Part shown: piece by piece, positions 1-64,000 of the stretch
How the letters are laid out: each line of letters opens with the position of its first letter
Numbering within the stretch: position 1 is the stretch's first letter
NCBI GenBank assembly: GCA_018820855.1
Contig: JAHJNL010000086.1
Coordinates: forward strand, 1 to 64,000
DNA: 64,000 nucleotides
From: Pseudomonadota bacterium
GTDB lineage: Bacteria > Desulfobacterota > Desulfobulbia > Desulfobulbales > Desulfocapsaceae
Direction of reading: 5' to 3'
Position numbers and translations under genes: made by a program
Notes under the pieces: model-generated
Told to the model about the DNA's origin: nothing
The model's database searches: none
What the model saw: the letters and a program-made list of their open reading frames with translations, nothing else

Positions 1-102
1 ACTTTTATCAGTGGCGATATTGTCACCTTGTTTGGCAATAAAGAGACTATTAATCAGGCATATTTGAAATTTACAGGAGAAAGAAATAAAATTTTCATGT
101 AA
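1..102 (+). CDS. C-terminal end of a truncated protein, possibly TrkA-C-like
   Basis: An open frame runs from the window edge and stops at TAA 100-102, giving the last 33 residues of a protein whose start lies outside. The visible stretch contains GDIVTLFG followed by a short helix-like segment. This pattern resembles the closing part of RCK_C (TrkA-C) domains found in potassium-uptake and ion-transporter proteins. That family hint is an inference from a very short piece. Codon use is compatible with a real gene and no other frame is open to the edge with a sensible ending. Confidence 0.45.
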   Translation, partial: TFISGDIVTLFGNKETINQAYLKFTGERNKIFM

Positions 103-707
103 GCAAAGTCTCCTCTACGGTCCGAGTAACCCTGCACCAGATAAGATAATTTTCAATTTAAATATCAAATTGTTAAACTACAAACAGCACCTTTCTCAAC
201 CACAACAGCAGCAGGCATGATTCCGATGCGAAAAAAGGGGCTGGCCAGCCATAACCAGCAAATGGTGTTTATGTTGGCACCCAAGGTCTATGAAGCAGCA
301 TCAATACTCAATTTATCAGTTAGCTACTGCTTCAGTTAACTAACTCGACATCACTATTTAAAATCCCGCCAAGAAACGCCATGACAACCCTTTTTTTATG
401 GGGAATATTCAAGAAGCTATGTTGGTGTCAGTGATAGGTAATTCCTTTTAATGGCAATACCTCAAATCTCTCCACGGGGAAAGAATGGTGCTACTTTAGC
501 TGGTTACCCCTTGACCTCTCACAATTCACCTGTTACATAGTGGTATATGGTTATGCAATATCTGACAACGTTTTCAGCATAGTGCTCCTCGTTGTTTTTA
601 TTTATCATTTCTTGTTGTCCTGTCCCTTGATCCATTCATAACGTGTCAAACCAAAACCGATTAGTTAGTGTTTCCCCCTCCATAAGGATGCGAGGTCGCC
701 CTGTCTT
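103..707. other. intergenic region of about 600 bp, no gene seen
   Basis: Between the partial gene at the left edge and the histidine kinase there is no frame with a convincing start and ribosome binding site. The longest candidate, about 41 codons from ATG 217, has no Shine-Dalgarno sequence and resembles nothing I know. A weak sigma-70-like promoter is the only signal I can point to. Confidence 0.5.
511..539 (+). promoter_or_regulatory. possible sigma-70 promoter for the sensor kinase operon
   Basis: TTGACC at 511-516 and TACATA at 534-539 are separated by 17 bp. It lies about 170 bp upstream of the kinase start. The -10 box is poor, so this is tentative. Confidence 0.25.
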
Positions 708-2141
708 ATGAAAAAACGTTTTCTCACTCTGTTGGCCCTCATTACCCTGATTCTTGTCCTTGGAACAACTTTTGTTATCCTCAATATTGAGCAGGCAATC
801 AGCAGCCTTGATGACCTTATAGGGCGCTATGAGAAGGACCGTAACTGCACCCGTGTACTCATGGAGGTTAAGAAAGTGCAGCATGATGGGATTCTTCACC
901 GCACCTCTGGTGATACAGGGAACTACGAAATGCTCAACCGGATCACGGCCTTGGGCAAATCAGCGGCTTCCTGTACCAGCTGCCACCATCCTCAGCCGAT
1001 TGCTGACAAGATCAGATCTTTTTCTCAAAAAGGGGTCGCTTTTCAGGATGCCATGGAGAAGGTAGTTGCACATTCTGATGATCCGGACCACGAAACCATG
1101 AATGTCCAAGCCTTTGTCATGGGTCATGAACTCTACGACCAGGGCCTGACTCTTTTTACAAAATCATCGAAACAACTCACCGGTGAAACCAGGGTCGCGC
1201 GATATCTGGCCATAAAGAGTAAATGGTTGCTCTATATCATTACCTGCAGCGGACTGGTTATGGTCATTTTTACATCCTTTATGCTGATTCGCAGTTTTAC
1301 CAGACCACTGCAGAGCTTGTTGACTGCAACTCAAAAAATCAAGCAGGGAGATTTTGAATATAAGGTGCTGGGCTTAAAATATGAATTTGGAGAGCTCGCC
1401 AATTCTTTTAACGCCATGTCCGCATCCTTGCAGACGCAGATGCTGCAACTTCAGCGTAACGAACAATTAGTCGCCTGTGGTAAGATTGCCACCACCTTGG
1501 CACATGAGGTTCGCAATCCGCTTGCCGGTATTAAAGCCGCCATGGAAGTCTTATCAAGTGAATCAGCAGTTGCCCAGGAAGACCGGGAAATTCTCCTCCA
1601 GGTGGTAAGGGAGGTCAACCGAATAGAAGGTCTGTTTACAAACATGCTTGAGTTTGCCAGACCCAAGCCTCCACAATTAATCAGCGTCTGCCTGAAGGAA
1701 ATCATCGATCGTGCTCTCCTCTTCACCCCATCTATTCTTAACCAAGAGGTAACAGTCTGCTGGGACAGGGAAAATATTCCGCCAACCATCATAGCGGACC
1801 CCAACCATCTGTATCAGGTCTTTCTCAATCTTTTTCTTAATGCCACAGCGGCCATGCCGGAAGGAGGAACTCTCTCTATTGTCCTCACGGCAGACCCTGT
1901 CACAGAAACAATAGCTGTAACAATATCTGATACGGGATGCGGCATAGAGGAATCACTCCTTGACGATGTTTTCAAACCGTTTTTTACCACCAAGGCAAAA
2001 GGATCCGGCCTTGGTCTGGCCACCTGCAAAACCCTCATAGATCTGCACCACGGATCTATAGTCGCCGGCAACTCTGTAACAGGCGGAGCACTTTTTTGTA
2101 TCACCCTGCCCATTTCCGGAGGAACAGGAAATGCAAGTTAA
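708..2141 (+). CDS. membrane sensor histidine kinase with periplasmic heme-c motif
   Basis: The 477-residue protein has a membrane segment at about residues 5-27, a periplasmic domain to about 170, a second membrane segment at about 173-195, then HAMP, HisKA (phospho-acceptor His266 in HEVRNPLAG) and HATPase_c domains (DTGCGI and GSGLGLA boxes). The periplasmic part carries CTSCH (Cys89-His93), the covalent heme c attachment motif. The kinase core is of the NtrB/AtoS type that usually pairs with sigma-54 response regulators, and such a regulator follows with an 11-bp overlap. I infer that it senses redox state or a ligand through a periplasmic heme and controls the multiheme cytochrome downstream. 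Heme attachment itself is not shown by sequence. The ATG at 708 has only a weak, distant GAGG. Confidence 0.88.
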   Translation: MKKRFLTLLALITLILVLGTTFVILNIEQAISSLDDLIGRYEKDRNCTRVLMEVKKVQHDGILHRTSGDTGNYEMLNRITALGKSAASCTSCHHPQPIADKIRSFSQKGVAFQDAMEKVVAHSDDPDHETMNVQAFVMGHELYDQGLTLFTKSSKQLTGETRVARYLAIKSKWLLYIITCSGLVMVIFTSFMLIRSFTRPLQSLLTATQKIKQGDFEYKVLGLKYEFGELANSFNAMSASLQTQMLQLQRNEQLVACGKIATTLAHEVRNPLAGIKAAMEVLSSESAVAQEDREILLQVVREVNRIEGLFTNMLEFARPKPPQLISVCLKEIIDRALLFTPSILNQEVTVCWDRENIPPTIIADPNHLYQVFLNLFLNATAAMPEGGTLSIVLTADPVTETIAVTISDTGCGIEESLLDDVFKPFFTTKAKGSGLGLATCKTLIDLHHGSIVAGNSVTGGALFCITLPISGGTGNAS

Positions 2142-3516
2142 CGGCAGAATTTTTGTTGTGGAGGATGATACATTCATAGGCTCCATGCTGGTGCGGGCTT
2201 TAAAAAACGCCGGCCATGCAGTGCACTATGAAAGCACAACCAAAAACATCATTGCTGCAATTAGCAATTGGGCTCCGGATATCACTATGCTTGACAATAA
2301 TCTGCCGGGGATGAGTGGCCTTGAAATTCTCGCCGAGATTAAAAAACAGAATATCTCCACCCAGGTTATCATGCTCACGGCCGACGACACGGTTGAAACC
2401 TCAGTAAAGGCCATGAAACTCGGAGCCATTGATTATCTCACCAAACCCTTTAACATGGACGAGGTGCTCCTGGTGCTGGCCAGGGTACTGGAAAAAGAAA
2501 AGCTCCGCCATGAAGTGGGCTATTTCCGCAAACGTTGCCAACATCGTAACCTCAAACAAATCATCGGCCAGGATCCCGCCACCCAGGCCCTCCTTGCTGA
2601 AATTCAGACCATTGCCCAGGCCGGGGTGGATACGGTACTGGTCACCGGAGAATCCGGAACCGGTAAAGAGCTGGTTACCGGCCACCTCCATCACCTCCTC
2701 AGCAACGGTAGCCAGACCCCTCTTATCCGCATCAACTGCGCTGCTCTGCCCGAATCTTTACTGGAAGCTGAACTCTTTGGTCACACCAAAGGGACCTTCA
2801 CCGATGCCAGTCATGACAAGAAGGGCCTTTTTGAACTCGCCGATGGCGGCTGTCTGCTCCTTGACGAAATTGCCGAGATGAAAGTGGAGTTGCAAAGTAA
2901 GCTCCTACGGGCTCTGGAGGATCGACGAATCAGGAGGGTAGGCGGGCAGGAGGAAATCCCAGTGTCCGTGACGGTTATTGCCACCACCAATCAGGACATC
3001 AGGAGTCTGGTGGACAAAGGCGACTTTCGCCTTGATCTCTTTTATCGATTAAACACGTTCCACCTGCAAGTGAGCGCTCTGCACAATCGTCAAAATGATA
3101 TCATGCCCCTGGCCGAACATTTTCTCGCACACTATAACCAGCGCTATATGAAAGACCGCATCCAGGGCTTCAGCACAGCCAGTCAAGAGTTGATGGTCAA
3201 CTATAAATGGCCAGGCAATGTTCGGGAACTGAAAAACGTGGTAGAGCGCCTCGTCGTTCTCAAAAATCCATCCATGATCGAACCGCACCATCTTCCTCCT
3301 GAGATTGTCGGTAATGATACGCCATGCTCTGACTCAATGTCATACGGCTCCTTTATTCTCCCCCCAGAGGGTGTTGATATTGAGGAACTCGAAAAAAATC
3401 TCATTCACCAGGCCATGGAACAAACCAACAATACCCAGAAAAAGGCCGCTTCTCTCCTACGCATGAAGTATGACACCTTTCGCTATAAGCTCAAAAAACA
3501 TGGATTGTTAGGATAA
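2131..3516 (+). CDS. sigma-54-dependent response regulator, NtrC family
   Basis: The 461-residue protein has a receiver domain (acidic Asp12/Asp13, phospho-acceptor Asp55, Lys near 105), an AAA+ sigma-54 activation domain with Walker A GESGTGKE (173-180) and Walker B LLLDEIAEM, and a C-terminal Fis-type helix-turn-helix (KKAASLLRMKYDTFRYKL). The loop that touches sigma-54, usually GAFTGA, reads GTFTDA at 221-226: the key Thr is kept but two positions differ. The start overlaps the kinase gene, so the two are translationally coupled and form a cognate pair. The likely targets are the twin palindromes just downstream of this gene and the sigma-54 promoter of the cytochrome gene. Confidence 0.92.
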   Translation: MQVNGRIFVVEDDTFIGSMLVRALKNAGHAVHYESTTKNIIAAISNWAPDITMLDNNLPGMSGLEILAEIKKQNISTQVIMLTADDTVETSVKAMKLGAIDYLTKPFNMDEVLLVLARVLEKEKLRHEVGYFRKRCQHRNLKQIIGQDPATQALLAEIQTIAQAGVDTVLVTGESGTGKELVTGHLHHLLSNGSQTPLIRINCAALPESLLEAELFGHTKGTFTDASHDKKGLFELADGGCLLLDEIAEMKVELQSKLLRALEDRRIRRVGGQEEIPVSVTVIATTNQDIRSLVDKGDFRLDLFYRLNTFHLQVSALHNRQNDIMPLAEHFLAHYNQRYMKDRIQGFSTASQELMVNYKWPGNVRELKNVVERLVVLKNPSMIEPHHLPPEIVGNDTPCSDSMSYGSFILPPEGVDIEELEKNLIHQAMEQTNNTQKKAASLLRMKYDTFRYKLKKHGLLG

Positions 3517-3556
3517 GCTTTTATCTTCCCCTGGCAGTTTATCCTCTCAGAAAACC

Positions 3557-3598
3557 AAAATAGCCATATGGCTATTTTGTGATGGCCATATGGCTATC
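3557..3598. promoter_or_regulatory. two tandem palindromes, probable enhancer sites for the response regulator
   Basis: The first site (3557-3578) is a perfect 22-bp palindrome centred on TAGCCATATGGCTA with A/T flanks. The second (3581-3598) is GATGGCCATATGGCTATC, the same core with one mismatch between arms. Their centres are exactly 22 bp apart, about two helical turns, so dimers would bind the same DNA face. They lie about 110-150 bp upstream of a sigma-54 promoter, the normal place for an upstream activating sequence. A palindrome with no loop and no T-run is a poor terminator. Confidence 0.65.
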
Positions 3599-3705
3599 GG
3601 CACCTCCTTCCCCCCCCCAGACATCGTCCTATCAAACATGGAGCTATTGACCTAACTCATTAGTTAATCAGCAAATCTATCCTATTTAGCATCATGTTCT
3701 TATCC

Positions 3706-3721
3706 TGGTACTGCTCTTGCA
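3706..3721 (+). promoter_or_regulatory. sigma-54 promoter of the multiheme cytochrome gene
   Basis: TGGTACTGCTCTTGCA matches the -24/-12 consensus, with invariant GG and GC at the correct spacing and a full TTGCA. It lies 200 bp upstream of the cytochrome start, which implies a long leader. The adjacent regulator gene encodes a sigma-54 activator, which supports the assignment. Confidence 0.75.
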
Positions 3722-3920
3722 TTGAGAGTGGCAAGCTTCTGTTGCCCCGTAACCTCATCACCATATTTCAATTTTTTTATGTAATTCACAGTCTCAGAAC
3801 AAACAGTCTTCAGGCGAAAGATTACCCTGAACAGACGGTATAAGATCTGACGGGGGTAAAGGCATATTGCTTTACAGGCCATACCGATCAGAAAAAGTAA
3901 AAATGTTAAGGAGGGAAAAC

Positions 3921-5657
3921 ATGAACCGATTTTTCAAGCTGTCTCTGGCAGCTGCCGCAATTTCACTGATCTATACCGGGCCGCCTCTGTTTGCAGATGA
4001 TGGCGATCGCCTGCCGACTGCTTCTTCGCCAATAGGGGCGCATCTGAATATTACCTCCTATGATGGCCCGGCAACCTGTATCGGCTGCCACGAAAGTGCT
4101 GCCAATGAGATGCTGAACAGTCTCCATATGCAATGGGCCGGCCCAACCCCTGATCTGACTAATACCAATGGTGAACTGCTTGGTAAGGCCGTGGGCGGAA
4201 TTAACACCTTCTGTACCTATGCCATGTCTTCAGGCGGCGCCTGTTTCAGTTGCCATGTGCGGGCCGACGGGAATGCCCCCCATGCCCCGGATATTAATGA
4301 TGTTGACTGTCTGATGTGTCATAATGATACCTATCAGCGTAAATTTGTCGCTGATCCCAACACCGCCGAGACAATTGTTGATTATCTTGGCAATATAAAG
4401 ACCTATGTCTTCGGAGCCCAGGATGGTGACGGTAACTACACAACCGTTCCTGATTTTAACGCTATGCCTGCCGGCACCACCATGGTCGATCTGGCCAGAA
4501 ATGTCCATCTGCCCACCAGGACATCATGTTTACGCTGTCACGCCAAAGCCGGCGGCGGTGACTGGACCAAACGCGGTGATATGGGACTGAGCACCAAAAA
4601 TCCCACTCTGGCCGAGGATTTTCATATGTCTCCGGATGGTGCTGATCTTTCCTGTAACGCCTGTCATTCCAGCGAAGGCGGCCATAAGGTCGGAGGCCGC
4701 GGCATTGACCTCCGTCAGACCGAGGCTGCCACCCCGACCTGCCAGAATTGCCATTCCCTCAAACCACATGACAACAGTACACTGAACCGTCATGCCCAGG
4801 GCCAGGTAAGCTGCCAGGTCTGTCATATCCGTGAATTCGGCAAAGGCGGTGCCACTGAAATGTCGCGCGACTGGCTTGCCCCCCATTGGAACCCTGCCTT
4901 CTGTAATGGTCAGGGAGGATATGTTGGTCATGAGATTAAGGAGGCCTATGTCAAGCCTGAGTACACCTGGTTTGATGGCACATCCTATGTCTACAATATC
5001 GGCGAACAGATCAGCCCGGATGAGCGTGGTGTCTATACAATGGCCAAGGCCAATGGAAAGGCCTTTGACGGCAAATCCAAAATCGTCCCCATCAAGCGCC
5101 ATTTTACCAATATGCCTCTTCATGAGAGCGGTCAGCTCATCGCCCCGAAAATTATGAGAATGTTCATGACCGGCGATTTTGATCAGGCAGTTCAGGAGGG
5201 CATGATTGATCAAGGCCTGACCGGTACCTACACCATGGTGGAAGCTGATGCTGAGATGCTGATCAGCCACGGTGTAGATCCAAAATCCAGCGCCCCCTCC
5301 TGTCAAGAATGCCATAACCTGAATAGCCAGACCCCTGATGACACAAAAATGCTGCCCTTTACCGCTCTGGGCTATCACACCTGGCCTGCAATGGTCAAAG
5401 ACTGTACCTTATGTCATTCCGCAAAAAGAATGAATCTGGAAGACCTGCATGCCAAACATGCAGCAGATGGGGACAAGGAAGGTTCAGCTGCTATGAACTG
5501 TACAAATTGTCATACCACAGAACCCACCGGCTTCATAGCAAGCCAGGGTGTATTGTGCTCAAGCTGCCATGAATACAAAGATGAGAATAATACTCAGAAA
5601 ATCCATAAAAAACATATGGAAAAGAATTACACATGCACTACCTGCCATACCTTCTAA
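3921..5657 (+). CDS. periplasmic 12-haem cytochrome c of the octaheme tetrathionate reductase family
   Basis: The start is the ATG at 3921, preceded by AAGGAGGG; an in-frame extension upstream lacks a binding site. The 578-residue product has a signal peptide (about residues 1-25) and twelve CxxCH heme-binding motifs, the first at Cys53-His57 and the last (CTTCH) at the C-terminus. Several stretches around the first eight motifs resemble octaheme tetrathionate reductases: VDCLMCHN, PTRTSCLRCHAKAGGGDW and LNRHAQGQVSCQVCHI. The last four motifs sit in an extra C-terminal segment. Members of that family reduce tetrathionate, nitrite or hydroxylamine in the periplasm; the substrate here is unknown. 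The gene stands alone behind a sigma-54 promoter and before a strong terminator, with no partner membrane quinol oxidase nearby. Confidence 0.85.
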   Translation: MNRFFKLSLAAAAISLIYTGPPLFADDGDRLPTASSPIGAHLNITSYDGPATCIGCHESAANEMLNSLHMQWAGPTPDLTNTNGELLGKAVGGINTFCTYAMSSGGACFSCHVRADGNAPHAPDINDVDCLMCHNDTYQRKFVADPNTAETIVDYLGNIKTYVFGAQDGDGNYTTVPDFNAMPAGTTMVDLARNVHLPTRTSCLRCHAKAGGGDWTKRGDMGLSTKNPTLAEDFHMSPDGADLSCNACHSSEGGHKVGGRGIDLRQTEAATPTCQNCHSLKPHDNSTLNRHAQGQVSCQVCHIREFGKGGATEMSRDWLAPHWNPAFCNGQGGYVGHEIKEAYVKPEYTWFDGTSYVYNIGEQISPDERGVYTMAKANGKAFDGKSKIVPIKRHFTNMPLHESGQLIAPKIMRMFMTGDFDQAVQEGMIDQGLTGTYTMVEADAEMLISHGVDPKSSAPSCQECHNLNSQTPDDTKMLPFTALGYHTWPAMVKDCTLCHSAKRMNLEDLHAKHAADGDKEGSAAMNCTNCHTTEPTGFIASQGVLCSSCHEYKDENNTQKIHKKHMEKNYTCTTCHTF

Positions 5658-5679
5658 GTAAGAAGTCGTAATAAAAAAA

Positions 5680-5715
5680 GGCCCTGGAGGATTAGTCCTC
5701 CAGGGCCTTTTTTTT
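5680..5715 (+). terminator. rho-independent terminator after the cytochrome gene
   Basis: A 12-bp perfect stem (GGCCCTGGAGGA with TCCTCCAGGGCC), a 4-nt loop and a run of T residues follow 22 bp after the stop codon. Confidence 0.95.
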
Positions 5716-5868
5716 ATTCCCGGTAAATCGTTGTGGCAACTTCCAGGCTGCAGATGCCTCGCTCATATCTCACCCCAAGTCCGCCAGCCTAGCTATCAGC
5801 CTGACACCCTGGACAAGTCCAGGGACAACTGAAGCTCCAGCGAATACCTAACTATACCTCTTGCAAAC

Positions 5869-8800
5869 TTAAGCTTCCTTAACCTGCTCTGCATGCGAAT
5901 GCTTTTTGAGCATAAAGTAAAGTACCGGCACCGCCATACGACTCACCAACAGAGAGGCAATCTCGCCAAACATAAGTGAAATGGCCAGTCCCTGGAAGAT
6001 AGGATCAGCCAGAATGACCGAGGCACCCACAACCACGGCCAGAGCTGTGAGAAGCATTGGTCGAAAGCGGACAGCACCAGCTTCAACCACGGCCTCGGCC
6101 AAGGGGAGGCCATGGCTGATGCGCAGTTCAATAAAATCCACCAGGATAATGGAGTTTCGGACCACGATACCAGCGCCGGCCATGAAACCGATCATGGATG
6201 TGGCTGTGAAAAAGGCGCCGAATCCCCAATGGGCAGGCAGGATTCCGATGAGAGAAAATGGGATGGCAGCCATGACCACCAAGGGAGTGAAGTAGTCTTT
6301 GAACCAGCCCACCATCAGCATATAGATAAGGATCATGACTACACAAAAGGCCAGACCCAGGTCACGAAAAACTTCCAGAGTGATGTGCCATTCGCCGTCC
6401 CACTTTATGGCCGGTTGGGCCGTGGTAAAAGGCTGGTTCAGATTATAGAGTTCGACCTTGCTGCCGCTGCCGCCAAAATCGGCTGGATTCAACTCGGCCA
6501 AGCGCTTATTCATATCAAATATGGCATAGACTGGACTTTCAACAGATCCGGCCACATCGCCGGTAACATAAATGACCGGTTTTAGGTTCTTGCGATAAAT
6601 CGGTTGTTCCACCGGTACCTCTTCCACCGCCACCAATTCTCGCAGTGGCACCAGAGGTGCCTCCGGATTCATGGAACAGCGCAGACCGATATTGAGTAAT
6701 CCATCAACGGAGGCGCGCAAGGCCAGCGGCAGTTCCAGAATAATATTAATCTCTTCCTTGTCACGAGGCTGGTGGAAAAGATCAATGGACATGCCCTGCA
6801 TACCCATCTGCACGGCTCGAGTAATCTCTCCTACGGAGATATCATTCAGGGCGGCTTTTTCCTTGTCCACGGTTAGTACCAGACGACTGCGCTCACTCTC
6901 CCGGTACCAGTCCACATCCACTGCCCCTTCAGTGGCTTCGAAAATACGCTTTACTTCTTCGGCAAGTTTGACCCTATCCCCGTCACTGGGCCCATAGATC
7001 TCTGCCACCAGGGTCTGGAGAACAGGCGGGCCGGGCGGGACCTCGGCCACGGCCACAGCTGCTCCGTATTTTTTGGCGATTTCAGCAATGCCAGGGCGAA
7101 TGCGCACGGCAATATCATGACTCTGCAGAGATCGTTCATGCTTGGGCAGGAGATTGACCTGAATATCGGCAACCGTTGGCCCCTGACGCATGAAATAGTG
7201 GCGAACCAGGCCGTTAAAGTTATAAGGAGAGGCCACGCCTGCATAGACCTGGTAATTGACTACGGCCGGGTCAGCCTTGACCACCTCTGCCATCTCCAGG
7301 GCCACCCTGCTTGTCTGTTCAAGGGTGGAACCCTCCGGCATATCAAGGATGACCTGAAACTCACTCTTATTGTCAAACGGCAGCATTTTCACCTTGACCA
7401 GCCCCAGATAGAACATGGAGCAGGCACCGATGAGCATGGCCACAATTGCCACGAAAAAAACAAACCGCGCAAAGCCACTTGCCAGAAGCGGGTCCATGAT
7501 TCGGTGGTAAATGCGGGTAAAAAAATCATCAGGGGCATGATCCTCGTCTCCCCCTTCACCGCTTGCAGCGCACTCAGACGTGCTGCATTTCTTTCTCAGC
7601 ACCTTGACTGCAGCCCAGGGAGTGACAGTAAAGGCGATAATGAGAGAAAAGATCATGGCCGCAGAGGAACCGATGGGGATGGGACGCATGTATGGACCCA
7701 TGAGTCCGCCGACAAAGGCCATGGGCAGAATTGCAGCAATAACCGCCAAGGTGGCAAGGATAGTAGGGTTACCCACCTCAATTACCGCTTCCACTGCAAT
7801 ATTGGCCAGCGGTTTTTCCTTACTTGCAGGCAACCGCATGTGGCGGACAATGTTTTCCACCACTACGATGGCGTCATCCACAAGGATACCTATGGAAAAG
7901 ATCAGGGCAAAAAGGGTGATGCGATTGAGGGTATAGCCATAGAGATAAAAAACAAGAAGAGTTAAGGCCAGGGTGGAGGGAATAGCCAGCATGACCACTG
8001 TAGATTCCCGCCAGCCCAGAAAAAACAGAATAAGGATGGCCACGCCAAAGACTGCAATCCCCATATGGAGGAGCAGTTCATTGGATTTTTCTGCAGCAGT
8101 TGCTCCGTAGTTACGGGTGACAGTGACAGAAAGATCGTCAGGGATAATCCTGCCCTTCAGGCTCTCCACCTTTTCCAGGACCTCTTTTACCACACTTACG
8201 GCATTGGATCCCGGCCGTTTGGCAATAGACAGGGTAACGGACGCTTCTTCGCTGTGCCCTCCTGCTTCACCAAAGAGGACGTAGTTGTTCGGTTCCTCAG
8301 GACCATCAAGGATGGTAGCCACTTCATCGAGATATACCGGCCTGCCGCCATACACTCCGACCACAACACGGCCGATATCTTCTGCATTCTGCAGGAAGTT
8401 TCCGGTCTGGAGGAGAATTTCCTGATTCATGACCTCAACCTTGCCGCTGAATATCTGACGATTCGCCTGCTGCAGGGCCGGGACAAGCTGGGCCACAGTC
8501 AGGTTACGAGAGACAAGGAGCAAGGGATCGAACTGAATACGGACCTGTCTTCTGTTTCCGCCAATCAATGTTGTCTCAGCTACATTGTGGATACTTTTGA
8601 CAACATCATCCACCTCGGCAGCCAGACGGCGCAAAATAAAGTGATCGTAATTTTTGCCGTGAAAAGTCAGGGCAAGGATGGGGACATCATCAATAGTATG
8701 GGGTTTAATCAGTGGCTGGGAAACTCCATGGGGAATACGATCATAATTGGTGGCCAATTTCTGGTTCAGTCTGACAATGGAAGTTTCCAGGTTCTCCCCC

Positions 8801-9123
8801 ACGTAAAACCGAACAACGAGTAAACTTTGCCCGGCCATGGAGGTGGAGTAGATATATTCAACACCGGGAAGCTCGTAGAGCAGTTTTTCCATGGGAATGG
8901 AGAGCCGGTCCTCCACTTCTTTGGGAGTTGCGCCAGGCATGGAGACCATAACATCAATCATGGGCACCTTGATCTGCGGTTCTTCTTCCCGCGGCAGCAT
9001 GATTATTGCCATCAAGCCTAGGAGTAAAGATGCAATAATTCCAACCGGGGTCAGTTTAGAATCTACAAAGGCAGCGGCCATGCGTCCGGCAAATCCCGGA
9101 TTTTCAAATTCTAGTTTATTCAT
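5869..9123 (-). CDS. RND efflux transporter, inner-membrane permease subunit
   Basis: The 1084-residue protein has the AcrB/HAE1-like architecture: an N-terminal membrane helix, a large periplasmic domain, a membrane block, a second periplasmic domain and a second block. In the first block the proton-relay motif appears as [16 protein letters not shown] pumps use proton influx to export drugs, metals or lipophilic compounds through a periplasmic adaptor and an outer-membrane channel. Both partners are encoded immediately upstream on the same strand, so this is the third gene of a tripartite operon. Substrate cannot be told from sequence. A 241-bp gap separates it from the adaptor gene. Confidence 0.92.
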
Positions 9124-9364
9124 AGGATTCTACGCATAAAAATTAAACGTCCGATATCGAATGTTCAACGTTGAATATAAAATACAAACAGGGCATCCTT
9201 TATCCATAAGTTCCCACGCAAAACGTGAAAACGATAATACTATGATTGGTCATAGCACGGTAAGAGTTCCCCTGTGGTTCGGATTCCTTTACTCAGGCTG
9301 GAGAATCTCTGGGTTTCTCTGTGAGCAAGGCTGAGCAAAAGGAAGATGGAGTGCCGGTGAGCTC
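9124..9364. other. 241-bp gap inside the efflux operon, no gene seen
   Basis: No coding frame with a start signal is visible. The stretch is unusually long for an operon whose first two genes overlap. I see no clear terminator with a T-run and no obvious promoter. Confidence 0.4.
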
Positions 9365-10408
9365 TTACAGTTTTTCAATGGTCAATGGTTGCCCATCCTG
9401 CAGTCTGTCTGCACCACGAACAACAACAAACTCTCCCGGATCCAGCCCGGACAGAATCTCCACATCGCCATCATAAACCGCCCCAGTGCGAATCAGACGT
9501 AACCTGGCAATATTTTCTTCGACCACAAAGACAAGATCCATCTGACCTTTTGTAATAACTGCGGACTCAGGAACAACAAGGGTCATTTCATCGGTATTTT
9601 CAAGGGTTACCCGAGCAAACTGTCCAACCCTGAGATCAGGCCCCACCGGAATCTTAATCTTTACCGGGGCAGTACGAGACAAGGGGTCAGCAGCAGGAGC
9701 CACCTGAGCCACCTCACCAACCAAAGTAAGGGCCGCTGCAGGAATATGAACCGGCAGGCTGTCACCAATGGAGACCTTGAGGAGCAAGGCTTCTGGTACC
9801 TGGGCCAGTATTTGAAGATCATCACCATTTTCGATCTCCAGCAAACTCATTCCCGGGGAGGCAAGATCGCCAACATTGGCCATCTTTCTGGTAATGGTCC
9901 CGGCAAAAGGTGCAGTGATCGTGGTATAATCCAGCATGGTCTTGACCTCTTTATAAGCAGCCTCGGCAATAAGAGTGACATCCTCCAACGACTTGACAGT
10001 TTCCCGGGTGGATGCCCCTTCTTTCTGCAATTTTTTTTCGCGAGCAAGGTTACGACGGGCCTGGGCCAGCTGAGCTTCAGCCTGTAAAACCTTGGCTGAG
10101 ATTTCACCAGCTGAAATCTTCATCAGCAAATCCCCACTCTCCACCTCCGACCCAAGGACCAAGGGCAGCTCAACTATCTGACCTGAAATTCTTGCAGAAA
10201 TCGATGCCCTCTGAACTGCTTCCACAGTCCCTACCACCTCAACCCGAGAACGGGCTATCTCTTCACGGACCTCTTCTGCTGCAACTGTCACTGAAGGCAG
10301 TGGCAGGACCTCACCCTTCGTATGTTCTTCCTGCCCTTTGCAACCGGGCAAAATTGCTATTCCACCGAGGAGTATGGCTCCTACCGTCAACGCGCTCCAC
10401 TTCATCAC
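9365..10408 (-). CDS. RND efflux periplasmic adaptor (membrane fusion protein), lipoprotein
   Basis: The 347-residue product begins with a lipoprotein signal ending in a lipobox-like LPGC. A barrel-sandwich (lipoyl-like) segment, a coiled-coil hairpin (about residues 100-150, rich in Ala, Gln, Arg and Glu) and a beta-barrel domain follow in the usual order for AcrA/MexA-type adaptors. The protein bridges the RND pump and the TolC-like channel. Its start codon overlaps the end of the channel gene by 4 bp (ATGA), which indicates translational coupling. Confidence 0.9.
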   Translation of the reverse strand: MMKWSALTVGAILLGGIAILPGCKGQEEHTKGEVLPLPSVTVAAEEVREEIARSRVEVVGTVEAVQRASISARISGQIVELPLVLGSEVESGDLLMKISAGEISAKVLQAEAQLAQARRNLAREKKLQKEGASTRETVKSLEDVTLIAEAAYKEVKTMLDYTTITAPFAGTITRKMANVGDLASPGMSLLEIENGDDLQILAQVPEALLLKVSIGDSLPVHIPAAALTLVGEVAQVAPAADPLSRTAPVKIKIPVGPDLRVGQFARVTLENTDEMTLVVPESAVITKGQMDLVFVVEENIARLRLIRTGAVYDGDVEILSGLDPGEFVVVRGADRLQDGQPLTIEKL

Positions 10409-11769
10409 CTGTTCTCCTCTTCACCTGTCATTGCACTCTTTTCAAACTGCGGTAACCCCATGGCCCGTCGCAGATCTGCTATGGCCACCTTAATGTTAGC
10501 CTTGGCCACACTCTGCCGCACCAGCGCATCTGTAAGACGCATCTCCACATCAATCAAGTCAGACGAAAGAATAACCCCTTCCCTGAAGCGGCTCCGACTC
10601 AGGCGCGCACTCTCTTCGGCCTGCTCCACCATCTTCTCGGTCACATGAAAACGCTGCTCTGCCTGATGGTAGCTGAGATCTGCCTGTTTTATCTCCAGAT
10701 CCATGCCCAGCTCAGCCTTTTTTCGCTGCGCCCGCACTGTTGACAATTCCGCCATGGCCTTGGCCACATCAGCAGAGGTCTTATGCCCCTCAAAAAGACG
10801 GTAGTTGACCTTCACTCCGGCCATCCAGGAGTCACCTTCTCCTTCCATAACGTATCCCTTGTCATACTGGTAGGAGGCAAAACCGTCCACCGTTGGCAAG
10901 TTGCCCCCTTTGGCGGCTCGTAACATTGCTACAGCTGCTGCCTCTGCAGAGGCCAGACTTTTGAGCTCTGCACGCTGTGCATAGGATCGATCCTGGGGGA
11001 GTCGCTGTTCACTTTCACGGGAAGGATTGATGACCACTGGTCCCTCCTCCAGGCCAAGAAGGTTAAGAAAGATCCTTCGTGACAGTTCCAGATCATGTTC
11101 GGCAAGAATCAGGTTCTCTGTGGCCCGGGATTCCAGAACCTCCAGGTTGAGCAGATCCGTTTTAAGCAAGTCACCGGCCCTGTAACGGGCCCTGGCAACG
11201 GCAAGGGAGGCCTGAATGGCATCAAGGGAGGCCTTGCGAGCCTCCAGCATCTCCCCAGCCTGGACCATTGATTGAAAACTCTGCACCACCTCGAAGGCCA
11301 GACGGGAATGCACAACTTCCAGGTCCATGCGCGACCTCTCAAAACCCGCATTTGCCGCATCTACAGTGGCCACATCCCTGCCTCCGTTATACAGGCGGTA
11401 CTCAATGCCGGCGCGCAGATTCAGGTCGTCAGTACGACCCGGATCGTTAAAATCAATGGATTGGCTGAACGTTCCCTGATTGAGAATACTGCCGAAGGAG
11501 TACATGGGATTGTTAGTCTGACCATATAGAGCAGAGATATCAACGTGCGGATAGTAGCCAACCCTGGCCTGGTTCACAGCAGCTCCGGCCATCTCCATAC
11601 GTTGCAGGGCAATGCGGCTGTCTGGACTGTTGTCCAGGGCAAAAGCTACGCTATTTCTGGCAGTCCAAGCCTCCGGGATCTCTTGAGAGGCAGAATAACC
11701 TGCAGAGACCACTGGACTTAGCAAGCAGAGGAGCAAGAGAGCAGTGCTTCTCATTTTGATCATATTCAC
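10405..11769 (-). CDS. TolC-family outer-membrane efflux channel
   Basis: The 454-residue protein has a signal peptide (cleavage near residue 24, VVSAGYS) and two repeated outer-membrane efflux protein domains with long Ala/Glu/Arg-rich helices that form the periplasmic alpha-barrel. It ends with the segment VAIADLRRAMGL, typical of the family. It is the first gene of the efflux operon on the minus strand and overlaps the adaptor gene by 4 bp. It provides the exit duct across the outer membrane. Confidence 0.9.
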   Translation of the reverse strand: MNMIKMRSTALLLLCLLSPVVSAGYSASQEIPEAWTARNSVAFALDNSPDSRIALQRMEMAGAAVNQARVGYYPHVDISALYGQTNNPMYSFGSILNQGTFSQSIDFNDPGRTDDLNLRAGIEYRLYNGGRDVATVDAANAGFERSRMDLEVVHSRLAFEVVQSFQSMVQAGEMLEARKASLDAIQASLAVARARYRAGDLLKTDLLNLEVLESRATENLILAEHDLELSRRIFLNLLGLEEGPVVINPSRESEQRLPQDRSYAQRAELKSLASAEAAAVAMLRAAKGGNLPTVDGFASYQYDKGYVMEGEGDSWMAGVKVNYRLFEGHKTSADVAKAMAELSTVRAQRKKAELGMDLEIKQADLSYHQAEQRFHVTEKMVEQAEESARLSRSRFREGVILSSDLIDVEMRLTDALVRQSVAKANIKVAIADLRRAMGLPQFEKSAMTGEEENR

Positions 11770-12076
11770 ACTCTTTCATTAAGTAACAAATTCGGATATG
11801 TCCCTAAACAAGAACACCATACTGGGAATTTAAGAAAATGCTTTATCTTACATTATATCACATTTCCATACAAGGAGCAAAAAAATGGATGGTCTTTTTA
11901 CGGAAAAATCAGGGAACAACAGGTGCTTGTCATTTGCTTTGGTTAGGCAGCCCTGTCATCAATAGAGGTGGAAAATTAATCACGAACGGCATACAGAAAA
12001 GAGATTGAGAGAGTGGGACGCTCCCCTTGGTGCGCCATGCACACCGCAAAAGGCGCTAGCTGAAATTCAGCAGTGG
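11770..12076. other. intergenic region between the DUF2721 and TolC genes
   Basis: About 300 bp with no coding frame that I can support. It should hold the promoter of the efflux operon, which reads leftward, but no strong -35/-10 pair stood out. Confidence 0.35.
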
Positions 12077-12499
12077 TCAGTTTTTCCTTTTTCCTTTTTC
12101 CTTCTGACTCTGCTCCTCCATGCTGCGCAGTTCCAGATTCAGGGCCTCCATGGAGAGGAAGATCTCTCGCAGGGAAATGGCCAAAGAGGCAAGAAAGAGA
12201 CAGAGGCTGGCGACAAAGATCATCTGACCCAATTGGTTCCAGCCGGCAAAGAGGACCAGGATACAGAAGACACAGAGAAAGAGGCCTCCCACTCCGCAAG
12301 CCTGCATGTTGCGGATCAGGATTACTCTACGACGAAGGCTGGTGATCTGAGCCAGCAGGATATCATTTGGCTGATCATGGTAACGGTCGTGCAGGTTCCT
12401 GATCCTTGAACCGAGAGCGAGGAAACGGTTGGTATAGGCCACCAAAAGGAAGGTGACTGCAGGAAACAGAAGGGCCGGGGTTGTTATTGTGATCTCCAT
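12077..12499 (-). CDS. DUF2721 family membrane protein
   Basis: The 140-residue protein has three hydrophobic segments (about residues 5-28, 69-90 and 93-113), a basic loop with the RIRNLHDRY and RRRVILIRNMQ motifs, and a Lys-rich tail. This pattern matches DUF2721 membrane proteins, whose function is unknown. It stands alone between the efflux operon and the amino-acid transporter, on the same strand as both. Confidence 0.75.
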   Translation of the reverse strand: MEITITTPALLFPAVTFLLVAYTNRFLALGSRIRNLHDRYHDQPNDILLAQITSLRRRVILIRNMQACGVGGLFLCVFCILVLFAGWNQLGQMIFVASLCLFLASLAISLREIFLSMEALNLELRSMEEQSQKEKGKRKN

Positions 12500-12609
12500 T
12501 ACTGCCTTTATATTCGTTACTCAGGGAAAATAGTCACTCAAGACCTGTGAGAGCGACAATAGTTCGCCCGGAAAACTCTTTTATTGTTACCCCTGGGGAC
12601 TAGAGACGA

Positions 12610-13350
12610 TTACAGGATCTGTTCCAAAAACCTTTGAGTGCGCGTATGCGCCGGATGGTCAAAAAAGCGATTCGGAGGGGCAATCTCCACGATCTTTCCT
12701 TCGTCCATAAAAACAACGCTATCCGCTACCTCCCTGGCAAATCCCATCTCATGGGTGACCACCACCATGGTCATCCCCTCCCTGGCAAGGGTTACCATGA
12801 CATCCAGAACCTCACCAATCATCTCCGGGTCCAGGGCCGAGGTGGGTTCGTCAAAGAGCATAATCTTTGGATTCATGGCCAAGGCCCGGGCAATGGCAAC
12901 CCGCTGCTGCTGCCCTCCTGAGAGCTGCACCGGGTAACTTTCTGCCTTATCGACCATCCCCACCTTTTCCAGAAGCTCCATGGCACGCCGTTCCGCCTCT
13001 AGACGAGGCTCCTTTTTCAACTTGATCGGTGCCAGGGTCAGGTTATCAAGAACACTCTTGTGACGGAAAAGGTTAAAACTCTGGAAGACCATACCCACTT
13101 CTGCCCGTATGAGGTTGATATCGCTTGATGGGGCATTGATGTCCTGACCATCCACTACGATGGTACCGGAACTGATGGTTTCCAACCTGTTGATGGTTCG
13201 CAGGAGGGTGGACTTGCCAGATCCGGAAGGACCAATGACAACTACCTTCTGGCCTGCATCAACCGTCAATGAGACGTCATCCAAGGCCTTGAAGGTACCG
13301 AAAAACTTGTGCACATTTTGGATCGAAATAATTGGATTATCGGCGTTCAT
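12610..13350 (-). CDS. polar amino-acid ABC transporter ATP-binding protein
   Basis: The 246-residue ATPase shows Walker [10 protein letters not shown] (40-48), the Q-loop VFQSFN, the signature LSGGQQQR and Walker [13 protein letters not shown], all typical of GlnQ/HisP proteins. The chosen start, [11 protein letters not shown], is where family proteins begin. An upstream in-frame extension would lie inside the permease gene and reads as permease out of frame. The gene overlaps the end of the permease gene by about 14 bp. It powers uptake of an amino acid with the permease and binding protein upstream. Confidence 0.9.
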
Positions 13351-14122
13351 AATGATTAAGTCGGTGTTCCACGTTGCTGAGAATTTTCGAGAGAATAAGA
13401 GTAATAACCAGATAGACCAGGGCAATCATGGTGTAGGTCTCGAAGTAAAGAAAGGACTCCGAAGCAAACTCGCGGCCACGGCGCAGGATATCAGACACGG
13501 CCAGAATAGAGACCAGGGAAGTATCTTTAAGCAGAGCGATAAACTCGTTGCCGACAGGCGGCAGGATTGTACGCCACGCCTGCGGAAGGACCACATAACG
13601 CATGGCCTGAGAACGATTGAAGCCCAGCGACAGGGAGGCCTCTGTCTGCCCATCGTCAATGGACAGGATCCCGGCTCGAAAAACCTCTCCCATATAAGCG
13701 CCATAGCAAAAACCCATGGCGATAATCGCCGCGACCATATCAGGAACCCGCACCAGATGCCCCAGGGCAAAATAGATATAAAAGAGCTGAACCAGAAGCG
13801 GGATTCCCCGAACCACCTCAATATAGGTGGAAGCGGCCAGGTTAAAAAAAGTGTTTTTAGAAATACGGCCAAGTCCGGCAATAAGACCGAGAACCAAGGC
13901 CAGACCAATGGAGGCGAAAGTAACCTTGAAGGTCACCACAATGCCATCTGGCAGAAACTTGATGATATCAAGATAAGGGTCTGTCTTGAAAATCAAGAGG
14001 TAGGCTATAATACCAAGGGTCCCAAAAAATGAAATCCGCCAGGCTGTAAACAAACCCTTATCTCTGGGATCGGGTATAGCAGCTCCATCGCCTACATCAA
14101 TTACTATTCGTTTATCAATCAT
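13337..14122 (-). CDS. polar amino-acid ABC transporter permease
   Basis: The 261-residue membrane protein has an N-terminal extension with one hydrophobic helix (about 30-45), then the HisM/GlnP-type core of five membrane helices. The EAA loop that docks on the ATPase is visible as [25 protein letters not shown]-like residues near 158-182. Only one permease gene is present, so a homodimer is likely. Expression is probably lower than that of the binding protein because a terminator-like hairpin lies between the two genes. Confidence 0.88.
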
Positions 14123-14293
14123 ATAGGGTACGTGTGGAAACTCTGAAAAATCTCGGAATATAATCGTTCAGCAATGCTCCAGATATGCCACCCAACCGAA
14201 GTTTCCTTGGGCTACAAACAAGAGAAATCAGTGCCACAGGGCTGTGCTGACCGACCTGGTCGAGATCTGTGGGGGTGTTGCTGAATGGTCACC

Positions 14294-14337
14294 TAAAAAA
14301 AAATCCGGGTGGCTCCAGTAAGAAGCTTCACCCGGAT
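14294..14337 (-). terminator. terminator or attenuator between binding-protein and permease genes
   Basis: A 9-bp stem (ATCCGGGTG with CACCCGGAT) with a 17-nt loop is followed on the minus strand by nine T residues. It sits right after the binding-protein gene, where partial termination often raises binding-protein yield relative to membrane parts. Confidence 0.8.
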
Positions 14338-14360
14338 CTATATGTGCGGGGAAAACCCTG

Positions 14361-15095
14361 TTACTGGCCTATCCACTTTTGCTGCATTTCCTTAACATAG
14401 TCAGTCTTGCTCACAGATTCAATGCCCTTATTTATCAAATCAAGTATCTCTGTATTTCCTTTTTGGACAGCGATCCCGTAATGCTCCACCTCACCGGTCT
14501 CGATAACAGTTGCAATCTTCAATGTCCCTTTGTACTGATCCATGGCGTAGTTAGCGGCGACCGGATCATCACAAACAACAGCGGCAATACGCCCCACGCT
14601 GAGGTCTTCCATAGCCAGACCCACCTCATCGTAGGATTTTGGCTCAAGTCCCTCAGCACCCTTGATAGCAAAGTATCCGGTGGTACCGATCTGGCCGCCA
14701 ACCTTCTGTCCTTTCAGGTCAGCAAGGCTCTTGACGTTGGAATCTATGGGTACAATCAATGCCTGACGCACCATGAAATAGGGAATGGAAAAATCCATCG
14801 CCTTCTGACGCTTCTCCGTAATGGAAACTGACGAGCAGACGGCATCATACTTTCCAGCAGCAAGACCTGCAAAAATCCCATCCCAGGCCACATTCTTGAA
14901 CACTGCGGTAAAACCAGCAGCCTTGGCTGCAGCAGTCATATAATCAATAGAGTAACCGACGAGCTGCTTATCGCTATCAACAAATTCCATAGGCGGCCAG
15001 GTTGCATCAACAGCAAAAACAATGGTTTTCTCTGCCATGGCAGAACTACTAACACTGAGTAGCATTGCAAGGGTCAATAAGATTTTTTTAAACAT
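14361..15095 (-). CDS. amino-acid ABC transporter periplasmic binding protein
   Basis: The 244-residue product has a signal peptide ending SSSAMA (about residue 21) and a family 3 solute-binding domain: FAVDATWPPMEF near the start, YDAVCSSVSITEKRQKAMDFSIPY in the middle, and GQIGTTGYFAI in the second lobe. These match glutamine or polar amino-acid binding proteins. It is the first gene of the importer operon, which reads leftward. The exact substrate cannot be assigned. Confidence 0.88.
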   Translation of the reverse strand: MFKKILLTLAMLLSVSSSAMAEKTIVFAVDATWPPMEFVDSDKQLVGYSIDYMTAAAKAAGFTAVFKNVAWDGIFAGLAAGKYDAVCSSVSITEKRQKAMDFSIPYFMVRQALIVPIDSNVKSLADLKGQKVGGQIGTTGYFAIKGAEGLEPKSYDEVGLAMEDLSVGRIAAVVCDDPVAANYAMDQYKGTLKIATVIETGEVEHYGIAVQKGNTEILDLINKGIESVSKTDYVKEMQQKWIGQ

Positions 15096-15213
15096 GATTT
15101 CTCCTTATAAAATGGTTATCAGCCAGCAGAACTGTCCCGCAAGCCCCTATTTACGCATATGATAATAAAAACCGATACCACGAAGACCACACGGTAGCAA
15201 GTGAATTTTCGGC

Positions 15214-15248
15214 AAGACGTCATGGAAGCGGAAATTTCTTGACGTCTT
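15214..15248. promoter_or_regulatory. inverted repeat overlapping the promoter of the Pal-like gene
   Basis: AAGACGTCA (15214-15222) and its exact complement TGACGTCTT (15240-15248) are separated by 17 bp. The right arm overlaps the predicted -35 box, which is where a repressor would act. Confidence 0.45.
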
Positions 15249-15266
15249 TTTTAATACGACTAGAAT
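15239..15266 (+). promoter_or_regulatory. sigma-70-type promoter of the Pal-like gene
   Basis: TTGACG and TAGAAT are separated by 16 bp, about 75 bp upstream of the start codon. Confidence 0.5.
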
Positions 15267-15339
15267 GTAAAGTCGTGTGGAGACATGATACATTTTATAA
15301 TCCCCCTTAATATTCCATGTTCAGGAATGAGGTTTCCCT

Positions 15340-15969
15340 ATGAAAACAATGATCAGATCGGCACTTGTGGCAACAGCACTCCTCACCTCCCTTACCCTGC
15401 TCGGTACAGGCTGCAGTAAAAAAACCTTAATCCCTCCCGATTCTTCAGCCACCGGCTCTGATATGTCCGGAGGAACCAACATCGACTACCCGGCTGCAGA
15501 CAGCCCCTATTCTGAAAGCGGATTAGCCGGAGAAGAACCCATGGACAGCAGCGGTCAGCAGGGAATGGGAAACCTCTCCATTAACAGTGGAGAAAATGAG
15601 CAGTCAGAGGAATACCGGCGTACCCATGGTCGTTCTTCTGTCATTTTCAGCCCTGTCTATTTCGCTTTTGATCAGGCAGGAGTTTCAGTTGATATGCAAT
15701 CTGTAGTCTCCAGTAATGCAAACTACATGAAAGAAAATCCTGGTGCTGTCGTTGTTATCGAGGGAAACTGTGACGAGAGAGGTACCAACGAATACAACCT
15801 GGCACTGGGAGAACGAAGAGCCATCAATGTCAAAGAGTATATGGTAAACCTGGGTATCGCCTCGCAACGGATCCGCACTGTCAGCTATGGTGAGGAACGT
15901 CCCCTCTTTACCGACTCGAACGAACTGGACTGGGCCCAAAACAGGCGGGCTGATTCTATTCTCGAATAG
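15340..15969 (+). CDS. pal: peptidoglycan-associated outer-membrane lipoprotein (Pal/OmpA family)
   Basis: The 209-residue protein has a lipoprotein signal with lipobox LGTGC (Cys about residue 25), a low-complexity Ser/Gly/Asp-rich linker to about residue 95, and an OmpA_C domain with the Pal motifs VYFAFDQ, GNCDERGTNEYNLALGERRA and VSYGEERP. The domain grips peptidoglycan from the outer membrane as part of the Tol-Pal system. No tolQRAB genes are nearby, so the gene symbol rests on domain similarity only. The linker is longer than in E. coli Pal. A promoter and a terminator bracket it as a single-gene unit. Confidence 0.8.
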   Translation: MKTMIRSALVATALLTSLTLLGTGCSKKTLIPPDSSATGSDMSGGTNIDYPAADSPYSESGLAGEEPMDSSGQQGMGNLSINSGENEQSEEYRRTHGRSSVIFSPVYFAFDQAGVSVDMQSVVSSNANYMKENPGAVVVIEGNCDERGTNEYNLALGERRAINVKEYMVNLGIASQRIRTVSYGEERPLFTDSNELDWAQNRRADSILE

Positions 15970-15994
15970 TTGTTTGTCCCCAGCTAACATAAAA

Positions 15995-16032
15995 GAAGGG
16001 GTTCGGGTATGAGTTTCCGAACCCCTTTTTTA
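15995..16032 (+). terminator. rho-independent terminator after the Pal-like gene
   Basis: Stem GGGGTTCGG paired with CCGAACCCC, followed by TTTTTTAT. Confidence 0.9.
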
Positions 16033-16089
16033 TTTGTATCACATCTGTAACGATTAAATATCATTAACCTGCAGCACAGGGGTGGTACC

Positions 16090-16776
16090 TCAGGTTAATT
16101 CTTTTCGAATCACTTTCAGCATAGTTTGAGTAACCTCATCAATGGTCATCAATCCGGTATCAATGATCAGCGCATCCTTTGCCTTGCAAAGCGGAGCAAT
16201 GGAACGGGCCTGGTCATCACGATCCCGCTTAATGATCATCTTCAGAAGTTCCTCCTCATCCACACTCTCTCCCTTGCTGCGAAGCTGTTTCGCACGTCTG
16301 TGCATCCGCACCTCCGGGTCGGCGTCGAGGAAAAATTTCCAGGCAGCCCGGGGAAAGACAACGGTGCCGGTATCCCTTCCTTCTGCAACGATCTCTCCCT
16401 TTTTTCCAATCTCCTGTTGCATATATGTTAATTTTTCACGAACAGCAGGGAAGGCTGAGACCCGAGAAGCTATCATGGACATTTCGGAACTACGAATTTC
16501 CTGACTGACATCTCGACCGTCCAGGATCACTCCCACATTCTCACTCCCTTCTCCGGCAGGAAGCAGGTTTAGGGAAATGCTATCCAGACACTTCCGAAGA
16601 GCAGTCTCATCAGCCATATCAAGACCTGCCTCTTTGAATTTCAACCCCACAGCCCTGTACATGGCACCTGTATCCAGGTAAGTAAAGGAGAGGGCCTGAG
16701 CCACTCTTCGGCTGATAGTCGATTTCCCTACTCCCGAAGGCCCGTCAATGGTCACAATCTTCTGTTTATGAGACAT
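16090..16776 (-). CDS. cmk: cytidylate kinase
   Basis: The 228-residue enzyme phosphorylates CMP and dCMP. It has the P-loop GPSGVGKS close to the N-terminus, the substrate motif YLDTGAMYRAV, the GRDVSQEIRS segment and the AEGRDTGTVVFP motif, all diagnostic of bacterial Cmk. I place the start at ATG 16776, inside the end of hisC; an in-frame GTG lies four codons upstream. The overlap with hisC (about 11 bp) indicates co-transcription. Confidence 0.92.
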   Translation of the reverse strand: MSHKQKIVTIDGPSGVGKSTISRRVAQALSFTYLDTGAMYRAVGLKFKEAGLDMADETALRKCLDSISLNLLPAGEGSENVGVILDGRDVSQEIRSSEMSMIASRVSAFPAVREKLTYMQQEIGKKGEIVAEGRDTGTVVFPRAAWKFFLDADPEVRMHRRAKQLRSKGESVDEEELLKMIIKRDRDDQARSIAPLCKAKDALIIDTGLMTIDEVTQTMLKVIRKELT

Positions 16777-17881
16777 AGCCCAGCTCACTCAGACAGTCAG
16801 CAAGCGCTCCGACAAAACGATAGTTTTCCTCATCTGTCCCCACGGTAACCCGAATCACATGAGAATAACCGTAAGGCTTCATGGAGCGAATGATCACCCC
16901 TTTATAAAGCATGGCTTCATACAGGGCAGCTGCGTCACCTTTGACATCAATGAGAAAAAAATTAGTCTGAGACGGATACGTTGTGCACCCCAACTTTTTC
17001 ACCTCTTTTTGCAACCATGCCTTTCCTTCCCTGGTTCCCTGTAGGGTTTTCTCATAAAATTCTGTATCGCCCAGGGCTGCAATTGCTGCCACCTGGGCCA
17101 GCTTATTAACGTTAAATGGCTGACGTACCCGGTGCAGGGAACTAACAATATCAGCAGCCATCAACCCATAACCGACACGTATTCCGGCAAGACCGTAGGC
17201 CTTAGAAAAGGTGCGCAGAATTACCACCCCGCAACGTCCTTTGGAGTTCCGGACGAGAGAATAGGCATCCACCTGCATCTCGGGATCCATAAAATCCACA
17301 TAGGCTTCATCCAAAACCACAATGACCGACTCCGGTACATTACTAAGAAAAGTGTACAGGTCTCCAGGAGGAATTGCCGTTGCCGTGGGGTTGTTGGGGT
17401 TATCCAGGAAAATCAGACGGGTACGGTCGGTAATAGTTCCAAGAATGGTCGCCAGATCGTGACGCATGTCCTTCAGAGGGAGGATATTATTCACTCCGCC
17501 TCTGACCTGAACCACCTTCTGATACATTAAAAAAGAGGGGTGGCTGGTGATCACCTCGTCCCCCTTCTCCACATAGGCCTTTACCAGAAACTCGATGATC
17601 TCGTCGGACCCGTTACCGATGATGACCTCGCTCGGCGAAAAACCGAACTTTTCTGCGATGGCCTTTACCAGGTAATAATTAGAGCCGTCCGGATAACGAT
17701 GAAGATTAGTCAGCGCCTCGCGAATGGCCTCTATGGCCTTTGGTGATGAGCCCCAGGCATTTTCATTGGAAGCCAGCTTAATGGAATTAGTCACCCCATA
17801 TTCCCGCTCCAGTTCATCCATGGGTTTTCCGGGAGGATAAGGAATAATAGACTTGATGTACTCTGGAACTTGTATTTTCAA
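16766..17881 (-). CDS. hisC: histidinol-phosphate aminotransferase
   Basis: The 371-residue PLP enzyme of aminotransferase class I/II shows the N-terminal IIPYPPGKP and LASNENAWGSSPKA motifs typical of HisC, the LDNPNNPTAT motif and the PLP-lysine motif FSKAYGLAGIRVGYG. It converts imidazole acetol phosphate to histidinol phosphate in histidine synthesis and often also serves aromatic amino-acid transamination. It lies upstream of cmk and overlaps it; hisC next to cmk is a pairing also seen with aromatic-pathway genes. Confidence 0.92.
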   Translation of the reverse strand: MKIQVPEYIKSIIPYPPGKPMDELEREYGVTNSIKLASNENAWGSSPKAIEAIREALTNLHRYPDGSNYYLVKAIAEKFGFSPSEVIIGNGSDEIIEFLVKAYVEKGDEVITSHPSFLMYQKVVQVRGGVNNILPLKDMRHDLATILGTITDRTRLIFLDNPNNPTATAIPPGDLYTFLSNVPESVIVVLDEAYVDFMDPEMQVDAYSLVRNSKGRCGVVILRTFSKAYGLAGIRVGYGLMAADIVSSLHRVRQPFNVNKLAQVAAIAALGDTEFYEKTLQGTREGKAWLQKEVKKLGCTTYPSQTNFFLIDVKGDAAALYEAMLYKGVIIRSMKPYGYSHVIRVTVGTDEENYRFVGALADCLSELGYVS

Positions 17882-18082
17882 CTTGTTGCCCTCTGGTGAG
17901 TGTTACTGTGCAGGCTAATTGATTAAAGACCAAAGGCAGAAGGATAACCAATGCAATTGGTGCTGTTTTGACCTACCTGGATAAACCAACAATTATTTCA
18001 TCTGGATCTTGATATTTTTTTCTTCAGACGTTCAGCCTGTCTGCTGAACACTCGAAGAGTTAAAGCTGAACAGAAGATTAAA

Positions 18083-19546
18083 TTAACCAATATCGGGACA
18101 CCTGTTCCCCAAACCAGTCCCCTGTTCCAGATTGTAAGCTACTCGGAAAAGAGTCTCCTCGCTAAAATGTGGTCCCTGCAGCTGAATACCAACGGGCAGG
18201 CCCTCACTACTGAAACCACCCGGTACAGAGATACCGGGGATACCAGCAAGGTTGGCAGAGATAGTTAAAATATCAGAAAGGTAAAGCGCCAGGGGATCAT
18301 CAACATGCGCTCCCCGTTTCCAAGCCGGCGTTGGGGTAACAGGAGAAATAATCACATCGCAGAAGTCATAGGCCTTTTTAAAATCGTTAAGAATAAGAGT
18401 TCGAACCTGTGAGGCCTTTTTATAATAGGCATCGTAATACCCGGAAGATAAGGCATAGGTACCAATCAGGATACGTCGTTTGACCTCGTCGCCAAAACCA
18501 TGGGAACGGGTTTCCCGGTACATGTCCATTAGGGTATCTGCATTAGGATCACGATAGCCATAGGCCACCCCGTCATAACGGGCCAAGTTGGAACTGGCCT
18601 CTGCCGGAGCAATTAGATAGTACACAGCCACCCCATACTCGGTGTGGGGAAGAGAGACATCCACAGTCACAGCGCCTGCTCGTTTGAGGATTTCAACCCC
18701 ATTTTCCACGACACGGGCAACCTCCGGGTCCAGTCCTTCACCAAAATACTCACGGGGAATCCCCACCCTCAGCCCTTGCAATCCCTCGCTGAGGGAATCG
18801 GTATAATCCGGGGTCGCTCGCTGAATAGAGGTGGAATCCCGCCGGTCATAGCCTGCAATAGCATTCATCATCAGGGCACAATCCGTGACGTCCCTGGTCA
18901 AAGGTCCCACCTGATCGAGAGAGGAGGCAAAGGCCACCAGACCATAGCGGGAGACACGACCGTAGGTCGGCTTCATACCCACCACACCACAAAGCGATGC
19001 CGGTTGTCTGATTGAACCTCCGGTATCTGATCCCAGAGACCCCAGACACTCCATACCTGCAACGGAAGAGGCTGAACCCCCGGATGATCCTCCGGCGACA
19101 TATCCTTTTTTCCACGGGTTTTCAGGTACCTGAAAGGCACAATTCTCAGATGTAGATCCCATGGCAAACTCATCCATGGCCACCTTGCCAAGGATAACCA
19201 CGCCTTGTGCTTTAAGTTTTTCAATGACGGTGGCGTCGTAGGGAGGAACGAAATTTTCCAGCATCCTTGACCCGCAGGTGGTAACAATACCTTTAGTACA
19301 GAGCAGATCCTTGATGGATAGGGGTATCCCGCAGAGAGGGTCTACAGCGCCGCCGGAAGCGATCTTTCTGTCCGCCTCATCAGCCTGCTGTAAAGCCTCC
19401 TCCTCAGTAACAAGAAGAAAGGAATGCAGCTTGCTGTCCACATTTTTTATGCGATCAAGACAACTGACCGTGAGCTCACGGGACGAGAGGTTTCCATCAT
19501 CCAGTTCAGTCCTTGCCTGGCCGATTGTCAGTTCAAAAGGATTCAT
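18083..19546 (-). CDS. gatA: Asp-tRNA(Asn)/Glu-tRNA(Gln) amidotransferase subunit A
   Basis: This amidase-signature enzyme (487 residues from ATG 19546) supplies ammonia from glutamine to transamidate misacylated Glu-tRNA(Gln) or Asp-tRNA(Asn). The Ser-cis-Ser-Lys triad is visible as SIKDLLCTKG, the GGSSGGSASSVA motif and GSDTGGSIRQPA. I chose the second of two adjacent ATGs because GAGG lies six bases upstream; the first ATG and a TTG further out are alternatives. gatC precedes it, while gatB lies 34 kb away. Confidence 0.93.
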   Translation of the reverse strand: MNPFELTIGQARTELDDGNLSSRELTVSCLDRIKNVDSKLHSFLLVTEEEALQQADEADRKIASGGAVDPLCGIPLSIKDLLCTKGIVTTCGSRMLENFVPPYDATVIEKLKAQGVVILGKVAMDEFAMGSTSENCAFQVPENPWKKGYVAGGSSGGSASSVAGMECLGSLGSDTGGSIRQPASLCGVVGMKPTYGRVSRYGLVAFASSLDQVGPLTRDVTDCALMMNAIAGYDRRDSTSIQRATPDYTDSLSEGLQGLRVGIPREYFGEGLDPEVARVVENGVEILKRAGAVTVDVSLPHTEYGVAVYYLIAPAEASSNLARYDGVAYGYRDPNADTLMDMYRETRSHGFGDEVKRRILIGTYALSSGYYDAYYKKASQVRTLILNDFKKAYDFCDVIISPVTPTPAWKRGAHVDDPLALYLSDILTISANLAGIPGISVPGGFSSEGLPVGIQLQGPHFSEETLFRVAYNLEQGTGLGNRCPDIG

Positions 19547-19560
19547 CATATGCCTCAAAA

Positions 19561-19582
19561 TAAAAAAAGGCCTTATGGCCTA
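19561..19582 (-). terminator. short hairpin with T-run between gatC and gatA
   Basis: On the minus strand AGGCC-ATAA-GGCCT is followed by seven T residues, only a few bases before the gatA ribosome binding site. The short stem makes this weak; it may attenuate gatA relative to gatC. Confidence 0.35.
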
Positions 19583-19658
19583 TAATCGTTTTAATACAGT
19601 TTTGATCATTATGGTAAGTGATCATGCTTTTCCGCTGCCTGTGACCCCTTAATAATAG

Positions 19659-19943
19659 TCAGATAATTCGTGGAACCACAAAGGCCTCACCGTTTTCATC
19701 TGGACCATTAGCCAGAGCCTCCGCCCGGGGAAGAGATTCTGTTACCTCATCTTCCCGGAAGGCATTGTTAATGGAAAAAGCATGGGTTGTCGGTGCCACA
19801 CCTTCAGTATCCAGCTCATCAAGCTTAGCCACATAGGCCAGAATGTTATCCAGTTGTCCGGTCATCCTGACCAGTTCTTCCTCGCTCAGATTCAGTCTGG
19901 CAAGCTTGGCCACATGTTCAACTTCTTCACGTGTTATCTTCAT
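19659..19943 (-). CDS. gatC: Asp-tRNA(Asn)/Glu-tRNA(Gln) amidotransferase subunit C
   Basis: The 94-residue protein begins MKITREEVEHVAKLARLNLSEEE and has the DELDTEGVAPTTHAF segment and a C-terminal FVVPRII, all standard for GatC. GatC stabilises GatA and helps the GatCAB complex fold. It lies 112 bp upstream of gatA on the same strand. Confidence 0.93.
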   Translation of the reverse strand: MKITREEVEHVAKLARLNLSEEELVRMTGQLDNILAYVAKLDELDTEGVAPTTHAFSINNAFREDEVTESLPRAEALANGPDENGEAFVVPRII

Positions 19944-20007
19944 AGATTTTCTTTGAAATATATTTTTTCCACATAGCCCTTAATGCTATCAGGGACCCCG
20001 GAAGAGA

Positions 20008-21117
20008 TCAATTATTCCGTCCAATTTTAAAATTTTCCATATATTCACGGGAAAAGGCATCATCAATGGCAATGAAATCGACAATAGCCTTACTGAAGGC
20101 CTCTACACACGACTCATCAAACTGTGTTCCCGCACACCGTTGCAGTTCGGCCACAGCCTCCTCCATATCCATATTTCGACGATAGTTTCTTCTGGAGGTC
20201 ATGGCATCATAACTGTCGACTACAATCAAAATCCTGGTCAAAATATCCAGCTCATCACTCTTGAGTCCATCCGGATATCCTTTTCCATCCATCCTTTCGT
20301 GGTGATGGCGGATAATGAAATGTTCCCTCTCCATGAACCCCAGCGGTTTAATAATATTTGCACCCACAACCGGATGTTTTCTGATCAGGGCCCACTCCTC
20401 GTCGTTCAGTTTACCCGGTTTTTGAATACAGGAAAGATCGATCACCAGCTTACCAATATCGTGAAACTGAGCTGCACGGCGCAGAGTAACCAGATCTTTT
20501 TCCGAAATATTCATGGCCAGTCCGAGCAGGACCGCATATTCGGTTACCCTCATAGTATGTCCAGCCGTGTAAAAGTCCTTTTCCTCCATGGCATTTTGAA
20601 GACTGGACATTAACTGGATAGTGGCATTTTCCAGGCTGTGGCTGTAGGTGAGGAGAAGCTTGTTCGTCTCTTCCAGTTCTGCGGCTTTAACGCGGATATC
20701 ATCCTCGAGTTCTTTTTTATAGAGCCGCTCTCGGCGGATGAACATCCGTTTTTCGATGGCACGGCGGATCTTGACATTAAATATATCAAGATCCTCAATG
20801 GGCTTAGTCAAAAAATCATAGGCCCCGAGGTTGATGGCCTTGACTGCATAATCCATAGAACCAGCACCGGTAAGGAAAAGAACAGGAATATCATAGTCAA
20901 AGGTATTTAGAGCAACAATGGTCTCAAACCCATTCATACCCGGCATGTTGATGTCCAAGATAACCACATCATAGGAGTCATCAACAGCTTCGATAACATC
21001 CCTTCCGTCACAAACCGACGTGACGGTATGACCGAACATTTCGAGAATTTTCGATACGGTGCTGCGCACCATGGTATCGTCATCAGCGACCAATATTTTT
21101 GCCTGTGTTCCCTGCAA
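20008..21117 (-). CDS. response regulator with HD-GYP phosphodiesterase domain
   Basis: The 369-residue protein has a receiver domain (Asp12-14, phospho-acceptor Asp55, Lys near 106), a coiled-coil linker (about 130-165) and an HD-GYP domain. The metal-binding and catalytic motifs HDIGK and HHERMDGKGYP are intact, so it is expected to hydrolyse cyclic di-GMP when phosphorylated (RpfG type). The start is TTG at 21117, with AAGAGGA five bases upstream. No kinase gene is adjacent; an orphan kinase elsewhere probably acts on it. Confidence 0.88.
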   Translation of the reverse strand: MQGTQAKILVADDDTMVRSTVSKILEMFGHTVTSVCDGRDVIEAVDDSYDVVILDINMPGMNGFETIVALNTFDYDIPVLFLTGAGSMDYAVKAINLGAYDFLTKPIEDLDIFNVKIRRAIEKRMFIRRERLYKKELEDDIRVKAAELEETNKLLLTYSHSLENATIQLMSSLQNAMEEKDFYTAGHTMRVTEYAVLLGLAMNISEKDLVTLRRAAQFHDIGKLVIDLSCIQKPGKLNDEEWALIRKHPVVGANIIKPLGFMEREHFIIRHHHERMDGKGYPDGLKSDELDILTRILIVVDSYDAMTSRRNYRRNMDMEEAVAELQRCAGTQFDESCVEAFSKAIVDFIAIDDAFSREYMENFKIGRNN

Positions 21118-21236
21118 ACAAATCCTCTTCTTTTCACTCTATAAAACAGATGGTGTTATAACAGAAAGCACTGTCTGTTTTTTTTTATAATATTAAGTAA
21201 AAATACTCTTGATACCTAACATGCTGTTCTGGAATT

Positions 21237-22301
21237 CTACAAGTTCCAATATCTTTTTGCAACAAACCTCGCCTGCTCTATGGCAGGATGCACTGATTTT
21301 TCATTTGCAAAGCATTCCGCACTCTTTTTATCAAGGTTTGTAGGGGAACCACTATCCAAGGGCTGATCACAGAGTTCAGAAAGAACAGCCAGAGCTCCAT
21401 CACGCATACCGTTGAGATTATATCCACCCTCAAGTGTCACCAGAAGTTTGCCCGAACAAACCTCTTTAGCCAAATTGACCATGCTTCTCGTCATATAGGC
21501 AAATCCTTTTGCAGTCACCTCCATGGCACCTAGGGGATCACCTTGACAAATATCAAAACCACAGGAAATTAGAATCAGATCCGGCCGGTATTGTTTACCT
21601 AGAGGGAAAACAATCTCATTGAATATAGCAGCGTATTCTTTGTCCCTCTGATATCCGGGAAGAGGAATATTGACGGTATAGCCCTCTCCTTTCCCCTGTC
21701 CTGTTTCATGGAGAGATCCGGTTCCTGGATAATAAGGATACTGATGGGTGGAAACATACAACACCTTATCCGAGTCATAAAAGGAACGCTGGGTACCGTT
21801 TCCATGATGAAGGTCCCAATCCACGATCATCACCCGCTTAAGTCCGCAGTGCTCCAATGCATAGTGTGCGGCAACAGCAACATTATTAAAAAGACAGAAT
21901 CCCATGGATCTATCCTTTTCGGCATGATGTCCCGGGGGACGTACCAAAGCAAAACCGTTGTCAATCTCCTTTGCAAGCAAGAGATCAACCCCATGAATCA
22001 AGGCTCCCACAGCCTTACAGGCCGCTGCATAAGATTGCTTAGAGGTAAAGGTGTCCGGGTCAAGGCTGTCAAAAACTTTTCCAGCCGTTTTCTCCACCCG
22101 TTTCATGAGATCAGCTGTATGATTGAGGCCTATGATCTTATGCGTGGCTGGGGCGAATTCTGGATAAATAAAATGGTCCCTGACCTCTTTCCTGTCCAGC
22201 GCCTCATAAATAACCTTCAGGCGCTCAGGTGATTCCACGTGGTCAAAACCAGGATCATGGGCTATGAAAAGAGGATCTCTGAACACTGCTGTCTTGCGCA
22301 T
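21237..22301 (-). CDS. histone-deacetylase-like amidohydrolase
   Basis: The 354-residue protein matches the arginase/deacetylase (AcuC/HDAC) family: RPPGHHAEKDRSMGFCLFNNVA supplies the catalytic His pair, DWDLHHGNGTQ and ISCGFDICQGDPLG supply zinc ligands, and LEGGYNL is the C-terminal motif. Bacterial members remove acetyl groups from acetyl-CoA synthetase, polyamines or other small molecules. The start is ATG 22301, preceded by AGGAGGAAA; an upstream in-frame extension is rejected. The gene sits 75 bp before the 5-formyl-THF cyclo-ligase gene in sequence order and is transcribed after it. Confidence 0.88.
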   Translation of the reverse strand: MRKTAVFRDPLFIAHDPGFDHVESPERLKVIYEALDRKEVRDHFIYPEFAPATHKIIGLNHTADLMKRVEKTAGKVFDSLDPDTFTSKQSYAAACKAVGALIHGVDLLLAKEIDNGFALVRPPGHHAEKDRSMGFCLFNNVAVAAHYALEHCGLKRVMIVDWDLHHGNGTQRSFYDSDKVLYVSTHQYPYYPGTGSLHETGQGKGEGYTVNIPLPGYQRDKEYAAIFNEIVFPLGKQYRPDLILISCGFDICQGDPLGAMEVTAKGFAYMTRSMVNLAKEVCSGKLLVTLEGGYNLNGMRDGALAVLSELCDQPLDSGSPTNLDKKSAECFANEKSVHPAIEQARFVAKRYWNL

Positions 22302-22375
22302 ATATTTCCTCCTGTCTACAATCGCAGGCACTAAATAGCGGGGTCTTCGCTACCTGCATTGATAAGGACTAAACA

Positions 22376-22960
22376 TTATAGTCGTCTGCCGGAGATAGAA
22401 CGTTTTTCAGTCAAAATCATGTCCATTAATTCATCATGCTCCTGCAGCGGGGCCTTGTCCACTATCTGCAGCTCATAGGCGAGTCCCACCCGCAATGCCT
22501 GCGGTGCCAGGATCGAGACAAAGCGGTCATAATACCCACCGCCATAGCCCATTCTTCCACCCTGCTCATCAAAAACAGACCCTGGCAGAAAGATGAGATC
22601 AATGCTGCCGGGAGGAACCGACTGACTTCTCCTTATCTCAACTCTCGGTTCCGGGATCGAGCAGTACCCTGGAGCAATATCTTTATCCGGATCATTAATA
22701 AAAACAGGCAGTAAAGCCTTTTCCTTGACTAGAGTAACAGGTACCACCACTTTTTTCCCCAGTGCCAGCATATGGTCGATAAGAGCACGAGTTTTTACCT
22801 CAGAACGAAAATTGACATAAATAAAAATTATGTCTGCCCTGACAAATTGCTCCAGACCTATAGCTCTTTCCATGATCAACCGGCTGTTAAGGCTGTGTTC
22901 CTCACAGCTCATGGCATCACGCTGACAGAGTATATTTTGACGCAGGGTTTGGGAATCCAT
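22376..22960 (-). CDS. 5-formyltetrahydrofolate cyclo-ligase
   Basis: The 194-residue enzyme returns 5-formyl-THF to the folate pool as 5,10-methenyl-THF, using ATP. Diagnostic parts are the N-terminal LRQNILCQRDAMS, the IYVNFRSEVKT segment and the C-terminal LPGSVFDEQGGRMGYGGGYYDRF motif. I start at MDSQTLRQN (ATG 22960), where family members begin; the open frame extends 36 codons further but that part is not family-like. The start has no strong Shine-Dalgarno. In other bacteria 6S RNA often lies upstream; I could not recognise it here. Confidence 0.9.
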   Translation of the reverse strand: MDSQTLRQNILCQRDAMSCEEHSLNSRLIMERAIGLEQFVRADIIFIYVNFRSEVKTRALIDHMLALGKKVVVPVTLVKEKALLPVFINDPDKDIAPGYCSIPEPRVEIRRSQSVPPGSIDLIFLPGSVFDEQGGRMGYGGGYYDRFVSILAPQALRVGLAYELQIVDKAPLQEHDELMDMILTEKRSISGRRL

Positions 22961-23112
22961 ATTGTAACTATTCAAGTGTATGCAAAAAAAGTTTATAATA
23001 CCACCAAATAAACTGTGCAAAAGAACATTGGCTGTGCTGATCGTAATCAGCCATAAAGCACCGATCAAAAACTACTCATAGGGTTGTTTTATTAGACAGA
23101 CAATAAAAACTC

Positions 23113-23157
23113 AAAAAAAAATCGCAGCTTCTGACTGGCAGAAACTACGATTTTTCT
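23113..23157 (-). terminator. rho-independent terminator after the YedE-type gene
   Basis: Imperfect stem AAATCG-TAG-TTTCTG paired with CAGAAG-CTG-CGATTT, followed on the minus strand by a run of eight or more T residues. Confidence 0.75.
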
Positions 23158-23203
23158 CAATTCTCTCTGCTGGATGCAGATAAAATTTACTGCGACCCTC
23201 TAA

Positions 23204-24463
23204 TCACATGGGTACAATCAGTTTATTGGTATCTTCATTCCAGGTCACTACCAGGTACCAGGCCATCATAACAAAACCGATCAGGGCTAAAGTCCATCCG
23301 TATCCCATAACATCGGGTAAGTAGACATAGGAACCTAGTTTGCCGGCCTTTTCCAGGTTAATTTCATCGGGACCAAAATTCTTAAACCAGGTAACCATCA
23401 GGGAGTTGGCTATACCGAAAAAAGGTACAACAAGTATGAGTTTAATCTGACCTTCACCTACACGCCACAGGGTACCGGAACCGCAACCACCGGCAAGCAT
23501 GGCGCCAAGGCCGAAGATAAAACCACCAACAATGGAACCCCAGCCAAAGGTACCGCGAACATAATTAGCAGGAGCAAGAACAGCCTCTCCACCATGAGCA
23601 ACAGGTACGCTGTATTTCAATACAGCGCCACCAATAGCCAGGAGCAGGATAGATAAAGCAACAGATTTCGCAAGGGTACAATCACCAGTCATATGGGGTT
23701 CACGAAATCCCTGCACCATACACCAGCGTCCACGCTGCATGGTGTAACCTAATGCGGCAGAGATCATAATGACACCGCCAAGTGAGGCAATATAATTACT
23801 ATCCTCATTTCCAGCGTATATGTAAGCCCCCCAGATCAAAGCGGCAATGGCACCCAGAGCTAGAATATTTTGAATAGGATTAGGAATATTAATAGTTGCG
23901 GAACCGCCGTTACCCCAGGAAATATGTTCCATCTCCAGATAAAGAAGTTTCAGACCCAGAACAACACCTGCTGTCAGGCCGATCCACATGGTAAAACCGT
24001 TGGCAGCGAGATTACCGATAGCATTATACATACCACCAACGTTACAGCCACCAGCAAGAGCAGCTCCGATGCCCATGAGGATACCGGCAATCACAGCCTT
24101 AACCAGTTCCCGGTAAGGAGGAAAACGAAAAGCAAAATCTTTACCAAGACATGCTGAAACAAAGGCACCAGCTACAAAACCTATTCCAATTACCGAACCG
24201 GAACTTATTAAAGCACTCTGGGGAGCTTCATCATAATAAGCAAGTATTCCCGACTCAGCTCCTATGATGGTGTTCATTCCATAAATAATCCATTCACCCC
24301 AGTTTCTAATGGCACCAACAGCTCCCCAGGGACGCCACCAAGCCATCATCAATATGGAAAGAAACGCAACAATAGCACCGACCACTGTAGGGTTCCACTC
24401 CGACTGACAACATGTCTTGTAAAGTGATTTCACTTTACTTACCATTACACTCTCTTCACTCAT
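23204..24463 (-). CDS. YeeE/YedE-family membrane transporter for sulfur or selenium compounds
   Basis: The 419-residue polytopic protein has about ten membrane helices and two symmetric halves, each with a conserved cysteine motif (GGCNVGG and GGCGSGT). These cysteines are used in YeeE proteins to pass thiosulfate across the membrane. Length and sequence look closer to YedE than to short YeeE proteins; YedE has been proposed to work in selenium metabolism with a TusA-like partner (YedF). A tusA-type operon diverges from it across a 340-bp spacer. I infer import of a reduced sulfur or selenium species that is handed to TusA. Confidence 0.85.
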   Translation of the reverse strand: MSEESVMVSKVKSLYKTCCQSEWNPTVVGAIVAFLSILMMAWWRPWGAVGAIRNWGEWIIYGMNTIIGAESGILAYYDEAPQSALISSGSVIGIGFVAGAFVSACLGKDFAFRFPPYRELVKAVIAGILMGIGAALAGGCNVGGMYNAIGNLAANGFTMWIGLTAGVVLGLKLLYLEMEHISWGNGGSATINIPNPIQNILALGAIAALIWGAYIYAGNEDSNYIASLGGVIMISAALGYTMQRGRWCMVQGFREPHMTGDCTLAKSVALSILLLAIGGAVLKYSVPVAHGGEAVLAPANYVRGTFGWGSIVGGFIFGLGAMLAGGCGSGTLWRVGEGQIKLILVVPFFGIANSLMVTWFKNFGPDEINLEKAGKLGSYVYLPDVMGYGWTLALIGFVMMAWYLVVTWNEDTNKLIVPM

Positions 24464-24522
24464 AACTCTCCTCCTTCAGTCAGATTTATCTTGGTAACGG
24501 TTTACTGAATATAGATCAGGCT

Positions 24523-24551
24523 TTTCTACTCTCGCCCAAACCTTTTGTCAA
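24523..24551 (-). promoter_or_regulatory. sigma-70-type promoter of the YedE-type gene
   Basis: On the minus strand TTGACA (24546-24551) and TAGAAA (24523-24528) are 17 bp apart, about 60 bp upstream of the start codon. Confidence 0.55.
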
Positions 24552-24662
24552 GTATCTAAGGGGGAAATCCCTAATTTTTTACTGGATATAAATTTAAATT
24601 TTCAATATTAAAACAGTCGGTTATAAATCAAACCCTCCCTTGAATGACCATTCATTTTGCTC

Positions 24663-24691
24663 TTGACATAATCCTCCCCCTAAAGTATTAG
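24663..24691 (+). promoter_or_regulatory. sigma-70-type promoter of the tusA operon
   Basis: TTGACA (24663-24668) and TATTAG (24686-24691) are 17 bp apart. A short dyad, TAGTC-AA-GACTA (24689-24700), overlaps the start region and could be an operator. Confidence 0.6.
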
Positions 24692-24802
24692 TCAAGACTA
24701 CCAATTGTACATAGTACTGTTTGCATGAGCTGATTTTTGGTTTTCAAACAGGAAAACAGTCACATTGAAGTCTACCGAACAATATCTTTAGGAGGAAATC
24801 AA

Positions 24803-25060
24803 ATGAGTGAGCACAAAGTTGCCGAAGACGGAATTGCTGTAAACTTTACACTGGATGCAAAAGGACTGAGCTGCCCCATGCCTCTTCTTCGTACTAAAAA
24901 AGAAATTGGAAAAATCGCTTCCGGCGAGATTCTCCAGATAGATGGTACCGATCCAGGTTCCCGTAATGATATCCCCGGTTGGTGTGCCCGCGCAGGACAC
25001 GAATACTTGGGTGAGAAAGAGCAGTCTGGTTACATCAGCTTCTTCATCAAAAAAGGTTGA
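24803..25060 (+). CDS. TusA-family sulfur carrier
   Basis: The 85-residue protein carries the TusA signature LDAKGLSCPMPLLRTKK, with the persulfide-carrying Cys in CPMP, and a C-terminal IPGWCARAGHEYLG segment typical of TusA/YedF proteins. Such proteins pass sulfane sulfur between rhodanese-like, DsrE-like and biosynthetic partners in the cytoplasm. The start is ATG 24803 with AGGAGG a few bases upstream; the frame extends upstream without a binding site. It is the first gene of a four-gene unit. Confidence 0.88.
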   Translation: MSEHKVAEDGIAVNFTLDAKGLSCPMPLLRTKKEIGKIASGEILQIDGTDPGSRNDIPGWCARAGHEYLGEKEQSGYISFFIKKG

Positions 25061-25099
25061 TATTTTAACTAGTTAGATTTTACACGGAGGATAAAGCAT

Positions 25100-25432
25100 A
25101 TGTCTGCTGATCCAAATAAATTTGGTATTTTTGTGACCTCTCCGCAACACATGAGGCACGTGGTTGGAATTGCCGAGGCTGCTAAAAAGGCTGGCAAACA
25201 GCCCATGGTTTTCTTTACTTACAAATCAATTCACCTGACAAAAGATTCCCGTTTCAAGGGCCTTGCCGAGATGTGCGGAAAGGACAATATAGCCATCTGT
25301 GCTGACAGCTACACCTGTGAAGGGTACGACTCAGTTGCTGATGTCCCTGCCGGTCTCAGCGACCAGCAGATGCGAACTCAAGCATTCCACGGCGCTATAC
25401 TTGATGAATGCGGAAAGTACATCGTACTATAA
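25100..25432 (+). CDS. DsrE/DsrF-like family protein
   Basis: The 110-residue protein has the DsrE-like Rossmann-type pattern: beta strand KFGIFVTS, helix HVVGIAEAAKKAG, strand PMVFFTYKSIHLT, then ICADSYTCEG with a possible active Cys. DsrE-like proteins receive or donate sulfane sulfur with TusA and DsrC. GGAGG precedes the ATG, and the gene lies 39 bp after tusA and 12 bp before the next gene. Confidence 0.75.
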   Translation: MSADPNKFGIFVTSPQHMRHVVGIAEAAKKAGKQPMVFFTYKSIHLTKDSRFKGLAEMCGKDNIAICADSYTCEGYDSVADVPAGLSDQQMRTQAFHGAILDECGKYIVL

Positions 25433-25444
25433 GGAGTTTATGAA

Positions 25445-25804
25445 ATGGAATCTTTAAAGGTATATATTTTAATTGCTAACCGTATGTATAATGACGGGGT
25501 ACGCTCCGCCTTGGGTCTCGCTGTAGAGAATCACTACGGTTACCCTGTTATATTTAAAGGTGAATATCCCTCTTTCTCCACCTATATGAAAGAGAATATG
25601 TCCTGGATTATGGATATGGAAGGACAGGTATACAGCTGTGGAGCCGCCGTTCCTGAAGCAACCTATGACGCCGATCTGGAAGAAAACCTGATCAAAGAAA
25701 TAGATCTTAAGGAACTTGGCGAGGCCATGCGGGAAGCCGATTACATCATCCCTTACGGCCTTCCGAAACAGACAAATGAGCCACCACCAGCCTGTGCTGA
25801 ATAA
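25445..25804 (+). CDS. small uncharacterised protein of the sulfur-relay operon, perhaps DsrE-fold
   Basis: The 119-residue protein begins with a strand-like SLKVYILIANRMYNDGVRSALGLAVE, similar in layout to DsrE/DsrF proteins, and has QVYSCGAAVPEATY in the middle and a Cys near the C-terminus. I do not recognise a named family. AAGGAG precedes the start. Its position between a DsrE-like gene and a small Cys-ended gene suggests a role in sulfur transfer; this is inference from context. Confidence 0.6.
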   Translation: MESLKVYILIANRMYNDGVRSALGLAVENHYGYPVIFKGEYPSFSTYMKENMSWIMDMEGQVYSCGAAVPEATYDADLEENLIKEIDLKELGEAMREADYIIPYGLPKQTNEPPPACAE

Positions 25805-25815
25805 GGAGAAAGATA

Positions 25816-25989
25816 ATGAAAATTTTACAAGTATATCGTTCAGCACCCAGTGATGAAACCAAAACACTTGTTGAAATCCTGAACCGTGATCGCGAAGCTG
25901 ATTCTTTTGATCTGAATGTTGCGGCTCCTGATTACGACCAGCTTGTTCAAAAAATCATTGACGCCGATCAGACTGTTTGTTGGTGGTAA
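25816..25989 (+). CDS. 57-residue protein ending in Cys-Trp-Trp
   Basis: A short frame starts at ATG 25816, seven bases after AAGGAGAA, and stops at TAA 25987-25989. The predicted protein begins MKILQVYRSAPSDETKTLVEIL, here given only in its first part, and ends DQTVCWW. It has a strand-helix-strand look and one cysteine, placed at the extreme C-terminus. The end recalls the hydrophobic-Trp endings of DsrH/TusB proteins, but it is shorter than these. It lies 11 bp after the previous gene and directly before a terminator, so it is the last gene of the tusA operon. Confidence 0.72.
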   Translation: MKILQVYRSAPSDETKTLVEILNRDREADSFDLNVAAPDYDQLVQKIIDADQTVCWW

Positions 25990-26010
25990 TCTGACGTTTT
26001 TGAAAGTTTT

Positions 26011-26048
26011 AAACCCCCGCTGCTTTTTTAAGCAACGGGGGTTTTTTT
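26011..26048 (+). terminator. rho-independent terminator of the tusA operon
   Basis: Stem AACCCCCG-TGCTT with AAGCA-CGGGGGTT (single mismatched base each side) and a tail of T residues. Confidence 0.92.
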
Positions 26049-26116
26049 ATATCAAAAAAATATCCGATAACGAACATATCGATAACATCAATAGTTATAA
26101 TTCCGATATTCTTTCC

Positions 26117-27217
26117 TCAGTTTCCTTTTATAATTCCTTCCATCAACGTATTATGAAAAAGTGGTCTAAACTGACGGATCTTTTCATTTTCTCTGGTAGG
26201 ATGAACTCGGTTTGTCAATAATACTGCAATACACTCTTTTTCCAGATCAATCCAAAAAGAAGTCCCTGTAAAGCCCAAATGCCCTACACTCCTCTTTGAA
26301 AAGAGGGTCCCGCTGCTTGACCCCTGCTCCGAAGGGGTATCAAAGCCCAAGGTCCATGTAGATCCTTTTACACGAGTCATAACCCGCCTGAGAATTTTAT
26401 TCGTATAAGCCGGATGCCTTTCTCTTCCCTGCCACTGGTTAAGTAAATGTTCACAGAGTGTAATGACTCCATAGAGGGTACCAAAAAGCCCAGCATGCCC
26501 TGCCACTCCACCAATAGCCCTGCAATTATCATCATGTACTTTACCGCAAAGCATTTTATGGTCCCATAAGCACTTTTCTGTACATACATAAACATTACCC
26601 CTATCTTTGTTCACACTTGCAAATATAAGCTCTTTTTGGAGCTTTAATGGGGTATATATGATTGAGCCTGCTAGTTCATAAAGGTTTTTGCCCGTTATTT
26701 TTTCGATAATAATCCCCAGAAGTATAAAACCGATATCGCTATAACAATGAATTTTTCCTGGTTCTGCACTTAATTTTTCAGCTAAAATTTTAGTTAGAAG
26801 TACTCCTTGTCTCTCTGCTTCTGAAAAATTGAGAAGCTCTTGGAAATATGGTCGATGGGCTGGAAAACCTGAACTATGCGACATAAGTTCTTCGATTGTT
26901 ATTCCCATTTTGTCAGGGGGACAAAATGGGAATAATTCAGCAAGGGTAGTACGAAATGTCAAACTCTTGTTTTCCAAAAGATAGAGTAAAATAAGAGTGG
27001 TAACCAAGGGTTTTGTAAGAGATGCCAGATCAAAAAAATCCGTTATTTTCAAAAGTTTTTTTTCTGGAGTAAGCTGAGAATAACCATAGTGTTTAGTAAA
27101 ACGCTCATATCCACTCCCGGTCCATTGTGAAAAACCTATTGAAGCACCTGGAAAAACGTTATTATCAAGAGCACTTATAATCAATTTATCTATCAAAATT
27201 TCTTTTGTTTTATCCAC
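26117..27217 (-). CDS. beta-lactamase-like serine hydrolase (class C / penicillin-binding fold)
   Basis: The protein has the serine beta-lactamase fold motifs: SLTK (Ser-x-x-Lys nucleophile motif) in DFFDLASLTKP, a YSDIG motif in the Tyr-x-Asn position, MSHSSGFPAH and a C-terminal HLGFTG in the Lys-Thr-Gly position. Family members act on peptidoglycan peptides or esters. I place the start at GTG 27217, with AAGGA eight bases upstream (366 residues). An ATG at 27253 and one at 27316 are alternatives with poorer signals. No signal peptide is evident from the chosen start. It occupies the place next to dnaN where dnaA often lies. Confidence 0.8.
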   Translation of the reverse strand: MDKTKEILIDKLIISALDNNVFPGASIGFSQWTGSGYERFTKHYGYSQLTPEKKLLKITDFFDLASLTKPLVTTLILLYLLENKSLTFRTTLAELFPFCPPDKMGITIEELMSHSSGFPAHRPYFQELLNFSEAERQGVLLTKILAEKLSAEPGKIHCYSDIGFILLGIIIEKITGKNLYELAGSIIYTPLKLQKELIFASVNKDRGNVYVCTEKCLWDHKMLCGKVHDDNCRAIGGVAGHAGLFGTLYGVITLCEHLLNQWQGRERHPAYTNKILRRVMTRVKGSTWTLGFDTPSEQGSSSGTLFSKRSVGHLGFTGTSFWIDLEKECIAVLLTNRVHPTRENEKIRQFRPLFHNTLMEGIIKGN

Positions 27218-27329
27218 TTTCAAAATCCTTACCCATATCTTTTTTAATAACATCCTTGAGAAATGAATTCTCAGTGAATAAATCTTGTTTTTTAACCCTT
27301 TTTGAACTAGAATCAAACAAGCATGAAAA

Positions 27330-27590
27330 AAGTATTATCATATTGTTTTTCCATCTTAATATTTACATATTTTTCTCATTTTTAACAAATTTTTAACACC
27401 AATTTGTTGATAACTTATTAATAACTCGGTTGATACGCTGTTAAAAACGAGAAATTAACAAAAAACATCTTTTTATTCACATAATGTTATTAATGAAAAG
27501 GATTATAATATTAATATGTTACATTCACACTTAACATATTAACTCCCTTAATAACAATAATAAAAAGATTATTTAATAAAGGGTTTTCCG
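27330..27590. other. AT-rich region with DnaA-box-like sites, candidate replication origin or dnaN promoter
   Basis: The 260 bp before dnaN is strongly AT-rich, with TTAATAACAATAATAAAAAG just before the gene. TTATTCACA (27473-27481) fits the DnaA box TTATNCACA, and TGTTGATAA (27405-27413) is the complement of TTATCAACA. A third near match, TTATCCACT, lies at 27210-27218 inside the neighbouring gene. Two or three boxes are fewer than in most origins, so the call is tentative. Confidence 0.35.
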
Positions 27591-28721
27591 ATGACACTGA
27601 AATGTACCGTATCACGATCCGATTTAATGGAAGGTCTCAATAGCCTGCAAAATATAACCAGCAAACGTGCAACACTGGCTATTCTTTCCAATATTCTTAT
27701 TGAAACCACAAATGACAGCCTTATTCTGACTGGAACTGATCTTGAAGTAGGATTAAGACTTCAGGTCCCTGCAGATATCCATGATCAAGGATCACTTACT
27801 CTTCCCAGTAAAAAAATATTCGAAATTGTTCGGGAGTCAGGGACCGAATCCATAAAAATTGAAGAAACCGATAATAGTTGGGTTATAATATCTGCTGGAC
27901 TGAGTACCTATAATCTCGCAGGTATGGCCAGTGATGAATTCCCGGAATTTCCATTATTCAAAGAAGACAGTTTTGTTTCTTTTGAAGCAGGGTTTTTCTC
28001 TGATTTAATAGACAAGGTTATTTATTCGGTAGCAAATGAGCAGGAAAATGTCTACTCCCTTACCAATGTTCTCTTTGAAACAGAAAAAAAGGAAAATAAA
28101 TCATATATTCGCATGATATCCTCAGACGGGCATCGTCTTTCAATTATGGAAAAAGAAGTTGCTGCTGATATAGATCGGCTCAACCTTAACCCAGTAACGC
28201 TGATTCCCAAAAAAGGAATACAGGAATTAAAAAAATTTTGTGACACCCTTGATACAGTTGAACTCTCTTTTGAAAAGAAACAAATGGTTGCAAGAGATAA
28301 CAAATCAATAATGGTTATTCGCCTTAAACAAGGGGAGTTTCCACACTACAAAGCAATTGTTAATGCTGTTCAATTAGAAAACAAAATAGAAATTGAAAGA
28401 ATTCCATTTCTTGACTCATTAAAACGTATAAATATATTCACAGAAGATATTTTTCATACCATCCAGTTAGAAATAGAAAATGGAAAAATGATTCTAACTT
28501 CACAAAACGCTGATCTTGGAAATGCTAAAGACATACAAGATATAACTTATGAAGGAGAACCTCTCGTTCTTGGTTTTAATTGTCGTTATTTTATAGAAGC
28601 ACTTCAAGTAATGGAATGTGACACTGTAGAAGCCTATATCAATTCAAACAACAGTCCATGTCTGATGAAATCCAAAGTAGATGAAGGATTTTTAAGTATT
28701 ATAATGCCTATGCAATTATAA
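27591..28721 (+). CDS. dnaN: DNA polymerase III sliding clamp, beta subunit
   Basis: The 376-residue protein has the three-domain clamp layout, with the N-terminal LKCTVSRSDLMEGLNSLQNITSKRATLAILSNILIET-like pattern, the ISSDGHRLSI motif (near 183) and the conserved C-terminal IIMPMQL. The clamp encircles DNA and tethers the polymerase. It is followed by gyrB and gyrA. In many genomes dnaA precedes dnaN; here the upstream gene is an unrelated, oppositely oriented hydrolase. Confidence 0.95.
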   Translation: MTLKCTVSRSDLMEGLNSLQNITSKRATLAILSNILIETTNDSLILTGTDLEVGLRLQVPADIHDQGSLTLPSKKIFEIVRESGTESIKIEETDNSWVIISAGLSTYNLAGMASDEFPEFPLFKEDSFVSFEAGFFSDLIDKVIYSVANEQENVYSLTNVLFETEKKENKSYIRMISSDGHRLSIMEKEVAADIDRLNLNPVTLIPKKGIQELKKFCDTLDTVELSFEKKQMVARDNKSIMVIRLKQGEFPHYKAIVNAVQLENKIEIERIPFLDSLKRINIFTEDIFHTIQLEIENGKMILTSQNADLGNAKDIQDITYEGEPLVLGFNCRYFIEALQVMECDTVEAYINSNNSPCLMKSKVDEGFLSIIMPMQL

Positions 28722-28745
28722 ATGTTTTAAACATATGTAAATAAG

Positions 28746-31222
<2,477 letters not shown>

Positions 31223-31419
31223 ATGATGTAATAAGTTATCAGCATTCAACTAAAAGAGTGCAATGATATTAAATTCATCTTTTTGGAATTTTTTACTGAG
31301 AGATATTATAATTCAAAACTCAGCAAAAATATGAAGCACTGATAATCTCTTAGCATGTTGAGTTTTAAGTGATTGTTTTAACTTAAAACAGACGAACCTA
31401 TATTGGAAAAAATTTTCTT

Positions 31420-33900
31420 ATGACCACTGAAGAACGAAATCCCACTATATCTATTGAACAAGAACTGAAGAAATCCTATCTTGATTATGCCATGAGCGTC
31501 ATTATAGGCAGGGCTCTGCCTGATGTTCGTGACGGTCTTAAACCTGTTCATCGTCGGGCACTCTTTGCCATGAGAGAACTAGGCGTATTTTTTAACAGGC
31601 CTTATGTCAAATCAGCCCGTATTGTCGGTGATGTAATAGGTAAATATCATCCGCATGGTGATACGGCTGCTTATGACACCATCGTCCGTATGGCTCAGGA
31701 TTTTTCCATGCGTTATCCCCTGGTAAACGGTCAGGGTAACTTTGGCTCCATGGATGGAGATTCTCCAGCAGCCATGCGTTACACCGAAGCGAGAATGACT
31801 CGTATCGACCGGGAAATAGTGGCTGATCTGGATAAAGAGACCGTAGATTTTGTCCCTACCTATGACAATTCTATGATGGAACCGACGGTTATGCCCAGTA
31901 AGGTTCCTACCCTGTTGATTAACGGTTCTTCCGGTATTGCCGTGGGAATGGCTACAAATATTCCGCCTCATAATCTTACCGAGGTTATGGATGGTTTGAT
32001 AGCTATGGTGGATAATTCCAATATCACTGTCCATGAACTTATAAATATAATAACCGGTCCTGATTTTCCCACCGGTGCTATGATTTGTGGTCGTGCAGGA
32101 ATACGAGAAGCCTATGAGACAGGTCGCGGCAGTGTACTCATGCGTTCCACTATCCATGTTGAACAGATAAAGGGTGGAAAGCGAGAGGCCATCATTATTG
32201 ATGAAATTCCGTATCAGCAGAACAAAGCAACTTTAGTTATGAAGATTGCCCTGCTAGTAAAGGAAAAGAAAATTCAATCCATTTCCGAAGTACGTGACGA
32301 ATCAGACAGACACGGGCTCAGAATTGTGATCGAACTGAAAAAGGATGAGATAGCCGATGTGGTTATTAATCAGCTATATAAAATGACTCCTTTGCAGCGC
32401 TCTTTTGGTATTATTTTTCTGGCTATTGTTAATAATAGACCGGAAGTCCTTAATCTGAAACAGATTTTGGAACACTTTATTCTTCACCGCAAGGTGGTGG
32501 TTTTTCGTCGTACTGCTTTTGAATTAAATAAAGCGGAGGAAAAAGCTCATCTTCTTGAAGGACTCAAGATAGCCATTACCAATCTAGATGAGGTGGTTAA
32601 ATTAATAAGAAGTTCTAAAAATCCAGTAGTGGCCAAGGCCGAACTGATTAGTCGCTTTGAGCTTTCAGAAATTCAGGCTCAGTCCATTCTTGATATGCGT
32701 CTTCAACGCCTCACTGGTCTTGAACGGGAAAAGATAATCAGTGATTATACAGAAATTATGATCGAGATTGATAGGTTGAAGACTATTCTCGGTGATGAAG
32801 ATCTGGTCATGAAGATCATTCGTGACGAATTTTTGGAAATCAAAGAGACCTATGGTGATGAAAGACGTACCGAGATTATTGATGCCGTTGATGAAATTCT
32901 GCCGGAAGATATGATTACCCCTGAGGATATGGCGGTGACCGTTACCCATTATGGTTATATCAAGCGTAATCCGGTAAGTCTGTATCGTTCTCAGCACCGA
33001 GGTGGTAAGGGAGTATTCGGCGTCAAAAATATTGAGGAAGATTTTGTATCGAATCTCTATGTGGCCTCTACTCATGACACCTTTCTTTTCTTTACTAATC
33101 ATGGAAAGATATTCTGGCGCAAGGTTTATCAATTACCGCTTGCCGGACGTACTGCAAGGGGTAAGGCCATTGTTAATTTACTCAACCTGGCAGAAGGCGA
33201 GAAAGTGGCTGCAATACTGCCCATCTCCGAGTTAAGTGATGAGGGAACCGAAAAAACGATTCTGATGGTCACCCGCTTGGGCAGAGTGAAAAAGACCAGT
33301 CTCCAGGAATTTGTCAAGCCTCGTAAACGAGGTAAAAAAGCCTTAACTATCAATGAAAATGATGAAATAATAGCCGCTCATATCTTAAACGGCGATGACA
33401 CCATCTTTATTGTTTCTGAAAATGGGGCATCTATCCACTTTCATGAATCCGACATCAGGACTATGGGCAGAACAGCTGCCGGCGTCATGGGTATCAGGTT
33501 GAAAGAAAATGATGTTGTGGTTGGTGCTATTGTCATTTCTTCTGATGATTCTATCCTCACCGTAACTGAAAACGGTTATGGGAAACGTACCCCAGTGAAG
33601 GAACATCGCATTCAAGGGCGTGGCGGAAAAGGAATCATAGCTATTAAGGTCAGTGAGCGAAATGGTAAGGTAGTTGGTGCCATGCAGGTGGACGAAGAAA
33701 ATGAGGTTATGCTTATTGCAGATTCCGGGAAGATGATCCGTATGCCGCTTAAAAATGTCAGGATTATCGGGCGAACCACTCAGGGGGTCTGTCTCATTAA
33801 TCTGGCTGATGATGAAAAAGTGGTAGCAATGGATCTTGTAGCCCCTGAAGATGATTCAGAGGACGAGGAAGATACAATAGAACAGAGCACGGATGAATGA
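31420..33900 (+). CDS. gyrA: DNA gyrase subunit A
   Basis: The 826-residue subunit cuts and rejoins DNA with catalytic Tyr121 in [10 protein letters not shown]. The quinolone-resistance region reads [19 protein letters not shown]; the residue matching E. coli Ser83 is Thr82, a natural variant in several wild-type bacteria, and Asp87 is matched by Asp86. The C-terminal domain has the GyrA-box RGGKGV and six beta-pinwheel repeats, and the tail is acidic. A 197-bp spacer separates it from gyrB, and it overlaps gpsA by 8 bp. Confidence 0.96.
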
Positions 33901-34915
33901 TTTGACAGTAAAAAAAATAGCAGTTATTGGTGCTGGTTCCTGGGGAACTGCCATTGCTGGAGTTCTTTCCGGAAAAGGCCTGAATACTGTCCTCTGGGCT
34001 CATAATATAGAGCATGTGGCTGCACTGGAAAAAGATAGGGAAAATAAAAAATATCTTTCAGGATTTATGTTTCCCCCTTCTTTAAAAGTGACGGCCAATC
34101 TTGAAGAAGCGGTGCGGGGAGCGACTGTGGTCTGTATGGTTGTCCCCTCCCACGGATTTCGCTCTGTTTTTGAAAAGTTGACCCCTTTTCTTGAAGCAGG
34201 GACCTTTATTGTCTCTGCTGTCAAGGGTATTGAAAATAGCTCCCTCATGACCATGACCCAGGTTATGGGGCAGACACTTGGGAAAGACCTCAATCGTAAA
34301 AATTTGACCCTCTCTGTGCTGTCAGGACCCTCTTTTGCTAAAGAGGTGGCTCAGGGACTTCCCACGCTGGTAACTATAGGTTGTGATCAATTGGATAAGG
34401 CGAAGATTCTGCAGAAGATCTTTGTCAGTGAGCGATTCAGGGTCTATGCTGCACAAGATATGATTGGTTTGGAAATCAGCGCAGCGCTGAAAAACATAGT
34501 AGCTATTGCCGCTGGGATCTGTGACGGTCTGGGTTATGGACTGAACAGTCGGGCGGCCCTCATCACCAGAGGGCTTGCCGAGATAACGCGCATGGGAGTT
34601 GCCATGGGGGCCGATCCTCTAACTTTTTCCGGGTTGAGCGGCCTCGGTGATCTGGTTCTCACCTGTACCGGTGATCTCAGTCGAAATCGCACTGTGGGTT
34701 TAAAGCTTGGTCAAGGAAAAAAACTTCCCCGGATTCTCGAGGAAATGGAGATGGTGGCAGAGGGAGTAAAAACCACAAAATCTGTTCATGATCTCGTTCA
34801 GCGTATGGGAGTGGACATGCCCATTCTCGAACAGGTCTATCAGATTCTCTATGAAGAAAAGGATTGCTCCAAGGCGGTAAACGACCTTCTTACCAGGGAA
34901 TTAAAGGTAGAGTAA
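33893..34915 (+). CDS. gpsA: glycerol-3-phosphate dehydrogenase (NAD(P)+)
   Basis: The 340-residue enzyme reduces dihydroxyacetone phosphate to sn-glycerol 3-phosphate for phospholipid synthesis. The Rossmann motif [15 protein letters not shown] is at the start, the catalytic Lys lies in [22 protein letters not shown]-like residues, and [21 protein letters not shown] is a family signature. The start overlaps the end of gyrA by 8 bp, so translation is probably coupled to gyrA. Confidence 0.95.
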
Positions 34916-34946
34916 ACAGAAAGCTACATAATACTAATACTGTTAT

Positions 34947-35088
34947 GGCCAACTCGAAAAATTGCCTTTTTGGCCAACCTATTCGTCACAGGCCAAAATT
35001 TATTGCGCACATATCGACGCTATATGCTGTGCTTATTTCTTTGTCTGCTCCTCGATATTGAACAAAAAATCTAATTTTTCAAGGTACC
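34947..35088. repeat. dispersed repeat, copy A (miniature inverted-repeat-like)
   Basis: A 142-bp non-coding sequence resembles the stretch at 61493-61637 along its whole length, with several identical blocks such as CTCGAAAAATTG at the left end and AACAAAAAATCTAATTTTTC near the right. The ends are inverted copies of each other: CTCGAAAAATTG on the left and, read in reverse, CTTGAAAAATTAG on the right. No transposase frame is present inside. Confidence 0.7.
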
Positions 35089-35194
35089 CTTGTGTTGACC
35101 TGTCATTTCCCAGATAGAAGACAATGAGTTCTTTTATATTAATTTTCTTCAGTTTCCAGCTTTCATTTTGAAATTCTAACAAAGAGAGAAAATA

Positions 35195-36301
35195 ATGCAG
35201 CCGACAAATGGTGACGAAGGACTTCGCTTTCTTTCTTATCTTACCCTTTTTCTGGTCGCTTCCTCACTTTATCTCTTTTCTTCATACCTGCATTATATCC
35301 TTGTAGCTGCAGTCCTGGCCCTCTGTACAAGTCATGGCTTTTCGGCAATGGTAAGATTCTTTGAGCACTCTTCTTTACCCTCTTTTATAAAAAAACGGAG
35401 TAAAGTTCTCGTTTCCACCCTGCTTACTCTTTTTTTCCTCTTCCTTATCTTTGCACCTCTGGTCTATTTTCTTTCCGAAACATACACCCAGATGGCAGGA
35501 GTTGATCTGGAACACATCAAAAAAGTTACTCTTGATATGGTGGATAAAATAGTAGCCTTTACCGATTCCATCCCTGTGCTCCATAATTTTCTGCAAAAAT
35601 TAAAGACTGAAGGGAGTTCAATGTTGGCTGGTCTTTCCATGGAAGCTCTGTATAAGACCGTGAATGGAGTAGCTTCCGGGGCCGGGGGATTAGTGGTTCA
35701 GATTGCCTGGATTCTTATTTTTTATTTTCTTTTCAATCTCTATGGAAGGCCGATTATTATCTTTTTTGCCCGGGTTATGCCTACCAGTCTTGAGGATGAA
35801 AAATATCTTTATCGTGAATGCACAGGTACTGTCGCTGTGGTGTTTTACGGTACTCTTTTCAATATGATGGCTCAAGGATTAACCTTTGGTATTCTCATGG
35901 CCTTTATCGGGGATTACAATGCTTTTTATCTGGGAGTTCTTGCAGGATTTTGTTCAGTTATTCCCATAGTCGGAGCAGCTCTTGTCTATATTCCTGTCGT
36001 TGCCCTTGAGCTGTTTGCCTCCAACTACATGAATGTGGTCATTATCCTTATCGTTGTCTGGGCTGTCATGGGATTTTTTATAGACAATATCCTGAGGATG
36101 ATATTTATAGGTCGTCTTAAAAAACTTTTCGGTTTTGAGTATACCATGAACGAGATCCTTATCCTGCTCTCCATTCTTGCAGGAATAGCCAGTTTTGGTT
36201 TCTGGGGATTAATAATTGGACCGTCGGTAATAGCCTTGACTCTCGCTGCTGCTAATCTTTATAGCTCACAGACAAGCCATACGGGCTTTCCGGAAGAATA
36301 A
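35195..36301 (+). CDS. AI-2E family (PerM/YdiK-like) membrane protein
   Basis: The 368-residue protein has about eight membrane helices with the family pattern: two helices near the start (20-55), one at about 70-90, a soluble stretch to about 145, then four or five helices. Motifs GFCSVIPIVGAALVYIPV and GFWGLIIGPSVIALTLA are characteristic. Members include autoinducer-2 exporters and sodium/proton antiporters; the substrate here is unknown. The gene stands alone, with repeat copy A upstream. Confidence 0.85.
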   Translation: MQPTNGDEGLRFLSYLTLFLVASSLYLFSSYLHYILVAAVLALCTSHGFSAMVRFFEHSSLPSFIKKRSKVLVSTLLTLFFLFLIFAPLVYFLSETYTQMAGVDLEHIKKVTLDMVDKIVAFTDSIPVLHNFLQKLKTEGSSMLAGLSMEALYKTVNGVASGAGGLVVQIAWILIFYFLFNLYGRPIIIFFARVMPTSLEDEKYLYRECTGTVAVVFYGTLFNMMAQGLTFGILMAFIGDYNAFYLGVLAGFCSVIPIVGAALVYIPVVALELFASNYMNVVIILIVVWAVMGFFIDNILRMIFIGRLKKLFGFEYTMNEILILLSILAGIASFGFWGLIIGPSVIALTLAAANLYSSQTSHTGFPEE

Positions 36302-36442
36302 CTGAAAATAGCGGATGAGTGGCTTGTCGTTATGGCAATGATAGATATAGCAAGTCTGGAGGTTTTGAAAGCCAGCCAGTTTGAAGTGTGTCCTGGTACT
36401 GTCAGGGGATCCGGAAATAAATGATTATGTAAGAACTGAGCG

Positions 36443-38419
36443 TCATTTTTCGATCGGAGGGAGAATACTGCTGAGAACCTTGTTCAACTCTTCCACCATA
36501 AATGGTTTGGGAACTACTCCGCAAAAGCCGTATTCCTTGTAATTGGCCATGACCGGGTTATTAGCGTAGCCACTGGAAACCAAGGCCTTGACCTCGGGTT
36601 CTAGGATCAGGAGTCTTTCAAGGGTTTCCAAGCCACCTATGCTCCCCGGTATGGTTAGATCCATAATCAGTACATCAAAGGGGGTGTTATTCTCCTTTGC
36701 CTGCATGTATAAGGTGATGGCTTCGTAACCATTGGCGGCCACAGCGGTTTCACAACCGAGGTATTCAAGTATTTCCACAGAGATATCACGAACAACTTCT
36801 TCGTCATCCATAACCAGAACTCGTCCCCTTATCTTGGAGGGTGCTGGATCATCTTTAGCCAGGGTGTTTTCGATGGCTTGTCCGCAAGCAGCCGGCAGAT
36901 AGATGGTGAAGGTTGTTCCGGTGCCAGGTGTTGACTGGACTTGAATCAGTCCGTCATGATTCTTGATAATAGAGTAGGATATTGCCAGGCCCAATCCGCT
37001 GCCGGACTGTTTACTGGTAAAATAAGGATCAAAAATTTTAGAGAGATGTTCCTCGGCTATACCGCATCCCTGGTCTTCAAATTGAACTTCTATATACTGT
37101 CCCGGAGGCAGCGGGGGGACACTTTCGGCATTAAGCGTCTTGTTTCTTGCCGCTATGGTGATTATTCCGCCATTAATCATGGCCTGGCTGGCATTAATAG
37201 CCAGGTTTTGGGTTACCTGACTGAATTGTCCTTTGTCGACCTCTACGGGCCAGAGATCCTCAGCAATGGAGTAAACACAGTTGACATTAGATCCTCTGAG
37301 GATAAAAGAGGTGGAATCAGTGATGAGGTCACCGATGGTAGTAGTGTGCTTGATGGGTGCTCCACCTTTGGAAAATGTGAGAAGCTGCTGGGTTAAGCCC
37401 TTGGCGCGCTGGGTGGCCCGTTCCGTGTTTTCAAGATAGCTTGTTACTTTTTCCGGGGATCGGACATGCATTTTGGCTAAAGAGATATTGCCAAGGATGG
37501 CGGTTAGAAGGTTGTTGAAGTCATGGGCAATACCCCCGGCAAGAACGCCAAGCGATTCGATTTTCTGAGCCTTGTGCAGCTCTTCTTCCATCTTTTTCTT
37601 CTGTGTTACATCGCGGAATATACATTGAGTTCTTATTGGCTTACCGTCTACAAACTTACAAATGGCATTTCCTTCAATACTGATTTTGCGTCCATCTTTG
37701 GCGGTAAAAACAGTGTCGATATAGTTTATTTTAGGCTCGGCAATTACTTTTTGAAATACCTGTTCACAGTGATTTTGGCAGTCAGGTGAAATTAGTTTGA
37801 AAATGGAGAGCTCGGCAATTTCTTCCTCACTGTAACCGAATGTCTCCCTCCAGGCTCGATTGACGTAGAGAATGCGTCCGCCCGGATCAACAAGTTGAAT
37901 GAGGTCTGTTGTGTTTTCAAATAGATCCCGGTAACGTTCTTCACTCTCCATGAGAGCCTTGGCATTTACCTGACGTTCGCTGAGGTCCCGGAAAATTCCT
38001 GTTATGGCCACGGCCTTGCCATCAAGAAAACGGGTGTTACAGCGGCCTTCAACGAATATTTTCCTTCCGTCTTTGGCCAAAAATACAGTGTTGTTACGGT
38101 CGATGTTCTCCCCTGCCAGCAGGTCATGAAAGATGAGTTCACACTTTCCATGGCATTCTGGATCAACAATATCCATGAGTTTGAGGGTATTAAGATCTTC
38201 ATCGCTGTATCCCAAAGTATCTTGCCAGGCCTTGTTAACAAAAAGAAATATTCCTTCAGAAGTGACGGAATGAATGAGGTCAGAGGTATTGTTTTTCAGG
38301 GAATCAAAAGATTGCGCCTTACTTTTGAGGGAGGCAATGGTTTCTTCTTTATCAGCAAGTAATTGTTCTAACTTTTTAAGTTGTTCGGTATGTATTGTTG
38401 TAAAGTCTTTTGGTGTCAT
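36443..38419 (-). CDS. PAS-PAS hybrid histidine kinase with C-terminal receiver
   Basis: The 658-residue soluble protein has an N-terminal coiled coil (about 10-35), two tandem PAS domains (about 40-155 and 165-280), a HisKA domain with HDFNNLLTAILGN, HATPase_c (DQGCGI, GSGLGLAIS) and a receiver (MDDEE, phospho-acceptor Asp in VLIMDLTIPG). There is no membrane segment, so it senses a cytoplasmic signal. The two PAS domains are clearly duplicates of each other and each holds a Cys-x3-Cys pair (PECHGKCE and PDCQNHCE). No separate response regulator is adjacent. Confidence 0.9.
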   Translation of the reverse strand: MTPKDFTTIHTEQLKKLEQLLADKEETIASLKSKAQSFDSLKNNTSDLIHSVTSEGIFLFVNKAWQDTLGYSDEDLNTLKLMDIVDPECHGKCELIFHDLLAGENIDRNNTVFLAKDGRKIFVEGRCNTRFLDGKAVAITGIFRDLSERQVNAKALMESEERYRDLFENTTDLIQLVDPGGRILYVNRAWRETFGYSEEEIAELSIFKLISPDCQNHCEQVFQKVIAEPKINYIDTVFTAKDGRKISIEGNAICKFVDGKPIRTQCIFRDVTQKKKMEEELHKAQKIESLGVLAGGIAHDFNNLLTAILGNISLAKMHVRSPEKVTSYLENTERATQRAKGLTQQLLTFSKGGAPIKHTTTIGDLITDSTSFILRGSNVNCVYSIAEDLWPVEVDKGQFSQVTQNLAINASQAMINGGIITIAARNKTLNAESVPPLPPGQYIEVQFEDQGCGIAEEHLSKIFDPYFTSKQSGSGLGLAISYSIIKNHDGLIQVQSTPGTGTTFTIYLPAACGQAIENTLAKDDPAPSKIRGRVLVMDDEEVVRDISVEILEYLGCETAVAANGYEAITLYMQAKENNTPFDVLIMDLTIPGSIGGLETLERLLILEPEVKALVSSGYANNPVMANYKEYGFCGVVPKPFMVEELNKVLSSILPPIEK

Positions 38420-38628
38420 TCCTACACAATCTCCTGGCCAATAAAAGAAAAAGTTTCCTCTTTTGAAAGTTAATCAGATCATCCTCGAAAAGACAAGTGT
38501 AAAGCACAGCCCCTCTGTCCCTCTTTTTTGAGGTAACAATTCGTTCAGTTATTGCTTTTGTTACAGTTTTCGATAAGCATAGAGAGGCACAGACGTATCT
38601 CTTTTACTATCTTACAAGGAATGAAATT

Positions 38629-39939
38629 ATGAGCATCTTAGATAAGGAATCTATATTTACCTCAATGTTGCAGGATGGTCCTTTTTCTGTCAAAGAGATG
38701 CCTCCATTCGTTCATCCCTTCTCAAAGGAGGCAAAGGAGTGGGTTTCAAGTTTGCAGGAAGACCAGCTTATGAAGACCAAATATCGTGCTGTTCGCAGTC
38801 AGATTTTTGATTTTCTCGGAGTTACTGATTTTGACGAGATTCTCTCCCTTATCTACAATCAATCGTTAAGAGATTCGGCTGCTAAGCGTGCCCGTATCCT
38901 TCTGGGCAATATGTTCGGAATCGTTCAATCCGGTCAGGATGTCAGGCGCTATCTTCGTGATTATGCCGCAACTGCCGACGACGTTGTTAACTCATTGCGT
39001 GCCAAGGTGCTGGCACCTTACAGTTCTCATATAGAGACGACAAATGAGATCGAAACAACCCATGATCCGGTGGATCTTCTTCTTATCATTTTTAATGAGC
39101 ATTTTCATAAAAAGGCGCGTTTTGAAGCCAAAAGAAAATTGGTTCTCATGAATCTTGCTGGTTCTATTGATCAACGTGAACGGGAAACGGATATCGAAAA
39201 AAAATTCTCTGATTTCATAACGTTCCTTAATGTCTATGTCTGGAGCCCCAGTTGTAAGATAGGGGATCTGAAGATACATTATCTTCACAGTCGGCATCGT
39301 GATGATGACTTCAGTTGCGAGGATGTCAAGGTTGTTTCCGAGGACCAGGCCATGCAGATGAAGCCTGTTGCCGGGGAGAAATTAACTTTGGTCAAACGCC
39401 GAACTTTTCGCAACAAGGAGCGGGAAATTCCTATCTATGTAACCATCCGCAAAAAACCCCCTTCTGCCAAGGTATTAAAACTGCTCCGTAAAAATGAGAA
39501 AAATCCTGCTACTGCCGTTGATGATGAATTAGGGTTGATGGCTGTTCTTAACTCTGTGGGAGATGTTAAGTGTTTTGTAAGACACTTAACTCGAAGTGCG
39601 GTACATGCCAATTCCTTCATGACGTTAGAGGATATCTCCGATACGCTGACCGGAGGGGAATATACAGGATCTGCCACGGGTAGTTCAGGGAAGACGCCCA
39701 TGCTTAAGTTTTTTGCGCGGCTTGGTGGCATGCGGGTGGAGTTTATTATCCACACAAACCGGTCCTATTTGAATTATATCTATCAGCGCGATGTGGCGCA
39801 TGACGAGTACGAGGTCAAGCGAATTTTCGATACTGGAGTGGCCGAATTTCTTTTCCCCTGGGATATTTACAGGTTAAACATGAATGAGATACGCAGTAGA
39901 CAGATCCAGCGCTTCAGGAGGCGGATTGAAGAGTGGTAA
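38629..39939 (+). CDS. 436-residue protein of unknown function
   Basis: I do not recognise this protein. It has no signal peptide or membrane segment, is rich in Lys, Arg, Asp and Glu, and seems to have an all-helical N-terminal half (to about 215), a beta-rich middle with VKRRTFRNKEREIPIYVTIRKK-type residues, and a C-terminal part with DDELGLMAVLNSVGD, then FFARLGGMRVEFIIHTNRSYLNY and HDEYEVKRIFD. The last pieces faintly recall RelA/SpoT-like nucleotidyltransferases, but the match is too weak to name. It ends with an Arg-rich helix. It stands alone on the plus strand, between a hybrid kinase and an ITPase gene of opposite orientation. Confidence 0.75.
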   Translation: MSILDKESIFTSMLQDGPFSVKEMPPFVHPFSKEAKEWVSSLQEDQLMKTKYRAVRSQIFDFLGVTDFDEILSLIYNQSLRDSAAKRARILLGNMFGIVQSGQDVRRYLRDYAATADDVVNSLRAKVLAPYSSHIETTNEIETTHDPVDLLLIIFNEHFHKKARFEAKRKLVLMNLAGSIDQRERETDIEKKFSDFITFLNVYVWSPSCKIGDLKIHYLHSRHRDDDFSCEDVKVVSEDQAMQMKPVAGEKLTLVKRRTFRNKEREIPIYVTIRKKPPSAKVLKLLRKNEKNPATAVDDELGLMAVLNSVGDVKCFVRHLTRSAVHANSFMTLEDISDTLTGGEYTGSATGSSGKTPMLKFFARLGGMRVEFIIHTNRSYLNYIYQRDVAHDEYEVKRIFDTGVAEFLFPWDIYRLNMNEIRSRQIQRFRRRIEEW

Positions 39940-39986
39940 TCATGTTATTTTCTGTTCCAGGGGACTCATCTAATGAGAAAATATCG

Positions 39987-40658
39987 TTATTTTGACCAGT
40001 CATTTCCTTCAAACTCGCTATGATCTGGTTTGGGTGGTTTTTCTTCCGCAAGGCGCTGATTCAGCCATTTCAGGACCTTGTCAAATTCAGCGCCCATTTG
40101 GGCCAGGGCCTTGCCCCGGTGGCTTACTTCATTTTTTTCTTTCATGTTGCATTCAGCAAAGGTCTTATTAAAAGGCTCATAAAAAAAGAGGGGATCATAG
40201 CCAAATCCTGATTCTCCTCTCTTCTCTTCCAATATAACTCCTTCACAACTCCCCTCATAGGTCAAAGCCGGTCCTGACGGAACTGCGATGGAAAGGACAC
40301 ACTTAAAGGCAGCCTTTCTGTTTTCCTTTCCTGCCATCTCCTGTAACAGTTTTTTACAGTTTTCTTCATCAGTTGCAGATTCTCCGGCATATCTGGCAGA
40401 ATATACCCCAGGTGCTCCATTCAACGCTTCAACCTCAAGGCCTGAATCGTCAGCTATTGACGGCAGTCCAAGAATCTTTGCTGTGTGCAGGGCCTTTTTG
40501 TAGGCATTATCATCGAATGTTTCCCCATCTTCGATGCACTCCGGAATGGGGCCGAAATCGCCTACTGATCTGATTTCGATAGGAAAATCTTTTACCAATT
40601 CCTGAAATTCTTTTATTTTGTTCTTATTTGTTGTTGCCAGTACGAGTATAGTGACCAT
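39987..40658 (-). CDS. rdgB: XTP/dITP diphosphatase (RdgB/HAM1 family)
   Basis: The 223-residue enzyme hydrolyses dITP, XTP and ITP so that deaminated purines are not built into DNA. Family motifs are present: LATTNKNKIKEFQEL at the start, ETFDDNAYKKA, IADDSGLEVEALNGAPGVYSARYAG and GFGYDPLFF. The C-terminal tail is longer than usual and Lys/Pro-rich. It lies 55 bp after queH in transcription order, so the two may share a transcript with the activator gene upstream. Confidence 0.93.
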   Translation of the reverse strand: MVTILVLATTNKNKIKEFQELVKDFPIEIRSVGDFGPIPECIEDGETFDDNAYKKALHTAKILGLPSIADDSGLEVEALNGAPGVYSARYAGESATDEENCKKLLQEMAGKENRKAAFKCVLSIAVPSGPALTYEGSCEGVILEEKRGESGFGYDPLFFYEPFNKTFAECNMKEKNEVSHRGKALAQMGAEFDKVLKWLNQRLAEEKPPKPDHSEFEGNDWSK

Positions 40659-40713
40659 TTTTTTCCTCTTTCTTCTTTCTTTGTCGCTTTAGATTATTAA
40701 GACATTCAGAATC

Positions 40714-41274
40714 TTAAATTGAGCTGGTTTTTAATTTCTTCCGTAATTTTTTATCGTATCGCTCCTGCTCACTGTAAATACAGCCACAATAGGGTTGCCG
40801 ATACAGATCCATTGCAATGGATTTGTCTATACCTTCCTGCCATCCCTCACGAAAATCTTCATAGTGGAATGCGATACCGTATTTTTCAGCCATTGTCGTG
40901 CCAATTCCTACGATAGCTTCGTGATTCTGAAATCTGCTGTATAAAAGTGTTGTTGAAAAGGCCTCAGCCCCTATTTCAATACCATACTTTGCTGTTTTCT
41001 CCAGACGCATAGCATAACAGAGGGGACACCGTTCTTTCTCATGGAATACAACCTGTTGTAGGTATTCGGTCAAGCCGTATTCGGTGTCTATCTCAATATG
41101 AAAATCACTTTCGTTGGCAAAGTCGCGCAGTGATGCCAGACGCCGTCGAAACTCCTGAAAAGGGTGAATGTTTGGGTTATAAAAATAGCCGCTGACTTCA
41201 ATATTCTGTTGGCGCAGTCTGCTCAATGGATAGATGGAACAGGGACCGCAACAGACATGGAGAAGAAGGTTCAT
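40714..41274 (-). CDS. queH: epoxyqueuosine reductase QueH
   Basis: The 186-residue protein has the DUF208 signature: HVCCGPC at the N-terminus, CPLC in the middle and YCGCIYSEQERY near the end, giving the cysteines that bind iron-sulfur and do the redox chemistry. QueH makes the last step of queuosine synthesis, an alternative to QueG, and is common in anaerobes. Its ATG overlaps the stop of the sigma-54 activator gene by 4 bp, an unexpected partner. Confidence 0.9.
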   Translation of the reverse strand: MNLLLHVCCGPCSIYPLSRLRQQNIEVSGYFYNPNIHPFQEFRRRLASLRDFANESDFHIEIDTEYGLTEYLQQVVFHEKERCPLCYAMRLEKTAKYGIEIGAEAFSTTLLYSRFQNHEAIVGIGTTMAEKYGIAFHYEDFREGWQEGIDKSIAMDLYRQPYCGCIYSEQERYDKKLRKKLKTSSI

Positions 41275-42836
41275 TGGGAGCTGATCTTAAATTTTTTCGG
41301 GTCAATGCTGTACTGATGTATTTTGTAGTTGATAATTCGAAGGCTGGTATCCATATATTCTGCTGTTTTTGTCTGGTTACCCCGATTTTTCTTCAGCCCC
41401 TCAATGATAAGGTCTTTTTCGAAATTCTCCACTGCTGCTGATAGAGATAGTGGGTTTTGTCCGGAGTTAATGGATTCTGACGTCTGCAGAGTAGGCGGGA
41501 GATGAATACCTTTGATTGTATCATCATCGCAAATCAGCACTGCCCGTTCCATGCAGTTTTGTAACTCTCTCACATTACCAGGCCAGTGGTATTGGATAAG
41601 CATATCAATTGCCGGTGTTGATATCCGCCTTATGTCTTTATGATTTTCCCGAGCATATTTTTCTAGAAAAAATTCTGCCAACAGGAGGATGTCTGTTCTT
41701 CGCTCTCTGAGAGCCGGCATATACACGGGAAAAACATTCAGTCGGTAGTAGAGATCCTCTCTGAAACTATTCTCTTTAACCGCTCGTTCCAGGTCTCTGT
41801 TTGTTGCGGCAACCAGCCTCACATCGCAGGCTATCGACTTTCCTGACCCCAGACGCTGAAAGGTTCGTTCCTGAACTACGTTCAAGAGTTTTATCTGAAC
41901 AGCATGGCTGATTTCCCCGATCTCATCGAGGAACAGCGTACCCCCTTCCGCTTGCTCAAATCTCCCAATTTTTCGCTCCGTGGCTCCTGTAAAGGCACCT
42001 TTTTCGTGTCCAAAGAGCTCACTCTCAAGTAACGTTTCAGGGAGAGCCGAACAATTCACAACAATGAACGGTTTTGCCTTTCTCCTGCCATTATAATGCA
42101 GCGCCTTTGCCACCAGTGTTTTCCCTGTGCCGGATTCACCGCGAAGGAGTACGGTGGCATTGGAATCAACGACCCTGTGGATCATTTCATACACTTCCTG
42201 CATTCTGCTGGAGTTTCCAATAATATCATTGATTTTATTCTTTTCAGAAAGCTCTCGTTTGAGCTTTAGATTTTCTACTCTTAATTCTTCCTGTTCCTGG
42301 TTGACGGTCTGAATTCTGTGCGTTGTCTGGGCAATCAGGGTACTGAGTATTGTAAGAAAACGAAGGTCTGCCTCTGCCTGGCCGGAAATACCATCTTTAT
42401 AGAGACGGTCAACAGATAGAGCGCCGATTACCTGTTTTCCACCGCGTATGGGAACGCAGAGAAATGAGCGCATCTGATTGCTGAGGTCTCCTCTGGCCCT
42501 TGTTTTGTTCAAGAATTTTGGTTCCTTGGCTATATGGGGAACGATTATGGGTTCTCCTGAGGCCACAACTCTTCCAGTTATACCCTCCCCTATCTGATAT
42601 TTTCCACGTTTTCGTCCCTCTGCATTGATTCCGTGGGCTACTTCAATTTCTAGTTTTCCGGTCAATGGGTTGATGATGGTTACCGTGCCGTTTTCCATAT
42701 TTTTCATCGAATCAAGAGTTGCCATGGTCTGTTCCAGGCACTCCTTTAAATCAGTTGCAGAAGCGAGACTTTTGGTTATCTCATAAAGACAACTGAGGTC
42801 CTCAAGCTGTGTTGTTATATCATCTTGTTCTTGCAT
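41271..42836 (-). CDS. GAF-domain sigma-54 activator, NifA-like
   Basis: The 521-residue protein (from ATG 42836; a GTG lies two codons upstream) has an N-terminal GAF domain (about 15-170), a coiled-coil linker, the AAA+ domain with Walker A GESGTGKT, a canonical GAFTGA loop and LFLDEIGEI, and a C-terminal Fis-type helix-turn-helix ([20 protein letters not shown]). Its layout is that of NifA/NorR-like activators without a receiver. It resembles the second activator beside nifH in this window but is a separate, diverged gene. It overlaps queH by 4 bp. The signal bound by the GAF domain is unknown. Confidence 0.88.
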
Positions 42837-43029
42837 GGGCACTTGATTATAAAATTTTTTTTAAGTGATTCTTGTTAACCTCTGCCAGAGTACCATTTTT
42901 CTTTTTTTTTATCGAACGTTTCTGACATATTTGTTATGTTTTTTTATCGTCTTGTTTTTTTGTCAGTTTTTTGTCATCTTTGTAAGGGTTCATTTCTGTT
43001 TTTCCTTTTTTTTCATGCCTCTCAATATA

Positions 43030-43058
43030 TTGACACTTTGTCGCTCAAATGGTAAAAG
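43030..43058 (+). promoter_or_regulatory. sigma-70-type promoter of the tRNA-Ser pair
   Basis: TTGACA (43030-43035) and TAAAAG (43053-43058) are 17 bp apart and end 12 bp before the first tRNA. Confidence 0.6.
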
Positions 43059-43069
43059 AGTCTTCAATT

Positions 43070-43155
43070 GGAGGAATGGCCGAGTGGTTTAAGGCGGCGG
43101 TCTTGAAAACCGTTGTACGAAAGTACCGTGGGTTCGAATCCTACTTCCTCCGCCA
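43070..43155 (+). tRNA. tRNA-Ser (anticodon UGA)
   Basis: An 86-nt class II tRNA with acceptor stem GGAGGAA pairing with TTCCTCC, an encoded CCA end, a TTCGAAT T-loop and a long variable arm. The anticodon loop CTTGAAA places TGA at 43104-43106. Confidence 0.95.
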
Positions 43156-43158
43156 ATA

Positions 43159-43250
43159 GGAGAGGTGACCGAGAGGCCGATGGTGCTCGCCTGCTAAGCG
43201 AGTGTGGGGGTTAGACTCCACCGAGGGTTCGAATCCCTCCTTCTCCGCCA
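43159..43250 (+). tRNA. tRNA-Ser (anticodon GCU)
   Basis: A 92-nt class II tRNA, with acceptor GGAGAGG pairing imperfectly with CTTCTCC, an encoded CCA and a long variable arm. The anticodon loop around CTGCTAA gives GCT. It starts 3 bp after the preceding tRNA-Ser, so both come from one transcript. Confidence 0.95.
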
Positions 43251-43260
43251 AGAAACAAAA

Positions 43261-43299
43261 AAGCCCCATTTACTCTTTACGAGTAAATGGGGCTTTTTT
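43261..43299 (+). terminator. rho-independent terminator after the tRNA-Ser pair
   Basis: A perfect 15-bp stem (AAGCCCCATTTACTC with GAGTAAATGGGGCTT), loop TTTAC, and a T-run. The same hairpin, with the A-run on its other side, may also end the minus-strand SH3 gene. Confidence 0.95.
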
Positions 43300-43322
43300 G
43301 TTTTGTGTGGGCTGAAACTAGA

Positions 43323-43793
43323 TCAAAACCCCCAGAGCAGACTCCGTTTTATCCAGCCGGTAAGGCCTGACTCGTGTTTAATCTTGGCCCAACCCTTTTC
43401 TTGTCCCAGCGTCTCAAAAACCACCCCATAATAGGCCCGGCCGACTATTTTGTATCCGACTCCAGGACCAGATCTGAGGTTTATTTTCTTTTTTTTGCCC
43501 TTGTTGACCTTAACGATCATATATGGCGTGGAGCCGACATAGTCCTTGTGTATCCAACCGGAATCATTTTCAAAATCTGTTACCTTGATCCAATCTCCCT
43601 TTTTGGAGAGAATTTTCAGGGGAAACCCGTTTCCATATTCCCATTTAACTGAATACGTGGTTCCGGGTCCTGACCGCAATTGAACCTTATTGCCCTTAAC
43701 GCTTCCCATTTCCGCTAATGCAGAGGTAGCCAGGAAAGTAATAATGAAAATGAATGGGAGGATATGTTTAAGTCTTATTGATAAGTTCTTCAT
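43323..43793 (-). CDS. periplasmic protein with two SH3-like domains
   Basis: The 156-residue protein has a signal peptide (cleavage near ALAEMG, residue 28) and two bacterial SH3 repeats, each with an NLRSGPG- or QLRSGPG-type motif and a GWI turn (residues about 33-85 and 95-150). SH3_3 and related domains usually bind cell-wall peptides or proteins. The partner is unknown. Confidence 0.85.
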   Translation of the reverse strand: MKNLSIRLKHILPFIFIITFLATSALAEMGSVKGNKVQLRSGPGTTYSVKWEYGNGFPLKILSKKGDWIKVTDFENDSGWIHKDYVGSTPYMIVKVNKGKKKKINLRSGPGVGYKIVGRAYYGVVFETLGQEKGWAKIKHESGLTGWIKRSLLWGF

Positions 43794-43961
43794 TGTGGTT
43801 GGCCATCAGTTGTTCTAGTCTGTTCTGTTGTTTGAAGAGATATTATTGATCTCTAGAAATTCTATAGTGAGGCTTCTTTGAACTCAAACTAGCCCATATC
43901 AACCTTCATTTCCAGAGGTTTTTTATATTCAATTGGTTGTCTCTTTATCTTCCTCATATGA

Positions 43962-44855
43962 TTAAACTGTATTATTTTTCGAGATTCTCTGCTGAGCAGA
44001 TAAAGACGATCCTCCATACGTTAGCTGAATTGCCCCGAATTGACATGCCTCTTTCATGCATCGCATGCACATGATGCATTCCGCGCTACCTTCATCCTTA
44101 TTAAATTGTATCCCCATAGGACAAACCTTGGCACAGGCCCCGCATTCGGTACAGTTAGCTTTTACTAATTCAAGTTTGATAAAAGATATCTTATTAAAAG
44201 CTCCATAAAAGGCACCTAGCGGGCAGGTGGTTTTGCAAAAAGGCCTGGAGGTGACTACGCTCCAAATTAGAAATATAAACATCCAGAACAGTTTGTTGTA
44301 GAATAAAAATCCCAGAGTTGCTCTGAGATCAGGCTGAAGCAGGAGCATTGGTATACCTGCCTCTAATGTCCCTGCCGGACAGACGTATTTGCAAAACCAA
44401 GGTTTTCCCATTCCCCAATCATTGGTGAGGAGGAGAGGGAAAAGGAAGACAAATGCGATGAGCATAAAATATTTTAAATATCTCAAGACATACGGTACTT
44501 CCAGTTTTTTGCCTATTGGTATTTTGTAGAGCAGTTCCTGGAGTAAACCAAAGGGACAAAGCCAACCACAGGTGATTCTTCCACTTAATGTGCCAATAAG
44601 TCCTATGGTTCCAACTACATATGAACTAAAAAAGTAGGACCCTGATTCAAAAGAAAATCTGACTCCCAGGAGTATTTGTTGAATGGCCCCTATAGGGCAA
44701 TAGGTCGTAGATGCTGGACAAGAGTAACAGTTCAGTCCAGGTGAACATAGTAATTTTAACGGACCTTGATAGATATTTTTGGTTTGCGGAAACAAGAAAT
44801 AGCCATTGGTTAATAGCGTGGCTATAACTTGTGTGAGTTTGCGAAGTGATTCCAT
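43962..44855 (-). CDS. membrane iron-sulfur protein of the NapH/CcoG type
   Basis: The 297-residue protein has about five membrane helices, an N-terminal cysteine cluster (CSPGLNCYSCPASTTYCPIGA), membrane-adjacent CGWLCPFG and CKYVCPAG motifs, CKTTCPLGA, and a C-terminal pair of [4Fe-4S] ferredoxin motifs (CTECGACAKVCPMG and CIMCMRCMKEACQFG). Proteins with this layout pass electrons across or along the cytoplasmic membrane. It is the last gene of a three-gene unit with a thiamine-binding-type protein and a CXXC micro-protein, so it may serve a redox role tied to these. Confidence 0.85.
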   Translation of the reverse strand: MESLRKLTQVIATLLTNGYFLFPQTKNIYQGPLKLLCSPGLNCYSCPASTTYCPIGAIQQILLGVRFSFESGSYFFSSYVVGTIGLIGTLSGRITCGWLCPFGLLQELLYKIPIGKKLEVPYVLRYLKYFMLIAFVFLFPLLLTNDWGMGKPWFCKYVCPAGTLEAGIPMLLLQPDLRATLGFLFYNKLFWMFIFLIWSVVTSRPFCKTTCPLGAFYGAFNKISFIKLELVKANCTECGACAKVCPMGIQFNKDEGSAECIMCMRCMKEACQFGAIQLTYGGSSLSAQQRISKNNTV

Positions 44856-44883
44856 GAGGCGCTACCTAACCGTTAGGGTTTAG

Positions 44884-45042
44884 CTAACCAATACCAATAC
44901 AATCAAGGCAGATATTCCATGCCTGTTCAAGTACGCGCTGTGGTTCGCCGGCATTAATTCCAAAAAGGAAAAGTGCAAGAAAAACGATCAGAGGTAGAAG
45001 AGTAGCGAAACGAAGTCTAGTGTTTTTCGTATTTTTCTTCAT
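44884..45042 (-). CDS. 52-residue membrane-anchored CXXC protein (CD1871A-like)
   Basis: The frame reads leftward from ATG 45042 to a stop at 44884-44886. The product has a basic N-terminus, one membrane helix (about residues 13-29), and the ending EQAWNICLDCIGIG. The closing ICLxCIGIG is the hallmark of small CD1871A-type CXXC proteins, known from anaerobes next to membrane iron-sulfur proteins like the one 28 bp downstream. I infer a redox or metal-site role; the function is not established. Confidence 0.8.
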   Translation of the reverse strand: MKKNTKNTRLRFATLLPLIVFLALFLFGINAGEPQRVLEQAWNICLDCIGIG

Positions 45043-45077
45043 ATGTTCCCGAAGCGTTACTTCTATCTTTGTTTAGT

Positions 45078-45374
45078 TTAGGGATTCTTCTGGGTCACCG
45101 ATAAAATTTTATCACCGATGTGAACTTCCTTATCCCTTCTATCATCGATTACGATCTGAGTGATTACCCTTACCGCCCCGAAGTGAAAGGGCGTTTCGTA
45201 TATCTTTCCGAGTAATTGCAAAAGATCTTGAACTTCGCCTTCAATGACTGTACCCATATCGTTAAGACGAAAAGTTGCCCCCTCTCTTTGCAGACTTTTT
45301 TGGATATCTACTACATATTCGCCAACACTGACGCCTTCACCCATAGGTATCATCGTTAATTGAAGTAAGGCCAA
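45078..45374 (-). CDS. MTH1187-family thiamine-binding protein
   Basis: The 98-residue protein matches the MTH1187/YkoF-like family: MALLQLTMIPMGEGVSVGEYVVDIQKSL at the start, LNDMGTVIEGE in the middle and ITQIVIDDRRDK near the end, forming a ferredoxin-like fold. Family members bind thiamine or related compounds. AAGGAGGATAT-like bases precede the start. It heads the unit that continues with the CXXC protein (35 bp gap) and the iron-sulfur membrane protein. Confidence 0.85.
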   Translation of the reverse strand: MALLQLTMIPMGEGVSVGEYVVDIQKSLQREGATFRLNDMGTVIEGEVQDLLQLLGKIYETPFHFGAVRVITQIVIDDRRDKEVHIGDKILSVTQKNP

Positions 45375-45418
45375 GTTTATATCCTCCTTATATCAGGTAA
45401 AGAAAGAAAACAGCCGAA

Positions 45419-46294
45419 TCAGTCCCCGTCACCACCTGTAATCAGATCGACCACACGCTCCAGGTCATCCAGTGAATAGTATTCAATTTCCAATTTTCCC
45501 CGACTGCCATTTTGTACCAGTTGAACTTTTGAGTGCAGTCTGTTTGTCATTCTCGTCAGCAAAGAATGAGAAAAAGAAGTCGGGATCGTGTTACTCTCCT
45601 TTGGACTGCTTGTCCGTCCAATCCTTGTGGTTTGCCGCATTCTGCTGGTGAGTTTTTCTGCCTGGCGTACAGAGAGCCCCTTATCTACAATCTGGTCTCT
45701 GGCCTCTTTCATGGCCGCACTATCCTCGGACAGGCGTAAGAGTGCCCTGGCGTGACCTTCACTGATGAGAGAAGATGAGATGTCATTCTTAATAAAATCA
45801 GGAAGTTGTAGTAACCTGAGTCGGTTCGTTACAGTAGATCTCTTTTTCCCGACCTTTTGAGCCGCCTGTTCCTGGGTATAGGAGAAGATCTGTATCAGTT
45901 TTTCGTAAGCTTCTGCCTCCTCCATAGGGTTTAGATCTTTTCGTTGTACGTTTTCAATGAGCGCGAGTTCCAGGAGTTCATCGTCACCGCTGATTTCTCT
46001 GAGCACAACGGGTACTGTCTGTAGTCCTACAAGTTTAGACGCACGTAAGCGCCTCTCACCTGCGATAAGTCCGTAAGTGCCGTCCGAATTTGATACAACC
46101 ACCAGTGGCTGGATGATGCCATTTGCTTTAATGGAGTCAGCAAGTTCTCTTAGACTCTCTTCATCAAAATAACTACGGGGTTGATACTGGTTCGGGATAA
46201 CATTTTTTATTTCGCACTCAAAATATTTTTCTTCTACCTGTTCCTGATTAAACAACAGATCAACACCTCTTCCCAATCCTTTTTTTATTGCCAT
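45419..46294 (-). CDS. parB: chromosome partitioning protein ParB
   Basis: The 291-residue DNA-binding protein starts with MAIKKGLGRGVDLLF, has the NPYQPR-like box (IPNQYQPRSYFDEESLRELADSI), the CTP-binding motif GERRLRASKL, the ENVQRKDLNPMEEA segment and a helix-turn-helix (YTQEQAAQKVGKKRSTVTNRLRLL). It binds parS and spreads to build the partition complex. The gene follows parA with an 8-bp gap. A perfect parS site lies about 1 kb away. Confidence 0.95.
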   Translation of the reverse strand: MAIKKGLGRGVDLLFNQEQVEEKYFECEIKNVIPNQYQPRSYFDEESLRELADSIKANGIIQPLVVVSNSDGTYGLIAGERRLRASKLVGLQTVPVVLREISGDDELLELALIENVQRKDLNPMEEAEAYEKLIQIFSYTQEQAAQKVGKKRSTVTNRLRLLQLPDFIKNDISSSLISEGHARALLRLSEDSAAMKEARDQIVDKGLSVRQAEKLTSRMRQTTRIGRTSSPKESNTIPTSFSHSLLTRMTNRLHSKVQLVQNGSRGKLEIEYYSLDDLERVVDLITGGDGD

Positions 46295-46302
46295 TGTTAT
46301 GC

Positions 46303-47076
46303 CTACCTTTGTCTACGTATAAATTCGTTTGTCAGGTTTATGTATGCCTTAGCACCGCTACTTTTAATATCATATTCGATAACCGATTGCCCATGGCTAG
46401 GGCATTCACTCAATCGTACATTCCTTGGGATAACTGTTTTGAATACTTGGTCCCCAAAGTGCTTCTGAATTTCTTCAGTGACCTGGAAGGTGAGCCTGTT
46501 CCGTTTATCAAACATGGTTAGGAGCAACCCCTCTATGAATAATTCCTTATTGAGGGACTTTTTGACAGACCGAATGGTGGATATCAATTGGGACAACCCC
46601 TCCAAGGCGAAATATTCACACTGCATGGGGATAAGTACGGAATGGGCTGCTGTTAGACTATTTACAGTTAACAAACCCAAAGATGGGGGACAGTCAATGA
46701 TGACATAGTCGAAATCATCCTGAATTGGTGCTAACATCTTTTTGAGGACATACTCCCTTTCCTTTCTTGGGAAAAGCTCCATTTCTGCGGCGGCCAGGTC
46801 AATAGAAGATGGGACGACTGTTAGGGGCCACTTTGTGTTTGGGGTTACAAATACCTCTGACAAAGGAATATCTCCAGTGTAACTGTGGTAGAGATGCCTG
46901 GATAATTCCCGAATGTTGACTCCAATCCCGGTCGAGGCGTTTCCTTGGGGGTCTGAGTCAACCAGCAGTACTTTCTTTTTTTTTCGTGCTAAGGCGGAGG
47001 CCAGGCTGACTGCTGATGTTGTTTTGCCAACCCCACCTTTTTGATTTGCCACCGCGATAATTTTCCCTTTACCCAT
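46303..47076 (-). CDS. parA: chromosome partitioning ATPase ParA (Soj)
   Basis: The 257-residue ATPase has the deviant Walker A KGGVGKTT (residues about 13-20), DSDPQGNAST and the DCPPSLGLLTVNSLTAA motif. I place the start at ATG 47076, which follows AGGAGGAGAA; the frame stays open upstream but lacks a binding site. It moves ParB-parS complexes apart during replication. The gene order parA-parB is the usual one. Confidence 0.95.
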   Translation of the reverse strand: MGKGKIIAVANQKGGVGKTTSAVSLASALARKKKKVLLVDSDPQGNASTGIGVNIRELSRHLYHSYTGDIPLSEVFVTPNTKWPLTVVPSSIDLAAAEMELFPRKEREYVLKKMLAPIQDDFDYVIIDCPPSLGLLTVNSLTAAHSVLIPMQCEYFALEGLSQLISTIRSVKKSLNKELFIEGLLLTMFDKRNRLTFQVTEEIQKHFGDQVFKTVIPRNVRLSECPSHGQSVIEYDIKSSGAKAYINLTNEFIRRQR

Positions 47077-47303
47077 TTCTCCTCCTGATTTGCCTGTAAA
47101 AAAACCAACAAAAAGCGTAATTGTCGTTCCTTTGTAGCGCATTTTTCCCCATCGCACAACATTTTTGCCATGAAATGCTCCAGCAATTGTTTATCTTTGG
47201 TTTTTTTTGTCCATGGCGGTCATTTTCTTGCCTTTCTTTCGGTGCAGCGCTACACTGCTTTATATTGTTTTTTTATTCTATTACTCGTTTTTCTTACTTG
47301 CCA

Positions 47304-47319
47304 TGTTTCACGTGAAACA
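47304..47319. promoter_or_regulatory. parS centromere site
   Basis: TGTTTCACGTGAAACA is an exact match to the 16-bp palindromic parS consensus bound by chromosomal ParB. It lies between parA and nadB, 15 bp from the nadB start. Confidence 0.95.
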
Positions 47320-47333
47320 TTGAGGGGAATTTG

Positions 47334-48974
47334 ATGGAAAGTGATTTTTTGGTTATCGGAAGTGGTATTGCAGGGCTGTCTTTTGCTTTGAAGTGTGCGG
47401 AGCTGGGTTCGGTGGTGATGGTCACTAAGAAGAGAGATGTAGACACAGCGACGAATCTGGCTCAGGGGGGCATAGCGGCAGTTTTGGAACAAGAAGATTC
47501 TGTGGAGTCTCACGTGGAGGATACTCTCGTCTCTGGTGACGGCCTGTGTGATGAAGAAGTGGTGCGGTTGGTGGTGGAAAATGGGGCAGCAAGGGTAAGG
47601 GAGTTAGTCGATCTTGGTGTGTATTTTGTGAAGGATGGTGCCACGTCATCTGGCTTTTCATTGGGAAGGGAAGGGGGGCATAGTCATCGCCGGGTGGCCC
47701 ATTCCTACGATTTAACCGGACGAGAAATAGAGCGGGCGTTGTTGGAAAAAGCGAGGGCTAACAAAAACATTACCCTGTTAGAGGAACATATAGCTGTTGA
47801 CTTGTTGGTGCTGCCAGGTGGTTTGGGTGCCTGGGATGGCAACAAGGGGGAGCGATGTGTTGGCGCGTATGTGATGGGTGATGATGGCGTGGATGCCTAT
47901 TGTGCCAAGGTGACGGCCCTGTGCAGTGGTGGGGCTGGGAAGGTTTATCTCTATACTACCAATCCCGATATTGCCACGGGGGATGGGATGGCTATGGCCT
48001 TTCGTGCAGGGGCCGAGATGCAAAATATGGAGTTTGTCCAGTTTCATCCAACCTGCCTCTATCATCCTCAGGAAAAAAACTTTCTAATCTCAGAGGCGGT
48101 ACGTGGGGAGGGAGGGATACTGGTGGGTGCAGATGGTCTCCCTTTTATGGAAAAGTATGATCCAAGAAAAGACCTGGCGACAAGAGATACTGTTGCCAGG
48201 GCAATAGATAAAGAGTTAAAGGAAACGGGAGCGGATTGTGTGTTCCTTGATATTACCCATCTGGATGCAGAGTATGTAAAAAAACGTTTTCCCACTATCT
48301 ATAAAAGATGTTTGCTGAGAGGCATTGATATCACAAAACAACACATACCAGTGGTGCCAGCTGCCCATTATATGTGCGGAGGAGTGAAAACGGATATGCA
48401 GGGTAGGACCTCAATTCCTGGATTAATAGCATTGGGCGAGACATCTTGTACAGGGCTCCATGGTGGAAACAGATTGGCGAGTAATAGTCTCCTTGAGGCT
48501 GTGGTATTCGCAGATAGGGCCGCCCAATATTGTCGTTCGGTATGGCCATCTTTGAAAATGATCGGATTGCCAGTTGTTGATGAGTGGCATAGTGGTGAAG
48601 CCAGAAAGTTAGGTGAGGAGATTTTGATTAATCATAATTGGGATATGATTCGGAGAACGATGTGGAATTATGTGGGCATCGTTCGATCTCAGAAAAGATT
48701 AAAACTGGCTGAAAAAAGAATGATTTCCATTTATAAAGAAATCGATCAGCATTATCGGGATTATATTATCACGCCGAATATGGTTGAACTACGAAATATT
48801 GCTTTGATTGCGTTGTTGATCATACAGTCGGCCATGCAACGTCGGGAATCGCGAGGGTTGCACTATGTGGTTGATTTTCCAAATAAAAGTAAAGAGATAA
48901 GGCAGACGTGCTTTTCAAAAAAGAAAGATGCAGACAAGTGGGAGATAGAGTTAATCGTGGAGAAAAGTAAATGA
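47334..48974 (+). CDS. nadB: L-aspartate oxidase
   Basis: The 546-residue flavoenzyme oxidises aspartate to iminoaspartate in NAD synthesis and can use fumarate as electron acceptor in anaerobes. The FAD motif VIGSGIAGLSFALKCAELG is at the start; HSHRRVAH, GGIAAVL, QFHPTCLY and the HYMCGGVKTD and GLHGGNRLASNSLLEAVVF motifs belong to the flavoprotein fold. The start is ATG 47334 with GAGGGG upstream. Its last codons overlap the ACT gene by 4 bp, so the two are coupled. Confidence 0.93.
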   Translation: MESDFLVIGSGIAGLSFALKCAELGSVVMVTKKRDVDTATNLAQGGIAAVLEQEDSVESHVEDTLVSGDGLCDEEVVRLVVENGAARVRELVDLGVYFVKDGATSSGFSLGREGGHSHRRVAHSYDLTGREIERALLEKARANKNITLLEEHIAVDLLVLPGGLGAWDGNKGERCVGAYVMGDDGVDAYCAKVTALCSGGAGKVYLYTTNPDIATGDGMAMAFRAGAEMQNMEFVQFHPTCLYHPQEKNFLISEAVRGEGGILVGADGLPFMEKYDPRKDLATRDTVARAIDKELKETGADCVFLDITHLDAEYVKKRFPTIYKRCLLRGIDITKQHIPVVPAAHYMCGGVKTDMQGRTSIPGLIALGETSCTGLHGGNRLASNSLLEAVVFADRAAQYCRSVWPSLKMIGLPVVDEWHSGEARKLGEEILINHNWDMIRRTMWNYVGIVRSQKRLKLAEKRMISIYKEIDQHYRDYIITPNMVELRNIALIALLIIQSAMQRRESRGLHYVVDFPNKSKEIRQTCFSKKKDADKWEIELIVEKSK

Positions 48975-49549
48975 AAAAACAGTTAGTTATTTCGGTAATG
49001 TCAAAGGATCGGCCTGGTATTGTCGCAGATATAACCGGGACGATTTTGGATTTGGATGGCGATCTTGCAGACCTGAATCAATCGGTGCTGGGTGGCTATT
49101 TTTCCATGATCCTGATAGCGGAGTTTGATGAGAAGGTGACACCGGAGGATGTAATTGCCAGGTTTTCGCATATCAAATCTGAAACCAAGATAGAGGCGAA
49201 CATTAAAGAAATGGCGGTTCCGCTTGAGACCTTGAAAAATAAACTCCCAAAGGAAACATTTGTGGTCACAGGGCAGGGGGAAAATCGTAAAGGTCTGGTA
49301 AAAATAATGGGAGATTTTTTTAATCAGCGAAATATTAACATATTGGACTTGGTGACTACGCGGGATCATAAACTTTATACAATGATTTTTCAGGTAGACC
49401 TTAGCAATGTAGATTCTGTTGAAACAATGAGGAATGATCTCGCGATGTTAGGTGAACAAGAGGAGTTGGATCTGGTTCTGCAACATAATGATATTTTCAG
49501 GGCAACCCATGAGATAGGGACACCCTTTGATCAAGATATAAGGGAGTAA
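48971..49549 (+). CDS. two-ACT-domain regulatory protein (GcvR-like)
   Basis: The 192-residue protein has two ACT domains: KKQLVISVMSKDRPGIVADITGTI at the start and KETFVVTGQGENRKGLVKIMGDFF near residue 95. Such tandem ACT proteins sense amino acids and modulate partners. Its ATG overlaps the nadB stop and it lies 4 bp before the PFL-family gene, an ACT plus PFL pairing seen in many anaerobes and Gram-positives. Confidence 0.82.
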   Translation: MKKQLVISVMSKDRPGIVADITGTILDLDGDLADLNQSVLGGYFSMILIAEFDEKVTPEDVIARFSHIKSETKIEANIKEMAVPLETLKNKLPKETFVVTGQGENRKGLVKIMGDFFNQRNINILDLVTTRDHKLYTMIFQVDLSNVDSVETMRNDLAMLGEQEELDLVLQHNDIFRATHEIGTPFDQDIRE

Positions 49550-49553
49550 AGAG

Positions 49554-50933
49554 ATGCTTCGATCCGACCAAATAATGGCAACGGTGGAGATGATCCAGAA
49601 GGAAAATCTTGATGTGCGAACGGTAACCATGGGTATCAACCTTCTGGATTGCCGTCGCGACACAGTTAAAGACACCTGTAACAGGGTGGAGGAAAAAATA
49701 GCAAAAAAGGCAGATAGATTTGTAGAAACATGTAATAAAATCAGCAAGAAATACGGTGTTCCAGTAGTAAACAAGCGAATATCCGTTACTCCTGCCTCCT
49801 TTGTTGGTGCAGGATTTAAAAGAGATGATTTTGTGGCTTTGGCAAAAAGTCTTGATCTGGCGGCCGAAAGGGCTGGAGTGGATATTCTGGGAGGATTTTC
49901 GGCTCAGGTCGAGAAGGGGATAACTGATACAGACAGAGAGTTTATAGCCTCTATTCCTCAGGCTCTGGAGGAGACAGAGAGACTTTGTGCCTCGATAAAT
50001 GTTGGTTCAAGTCAAAAGGGAATCAACATGGACGCGGTGGCCATGATGGGAAAGACAATCAAGGAGTTGGCAGAGAGGACTGCAGACAATGGAGGGTTCG
50101 GAGCTGCCAAATTTGTTGTCTTCTGCAATCAGCCTGGAGACAATCCCTTTATGGCTGGGGCAATCCATGGGGTTGAGGAGGCCGAGGTGGTTTTGAATGT
50201 GGGGGTATCTGGGCCCGGAGTTATCGCCAGATCACTTGAAAAAACCATTAAGAAAAGGGGGAGGGAGAATCTCAAACTCGATGATATAGCCGAAGAAATC
50301 AAACAAATAACCTTCCGGGTAACAAGATGTGGTGAATTGATAGGGAGGCAGGTTGCCCAAGAGTTGGGAGTAGAGTTTGGTGTCATTGATCTCTCGCTGG
50401 CCCCCACGCCTAAAGTAGGTGATTCTGTTGGGGAAATTCTGCAAATCCTGGGAGTGGATGAGGTCGGAGCTCCGGGGTCCACGGCTATTCTCGCTTTACT
50501 TAACGATGCAGTGAAAAAGGGAGGTATCTTTGCAAGTAAGGCTGTTGGAGGTTTAAGTGGGGCATTTATCCCTGTAATGGAAGATGCGGTGCTTGCAGAC
50601 GCTGTGGGAAAGGGTGCTTTGACCCTTGAAAAATTGGAGGCCATGACCTGTGTCTGTTCGGTAGGGCTTGATATGATACCGATACCAGGGAATGTGGATG
50701 CGGCAACCATATCGGCAATAATAGCCGATGAAATGGCCCTGGGAATGATCAATCAGAAGACAACAGCGGCCAGACTGATTCCTGTACCAGGAAAAACTGT
50801 CGGAGAGATGGTAAGCTTTGGTGGATTGTTTGGCGCCAGCCCGATCATGGAGGTGCGCAATGTCAATATGTCCGGAAGGTTTATAGCCTGGGGGGGGAGG
50901 ATACCGGCCCCGATTCACAGTTTTAAAAACTGA
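49554..50933 (+). CDS. PFL family (UPF0210/DUF711) protein
   Basis: The 459-residue protein matches the UPF0210 family: DVRTVTMGINLLDCRRD near the start, VVNKRISVTPASFVGAGF, NVGVSGPGVIARSLEK, LAPTPKVGDSVGEIL and a C-terminal GRFIAWGGRIPAPIHSFKN. Its fold resembles pyruvate formate-lyase barrels, but no radical glycine motif is present and the activity is unknown. It is encoded with an ACT-domain protein, so amino-acid control is likely. Confidence 0.88.
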   Translation: MLRSDQIMATVEMIQKENLDVRTVTMGINLLDCRRDTVKDTCNRVEEKIAKKADRFVETCNKISKKYGVPVVNKRISVTPASFVGAGFKRDDFVALAKSLDLAAERAGVDILGGFSAQVEKGITDTDREFIASIPQALEETERLCASINVGSSQKGINMDAVAMMGKTIKELAERTADNGGFGAAKFVVFCNQPGDNPFMAGAIHGVEEAEVVLNVGVSGPGVIARSLEKTIKKRGRENLKLDDIAEEIKQITFRVTRCGELIGRQVAQELGVEFGVIDLSLAPTPKVGDSVGEILQILGVDEVGAPGSTAILALLNDAVKKGGIFASKAVGGLSGAFIPVMEDAVLADAVGKGALTLEKLEAMTCVCSVGLDMIPIPGNVDAATISAIIADEMALGMINQKTTAARLIPVPGKTVGEMVSFGGLFGASPIMEVRNVNMSGRFIAWGGRIPAPIHSFKN

Positions 50934-50976
50934 TATAAGCTGGATAAACCTTTATCTGATGGGGAAGGGGGGGGCT

Positions 50977-51207
50977 ATGAGCATAAAACGACTGCTTATG
51001 GTTTTACCTGCACTTCTTTTTTTCCTGATTTCTTCGTGTTCCAGTCCTGAAGATCAGGAAAAAAAAGGTGTTATTGAACAAACAACAGAAACTGTAGCTC
51101 AGGAAGCGGTTGACAGAATAAAAACTCCTATTGATAAGGCATACCAAGCCAAAGATCTTCAGGAAAGTCACACCCGTGAGGTTGATGAATCCACGGAGCG
51201 GCAATAG
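50977..51207 (+). CDS. small lipoprotein of unknown function
   Basis: The 76-residue protein has a lipoprotein signal with lipobox LISSC (Cys about residue 21) and a polar, Glu/Lys/Gln-rich mature part predicted to be helical. The start at ATG 50977 is preceded by a G-rich stretch that can serve as ribosome binding site; an upstream ATG at 50959 is less likely. No family recognised. Confidence 0.65.
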   Translation: MSIKRLLMVLPALLFFLISSCSSPEDQEKKGVIEQTTETVAQEAVDRIKTPIDKAYQAKDLQESHTREVDESTERQ

Positions 51208-51486
51208 CAATCTCATGGCTAAGCGGCGGTTGTTTCAAAAAATGCAGTTTTGTGATGGCTGCGGCTTTCCAGAAAAATAATTTATTTCCTGATGTTGTGA
51301 TAAGGTGTTGAGTTTGTCACCAGGATAAAAAACCAAAACCAGCAATTCGCCGAGGGTACCGATAACAAAAACTCATACTACGACTAGCTTGATTTGAGGC
51401 CTAAAGGACTCAATAATCCAGTTAGTAATAAATAATTCTATTTTGGTGAATAACGATTTTGGCTTCTAAAAAGGAGGACTCATTAT
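51208..51486. other. intergenic region, no gene seen
   Basis: About 280 bp with no supported coding frame, between the small lipoprotein and the coiled-coil gene. I see no clear terminator. Confidence 0.4.
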
Positions 51487-52125
51487 ATGAGTGAAACAAA
51501 ATCATTTTGGACCACCTTGCCGGGTATTTTGTCAGGTATAGCAGGCGTAATAACCGCCATTGGGGGACTTCTGGCCATTCTTTATTCGATAGGTGTGCTA
51601 GGGCCCTCTGAGGCTAATAAACCTACAGGAGTAGTGAGAGAACCGCCAAGGATAGTCTCAGAAGACGTGGGAGGAAAAACGTCTCTAGTTATTAAAAACT
51701 TAGAGAATGAGATATCTGAGCTGGAGATGACTATCGAAATGGTGGAAAAGAAATTAGCTGGCGGTTCTCAGCCACCGGGTTCTCTAAATGAATTGCAAAG
51801 TTTAAGGGAAGAGCGGGAAAAGCGACTGATGGAAATTGAAAAGTCGCAGGTTGCATTAAGATTTGAGCTTGAACAATTACAACTGCACGCATCTGGTAAT
51901 CAGGAGGTTCAGCGAAAAATAGAACAGATAGAAGGGGAAAGCATACCGGATCTGGAAGCAGAAAAAAGTGTTGTGCAGGGGCAGGTTCAGGAATTAAAAG
52001 AGATGATTTTTGAAGCAGAAAATAAGAGCACAGCAAAGGGTGAACTTGAGCTTCTGAGGAAGAAAAAACAGAACCTGCAGGAAGAGATGGAACAACTGAA
52101 GTCTCAGATGCAGCCGACCCGGTAA
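51487..52125 (+). CDS. membrane-anchored coiled-coil protein of unknown function
   Basis: The 212-residue protein has one membrane helix (about residues 12-37, GILSGIAGVITAIGGLLAILYS) and a long coiled coil (about 65-208) rich in Glu, Leu, Gln and Lys. AAAGGAGGACT precedes the ATG. No family motif is visible. It might be a scaffold or envelope-spanning spacer. Confidence 0.7.
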   Translation: MSETKSFWTTLPGILSGIAGVITAIGGLLAILYSIGVLGPSEANKPTGVVREPPRIVSEDVGGKTSLVIKNLENEISELEMTIEMVEKKLAGGSQPPGSLNELQSLREEREKRLMEIEKSQVALRFELEQLQLHASGNQEVQRKIEQIEGESIPDLEAEKSVVQGQVQELKEMIFEAENKSTAKGELELLRKKKQNLQEEMEQLKSQMQPTR

Positions 52126-52212
52126 CCCTCTTTTACTTGAATTCCCAAGATAACAGATACGGGAAGGGGGCAGTTACGTTGGGTGCAAAGCTGTTTAAGG
52201 CATCGTCCGAAT

Positions 52213-52250
52213 AAAAAAAGGCACTTAACGAAACTCGCTAAGTGCCTTTT
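52213..52250 (-). terminator. rho-independent terminator after the tRNA-Glu/tRNA-Lys pair
   Basis: A perfect 12-bp stem (AAAAGGCACTTA with TAAGTGCCTTTT), an 11-nt loop, and on the minus strand a T-run right after. Confidence 0.9.
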
Positions 52251-52256
52251 AAATAT

Positions 52257-52334
52257 TGGCGTCCCCAACCGGATTTGAACCGGTGTTGCCGGCGTGAAAG
52301 GCCGGTGTCCTGGACCCGACTAGACGATGGGGAC
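52257..52334 (-). tRNA. tRNA-Glu (anticodon UUC)
   Basis: A 78-nt tRNA on the minus strand with 7-bp acceptor stem GTCCCCA/TGGGGAC, an encoded CCA, the T-loop TTCAAAT, and the anticodon loop CTTTCAC (TTC). Confidence 0.95.
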
Positions 52335-52346
52335 ATACAATCTATA

Positions 52347-52422
52347 TGGTGGGGCGTGTGCGACTCGAACGCACGACTCTCTGCTTAAAAGGCAGATACT
52401 CTACCGACTGAGTTAACGCCCC
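52347..52422 (-). tRNA. tRNA-Lys (anticodon UUU)
   Basis: A 76-nt tRNA on the minus strand with acceptor GGGGCGT/ACGCCCC, an encoded CCA and the anticodon loop CTTTTAA (TTT). It precedes tRNA-Glu by 12 bp in the same transcript. Confidence 0.95.
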
Positions 52423-52648
52423 ATAGAGCTAGGCTTTATACAAAGTCATTATTCTCATGTCAAGAAAAAAAGTGCAATATAAAATCGTAACATGCTGAGC
52501 TGACTGAGTCAAGGATGAGATGAAAGGACAGGCTTTTATTGTATGAGAATGGAAGGATGGAAATTTGATGTGACCATGAGAAAGGAATAAGGTATGATGT
52601 TGAACAATCTTTTCTGATAATTTACAGCAATAACTAATGGAATAGAAT

Positions 52649-53254
52649 ATGGGATTTATAAACGGAACAGCAAGTTTTGTCCGCTTCAGCGTTGAAGGGG
52701 ATTTGCCTGAAAATATTTGGGATTTTATCGCGGATCGGGTTGTTGCCTTTTCCTTTCGGGATATTGATGAGACCTATGAAGAGGATTCTCTTGGCTGGGT
52801 GTCGGTTCTCAATATGTTTGATACGGAATTTAATTATGCTTCCTATGCAGCTGGCAATTATGTAACCTTGTCCATGCGTCATGATGAGCGCAAGGTATCT
52901 TCGGCCATCGTCAAAAAATATGTGCAAAAGGAAGAGGAGCGAATCAAAAAGGAAAAGCAGATTCCTAAGATATCGCGAACCATGCGGGTGGAGATCAAGG
53001 AGCGTATTCAAAATGAGTTAATGCGCAAATCTCTGCCCATGCCTGCCGTGTACGATCTGTGCTGGAATCTGGAAAACTCAAGTCTCCTCTTTTTTTCCAC
53101 CAATAAAAAAGCGCAGGCCCTGCTTGAGGATCATTTTAAGGAAAGTTTCGGACTCACCTTGATGCAGCAGATCCCGTTTCTCTGCGGCCAGCATCTTCTT
53201 GATGAGGAAGATGCTGAAAAGCTGGCAAGGATTACACCGGATATCTTTTTATAA
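52649..53254 (+). CDS. RdgC-like recombination-associated protein (short form)
   Basis: The 201-residue protein begins MGFINGTASFVRFSVEG and continues with a conserved SFRDIDETYEEDSLGWVS stretch, a Lys/Glu-rich helix, and MPAVYDLCWNLENSSLLFFSTN. These match the short RdgC-family proteins of Deltaproteobacteria. RdgC binds duplex DNA as a ring and restrains RecA-driven recombination in E. coli. The protein is about 100 residues shorter than E. coli RdgC; the missing part may be supplied by the gene 17 bp downstream. Confidence 0.75.
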   Translation: MGFINGTASFVRFSVEGDLPENIWDFIADRVVAFSFRDIDETYEEDSLGWVSVLNMFDTEFNYASYAAGNYVTLSMRHDERKVSSAIVKKYVQKEEERIKKEKQIPKISRTMRVEIKERIQNELMRKSLPMPAVYDLCWNLENSSLLFFSTNKKAQALLEDHFKESFGLTLMQQIPFLCGQHLLDEEDAEKLARITPDIFL

Positions 53255-53271
53255 GGCAGGGAGACAAAAAA

Positions 53272-53814
53272 ATGGATTTAGTAGACCTCATAGAGGAAAA
53301 ACGCTTTATCGGGCAGGAATTTCTTACCTGGCTCTGGTGGAAAAGTGAAGAGCGCGGTGGGGTGATCGCCCTTGCCGCTGAAGGTGACATCGTCGTGGTC
53401 TTTGAAAAACACATGCTCCTGGAATATGGGGAAGGAGAGTCCAGCGAAAAGCTAACGTGTCGCGGCTTGCAGACGGAGTTGCAAGAAGCGCGAACTGGTT
53501 TGGTTATGGGGAAAAAACTGGAGCAGGCCAGGATCCAACTGACTCACAATGATTACGAGTGGAATTTTACCCTGGCCGGATCGCTGATGGAGTTTCGTAA
53601 TGTAAAACTCCCTAAGACAGAAGGAGACACGGGGCCCACAAACAACCCGGAAGAGCGTGAAGGAATGGTCCTGGAGCGAATTTTTCTCTTTGAGCAACTG
53701 GAGCGCATGGTATTGGAGTTGTTTCGACTCTTTTTGCAGGTCAGAGTCGGGGAGGGGTGGCGCGAAGAGTTGCTCAAAGTTCGTGAATGGGTGAACAAGG
53801 CTGAAAGGGTTTGA
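53272..53814 (+). CDS. partner of the RdgC-like protein, unknown family
   Basis: The 180-residue protein begins MDLVDLIEEKRFIGQEFLTWLWWKSEERGG. The phrase IGQEFLTWLWW resembles the C-terminal half of long RdgC-type proteins (FLTWLW), so this may be the second half of a split RdgC. The rest is a mix of strands and a C-terminal helix rich in Glu, Leu and Phe. It follows the RdgC-like gene by 17 bp. Confidence 0.6.
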   Translation: MDLVDLIEEKRFIGQEFLTWLWWKSEERGGVIALAAEGDIVVVFEKHMLLEYGEGESSEKLTCRGLQTELQEARTGLVMGKKLEQARIQLTHNDYEWNFTLAGSLMEFRNVKLPKTEGDTGPTNNPEEREGMVLERIFLFEQLERMVLELFRLFLQVRVGEGWREELLKVREWVNKAERV

Positions 53815-53861
53815 GGCCTGTCTGATGCCCTAATAATTGATGAAGGAAAGACGAGTGAATC

Positions 53862-55283
53862 ATGGAGTTTGAAACCGTAATCGGGCTGGAGATCCATGCC
53901 CAGCTGAAAACCAAATCAAAAATATTCTGCGGCTGTTCCACAGAGTTCGGGGCACCACCAAATACCCACACTTGCCAGGTCTGCCTGGGAATGCCTGGAG
54001 TCCTTCCCGTCCTTAACAAGAAGGTGGTAGAGTATTCTATCAAAATGGGACTGGCAACGAATTCCACCATCAACAGATTTAACCAGTTTGCCCGCAAAAA
54101 TTATTTTTACCCGGATCTTCCCAAAGGCTATCAGACATCGCAGTTTGATCTGCCCATTGTCGAGTTTGGCAAGGTGGAGATTGAAGTGGCTGGGAAGAAA
54201 CGGGTGATTGGCATCACGCGTATGCACATGGAAGAAGATGCCGGTAAACTGATCCACAACGACCAGGAACCTGTTTCCTATGTGGACCTGAATCGTACCG
54301 GAACGCCACTCCTGGAGATTGTTTCGGAGCCGGATCTGCGTTCTCCTGAGGAGGCTTATGCATATCTGCGTAAGCTGCATGCCATCTTGCGTTATCTTGA
54401 TATATGTGACGGCAATATGGAAGAGGGAAGTTTTCGCTGCGATGCCAATATTTCTCTCAGACCCATTGGCCAAGAGGAGCTTGGCACGCGAACGGAGTTG
54501 AAGAACATGAACTCCTTTAAGAATGTGCAGAGTGCTCTGGAGTATGAGGTTCGTCGGCAGCGTGATGTCCTTCTTGATGGGGGGGAAGTGGTGCAGGAAA
54601 CTCTGCTCTGGGATGCGGACCATAACAGGACAGAGTCTATGCGCTCCAAAGAAGAGGCGCATGATTATCGTTATTTTCCCTGTCCGGATCTGGTTCCCGT
54701 GGTAATCGATGAGAGTTGGATTGAAGAGATCAGGGCCAGCCTGCCTGAGCTACCGGATGCCAGAAAAGAGCGATTTGTTGCACAGTACGAGCTTCCGGAA
54801 CATGATGCCACAATCCTCACTTCCTCCAGAGAACTGGCAGACTACTTTGAAAGTGCGGTGAAGAGCTGCGGCCAGGCCAAGAAGGTTTCCAACTGGATCA
54901 TGACGGAACTCATGCGGGAACTCAAGGGTGAGGACGTGACCGCTTGCCGGGTGAGGCCGGAACAGCTTGGCGGACTGCTACAGATGGTGGCCGATGGGAC
55001 TATTTCCGGAAAGATTGCCAAGACCGTTTTTCTGGAGATGATGGTGTCGGGCAAAGACCCGGAAGTTGTGGTCAAAGAGAAAAACCTGGTACAGGTCTCT
55101 GATCAGGGCGAGCTGCTGGCCATTGTTCAGGAAATAATTACTGCAAATCCAGCACAGGTTGCTGAATTTAAAGGTGGCAAGACTAAACTCATGGGCTTTT
55201 TTGTGGGGCAGCTTATGCAGAAGACTAAAGGGCAGGCCAATCCTCAGGTCGCTAATGAACTGTTCAGCAAAGAGTTAGCATAA
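53862..55283 (+). CDS. gatB: Asp-tRNA(Asn)/Glu-tRNA(Gln) amidotransferase subunit B
   Basis: The 473-residue subunit starts [25 protein letters not shown], has the zinc-binding cysteines in FCGC and CQVCLGMPG, the [16 protein letters not shown]-type motif and KNMNSFKNV, and a C-terminal GatB/YqeY domain ending with a helical tail. It recognises the tRNA and works with GatA and GatC. The gene is separated from gatCA by about 34 kb. It follows the RdgC-like pair by 48 bp. Confidence 0.95.
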
Positions 55284-55440
55284 GATACCCATAAGAAAGA
55301 CATGCTGACAATGCCTGTTGTTTCAACTGTCCGATATGTTGAAATTATAATCCTCGGTTATATGGCTGTGCTGACTTTTTGGCAAGATTCTGGTCCAAAA
55401 AAAAATACGGTTCTCGGATAACTTCCCAGGCCATGTGGTA

Positions 55441-56178
55441 ATGGAAAAAGAGCAGTGGCAGAAAAAAGGAGCAGGGCATAGGCAGCGCCTCCGTGATCGC
55501 TTTCTTGAGCGTGGACTGGATGGCTTTACTGACGCCGAGGTTCTTGAGCTCCTCCTCTCTTTTGGTACTCCCCGCAGCGATTGCAAGGATACGGCACGGT
55601 CGGCACTTGAACACTTCGGCAGTCTTGCGGCTGTGTTGGAGGCATCATTGCCTGCCCTCCAGGAGATCAAGGGAATTGGGGCGAAGAACGGTTTTGCTGT
55701 TCATTTTATCCAGGCAGTCTCCCGGCGTTACCTGAAAGAGCGACTTCGCGGCAAGCGCTATCTTCATTCTTCCAACGAGGTCCGCAACTACTTGCTTCAT
55801 AGCCTGCGGGGGCTCAAGAAAGAAATTCTCACTGTTATCTACCTGGACTCCTCCCATGCAATTCTCAATACCGAGACTGTGGCGGAAGGGACTATCAATG
55901 TCAACACCGTTTATCCACGGGAGTTGGTTAAGAAGGCCCTGCAGGAAAATGCTTCGGCTTTAATTATCGCCCACAATCACCCATCCGGTTCACTGGACCC
56001 CTCTCCCCAGGATTTACAGCTGACCCGGACCCTTGCCCTGCTTGGCAGTCTGATGCAGATCCAGCTCCTTGACCATATCATTATCGGGGACGGCAGTTTT
56101 TCTTTTGCCGACCATGGATTGATGAACGAGATCAGTCAGCAGTGCCGGGAGACCATGGAAGGTCTGCATCAGCGCTAA
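55441..56178 (+). CDS. radC: RadC family DNA repair/JAB1-MPN domain protein
   Basis: The 245-residue protein has an N-terminal helix-hairpin-helix part (LQEIKGIGAKNGF) and a C-terminal JAMM metalloprotease-like domain, with Glu in TVAEGTIN and HNHPSGSLDPSPQD holding the zinc-binding His, Ser and Asp. The physiological role of RadC is debated. I start at ATG 55441; a GTG two codons earlier is possible. It ends directly against the hemW start codon. Confidence 0.9.
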   Translation: MEKEQWQKKGAGHRQRLRDRFLERGLDGFTDAEVLELLLSFGTPRSDCKDTARSALEHFGSLAAVLEASLPALQEIKGIGAKNGFAVHFIQAVSRRYLKERLRGKRYLHSSNEVRNYLLHSLRGLKKEILTVIYLDSSHAILNTETVAEGTINVNTVYPRELVKKALQENASALIIAHNHPSGSLDPSPQDLQLTRTLALLGSLMQIQLLDHIIIGDGSFSFADHGLMNEISQQCRETMEGLHQR

Positions 56179-57309
56179 ATGGTCACTGCCCTCTACATCC
56201 ATATTCCTTTCTGTGCAGCCAAGTGCAGTTATTGTTCTTTTAACTCCTATGCGGGCCTGGAAGGACTTCAAAGCAAGTATGTCGACTCCTTGTGTGCGGA
56301 ACTGAAGAAAATGGCCTCGGAGGGTGATATAGGGCCCTTGCGGACGATTTTTATGGGTGGTGGAACTCCAACGCTTCTTCACGGTAGCCTGCTTGACACG
56401 GTGTTGTCCTCCTGTTTTGCTCTTTTTTCCGTCGCTCCTGATGCGGAGATCTCCATCGAGGCCAACCCGGGAACTGTAGATAGGGAGAAATTAGACCTCC
56501 TCAGGAAGCTTGGAGTCAACCGGATATCCCTTGGAGTGCAATCGTTTAATGATCAGGAACTAGCCAGAATAGGGCGCATCCATTCGGGCACCGAGGCGAC
56601 CAGGGCAGTGCATATGGCTCGGGCAGCAGGTTTTAACAACCTGAGCATAGATCTGATGTACGGGTTACCGGGGCAGAATCCCGGAAGCTGGCAGACGAGC
56701 CTTGAAACCGGGATTTCCCTGGGATTAAATCACCTGTCACTCTATCAGCTAACCGTGGAAGAAGGTACACCTCTGGAGAGGATGGTGAGAGAGGATAGAC
56801 TGCAACTTCCTGATGATGATGAGGTTGCGGTTATGGATGCGGTAAGCGCAGAACTCACTGCGGCAGCGGGTTTGTTTCAGTACGAGATCTCCAATTATGC
56901 ACAACCTGAATACCAGTGCCGACACAATATCACTTACTGGGAAAACAGGGAGTATATGGGAGTCGGATCCGGGGCTGTGTCCTGTCTGCATGGCTGCAGA
57001 AGGCGAAATATTGCCGACCCGGAGCAATACTGCCGTTTGCTGGAGGCTGGAGAATCTGTGATCATTGAAGAGGAAACGTTGGAGTCTGATGCCTCTTTTC
57101 GAGAATCAGTGATCATGGGCCTGCGCCTGAACAAAGGGGTATCGGTGGGCCAGCTGGAAAACCGATATGGGCTTCTGCCAGAGAAATATTATGGTGATCT
57201 CTTCAAGCAGTTAGTAGCGGATGGTTTACTTGAGCAGAGATCGGGCTATCTTCGTTTGACAGCCCGTGGGAGAGTTTTTGCCAACCAAGTTATGGCTGAG
57301 CTGGTCTAG
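56179..57309 (+). CDS. hemW: radical SAM heme chaperone HemW
   Basis: The 376-residue protein has the radical SAM [4Fe-4S] motif CAAKCSYC in YIHIPFCAAKCSYCSFNSY, the MGGGTPT motif, the SLGVQSFN segment and a C-terminal HemN-type domain. It matches HemW, the heme-trafficking chaperone, rather than HemN, because of the short N-terminus and length. It follows radC with no gap; an organism with many cytochromes would use it. Confidence 0.9.
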   Translation: MVTALYIHIPFCAAKCSYCSFNSYAGLEGLQSKYVDSLCAELKKMASEGDIGPLRTIFMGGGTPTLLHGSLLDTVLSSCFALFSVAPDAEISIEANPGTVDREKLDLLRKLGVNRISLGVQSFNDQELARIGRIHSGTEATRAVHMARAAGFNNLSIDLMYGLPGQNPGSWQTSLETGISLGLNHLSLYQLTVEEGTPLERMVREDRLQLPDDDEVAVMDAVSAELTAAAGLFQYEISNYAQPEYQCRHNITYWENREYMGVGSGAVSCLHGCRRRNIADPEQYCRLLEAGESVIIEEETLESDASFRESVIMGLRLNKGVSVGQLENRYGLLPEKYYGDLFKQLVADGLLEQRSGYLRLTARGRVFANQVMAELV

Positions 57310-57450
57310 GGAGGTATCCGCAAACTCATCTGAACATCCTGTTTTTCCTCTTCAGGCCATCTCCGGCCGATCTTCAATCATACAATCCCCAGCAGTCCTG
57401 TTACAACTCCTGTCACGACAGAAGAAAGAAACTCGTCAGAAAAAAGGTGA

Positions 57451-57466
57451 TGTTGATTCTTCAACA
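57451..57466. promoter_or_regulatory. NifA upstream activating site
   Basis: TGTTGATTCTTCAACA fits the NifA site TGT-N10-ACA exactly and is a perfect 6-bp dyad. It lies 144 bp upstream of the sigma-54 promoter, the usual distance. Confidence 0.75.
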
Positions 57467-57594
57467 AAATTGAAGAAATGTAACAACAAAACTGTCAAAA
57501 ATGCAATTTTACTCCACATCAAAAACGAGACGGATGTATGGGTAACAGATTGAAATAGCATAAGCAAAATATTTGACTGGTCCCTCCTTCCGTT

Positions 57595-57610
57595 TGGCAT
57601 GATATTCGCA
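57595..57610 (+). promoter_or_regulatory. sigma-54 promoter of the amidotransferase-nifV operon
   Basis: TGGCATGATATTCGCA has the invariant GG and GC of -24/-12 promoters at correct spacing and only two mismatches in less conserved positions. It is 90 bp before the amidotransferase start. Confidence 0.75.
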
Positions 57611-57699
57611 ATTCTAGAGTAATTGATTTCTAAAAAAATTCGGCTTTGACTGATCCATGAAGTCTGGAAGCGAGCCTCAAGCGTTAAGGAGAGTGGCTG

Positions 57700-58422
57700 A
57701 TGGAACTGGCTGTTATTCAACACAGTCCCTGGGAGGGGCCTGGCCGTTATCTCAGACAGGCGGCCCTGGAACGGGGTGTTAGCCTTACCCTGATCAGGGC
57801 CTGGGAGAGGAAGTTTCCTGACCCGAGAGCCTTTTCCGGTTTTATTTTCCTGGGCGGTAGTGCAGGTGTCCATGAAGAGAAGCGCTATCCATTTTTGCAG
57901 ATGGAAAAAGAGTACCTGAAAAAACGTATTCTCGAGACAGACCAACCCTGCCTGGGGATTTGTCTGGGACACCATTTGCTTGCCGAGGCCTTTGGGGCTC
58001 GGGTGGGTCCTAATTTCTGCTCTTCAATCGGTGCCTGTGAAACTCTCCTGACGGAAGCCGGTCGTAATCATCCGGTTTTCAGTGGGTTCACCCGCAGATT
58101 TCCGACCTTCAAGTGGCATGGACAGGCGGTGATTCCACCACTTCCCAATTATTTTGAGATACTGGCAACTTCAAAAGAGTGCCAGGTCGAGGCCTTCAGT
58201 ATAGCGGCACGACCCTATGTTATAGGTATTCAGTTCGACAATCATGCCGCCCATCCTGACGATGTCCGCCGCTGGTATGCACGGGATAAGATCTGGCTTG
58301 ATTCCGTCTATCCTCTGCATATCAGTATTGAAGAACTGATTGAAAAAATAAGAAAGGTGAACAGTTTGTTTTTGCATGATTTTTCCCTGTTATTTTCCAA
58401 TTTTGTGGAGCTTTGCCACTGA
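57700..58422 (+). CDS. class I glutamine amidotransferase-like protein upstream of nifV
   Basis: The 240-residue protein has the class I glutamine amidotransferase fold with nucleophile Cys88 in GICLGHH. The usual catalytic His and Glu, expected in a QFHxE context, are replaced: the local sequence is IQFDNHAAHPDD (Asp180, His182), so the triad is altered or rearranged. The start follows GGAGAGTGGCTG-like bases. It overlaps nifV by one base (TGATG) and shares its sigma-54 promoter. I infer a role linked to nitrogen fixation or nitrogen assimilation; the substrate is unknown. Confidence 0.8.
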   Translation: MELAVIQHSPWEGPGRYLRQAALERGVSLTLIRAWERKFPDPRAFSGFIFLGGSAGVHEEKRYPFLQMEKEYLKKRILETDQPCLGICLGHHLLAEAFGARVGPNFCSSIGACETLLTEAGRNHPVFSGFTRRFPTFKWHGQAVIPPLPNYFEILATSKECQVEAFSIAARPYVIGIQFDNHAAHPDDVRRWYARDKIWLDSVYPLHISIEELIEKIRKVNSLFLHDFSLLFSNFVELCH

Positions 58423-59552
58423 TGAAAAAACTCGAAAACAGAGCAGTCAAAATTATTGACACGACGCTGAGAGAGGGAGAGCAGTCCCCTGGCGTTTTCT
58501 TTGATCTCGCTGTGAAGAAAAAAATTATCGACGGGCTTGCACGGCTTGGCGTTGATGAGATAGAGATTGGTGTTGCCAGCCAGGAAAACAGTGATCTTCA
58601 GGCCCTGGCCTATTATATCCGCAGCATGCATCCACAGCAGGCCTTTTCTCTTTGGTGCCGTTGTCAGGAAACAGATATTCTCTATGGCGCTTCCCTGCGT
58701 CCTGCCTGTCTTGCCTTGTCCATTCCCGCATCCGATCTGCATCTTGAAAAAAAATTGGGGAAGGACCGGGAGTGGGCTGTGCAGCGGCTAAGACAGTCCA
58801 TCAGCCAGGCTTTGGCAGCTGGAGTACCGAGGGTTGCGGTCGGTCTCGAAGATGCAAGCCGGGCAGAGCCGCAGTTTGTCCTGGAGCTGGCGAGAGCGGC
58901 CGAAGAGGCAGGGGCCTTTCGTCTGCGCCTGGCAGACACTGTGGGGATCTGCACTCCGAGTAGCATTATCCGGTTACTTGAGGGATTTGATGGGCTGAGG
59001 CTGGAACTGGGAATCCATTGCCACAACGATTTCGGCATGGCCACAGCCAACACCATTACTGGCCTGGATCATGGTGCTGTGTGGGGGGATGTGACTCTTC
59101 TCGGCCTTGGAGAACGTGCCGGTAACAGCCGTCTGGAGGAGGTCCTTGCCTTTCTCACCCTGCAGAAGAAAACAGGAGCTTACAATTTGAACGGACTGCC
59201 TGAGCTGAGCAGGATGGTGGCAAGGGAGAGCGGTCAGGAGATAGCACCATCCCGTCCTATCATCGGCGAGAATCTGTTTTGCTGCGAGACCGGTATTCAT
59301 CTGCAGGGGATTATGGCCGATCCTGCCACCTATGAACCTTTTGATCCGGAGCTTATCGGCGCAAGGAGAACGCTTCTTATCGGTCGGAAGGCCGGGCGAC
59401 GCAGCATCGCGGCTACTCTATGTCGATTAGGTCTGCCCCGGATAGATGAGGCAGGTCTTGCCTGTCTGACCCGGCGGGTACGTTCTTTGGCTGCTGCCCA
59501 TGAGCGTTCCCTGGCCGATCATGAAATCAGACAGCTGGCGATCAGTCCCTGA
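58422..59552 (+). CDS. nifV: homocitrate synthase
   Basis: The 376-residue protein has the HMGL-like TIM barrel with IDTTLREGEQSPGVFF near the start, LRLADTVGICTPS and GIHCHNDFGMATANTI, typical of NifV and isopropylmalate-synthase-like enzymes. It joins acetyl-CoA and 2-oxoglutarate into homocitrate, the organic ligand of the FeMo cofactor. Short length and the neighbouring nifA, nifM and nifH favour NifV over LeuA. The start ATG 58422 overlaps the amidotransferase stop. Confidence 0.88.
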   Translation: MKKLENRAVKIIDTTLREGEQSPGVFFDLAVKKKIIDGLARLGVDEIEIGVASQENSDLQALAYYIRSMHPQQAFSLWCRCQETDILYGASLRPACLALSIPASDLHLEKKLGKDREWAVQRLRQSISQALAAGVPRVAVGLEDASRAEPQFVLELARAAEEAGAFRLRLADTVGICTPSSIIRLLEGFDGLRLELGIHCHNDFGMATANTITGLDHGAVWGDVTLLGLGERAGNSRLEEVLAFLTLQKKTGAYNLNGLPELSRMVARESGQEIAPSRPIIGENLFCCETGIHLQGIMADPATYEPFDPELIGARRTLLIGRKAGRRSIAATLCRLGLPRIDEAGLACLTRRVRSLAAAHERSLADHEIRQLAISP

Positions 59553-59704
59553 GTTGTTGACATCCTTCCAGGCAGTTGACCTTAGTCCACGGAGAGTGCT
59601 CTTGCCAATATCGTCCTTATTGTTTCTACCTTCTGGACAGAATACATTTTCAGGAATCGTGTCAAAAGGCCGGTATTTGACTTTTTTTATCATAAAAAAA
59701 GAAG

Positions 59705-59741
59705 CCCATTGAGCATACCGGTTTCCTGCGTGCTCAATGGG
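59705..59741 (-). terminator. terminator of nifA, between converging nifV and nifA
   Basis: An 11-bp perfect stem (CCCATTGAGCA with TGCTCAATGGG) with a 15-nt loop, followed on the minus strand by CTTCTTTTTTT. Confidence 0.75.
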
Positions 59742-59806
59742 AAATTCAGGGGATCGAAATTGTTGGCTGGCATCCTGAGGAGGATTTGAAATGAATTGGC
59801 CGGCTT

Positions 59807-61420
59807 TTATCCGTCCAAAGCAAATGCGGGTTTGCTCAGGTTGAATTTCTTGATGCGGTAACCGATCTGGCGCTGGGTAAGGCCAAGTTCCCGCGCAGCC
59901 CGGGCCTGTACCCAACCGTTGCGACGCAGCGATGCCTCGATTTCCTGCCGTTCCAGATCCTGCAGAGAGCCGTGACCGGCGTGGATTTCCCTGGTCGGTA
60001 AATGAAATGGTTCGTTCAGAGCAGGCCTGGGTGTGGAGAGTCCACTCATGTGTGTTCTCAAATCTGCGGGATGTATGACCTGGTCATCAGCCAGGATCAC
60101 CAACCGCTCTATCAGGTTCTGTAGCTCGCGGACATTTCCAGGCCAGTCATAGGCGATCAAAAAGTCGAGAGCTGTGCGTGCCAGCATAATCTCTTTCTCG
60201 TTGCGTTCATTGCTTGAGCGTAAAAAATGGTCGAGCAGCAGAGGTATATCATCCCTTCTCTCGCGTAGTGGCGGCAGAACGATCGGCACTACATTCAAGC
60301 GGTAATAGAGGTCACTGCGAAACAGTCCTTGATCCACGTTGGATTGCAGATCGACGTTGGTGGCGGCAATGACTCGGACGTCTACTGTGAGAGTACGGGT
60401 GCCGCCGATTCGTTCAAACTGTTGTTCCTGGATAACCCGCAGCAGCTTTGCCTGAAGAAGAATGGGCAGTTCACCGATTTCGTCGAGAAAAATGGTGCCG
60501 CCATCTGCCATCTCAAATCGACCGGGCTTGGCTGCCGTTGCCCCGGTAAATGCTCCTTTGTCATGGCCGAGCAGCTCACTTTCCAGCAAGTTTTCCGGGA
60601 GTGCCGCGCAGTTAACCTTAATAAAGGGTTTATCCTTTCTCTTGCTGGCCTCGTGGAGAGCGCGCGCTACTAATTCTTTACCGGTACCGGATTCGCCAAG
60701 GAGGAGAACGGTGGCGCGACTGGGAGCAACTTTTTCGATTGTCCAGTAGACCTCCTGCATCACAACTGAATTGCCGATAATGTAATGGCGGTTGAAACGA
60801 CTGTGCAGCTCAGCCTTCAGAGATTTGTTTTCTTCAACCAGTTTCCTTTCTTTTTTGGAGATGGCGTGGTGGAGTACAAGGAACTGACCGATGAGAGTGG
60901 CCAGGATTTCCAGAAAACTCATGTCCTCCTCAAAGGATATCTCAGGACCAAAGAGATGGTCCACGGTAAGAACCCCTACAGGGACTCCTTCTACCTTCAC
61001 TGGTACTCCAAGAAATGAGAGGCTTTCTTTTTTGATCCGGCTTCTCGCCCCTGTGCGGTTCAGGAAGAGGGGCTCGCTGTGAATGTCAGGCACCACACAG
61101 GGTGAGCCGGACTGAAAGATCTGGCCGCAGATGCCTTCGGAAAGTCCATATATACCGCGCTGCTCCTCTTCTACACTGAGGCCGTAGGAGGCCTTGATGG
61201 ACAGGCGTTGTCTGTTTGGATCAACAAGAACAAGGGTGGCCCGCTCCATGTGGAGAATATCGTGAAGCACCTTGAGGACACTGCTCAGGGTGGTATCAAG
61301 ATGAACAGCGTGTCCGATAAGCTTGCAGACCTCTGACAGGGCTCTTATTTTCAGGGTCTCCAGGTGGCATGCGGCCGATAATACCTGAATCGGCTGAGCC
61401 GTTTTGTCCATAGTATTCAT
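59807..61420 (-). CDS. nifA: nitrogen-fixation activator NifA
   Basis: The 537-residue activator has a GAF domain (about 30-190), a linker, the AAA+ domain with Walker A GESGTGKE, an intact GAFTGA loop and IFLDEIGEL, and a C-terminal helix-turn-helix ([20 protein letters not shown]). It has no Cys-rich interdomain linker of the oxygen-sensing type seen in rhizobial NifA. I start at ATG 61420, after AGAGG; a GTG lies six codons upstream. Position beside nifV, nifM and nifH and the matching sites support NifA over other sigma-54 activators. Confidence 0.9.
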
Positions 61421-61492
61421 GTGTAACCTCTTGCTCACTGACCTTGCGGAATATCCTGCGACTTATCTCCTGACTGAAATTGTCAGTATTTA

Positions 61493-61637
61493 GGTCATCT
61501 CGAAAAATTGCTTTTTGCCAAAGCTCTTCGTCACAGCCAAAAAATAAATTAATGCTCACATATCAACTAGCTGCTGCGCTTATTTTTTTTTGTCTGCTTC
61601 TTGATCTTGAACAAAAAATCTAATTTTTCAAGGCACC
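61493..61637. repeat. dispersed repeat, copy B (miniature inverted-repeat-like)
   Basis: A 145-bp sequence with the same blocks and order as copy A at 34947-35088, for example TCGAAAAATTGC at the left and AACAAAAAATCTAATTTTTC at the right. Reading the right end in reverse gives CTTGAAAAATTAG, so the ends are inverted copies. It lies between nifM and nifA, where it may affect read-through. Confidence 0.7.
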
Positions 61638-61756
61638 ATTAAGTCAAAAGGAAAGCAAAAAACGTACCATGCTGAAAACACGCTCCTTTGCGAGAGTTTC
61701 TTGGCTGGAAATTACTTTTTTGTGCAGGCTGCTCTTTTTGTCTATACAAATTTGTT

Positions 61757-62593
61757 CTATTTGTGTTTTTTTTGTAAGGTGGCAAGCCATGACTGAACTG
61801 CCTTCTTCTTGAGTTGGGAATGGATAGCCTTTCTGATTTGGGACTTTGCCTCGCCAGGTTCTGTTTTCTCGGTTTTTATCACTTCCTCACAGAGCAGGAT
61901 ATGAAACCCCATGTTCGACTCAACCACCTTGCTGATTTCTCCTGGCTCCATGGCAAAAAGGGTTTCTTCCAGGCTGGGGTAAATACCGCCTCGGGCAACC
62001 GGACCAATGCTGCCTCCCTGCAGGGCGGACGGGCATTCGGAGTAGCGCTGCGCCAATTCACTGAAATCAACTCGCGCGGCCAGGGCCTTGTCATGAACCT
62101 TGTTGATACGGGTCAGGGCTGCCTGGCGACTGTTTTCCGGAAACTGATCATTAATGGTTATGAGAATATGGCGTAGACGGCGCTGTTCAGGTGTTACCGT
62201 ATTGGCTGCTGCAAAGGCCTCCTCAACCTGCGTTTCACTGGGTGGTTGAACACCGGTTGCTACCCGCACCAGGGTGGCTTCCACGGTCAGGTCTACTTCA
62301 AGGGCGGTGGCCATGCTCCTCAGATCCAAATCATTTGCTGCCATATCCTGCTCAAACCTCTCTGGCGATTCGTAGCGTTTGGCAATACCAGCCATGGCAT
62401 CCTGGACTGATTTTTGCGGCACCACCACCTGCATACCCTCTTTACTGGTCAGTATCTTCTTTTGCATAATACATTCTTCTTCAGCCCGGCTTTGTACCGC
62501 TGCCTGCTCATGACTTGTAAGTTCACCAGGGGTACGGCGAAACATCTGCAGGGAAAATTTGAGCAGATTATAGGGAAGGGATGGTTGGAGCAT
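61757..62593 (-). CDS. nifM: NifM, peptidyl-prolyl isomerase for NifH maturation
   Basis: The 278-residue protein has the NifM layout: an N-terminal helical region with RRAEEEC-like and VVVPQKSVQDAMAGIAKRYESPERFEQDM segments, and a C-terminal PpiC/parvulin domain (RHILITINDQF, SGGSIGPVARGGIYP-like GG stretch, GFHILLCEE). NifM is needed for NifH to mature in Azotobacter. It diverges from nifH across a shared control region. GAGGTG precedes the start. Confidence 0.87.
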   Translation of the reverse strand: MLQPSLPYNLLKFSLQMFRRTPGELTSHEQAAVQSRAEEECIMQKKILTSKEGMQVVVPQKSVQDAMAGIAKRYESPERFEQDMAANDLDLRSMATALEVDLTVEATLVRVATGVQPPSETQVEEAFAAANTVTPEQRRLRHILITINDQFPENSRQAALTRINKVHDKALAARVDFSELAQRYSECPSALQGGSIGPVARGGIYPSLEETLFAMEPGEISKVVESNMGFHILLCEEVIKTEKTEPGEAKSQIRKAIHSQLKKKAVQSWLATLQKKHK

Positions 62594-62722
62594 GGCAAAT
62601 CACCTCTCTGGGGCTATGGGATGAGCGTGTGGGGGCATGTGGTTTCATTTCAGGCTGCAATGTGTCTTTTCATATCTGGTTTGCTCGGTCACTTCTTTGT
62701 TGCTGCCGTTTCCGAGTGAGAA

Positions 62723-62738
62723 TGCAAGAATGTGACCA
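62723..62738 (-). promoter_or_regulatory. sigma-54 promoter of nifM
   Basis: On the minus strand TGGTCACATTCTTGCA has the -24 GG, the -12 GC and a full TTGCA with correct spacing. It lies about 130 bp upstream of nifM. Confidence 0.6.
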
Positions 62739-62845
62739 GTCGCTCATTTTTCTTCGCTTTCCCCTGTTCTATTTTCATTTTGTCCGATTTTCCGGTCTGT
62801 TCTGATGGAGGCAAACTCTACCATTTTGTAGAGTTTCTTCGAAAA

Positions 62846-62870
62846 TGTAGCAACGTCACAAAAATGCTAC
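62846..62870. promoter_or_regulatory. possible shared NifA site between nifM and nifH
   Basis: TGTAGCAACGTCACA (62846-62860) is TGT-N9-ACA, one base short of the NifA consensus. It overlaps a dyad, GTAGCA-N12-TGCTAC (62847-62870). It is about 110 bp from the nifM promoter and 80-100 bp from the nifH promoter. Confidence 0.4.
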
Positions 62871-62940
62871 CGCCTTGCTTGAGGTCCTCTGTCCAGTCAC
62901 CTGTTTATAACTATCTGTTTTTAATGGAGATAAAAAATAA

Positions 62941-63915
<975 letters not shown>

Positions 63916-64000
63916 GCAAGGTGCCAATACCATTTTAGACAACCAAAAAGAATATACCGGTGAGGCGACACCGCCTGCCGGCCAAGTTGGAGATACAGTT

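Follow-up and report, generated by a model that had tools for sequence, protein, structure and literature searches.

The published YTD cluster and the five-gene locus

The YTD gene cluster, in which a yedE-related gene, tusA, a dsrE-like gene and two conserved hypothetical genes stand together, is known from sulfate-reducing and sulfur-disproportionating bacteria (Umezawa et al. 2020, as cited in PMC13293266, PMC8780430, and PMC9751629). According to two papers from 2026, the dsrE-like and the two hypothetical genes encode a DsrEFH-like trimer, called DsrEFH type II in one (PMC13293266) and DsrEFH-like trimer in the other (PMC13047784), whose authors describe it as a structural analogue, not an orthologue, of DsrEFH. 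PMC13293266 reports that DsrE, DsrF, and DsrH of Electronema aureum co-purify and that, in vitro, sulfur moves reversibly between TusA and DsrE-Cys67 and then from the trimer to DsrC. In the experiments described there, thiosulfate did not persulfidate TusA, DsrEFH II, or DsrC, and a persulfide on DsrF and a Cys67-independent transfer to DsrC were considered nonspecific by the authors. The two papers dispute the direction in which the module is used: it has served as a marker of disproportionation or, in the newest paper, is linked to sulfur oxidation by sulfate reducers. Comparison systems further afield are DsrEFH type I of Allochromatium vinosum (2HY5), with one active cysteine in DsrE according to the published work, as in type II; TusBCD (2D1P); and TsuA/TsuB (YeeE/YeeD), likewise a transporter with a TusA-like partner.

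We analyzed a 64,000-nt stretch of DNA (the window) from a member of the Desulfocapsaceae. The five open reading frames of an earlier note on this DNA, with the transporter gene diverging from the other four, were all present. The yedE/yeeE-like sulfur transporter gene (419 aa) occupies 23204..24463 on the minus strand, and the intergenic region at 24464..24802, presumed to hold promoters in both directions, separates it from four plus-strand genes: tusA (24803..25060; 85 aa, CPMP motif with Cys24), dsrE (25100..25432; 110 aa), dsrF (25445..25804; 119 aa), and dsrH (25816..25989; 57 aa, ending in Trp-Trp). With the same gene content as the YTD cluster, and with yedE divergent, the locus is that already published cluster. 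The same genome holds a second copy of the module (contig C36), in which yedE is co-directional.

The plus-strand genes are separated by 39 nt (tusA/dsrE), 12 nt (dsrE/dsrF), and 11 nt (dsrF/dsrH), and a Shine-Dalgarno-like sequence can be read ahead of each. The tusA ATG at 24803 is preceded by AGGAGG, and the 107-aa tusA frame from the TTG at 24737 is probably an over-extension. A predicted intrinsic terminator of the tusA-dsrEFH operon, a hairpin plus T run, lies at 26011..26048 on the plus strand; it is absent from the list of the consensus scanner, and the region 25985-26060 folds at -26.9 kcal/mol (z -4.69), with 0 of 200 shuffles as good. Promoter-like matches across 22300-26200 numbered 12 versus 7.1 ± 2.7 in shuffles, which is not convincing.

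Identity of the proteins and conservation of the module

The transporter and its partner are readily placed at the level of Pfam (Sulf_transp, 151.6 bits, cut-off 27; TusA, 83.6 bits, cut-off 28.6), while DsrE, DsrF, and DsrH reach no Pfam or NCBIfam cut-off; all three fall below those of the Pfam families of type I DsrEFH and TusBCD (DsrE and DsrH), window DsrF scoring 12.3 bits against the Pfam DsrE cut-off of 22.7 and window DsrE and DsrH giving no match to that family. The published DsrEFH type II HMMs use a cut-off of 80 bits; membership was judged here by identity to the proteins of E. aureum GS, which amounts to 80% for TusA, 80% for DsrE, 75% for DsrF, 67% for DsrH, and 68% for YedE. 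This cable-bacteria system belongs to an organism other than the window's; it likewise has a tusA operon and an adjacent yedE, and its seven trimer cysteines (four in DsrE, two in DsrF, and one in DsrH) are all kept in the window proteins, a number that agrees with PMC13293266, where Cys67 is counted along with six further cysteines and DsrF has two of these. The names tusA and DsrE-like given in the earlier note were borne out by these matches. That it could not name the two small genes was fair by sequence, since the three proteins reach no family cut-off, yet both genes have been published as dsrF and dsrH, and judged by orthology the window genes of 119 and 57 aa are the dsrF and dsrH of a DsrEFH-like trimer.

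On its AlphaFold2 model (m70fc605fa6d3; pLDDT 88.2), DsrF has the DsrE/F fold. The model matched YchN (1jx7) with Z 9.8, DsrEFH chain 2hy5_A with Z 8.2 (rmsd 2.8 over 97 aligned residues), and the TusBCD chain 2d1p_A with Z 8.0; the first match of another kind had Z 6.0. Window DsrF thus has this fold in common with DsrEFH type I and TusBCD, while the window proteins have no sequence match to these systems above cut-offs, window DsrH is only 57 aa long, and profiles of E, F, and H gave chance-level matches only against the sequences of solved structures. For DsrH, the model (pLDDT 92.8, β-α-β-α-β) found no DsrE-fold chain among the Foldseek and VIA-align 2 matches listed, and no Pfam family came close to significance; it is therefore assigned by its orthology to the published DsrH. 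PMC13047784 gives DALI Z scores of 4.7 for DsrH and 6.9 for DsrF, and describes the published DsrH orthologues as lacking Cys20. The assignment of window DsrE rests on orthology, on Cys67, and on weak Pfam matches: among 43 DsrE members of the form found in the window (form A, below), 13 matched DrsE_2 (best E 0.009) and 7 matched DsrE, and one DsrE of the other form (locus L037) scored 21.9 bits, just under the DsrE cut-off.

The position of Cys67 in window DsrE is a cysteine in all of the 150 aligned rows, among which some genomes are represented twice (L057 and L129, for example, are one contig). DsrE also has the form-A cysteines Cys59, Cys73, and Cys104, and DsrF carries an insertion with Cys65 and a C-terminal tail with Cys117. 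DsrH ends in WW at 70/70 loci of the family, and the TusA motif SCPMP is present in all 69 family relatives found.

The genes occur together more often than chance. Among 93 genomes of the family, 67 have DsrF homologues; 64 carry YedE as well as DsrF and 23 carry neither, so that the presence of the two agrees in 87/93, and the six discordant genomes are all less than 90% complete. Loci picked by DsrF (71 in the family) are blind to clusters without the small genes, and the family was therefore also searched with YedE as bait (E up to 1e-40; 0.001 for DsrF). The absence of the small genes from like clusters, which the earlier note had named as the observation that would speak against its module, was not found at the level of whole genomes: 64 of the 67 genomes with a close YedE also carry DsrF, and the three without it are less than 90% complete. 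All five genes, whose staying together the earlier note proposed to check, were found at 60 of the 71 DsrF-picked loci; six of the others are cut by contig ends, one is unsettled, and four (L088, L100, L105, and L107) have no nearby yedE, one of these also having no tusA. All five genes are present at 72/80 named loci, among which L166, L199, and L205 have no nearby yedE despite more than 4 kb ahead of tusA.

Two trimer forms at one chromosomal site

What seems to be new is that two deeply diverged forms of the trimer occupy one chromosomal site and have been repeatedly exchanged. Form A, carried by the window, cable bacteria, and Desulfobulbus, has an additional invariant cysteine in DsrE, Cys73, six residues past the catalytic Cys67 and confined to form A in the aligned rows, and a flexible DsrF tail with Cys117, which is invariant (20/20 form-A loci of the family and 80/80 named form-A loci). 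Form B has neither, and has DsrE cysteines of its own at window positions 56 and 106. Between the window and a form-B congener, YedE is 82% and TusA 89% identical, but DsrE is only 45% and DsrF 44% identical.

We counted changes between the forms on trees of the proteins. On the DsrE or the DsrF tree there is a single change, compared to eight on the YedE+TusA tree, at least seven of them forced; once three doubtful entries are left out (G109, possibly mixed, and the long-branched L061 and L223), seven changes remain and at least five are forced, the lower figure being the one we use. For the YedE+TusA tree, 13 of the earlier 49 rows were dropped and 14 added, and L215 (split tusA) and L224-L228 are absent. 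Some observations weigh against a clean swap. The tree of TusA alone, a weaker test of the swap, gave six changes (AU p 0.024). At the form-A locus L213 of family f13, TusA shares 78% identity with its form-A counterpart in Desulfobulbus and 73-74% with form-B members of its family, versus 65% and 74-76% for YedE; TusA there does not follow the lineage and YedE does. Window DsrH is 74% identical to that of the form-B congener and 67-70% to those of cable bacteria, so the window dsrH is not clearly swapped. The dsrE-dsrF block, probably together with dsrH, seems to have switched form five times or more, with the transporter and TusA mostly staying in place.

Other histories could be imagined for this pattern. 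Rapid divergence of DsrE and DsrF in place was rejected, because the form-A proteins of the window are 75-80% identical to those of cable bacteria and have the insert and tail in common with them. Transfer of the whole module is not supported within the genus, since YedE and TusA, like the flanks on either side, go with the congeners. Two ancestral trimers followed by differential loss could still have produced the distribution, but none of the loci carried A and B together; both forms are old, as form-A and form-B loci of the family each group by genus. Chimeric bins may also contribute, and G109 may well be mixed because its locus L211 groups with the genus of the window.

A proposed sulfur relay and its alternatives

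We consider it very probable that the window organism has a sulfur relay from YedE through TusA and the form-A DsrEFH type II to DsrC. YedE would conduct a reduced sulfur species across the membrane, the cysteine of the TusA CPMP motif would take up sulfane sulfur, and the DsrE-DsrF-DsrH trimer would receive it on DsrE-Cys67 and hand it to DsrC and so to the DsrAB system of the genome, which encodes dsrA (575.8 bits, cut-off 392.85) and a dsrC/tusE family protein (95.1 bits, cut-off 53.5). Transport by YedE, its substrate, and the use of the relay in oxidation as opposed to disproportionation are parts that we infer. Of the chain from transporter to cytoplasmic acceptor proposed in the earlier note, which allowed for sulfur or selenium, the sulfur version agrees with the transfer reported for E. 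aureum, and the selenium version fell away: selD, which the note suggested looking for, lies on contig C91, away from the locus.

A doubtful alternative, though one to be taken seriously, is thiosulfate uptake and cleavage by a TsuA/YeeE-like transporter with a TsuB/YeeD-like TusA, the trimer taking up what TusA gives off for disproportionation and not for sulfur oxidation, as modeled in PMC13047784. YedE and TusA do have relatives of the TsuA/TsuB type, and the disproportionator Desulfocapsa sulfexigens has a YTD cluster (PMC13293266). However, the scores are well under the curated NCBIfam cut-offs (YedE, 94.9 of 400 for TsuA and 75 of 645 in another model; TusA, 23.7 of 147.5 for TsuB/YeeD), and membership in TsuA/TsuB was rejected accordingly; nor did thiosulfate act as a persulfide donor in the E. 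aureum assays. As for disproportionation, PMC13293266 counts the trimer in only 25 of 63 known pure-culture disproportionators. Of the 159 genomes of the order that we searched, each at least 90% complete, 141 carry it, a distribution that sits badly with its use as a marker for disproportionation only.

Far less probable are two further readings. A relay for tRNA 2-thiouridine, with DsrEFH II standing in for TusDCB, could draw on the match of the DsrF model to TusBCD and on the trimer architecture common to both, but 23 of the 93 family genomes do without both YedE and the trimer and the published transfer goes to DsrC. The TusBCD tRNA thiolation pathway is not known to involve a YedE transporter. 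Selenium delivery to SelD by a YedE/FdhT-like transporter and a TusA-like protein, if anything slighter still in its chances, would suit a genome with selD (itself with an in-frame TGA) and the match of the transporter to the YedE/FdhT family. That match, however, reaches 87.8 bits, far below the cut-off of 350, and TusA stays below those of YedF (28.1 of 110 and 34.7 of 79), whereas a YedF above its cut-off (195.7 bits, cut-off 110) is encoded on contig C104, like selD away from the locus; the partner genes, moreover, are orthologues of the DsrEFH II assayed with sulfur. With the equivalog cut-offs missed and YedF and selD elsewhere, a selenium module was rejected.

For the sulfur relay, the two forms matter because the in vitro assays of PMC13293266 were performed on form A, that of E. 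aureum, and conclusions have been drawn from them for all of type II. We tentatively suggest, as a possibility that is less likely to be right than wrong, that two old and interchangeable forms compete for one slot beside a resident YedE and TusA and differ in chemistry; the tail cysteine of form A would then be a second relay site, the persulfide on DsrF and the transfer to DsrC without Cys67 would be partly genuine, and lineages would switch form so as to alter the sulfur species, or the direction, that the Dsr pathway serves. The exchange between A and B is a natural experiment, in which a similar transporter and TusA, at the same site, are combined with a different trimer.

The module and its setting

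All five genes were found where the earlier note had placed them. yedE (23204-24463, minus strand; Pfam Sulf_transp) diverges from tusA (24803-25060, plus strand), which is followed at close spacing on the plus strand by genes of 110 (25100-25432), 119 (25445-25804) and 57 (25816-25989) amino acids, with an intrinsic terminator at the end. Pfam named only YedE and TusA, leaving the other three of the five genes unnamed. The cluster has been published as the YTD gene cluster, in which the dsrE-like gene and both hypothetical genes are named DsrEFH type II (PMC13293266, ISME J, 2026), and modelling arrived at the same trimer (PMC13047784, BMC Genomics, 2026). The two small genes that the earlier note could not name were identified as dsrF and dsrH from these two papers and from identity to Electronema aureum (TusA 80%, DsrE 80%, DsrF 75%, DsrH 67% and YedE 68%), with which the window shares the cysteines of DsrE, DsrF and DsrH. 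Its membership of the published module is well supported, and as a module it is not new; role and identity coincide here. With proteins of E. aureum GS, DsrE is reported to be persulfidated by TusA only when Cys67 is present, and the trimer to hand sulfur to DsrC (PMC13293266). A role in disproportionation is favored in PMC13047784, which terms the trimer a structural analogue, and all five proteins are reported at higher abundance during thiosulfate disproportionation (PMC9751629).

Ranked by DsrF, the closest named relatives comprise Desulfocapsa MAGs, cable bacteria and Desulfobulbus isolates, among others, names from which the order is probably Desulfobulbales. The DsrF model (pLDDT 88.2) matched DsrE/F-fold chains (2hy5_A, Z 8.2; a TusBCD chain, Z 8.0), the best-ranked match of another kind being at Z 6.0; its C-terminal tail (residues 111-119, mean pLDDT 65) is predicted to be flexible. 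For DsrH, a confident model of 57 residues (b-a-b-a-b) had no DsrE-fold chain among the solved-structure matches listed, and the DsrH assignment therefore rests on orthology.

Upstream lie a 5-formyltetrahydrofolate cyclo-ligase gene (22376-23068) and a histone-deacetylase-like gene (21237-22331), the latter named by eye with no NCBIfam match. Downstream, a PBP4B/beta-lactamase-like gene (26117-27316), scoring below the family cut-off, is followed by dnaN, gyrB and gyrA (within 27591-33900), genes often located near the replication origin.

The earlier note had left sulfur or selenium as the cargo and pointed to selD as a check. selD is indeed present in the genome (366.6 bits, with an in-frame TGA), but the YedF that exceeds its cut-off (195.7 bits; cut-off 110) is on a contig other than the module's, and neither YedE nor TusA of the window reached the selenium-family cut-offs. 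The genome also carries dsrA (575.8 bits) and a DsrC/TusE-family protein (95.1 bits). Since 79 of the family's 93 genomes have a dsrA that exceeds the cut-off (86 with matches of any strength; 54/54 good ones), its presence does not explain which genomes have the module.

Cohesion of the five genes

We analyzed 93 genomes of the family, 54 of them good. DsrF was detected in 67 (42 of the good ones), and all five genes stood together at 60 of 71 family DsrF loci. Among the remaining 11, six were ended by contig ends (L064, L094, L109, L114, L119 and L120), and L071, where about 1 kb beyond tusA lacks yedE before the contig ends, was left unsettled. A nearby yedE was truly missing at four (L088, L100, L105 and L107), as was tusA at L088; these are trimer operons without a yedE neighbor, L105 and L107 belonging to one genus (g17). 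The three trimer genes were together at 69/71 loci, the other two being cut by contig ends.

Because DsrF had served as the bait, the search was repeated with YedE, which was again detected in 67/93 genomes and 42/54 good ones. Both proteins were present in 64 genomes and neither in 23; three had DsrF without YedE (G017, G051 and G089) and three YedE without DsrF (G013, G015 and G090), all six being less than 90% complete. In G091 and G056, yedE and the trimer lie on different contigs and the trimer is flanked by other genes, so the module can be split. YedE and DsrF were also on separate contigs in G021, G061, G066, G077 and G078, where the DsrF contig ends close by. A set of named loci, the best 80 of 207 when ranked by resemblance to a window-led DsrF profile, had the five genes together in 72; within the same 80, L138, L171, L191 and L206 were cut at tusA or dsrE, L146 was the G077 contig again, and L166, L199 and L205 had more than 4 kb before tusA with yedE absent. 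Otherwise identical clusters lacking the small genes, which the earlier note had named as its refutation, did not emerge at genome level, the YedE-only genomes being the three incomplete ones of 93.

Two forms of the trimer

The 71 family loci fell into form A (the window and 19 others), a diverged form B, with 48 loci spread over 47 genomes, and three B-like second copies, termed C. Copy C occurs in the window's own genome, G007 and G074, with yedE co-directional and form A also present in each; in the window's genome it is a second complete module (L034, contig C36, 8239-10787) with yedE co-directional with tusA-dsrE-dsrF-dsrH, an arrangement in 3/93 family genomes. A and B were found together in none of the 93. 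By its cysteines, form A also includes cable bacteria, Desulfobulbus, Desulfogranum and some Thermodesulfobacteria.

The forms differ in cysteines (window numbering). DsrE Cys73, Cys104 and Cys59 were present in 20/20 family A loci and in 80/80, 77/80 and 68/80 of the best 80 of 207 named loci, respectively, but in 0/47 B and 0/3 C; DsrF Cys65 and the tail Cys117 were likewise in 20/20 family A loci and in 57/80 and 80/80 of these named loci, with 0/48 in B and 0/3 in C. The Cys117 count in named loci is partly a product of selection, because these were picked by the window-led DsrF profile, whereas DsrE Cys73 was not part of that selection. Form B DsrE carries cysteines at window positions 56 (47/47) and 106 (45/47), and form B DsrF at position 7 (45/48). 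DsrE Cys67 was present in 150/150 rows, the family and named sets overlapping.

Across the order, a form-B DsrE profile matched 141/159 genomes of at least 90% completeness. Of its 149 places, 96 scored ≥144 bits (B-like) and 48 scored 90-112 bits (form A); the remaining five comprised a cut locus (G154), a match of 70 bits (G102) and three of 32-36 bits. Sixteen loci from outside the family were read in the two main bands, and all had the form that the band predicts. Three more distant E-, F- and H-like sets (L224, 3461-4744; L225, 3430-4354; L226, 1539-3080) reached only about 30-36 bits against DsrE models; their H has a single terminal Trp, and nearby stand a TusA-like frame, a YedE-like gene or both. 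Response regulators and a gene resembling membrane glycosyltransferases were recognized by eye as further neighbors. These sets may represent a further type of DsrEFH-like trimer.

Probable exchange of forms at one site

Compared with a form-B congener (L037), the window shows 82% identity in YedE, 89% in TusA and 74% in DsrH, but 45% in DsrE and 44% in DsrF. At the DNA level, against seven form-B congeners, yedE was mostly 74-81% identical (65% at its 5' end), the yedE-tusA intergenic region 56-61%, tusA 80-81%, dsrE and dsrF 43-56% (82-88% among the form-B sequences themselves), dsrH 67-69% and the downstream gene 57-64%. Since the flanks align on both sides, the two forms occupy the same chromosomal place. 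Mean tree distances within the genus were 0.14 (A-A), 0.14 (B-B) and 2.19 (A-B) for E+F, with A to cable bacteria at 0.37; the corresponding values for YedE+TusA were 0.15, 0.26, 0.29 and 0.94, while for H, A-B was 0.48 and A to cable bacteria 0.62.

A second genus (form A at L212, form B at L210) and another family, f13 (A at L213; B at L216 and L217), likewise have flanks that align across the forms. Within the second genus, YedE and TusA are 74-77% and 85-86% identical to those of the other-form congener, more than the 68 and 78% that YedE and TusA of G108 share with form B from a different family; E and F are 43-46% identical between forms, and H follows form (63-66 versus 82%). In f13, YedE follows family (74-76 versus 65%) whereas TusA does not (73-74 versus 78%), and E and F are 42-50% identical between forms. 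One bin (G109) holds two form-A modules (L211 and L212), one grouping with the window's genus by YedE+TusA, a probable contamination or recent transfer, and tusA of L215 (3730-4037, G172) is split over two overlapping frames by a frameshift or assembly error.

In a 49-locus E+F tree, A and B were separated by a 100/100 branch, while in the YedE tree of 49 loci they were mixed, with four form changes versus one. YedE data rejected form A as a single clade (AU p 3.7e-5), and E+F data rejected the genus as one (p 4e-62). The YedE+TusA tree (50 loci) had eight form changes, at least seven forced by well-supported branches; without four doubtful rows these became seven and at least five. Single-gene trees gave six changes for TusA (AU p 0.024) and one each for E, F and H, the one-change split of H being supported at 93.6, which is not decisive. 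The exchanged block is therefore dsrE-dsrF and probably dsrH; in the window's genus, it starts on the left between tusA and dsrE. Both forms are old, since within the family each is grouped by genus, and the change counts fit repeated exchange and old coexistence with subsequent sorting alike.

Three subtypes of type II have been described on concatenated E-F-H (PMC13293266); the main text of that paper contains no "horizontal", "gene conversion" or "Cys73", and the "recombin" matches listed for it concern recombinant proteins. Exchange of forms was likewise not seen in titles and abstract openings of the openly available literature on YTD, DsrEFH type II and DsrEFH with TusA and YedE in sulfate reducers. 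The swapped trimer appears to be a new layer on a known module. The authors of PMC13293266 regard the DsrF persulfide as nonspecific. Form A, with its conserved extra thiols, offers a way to test whether that persulfide may be a genuine relay step, a function that is inferred here.
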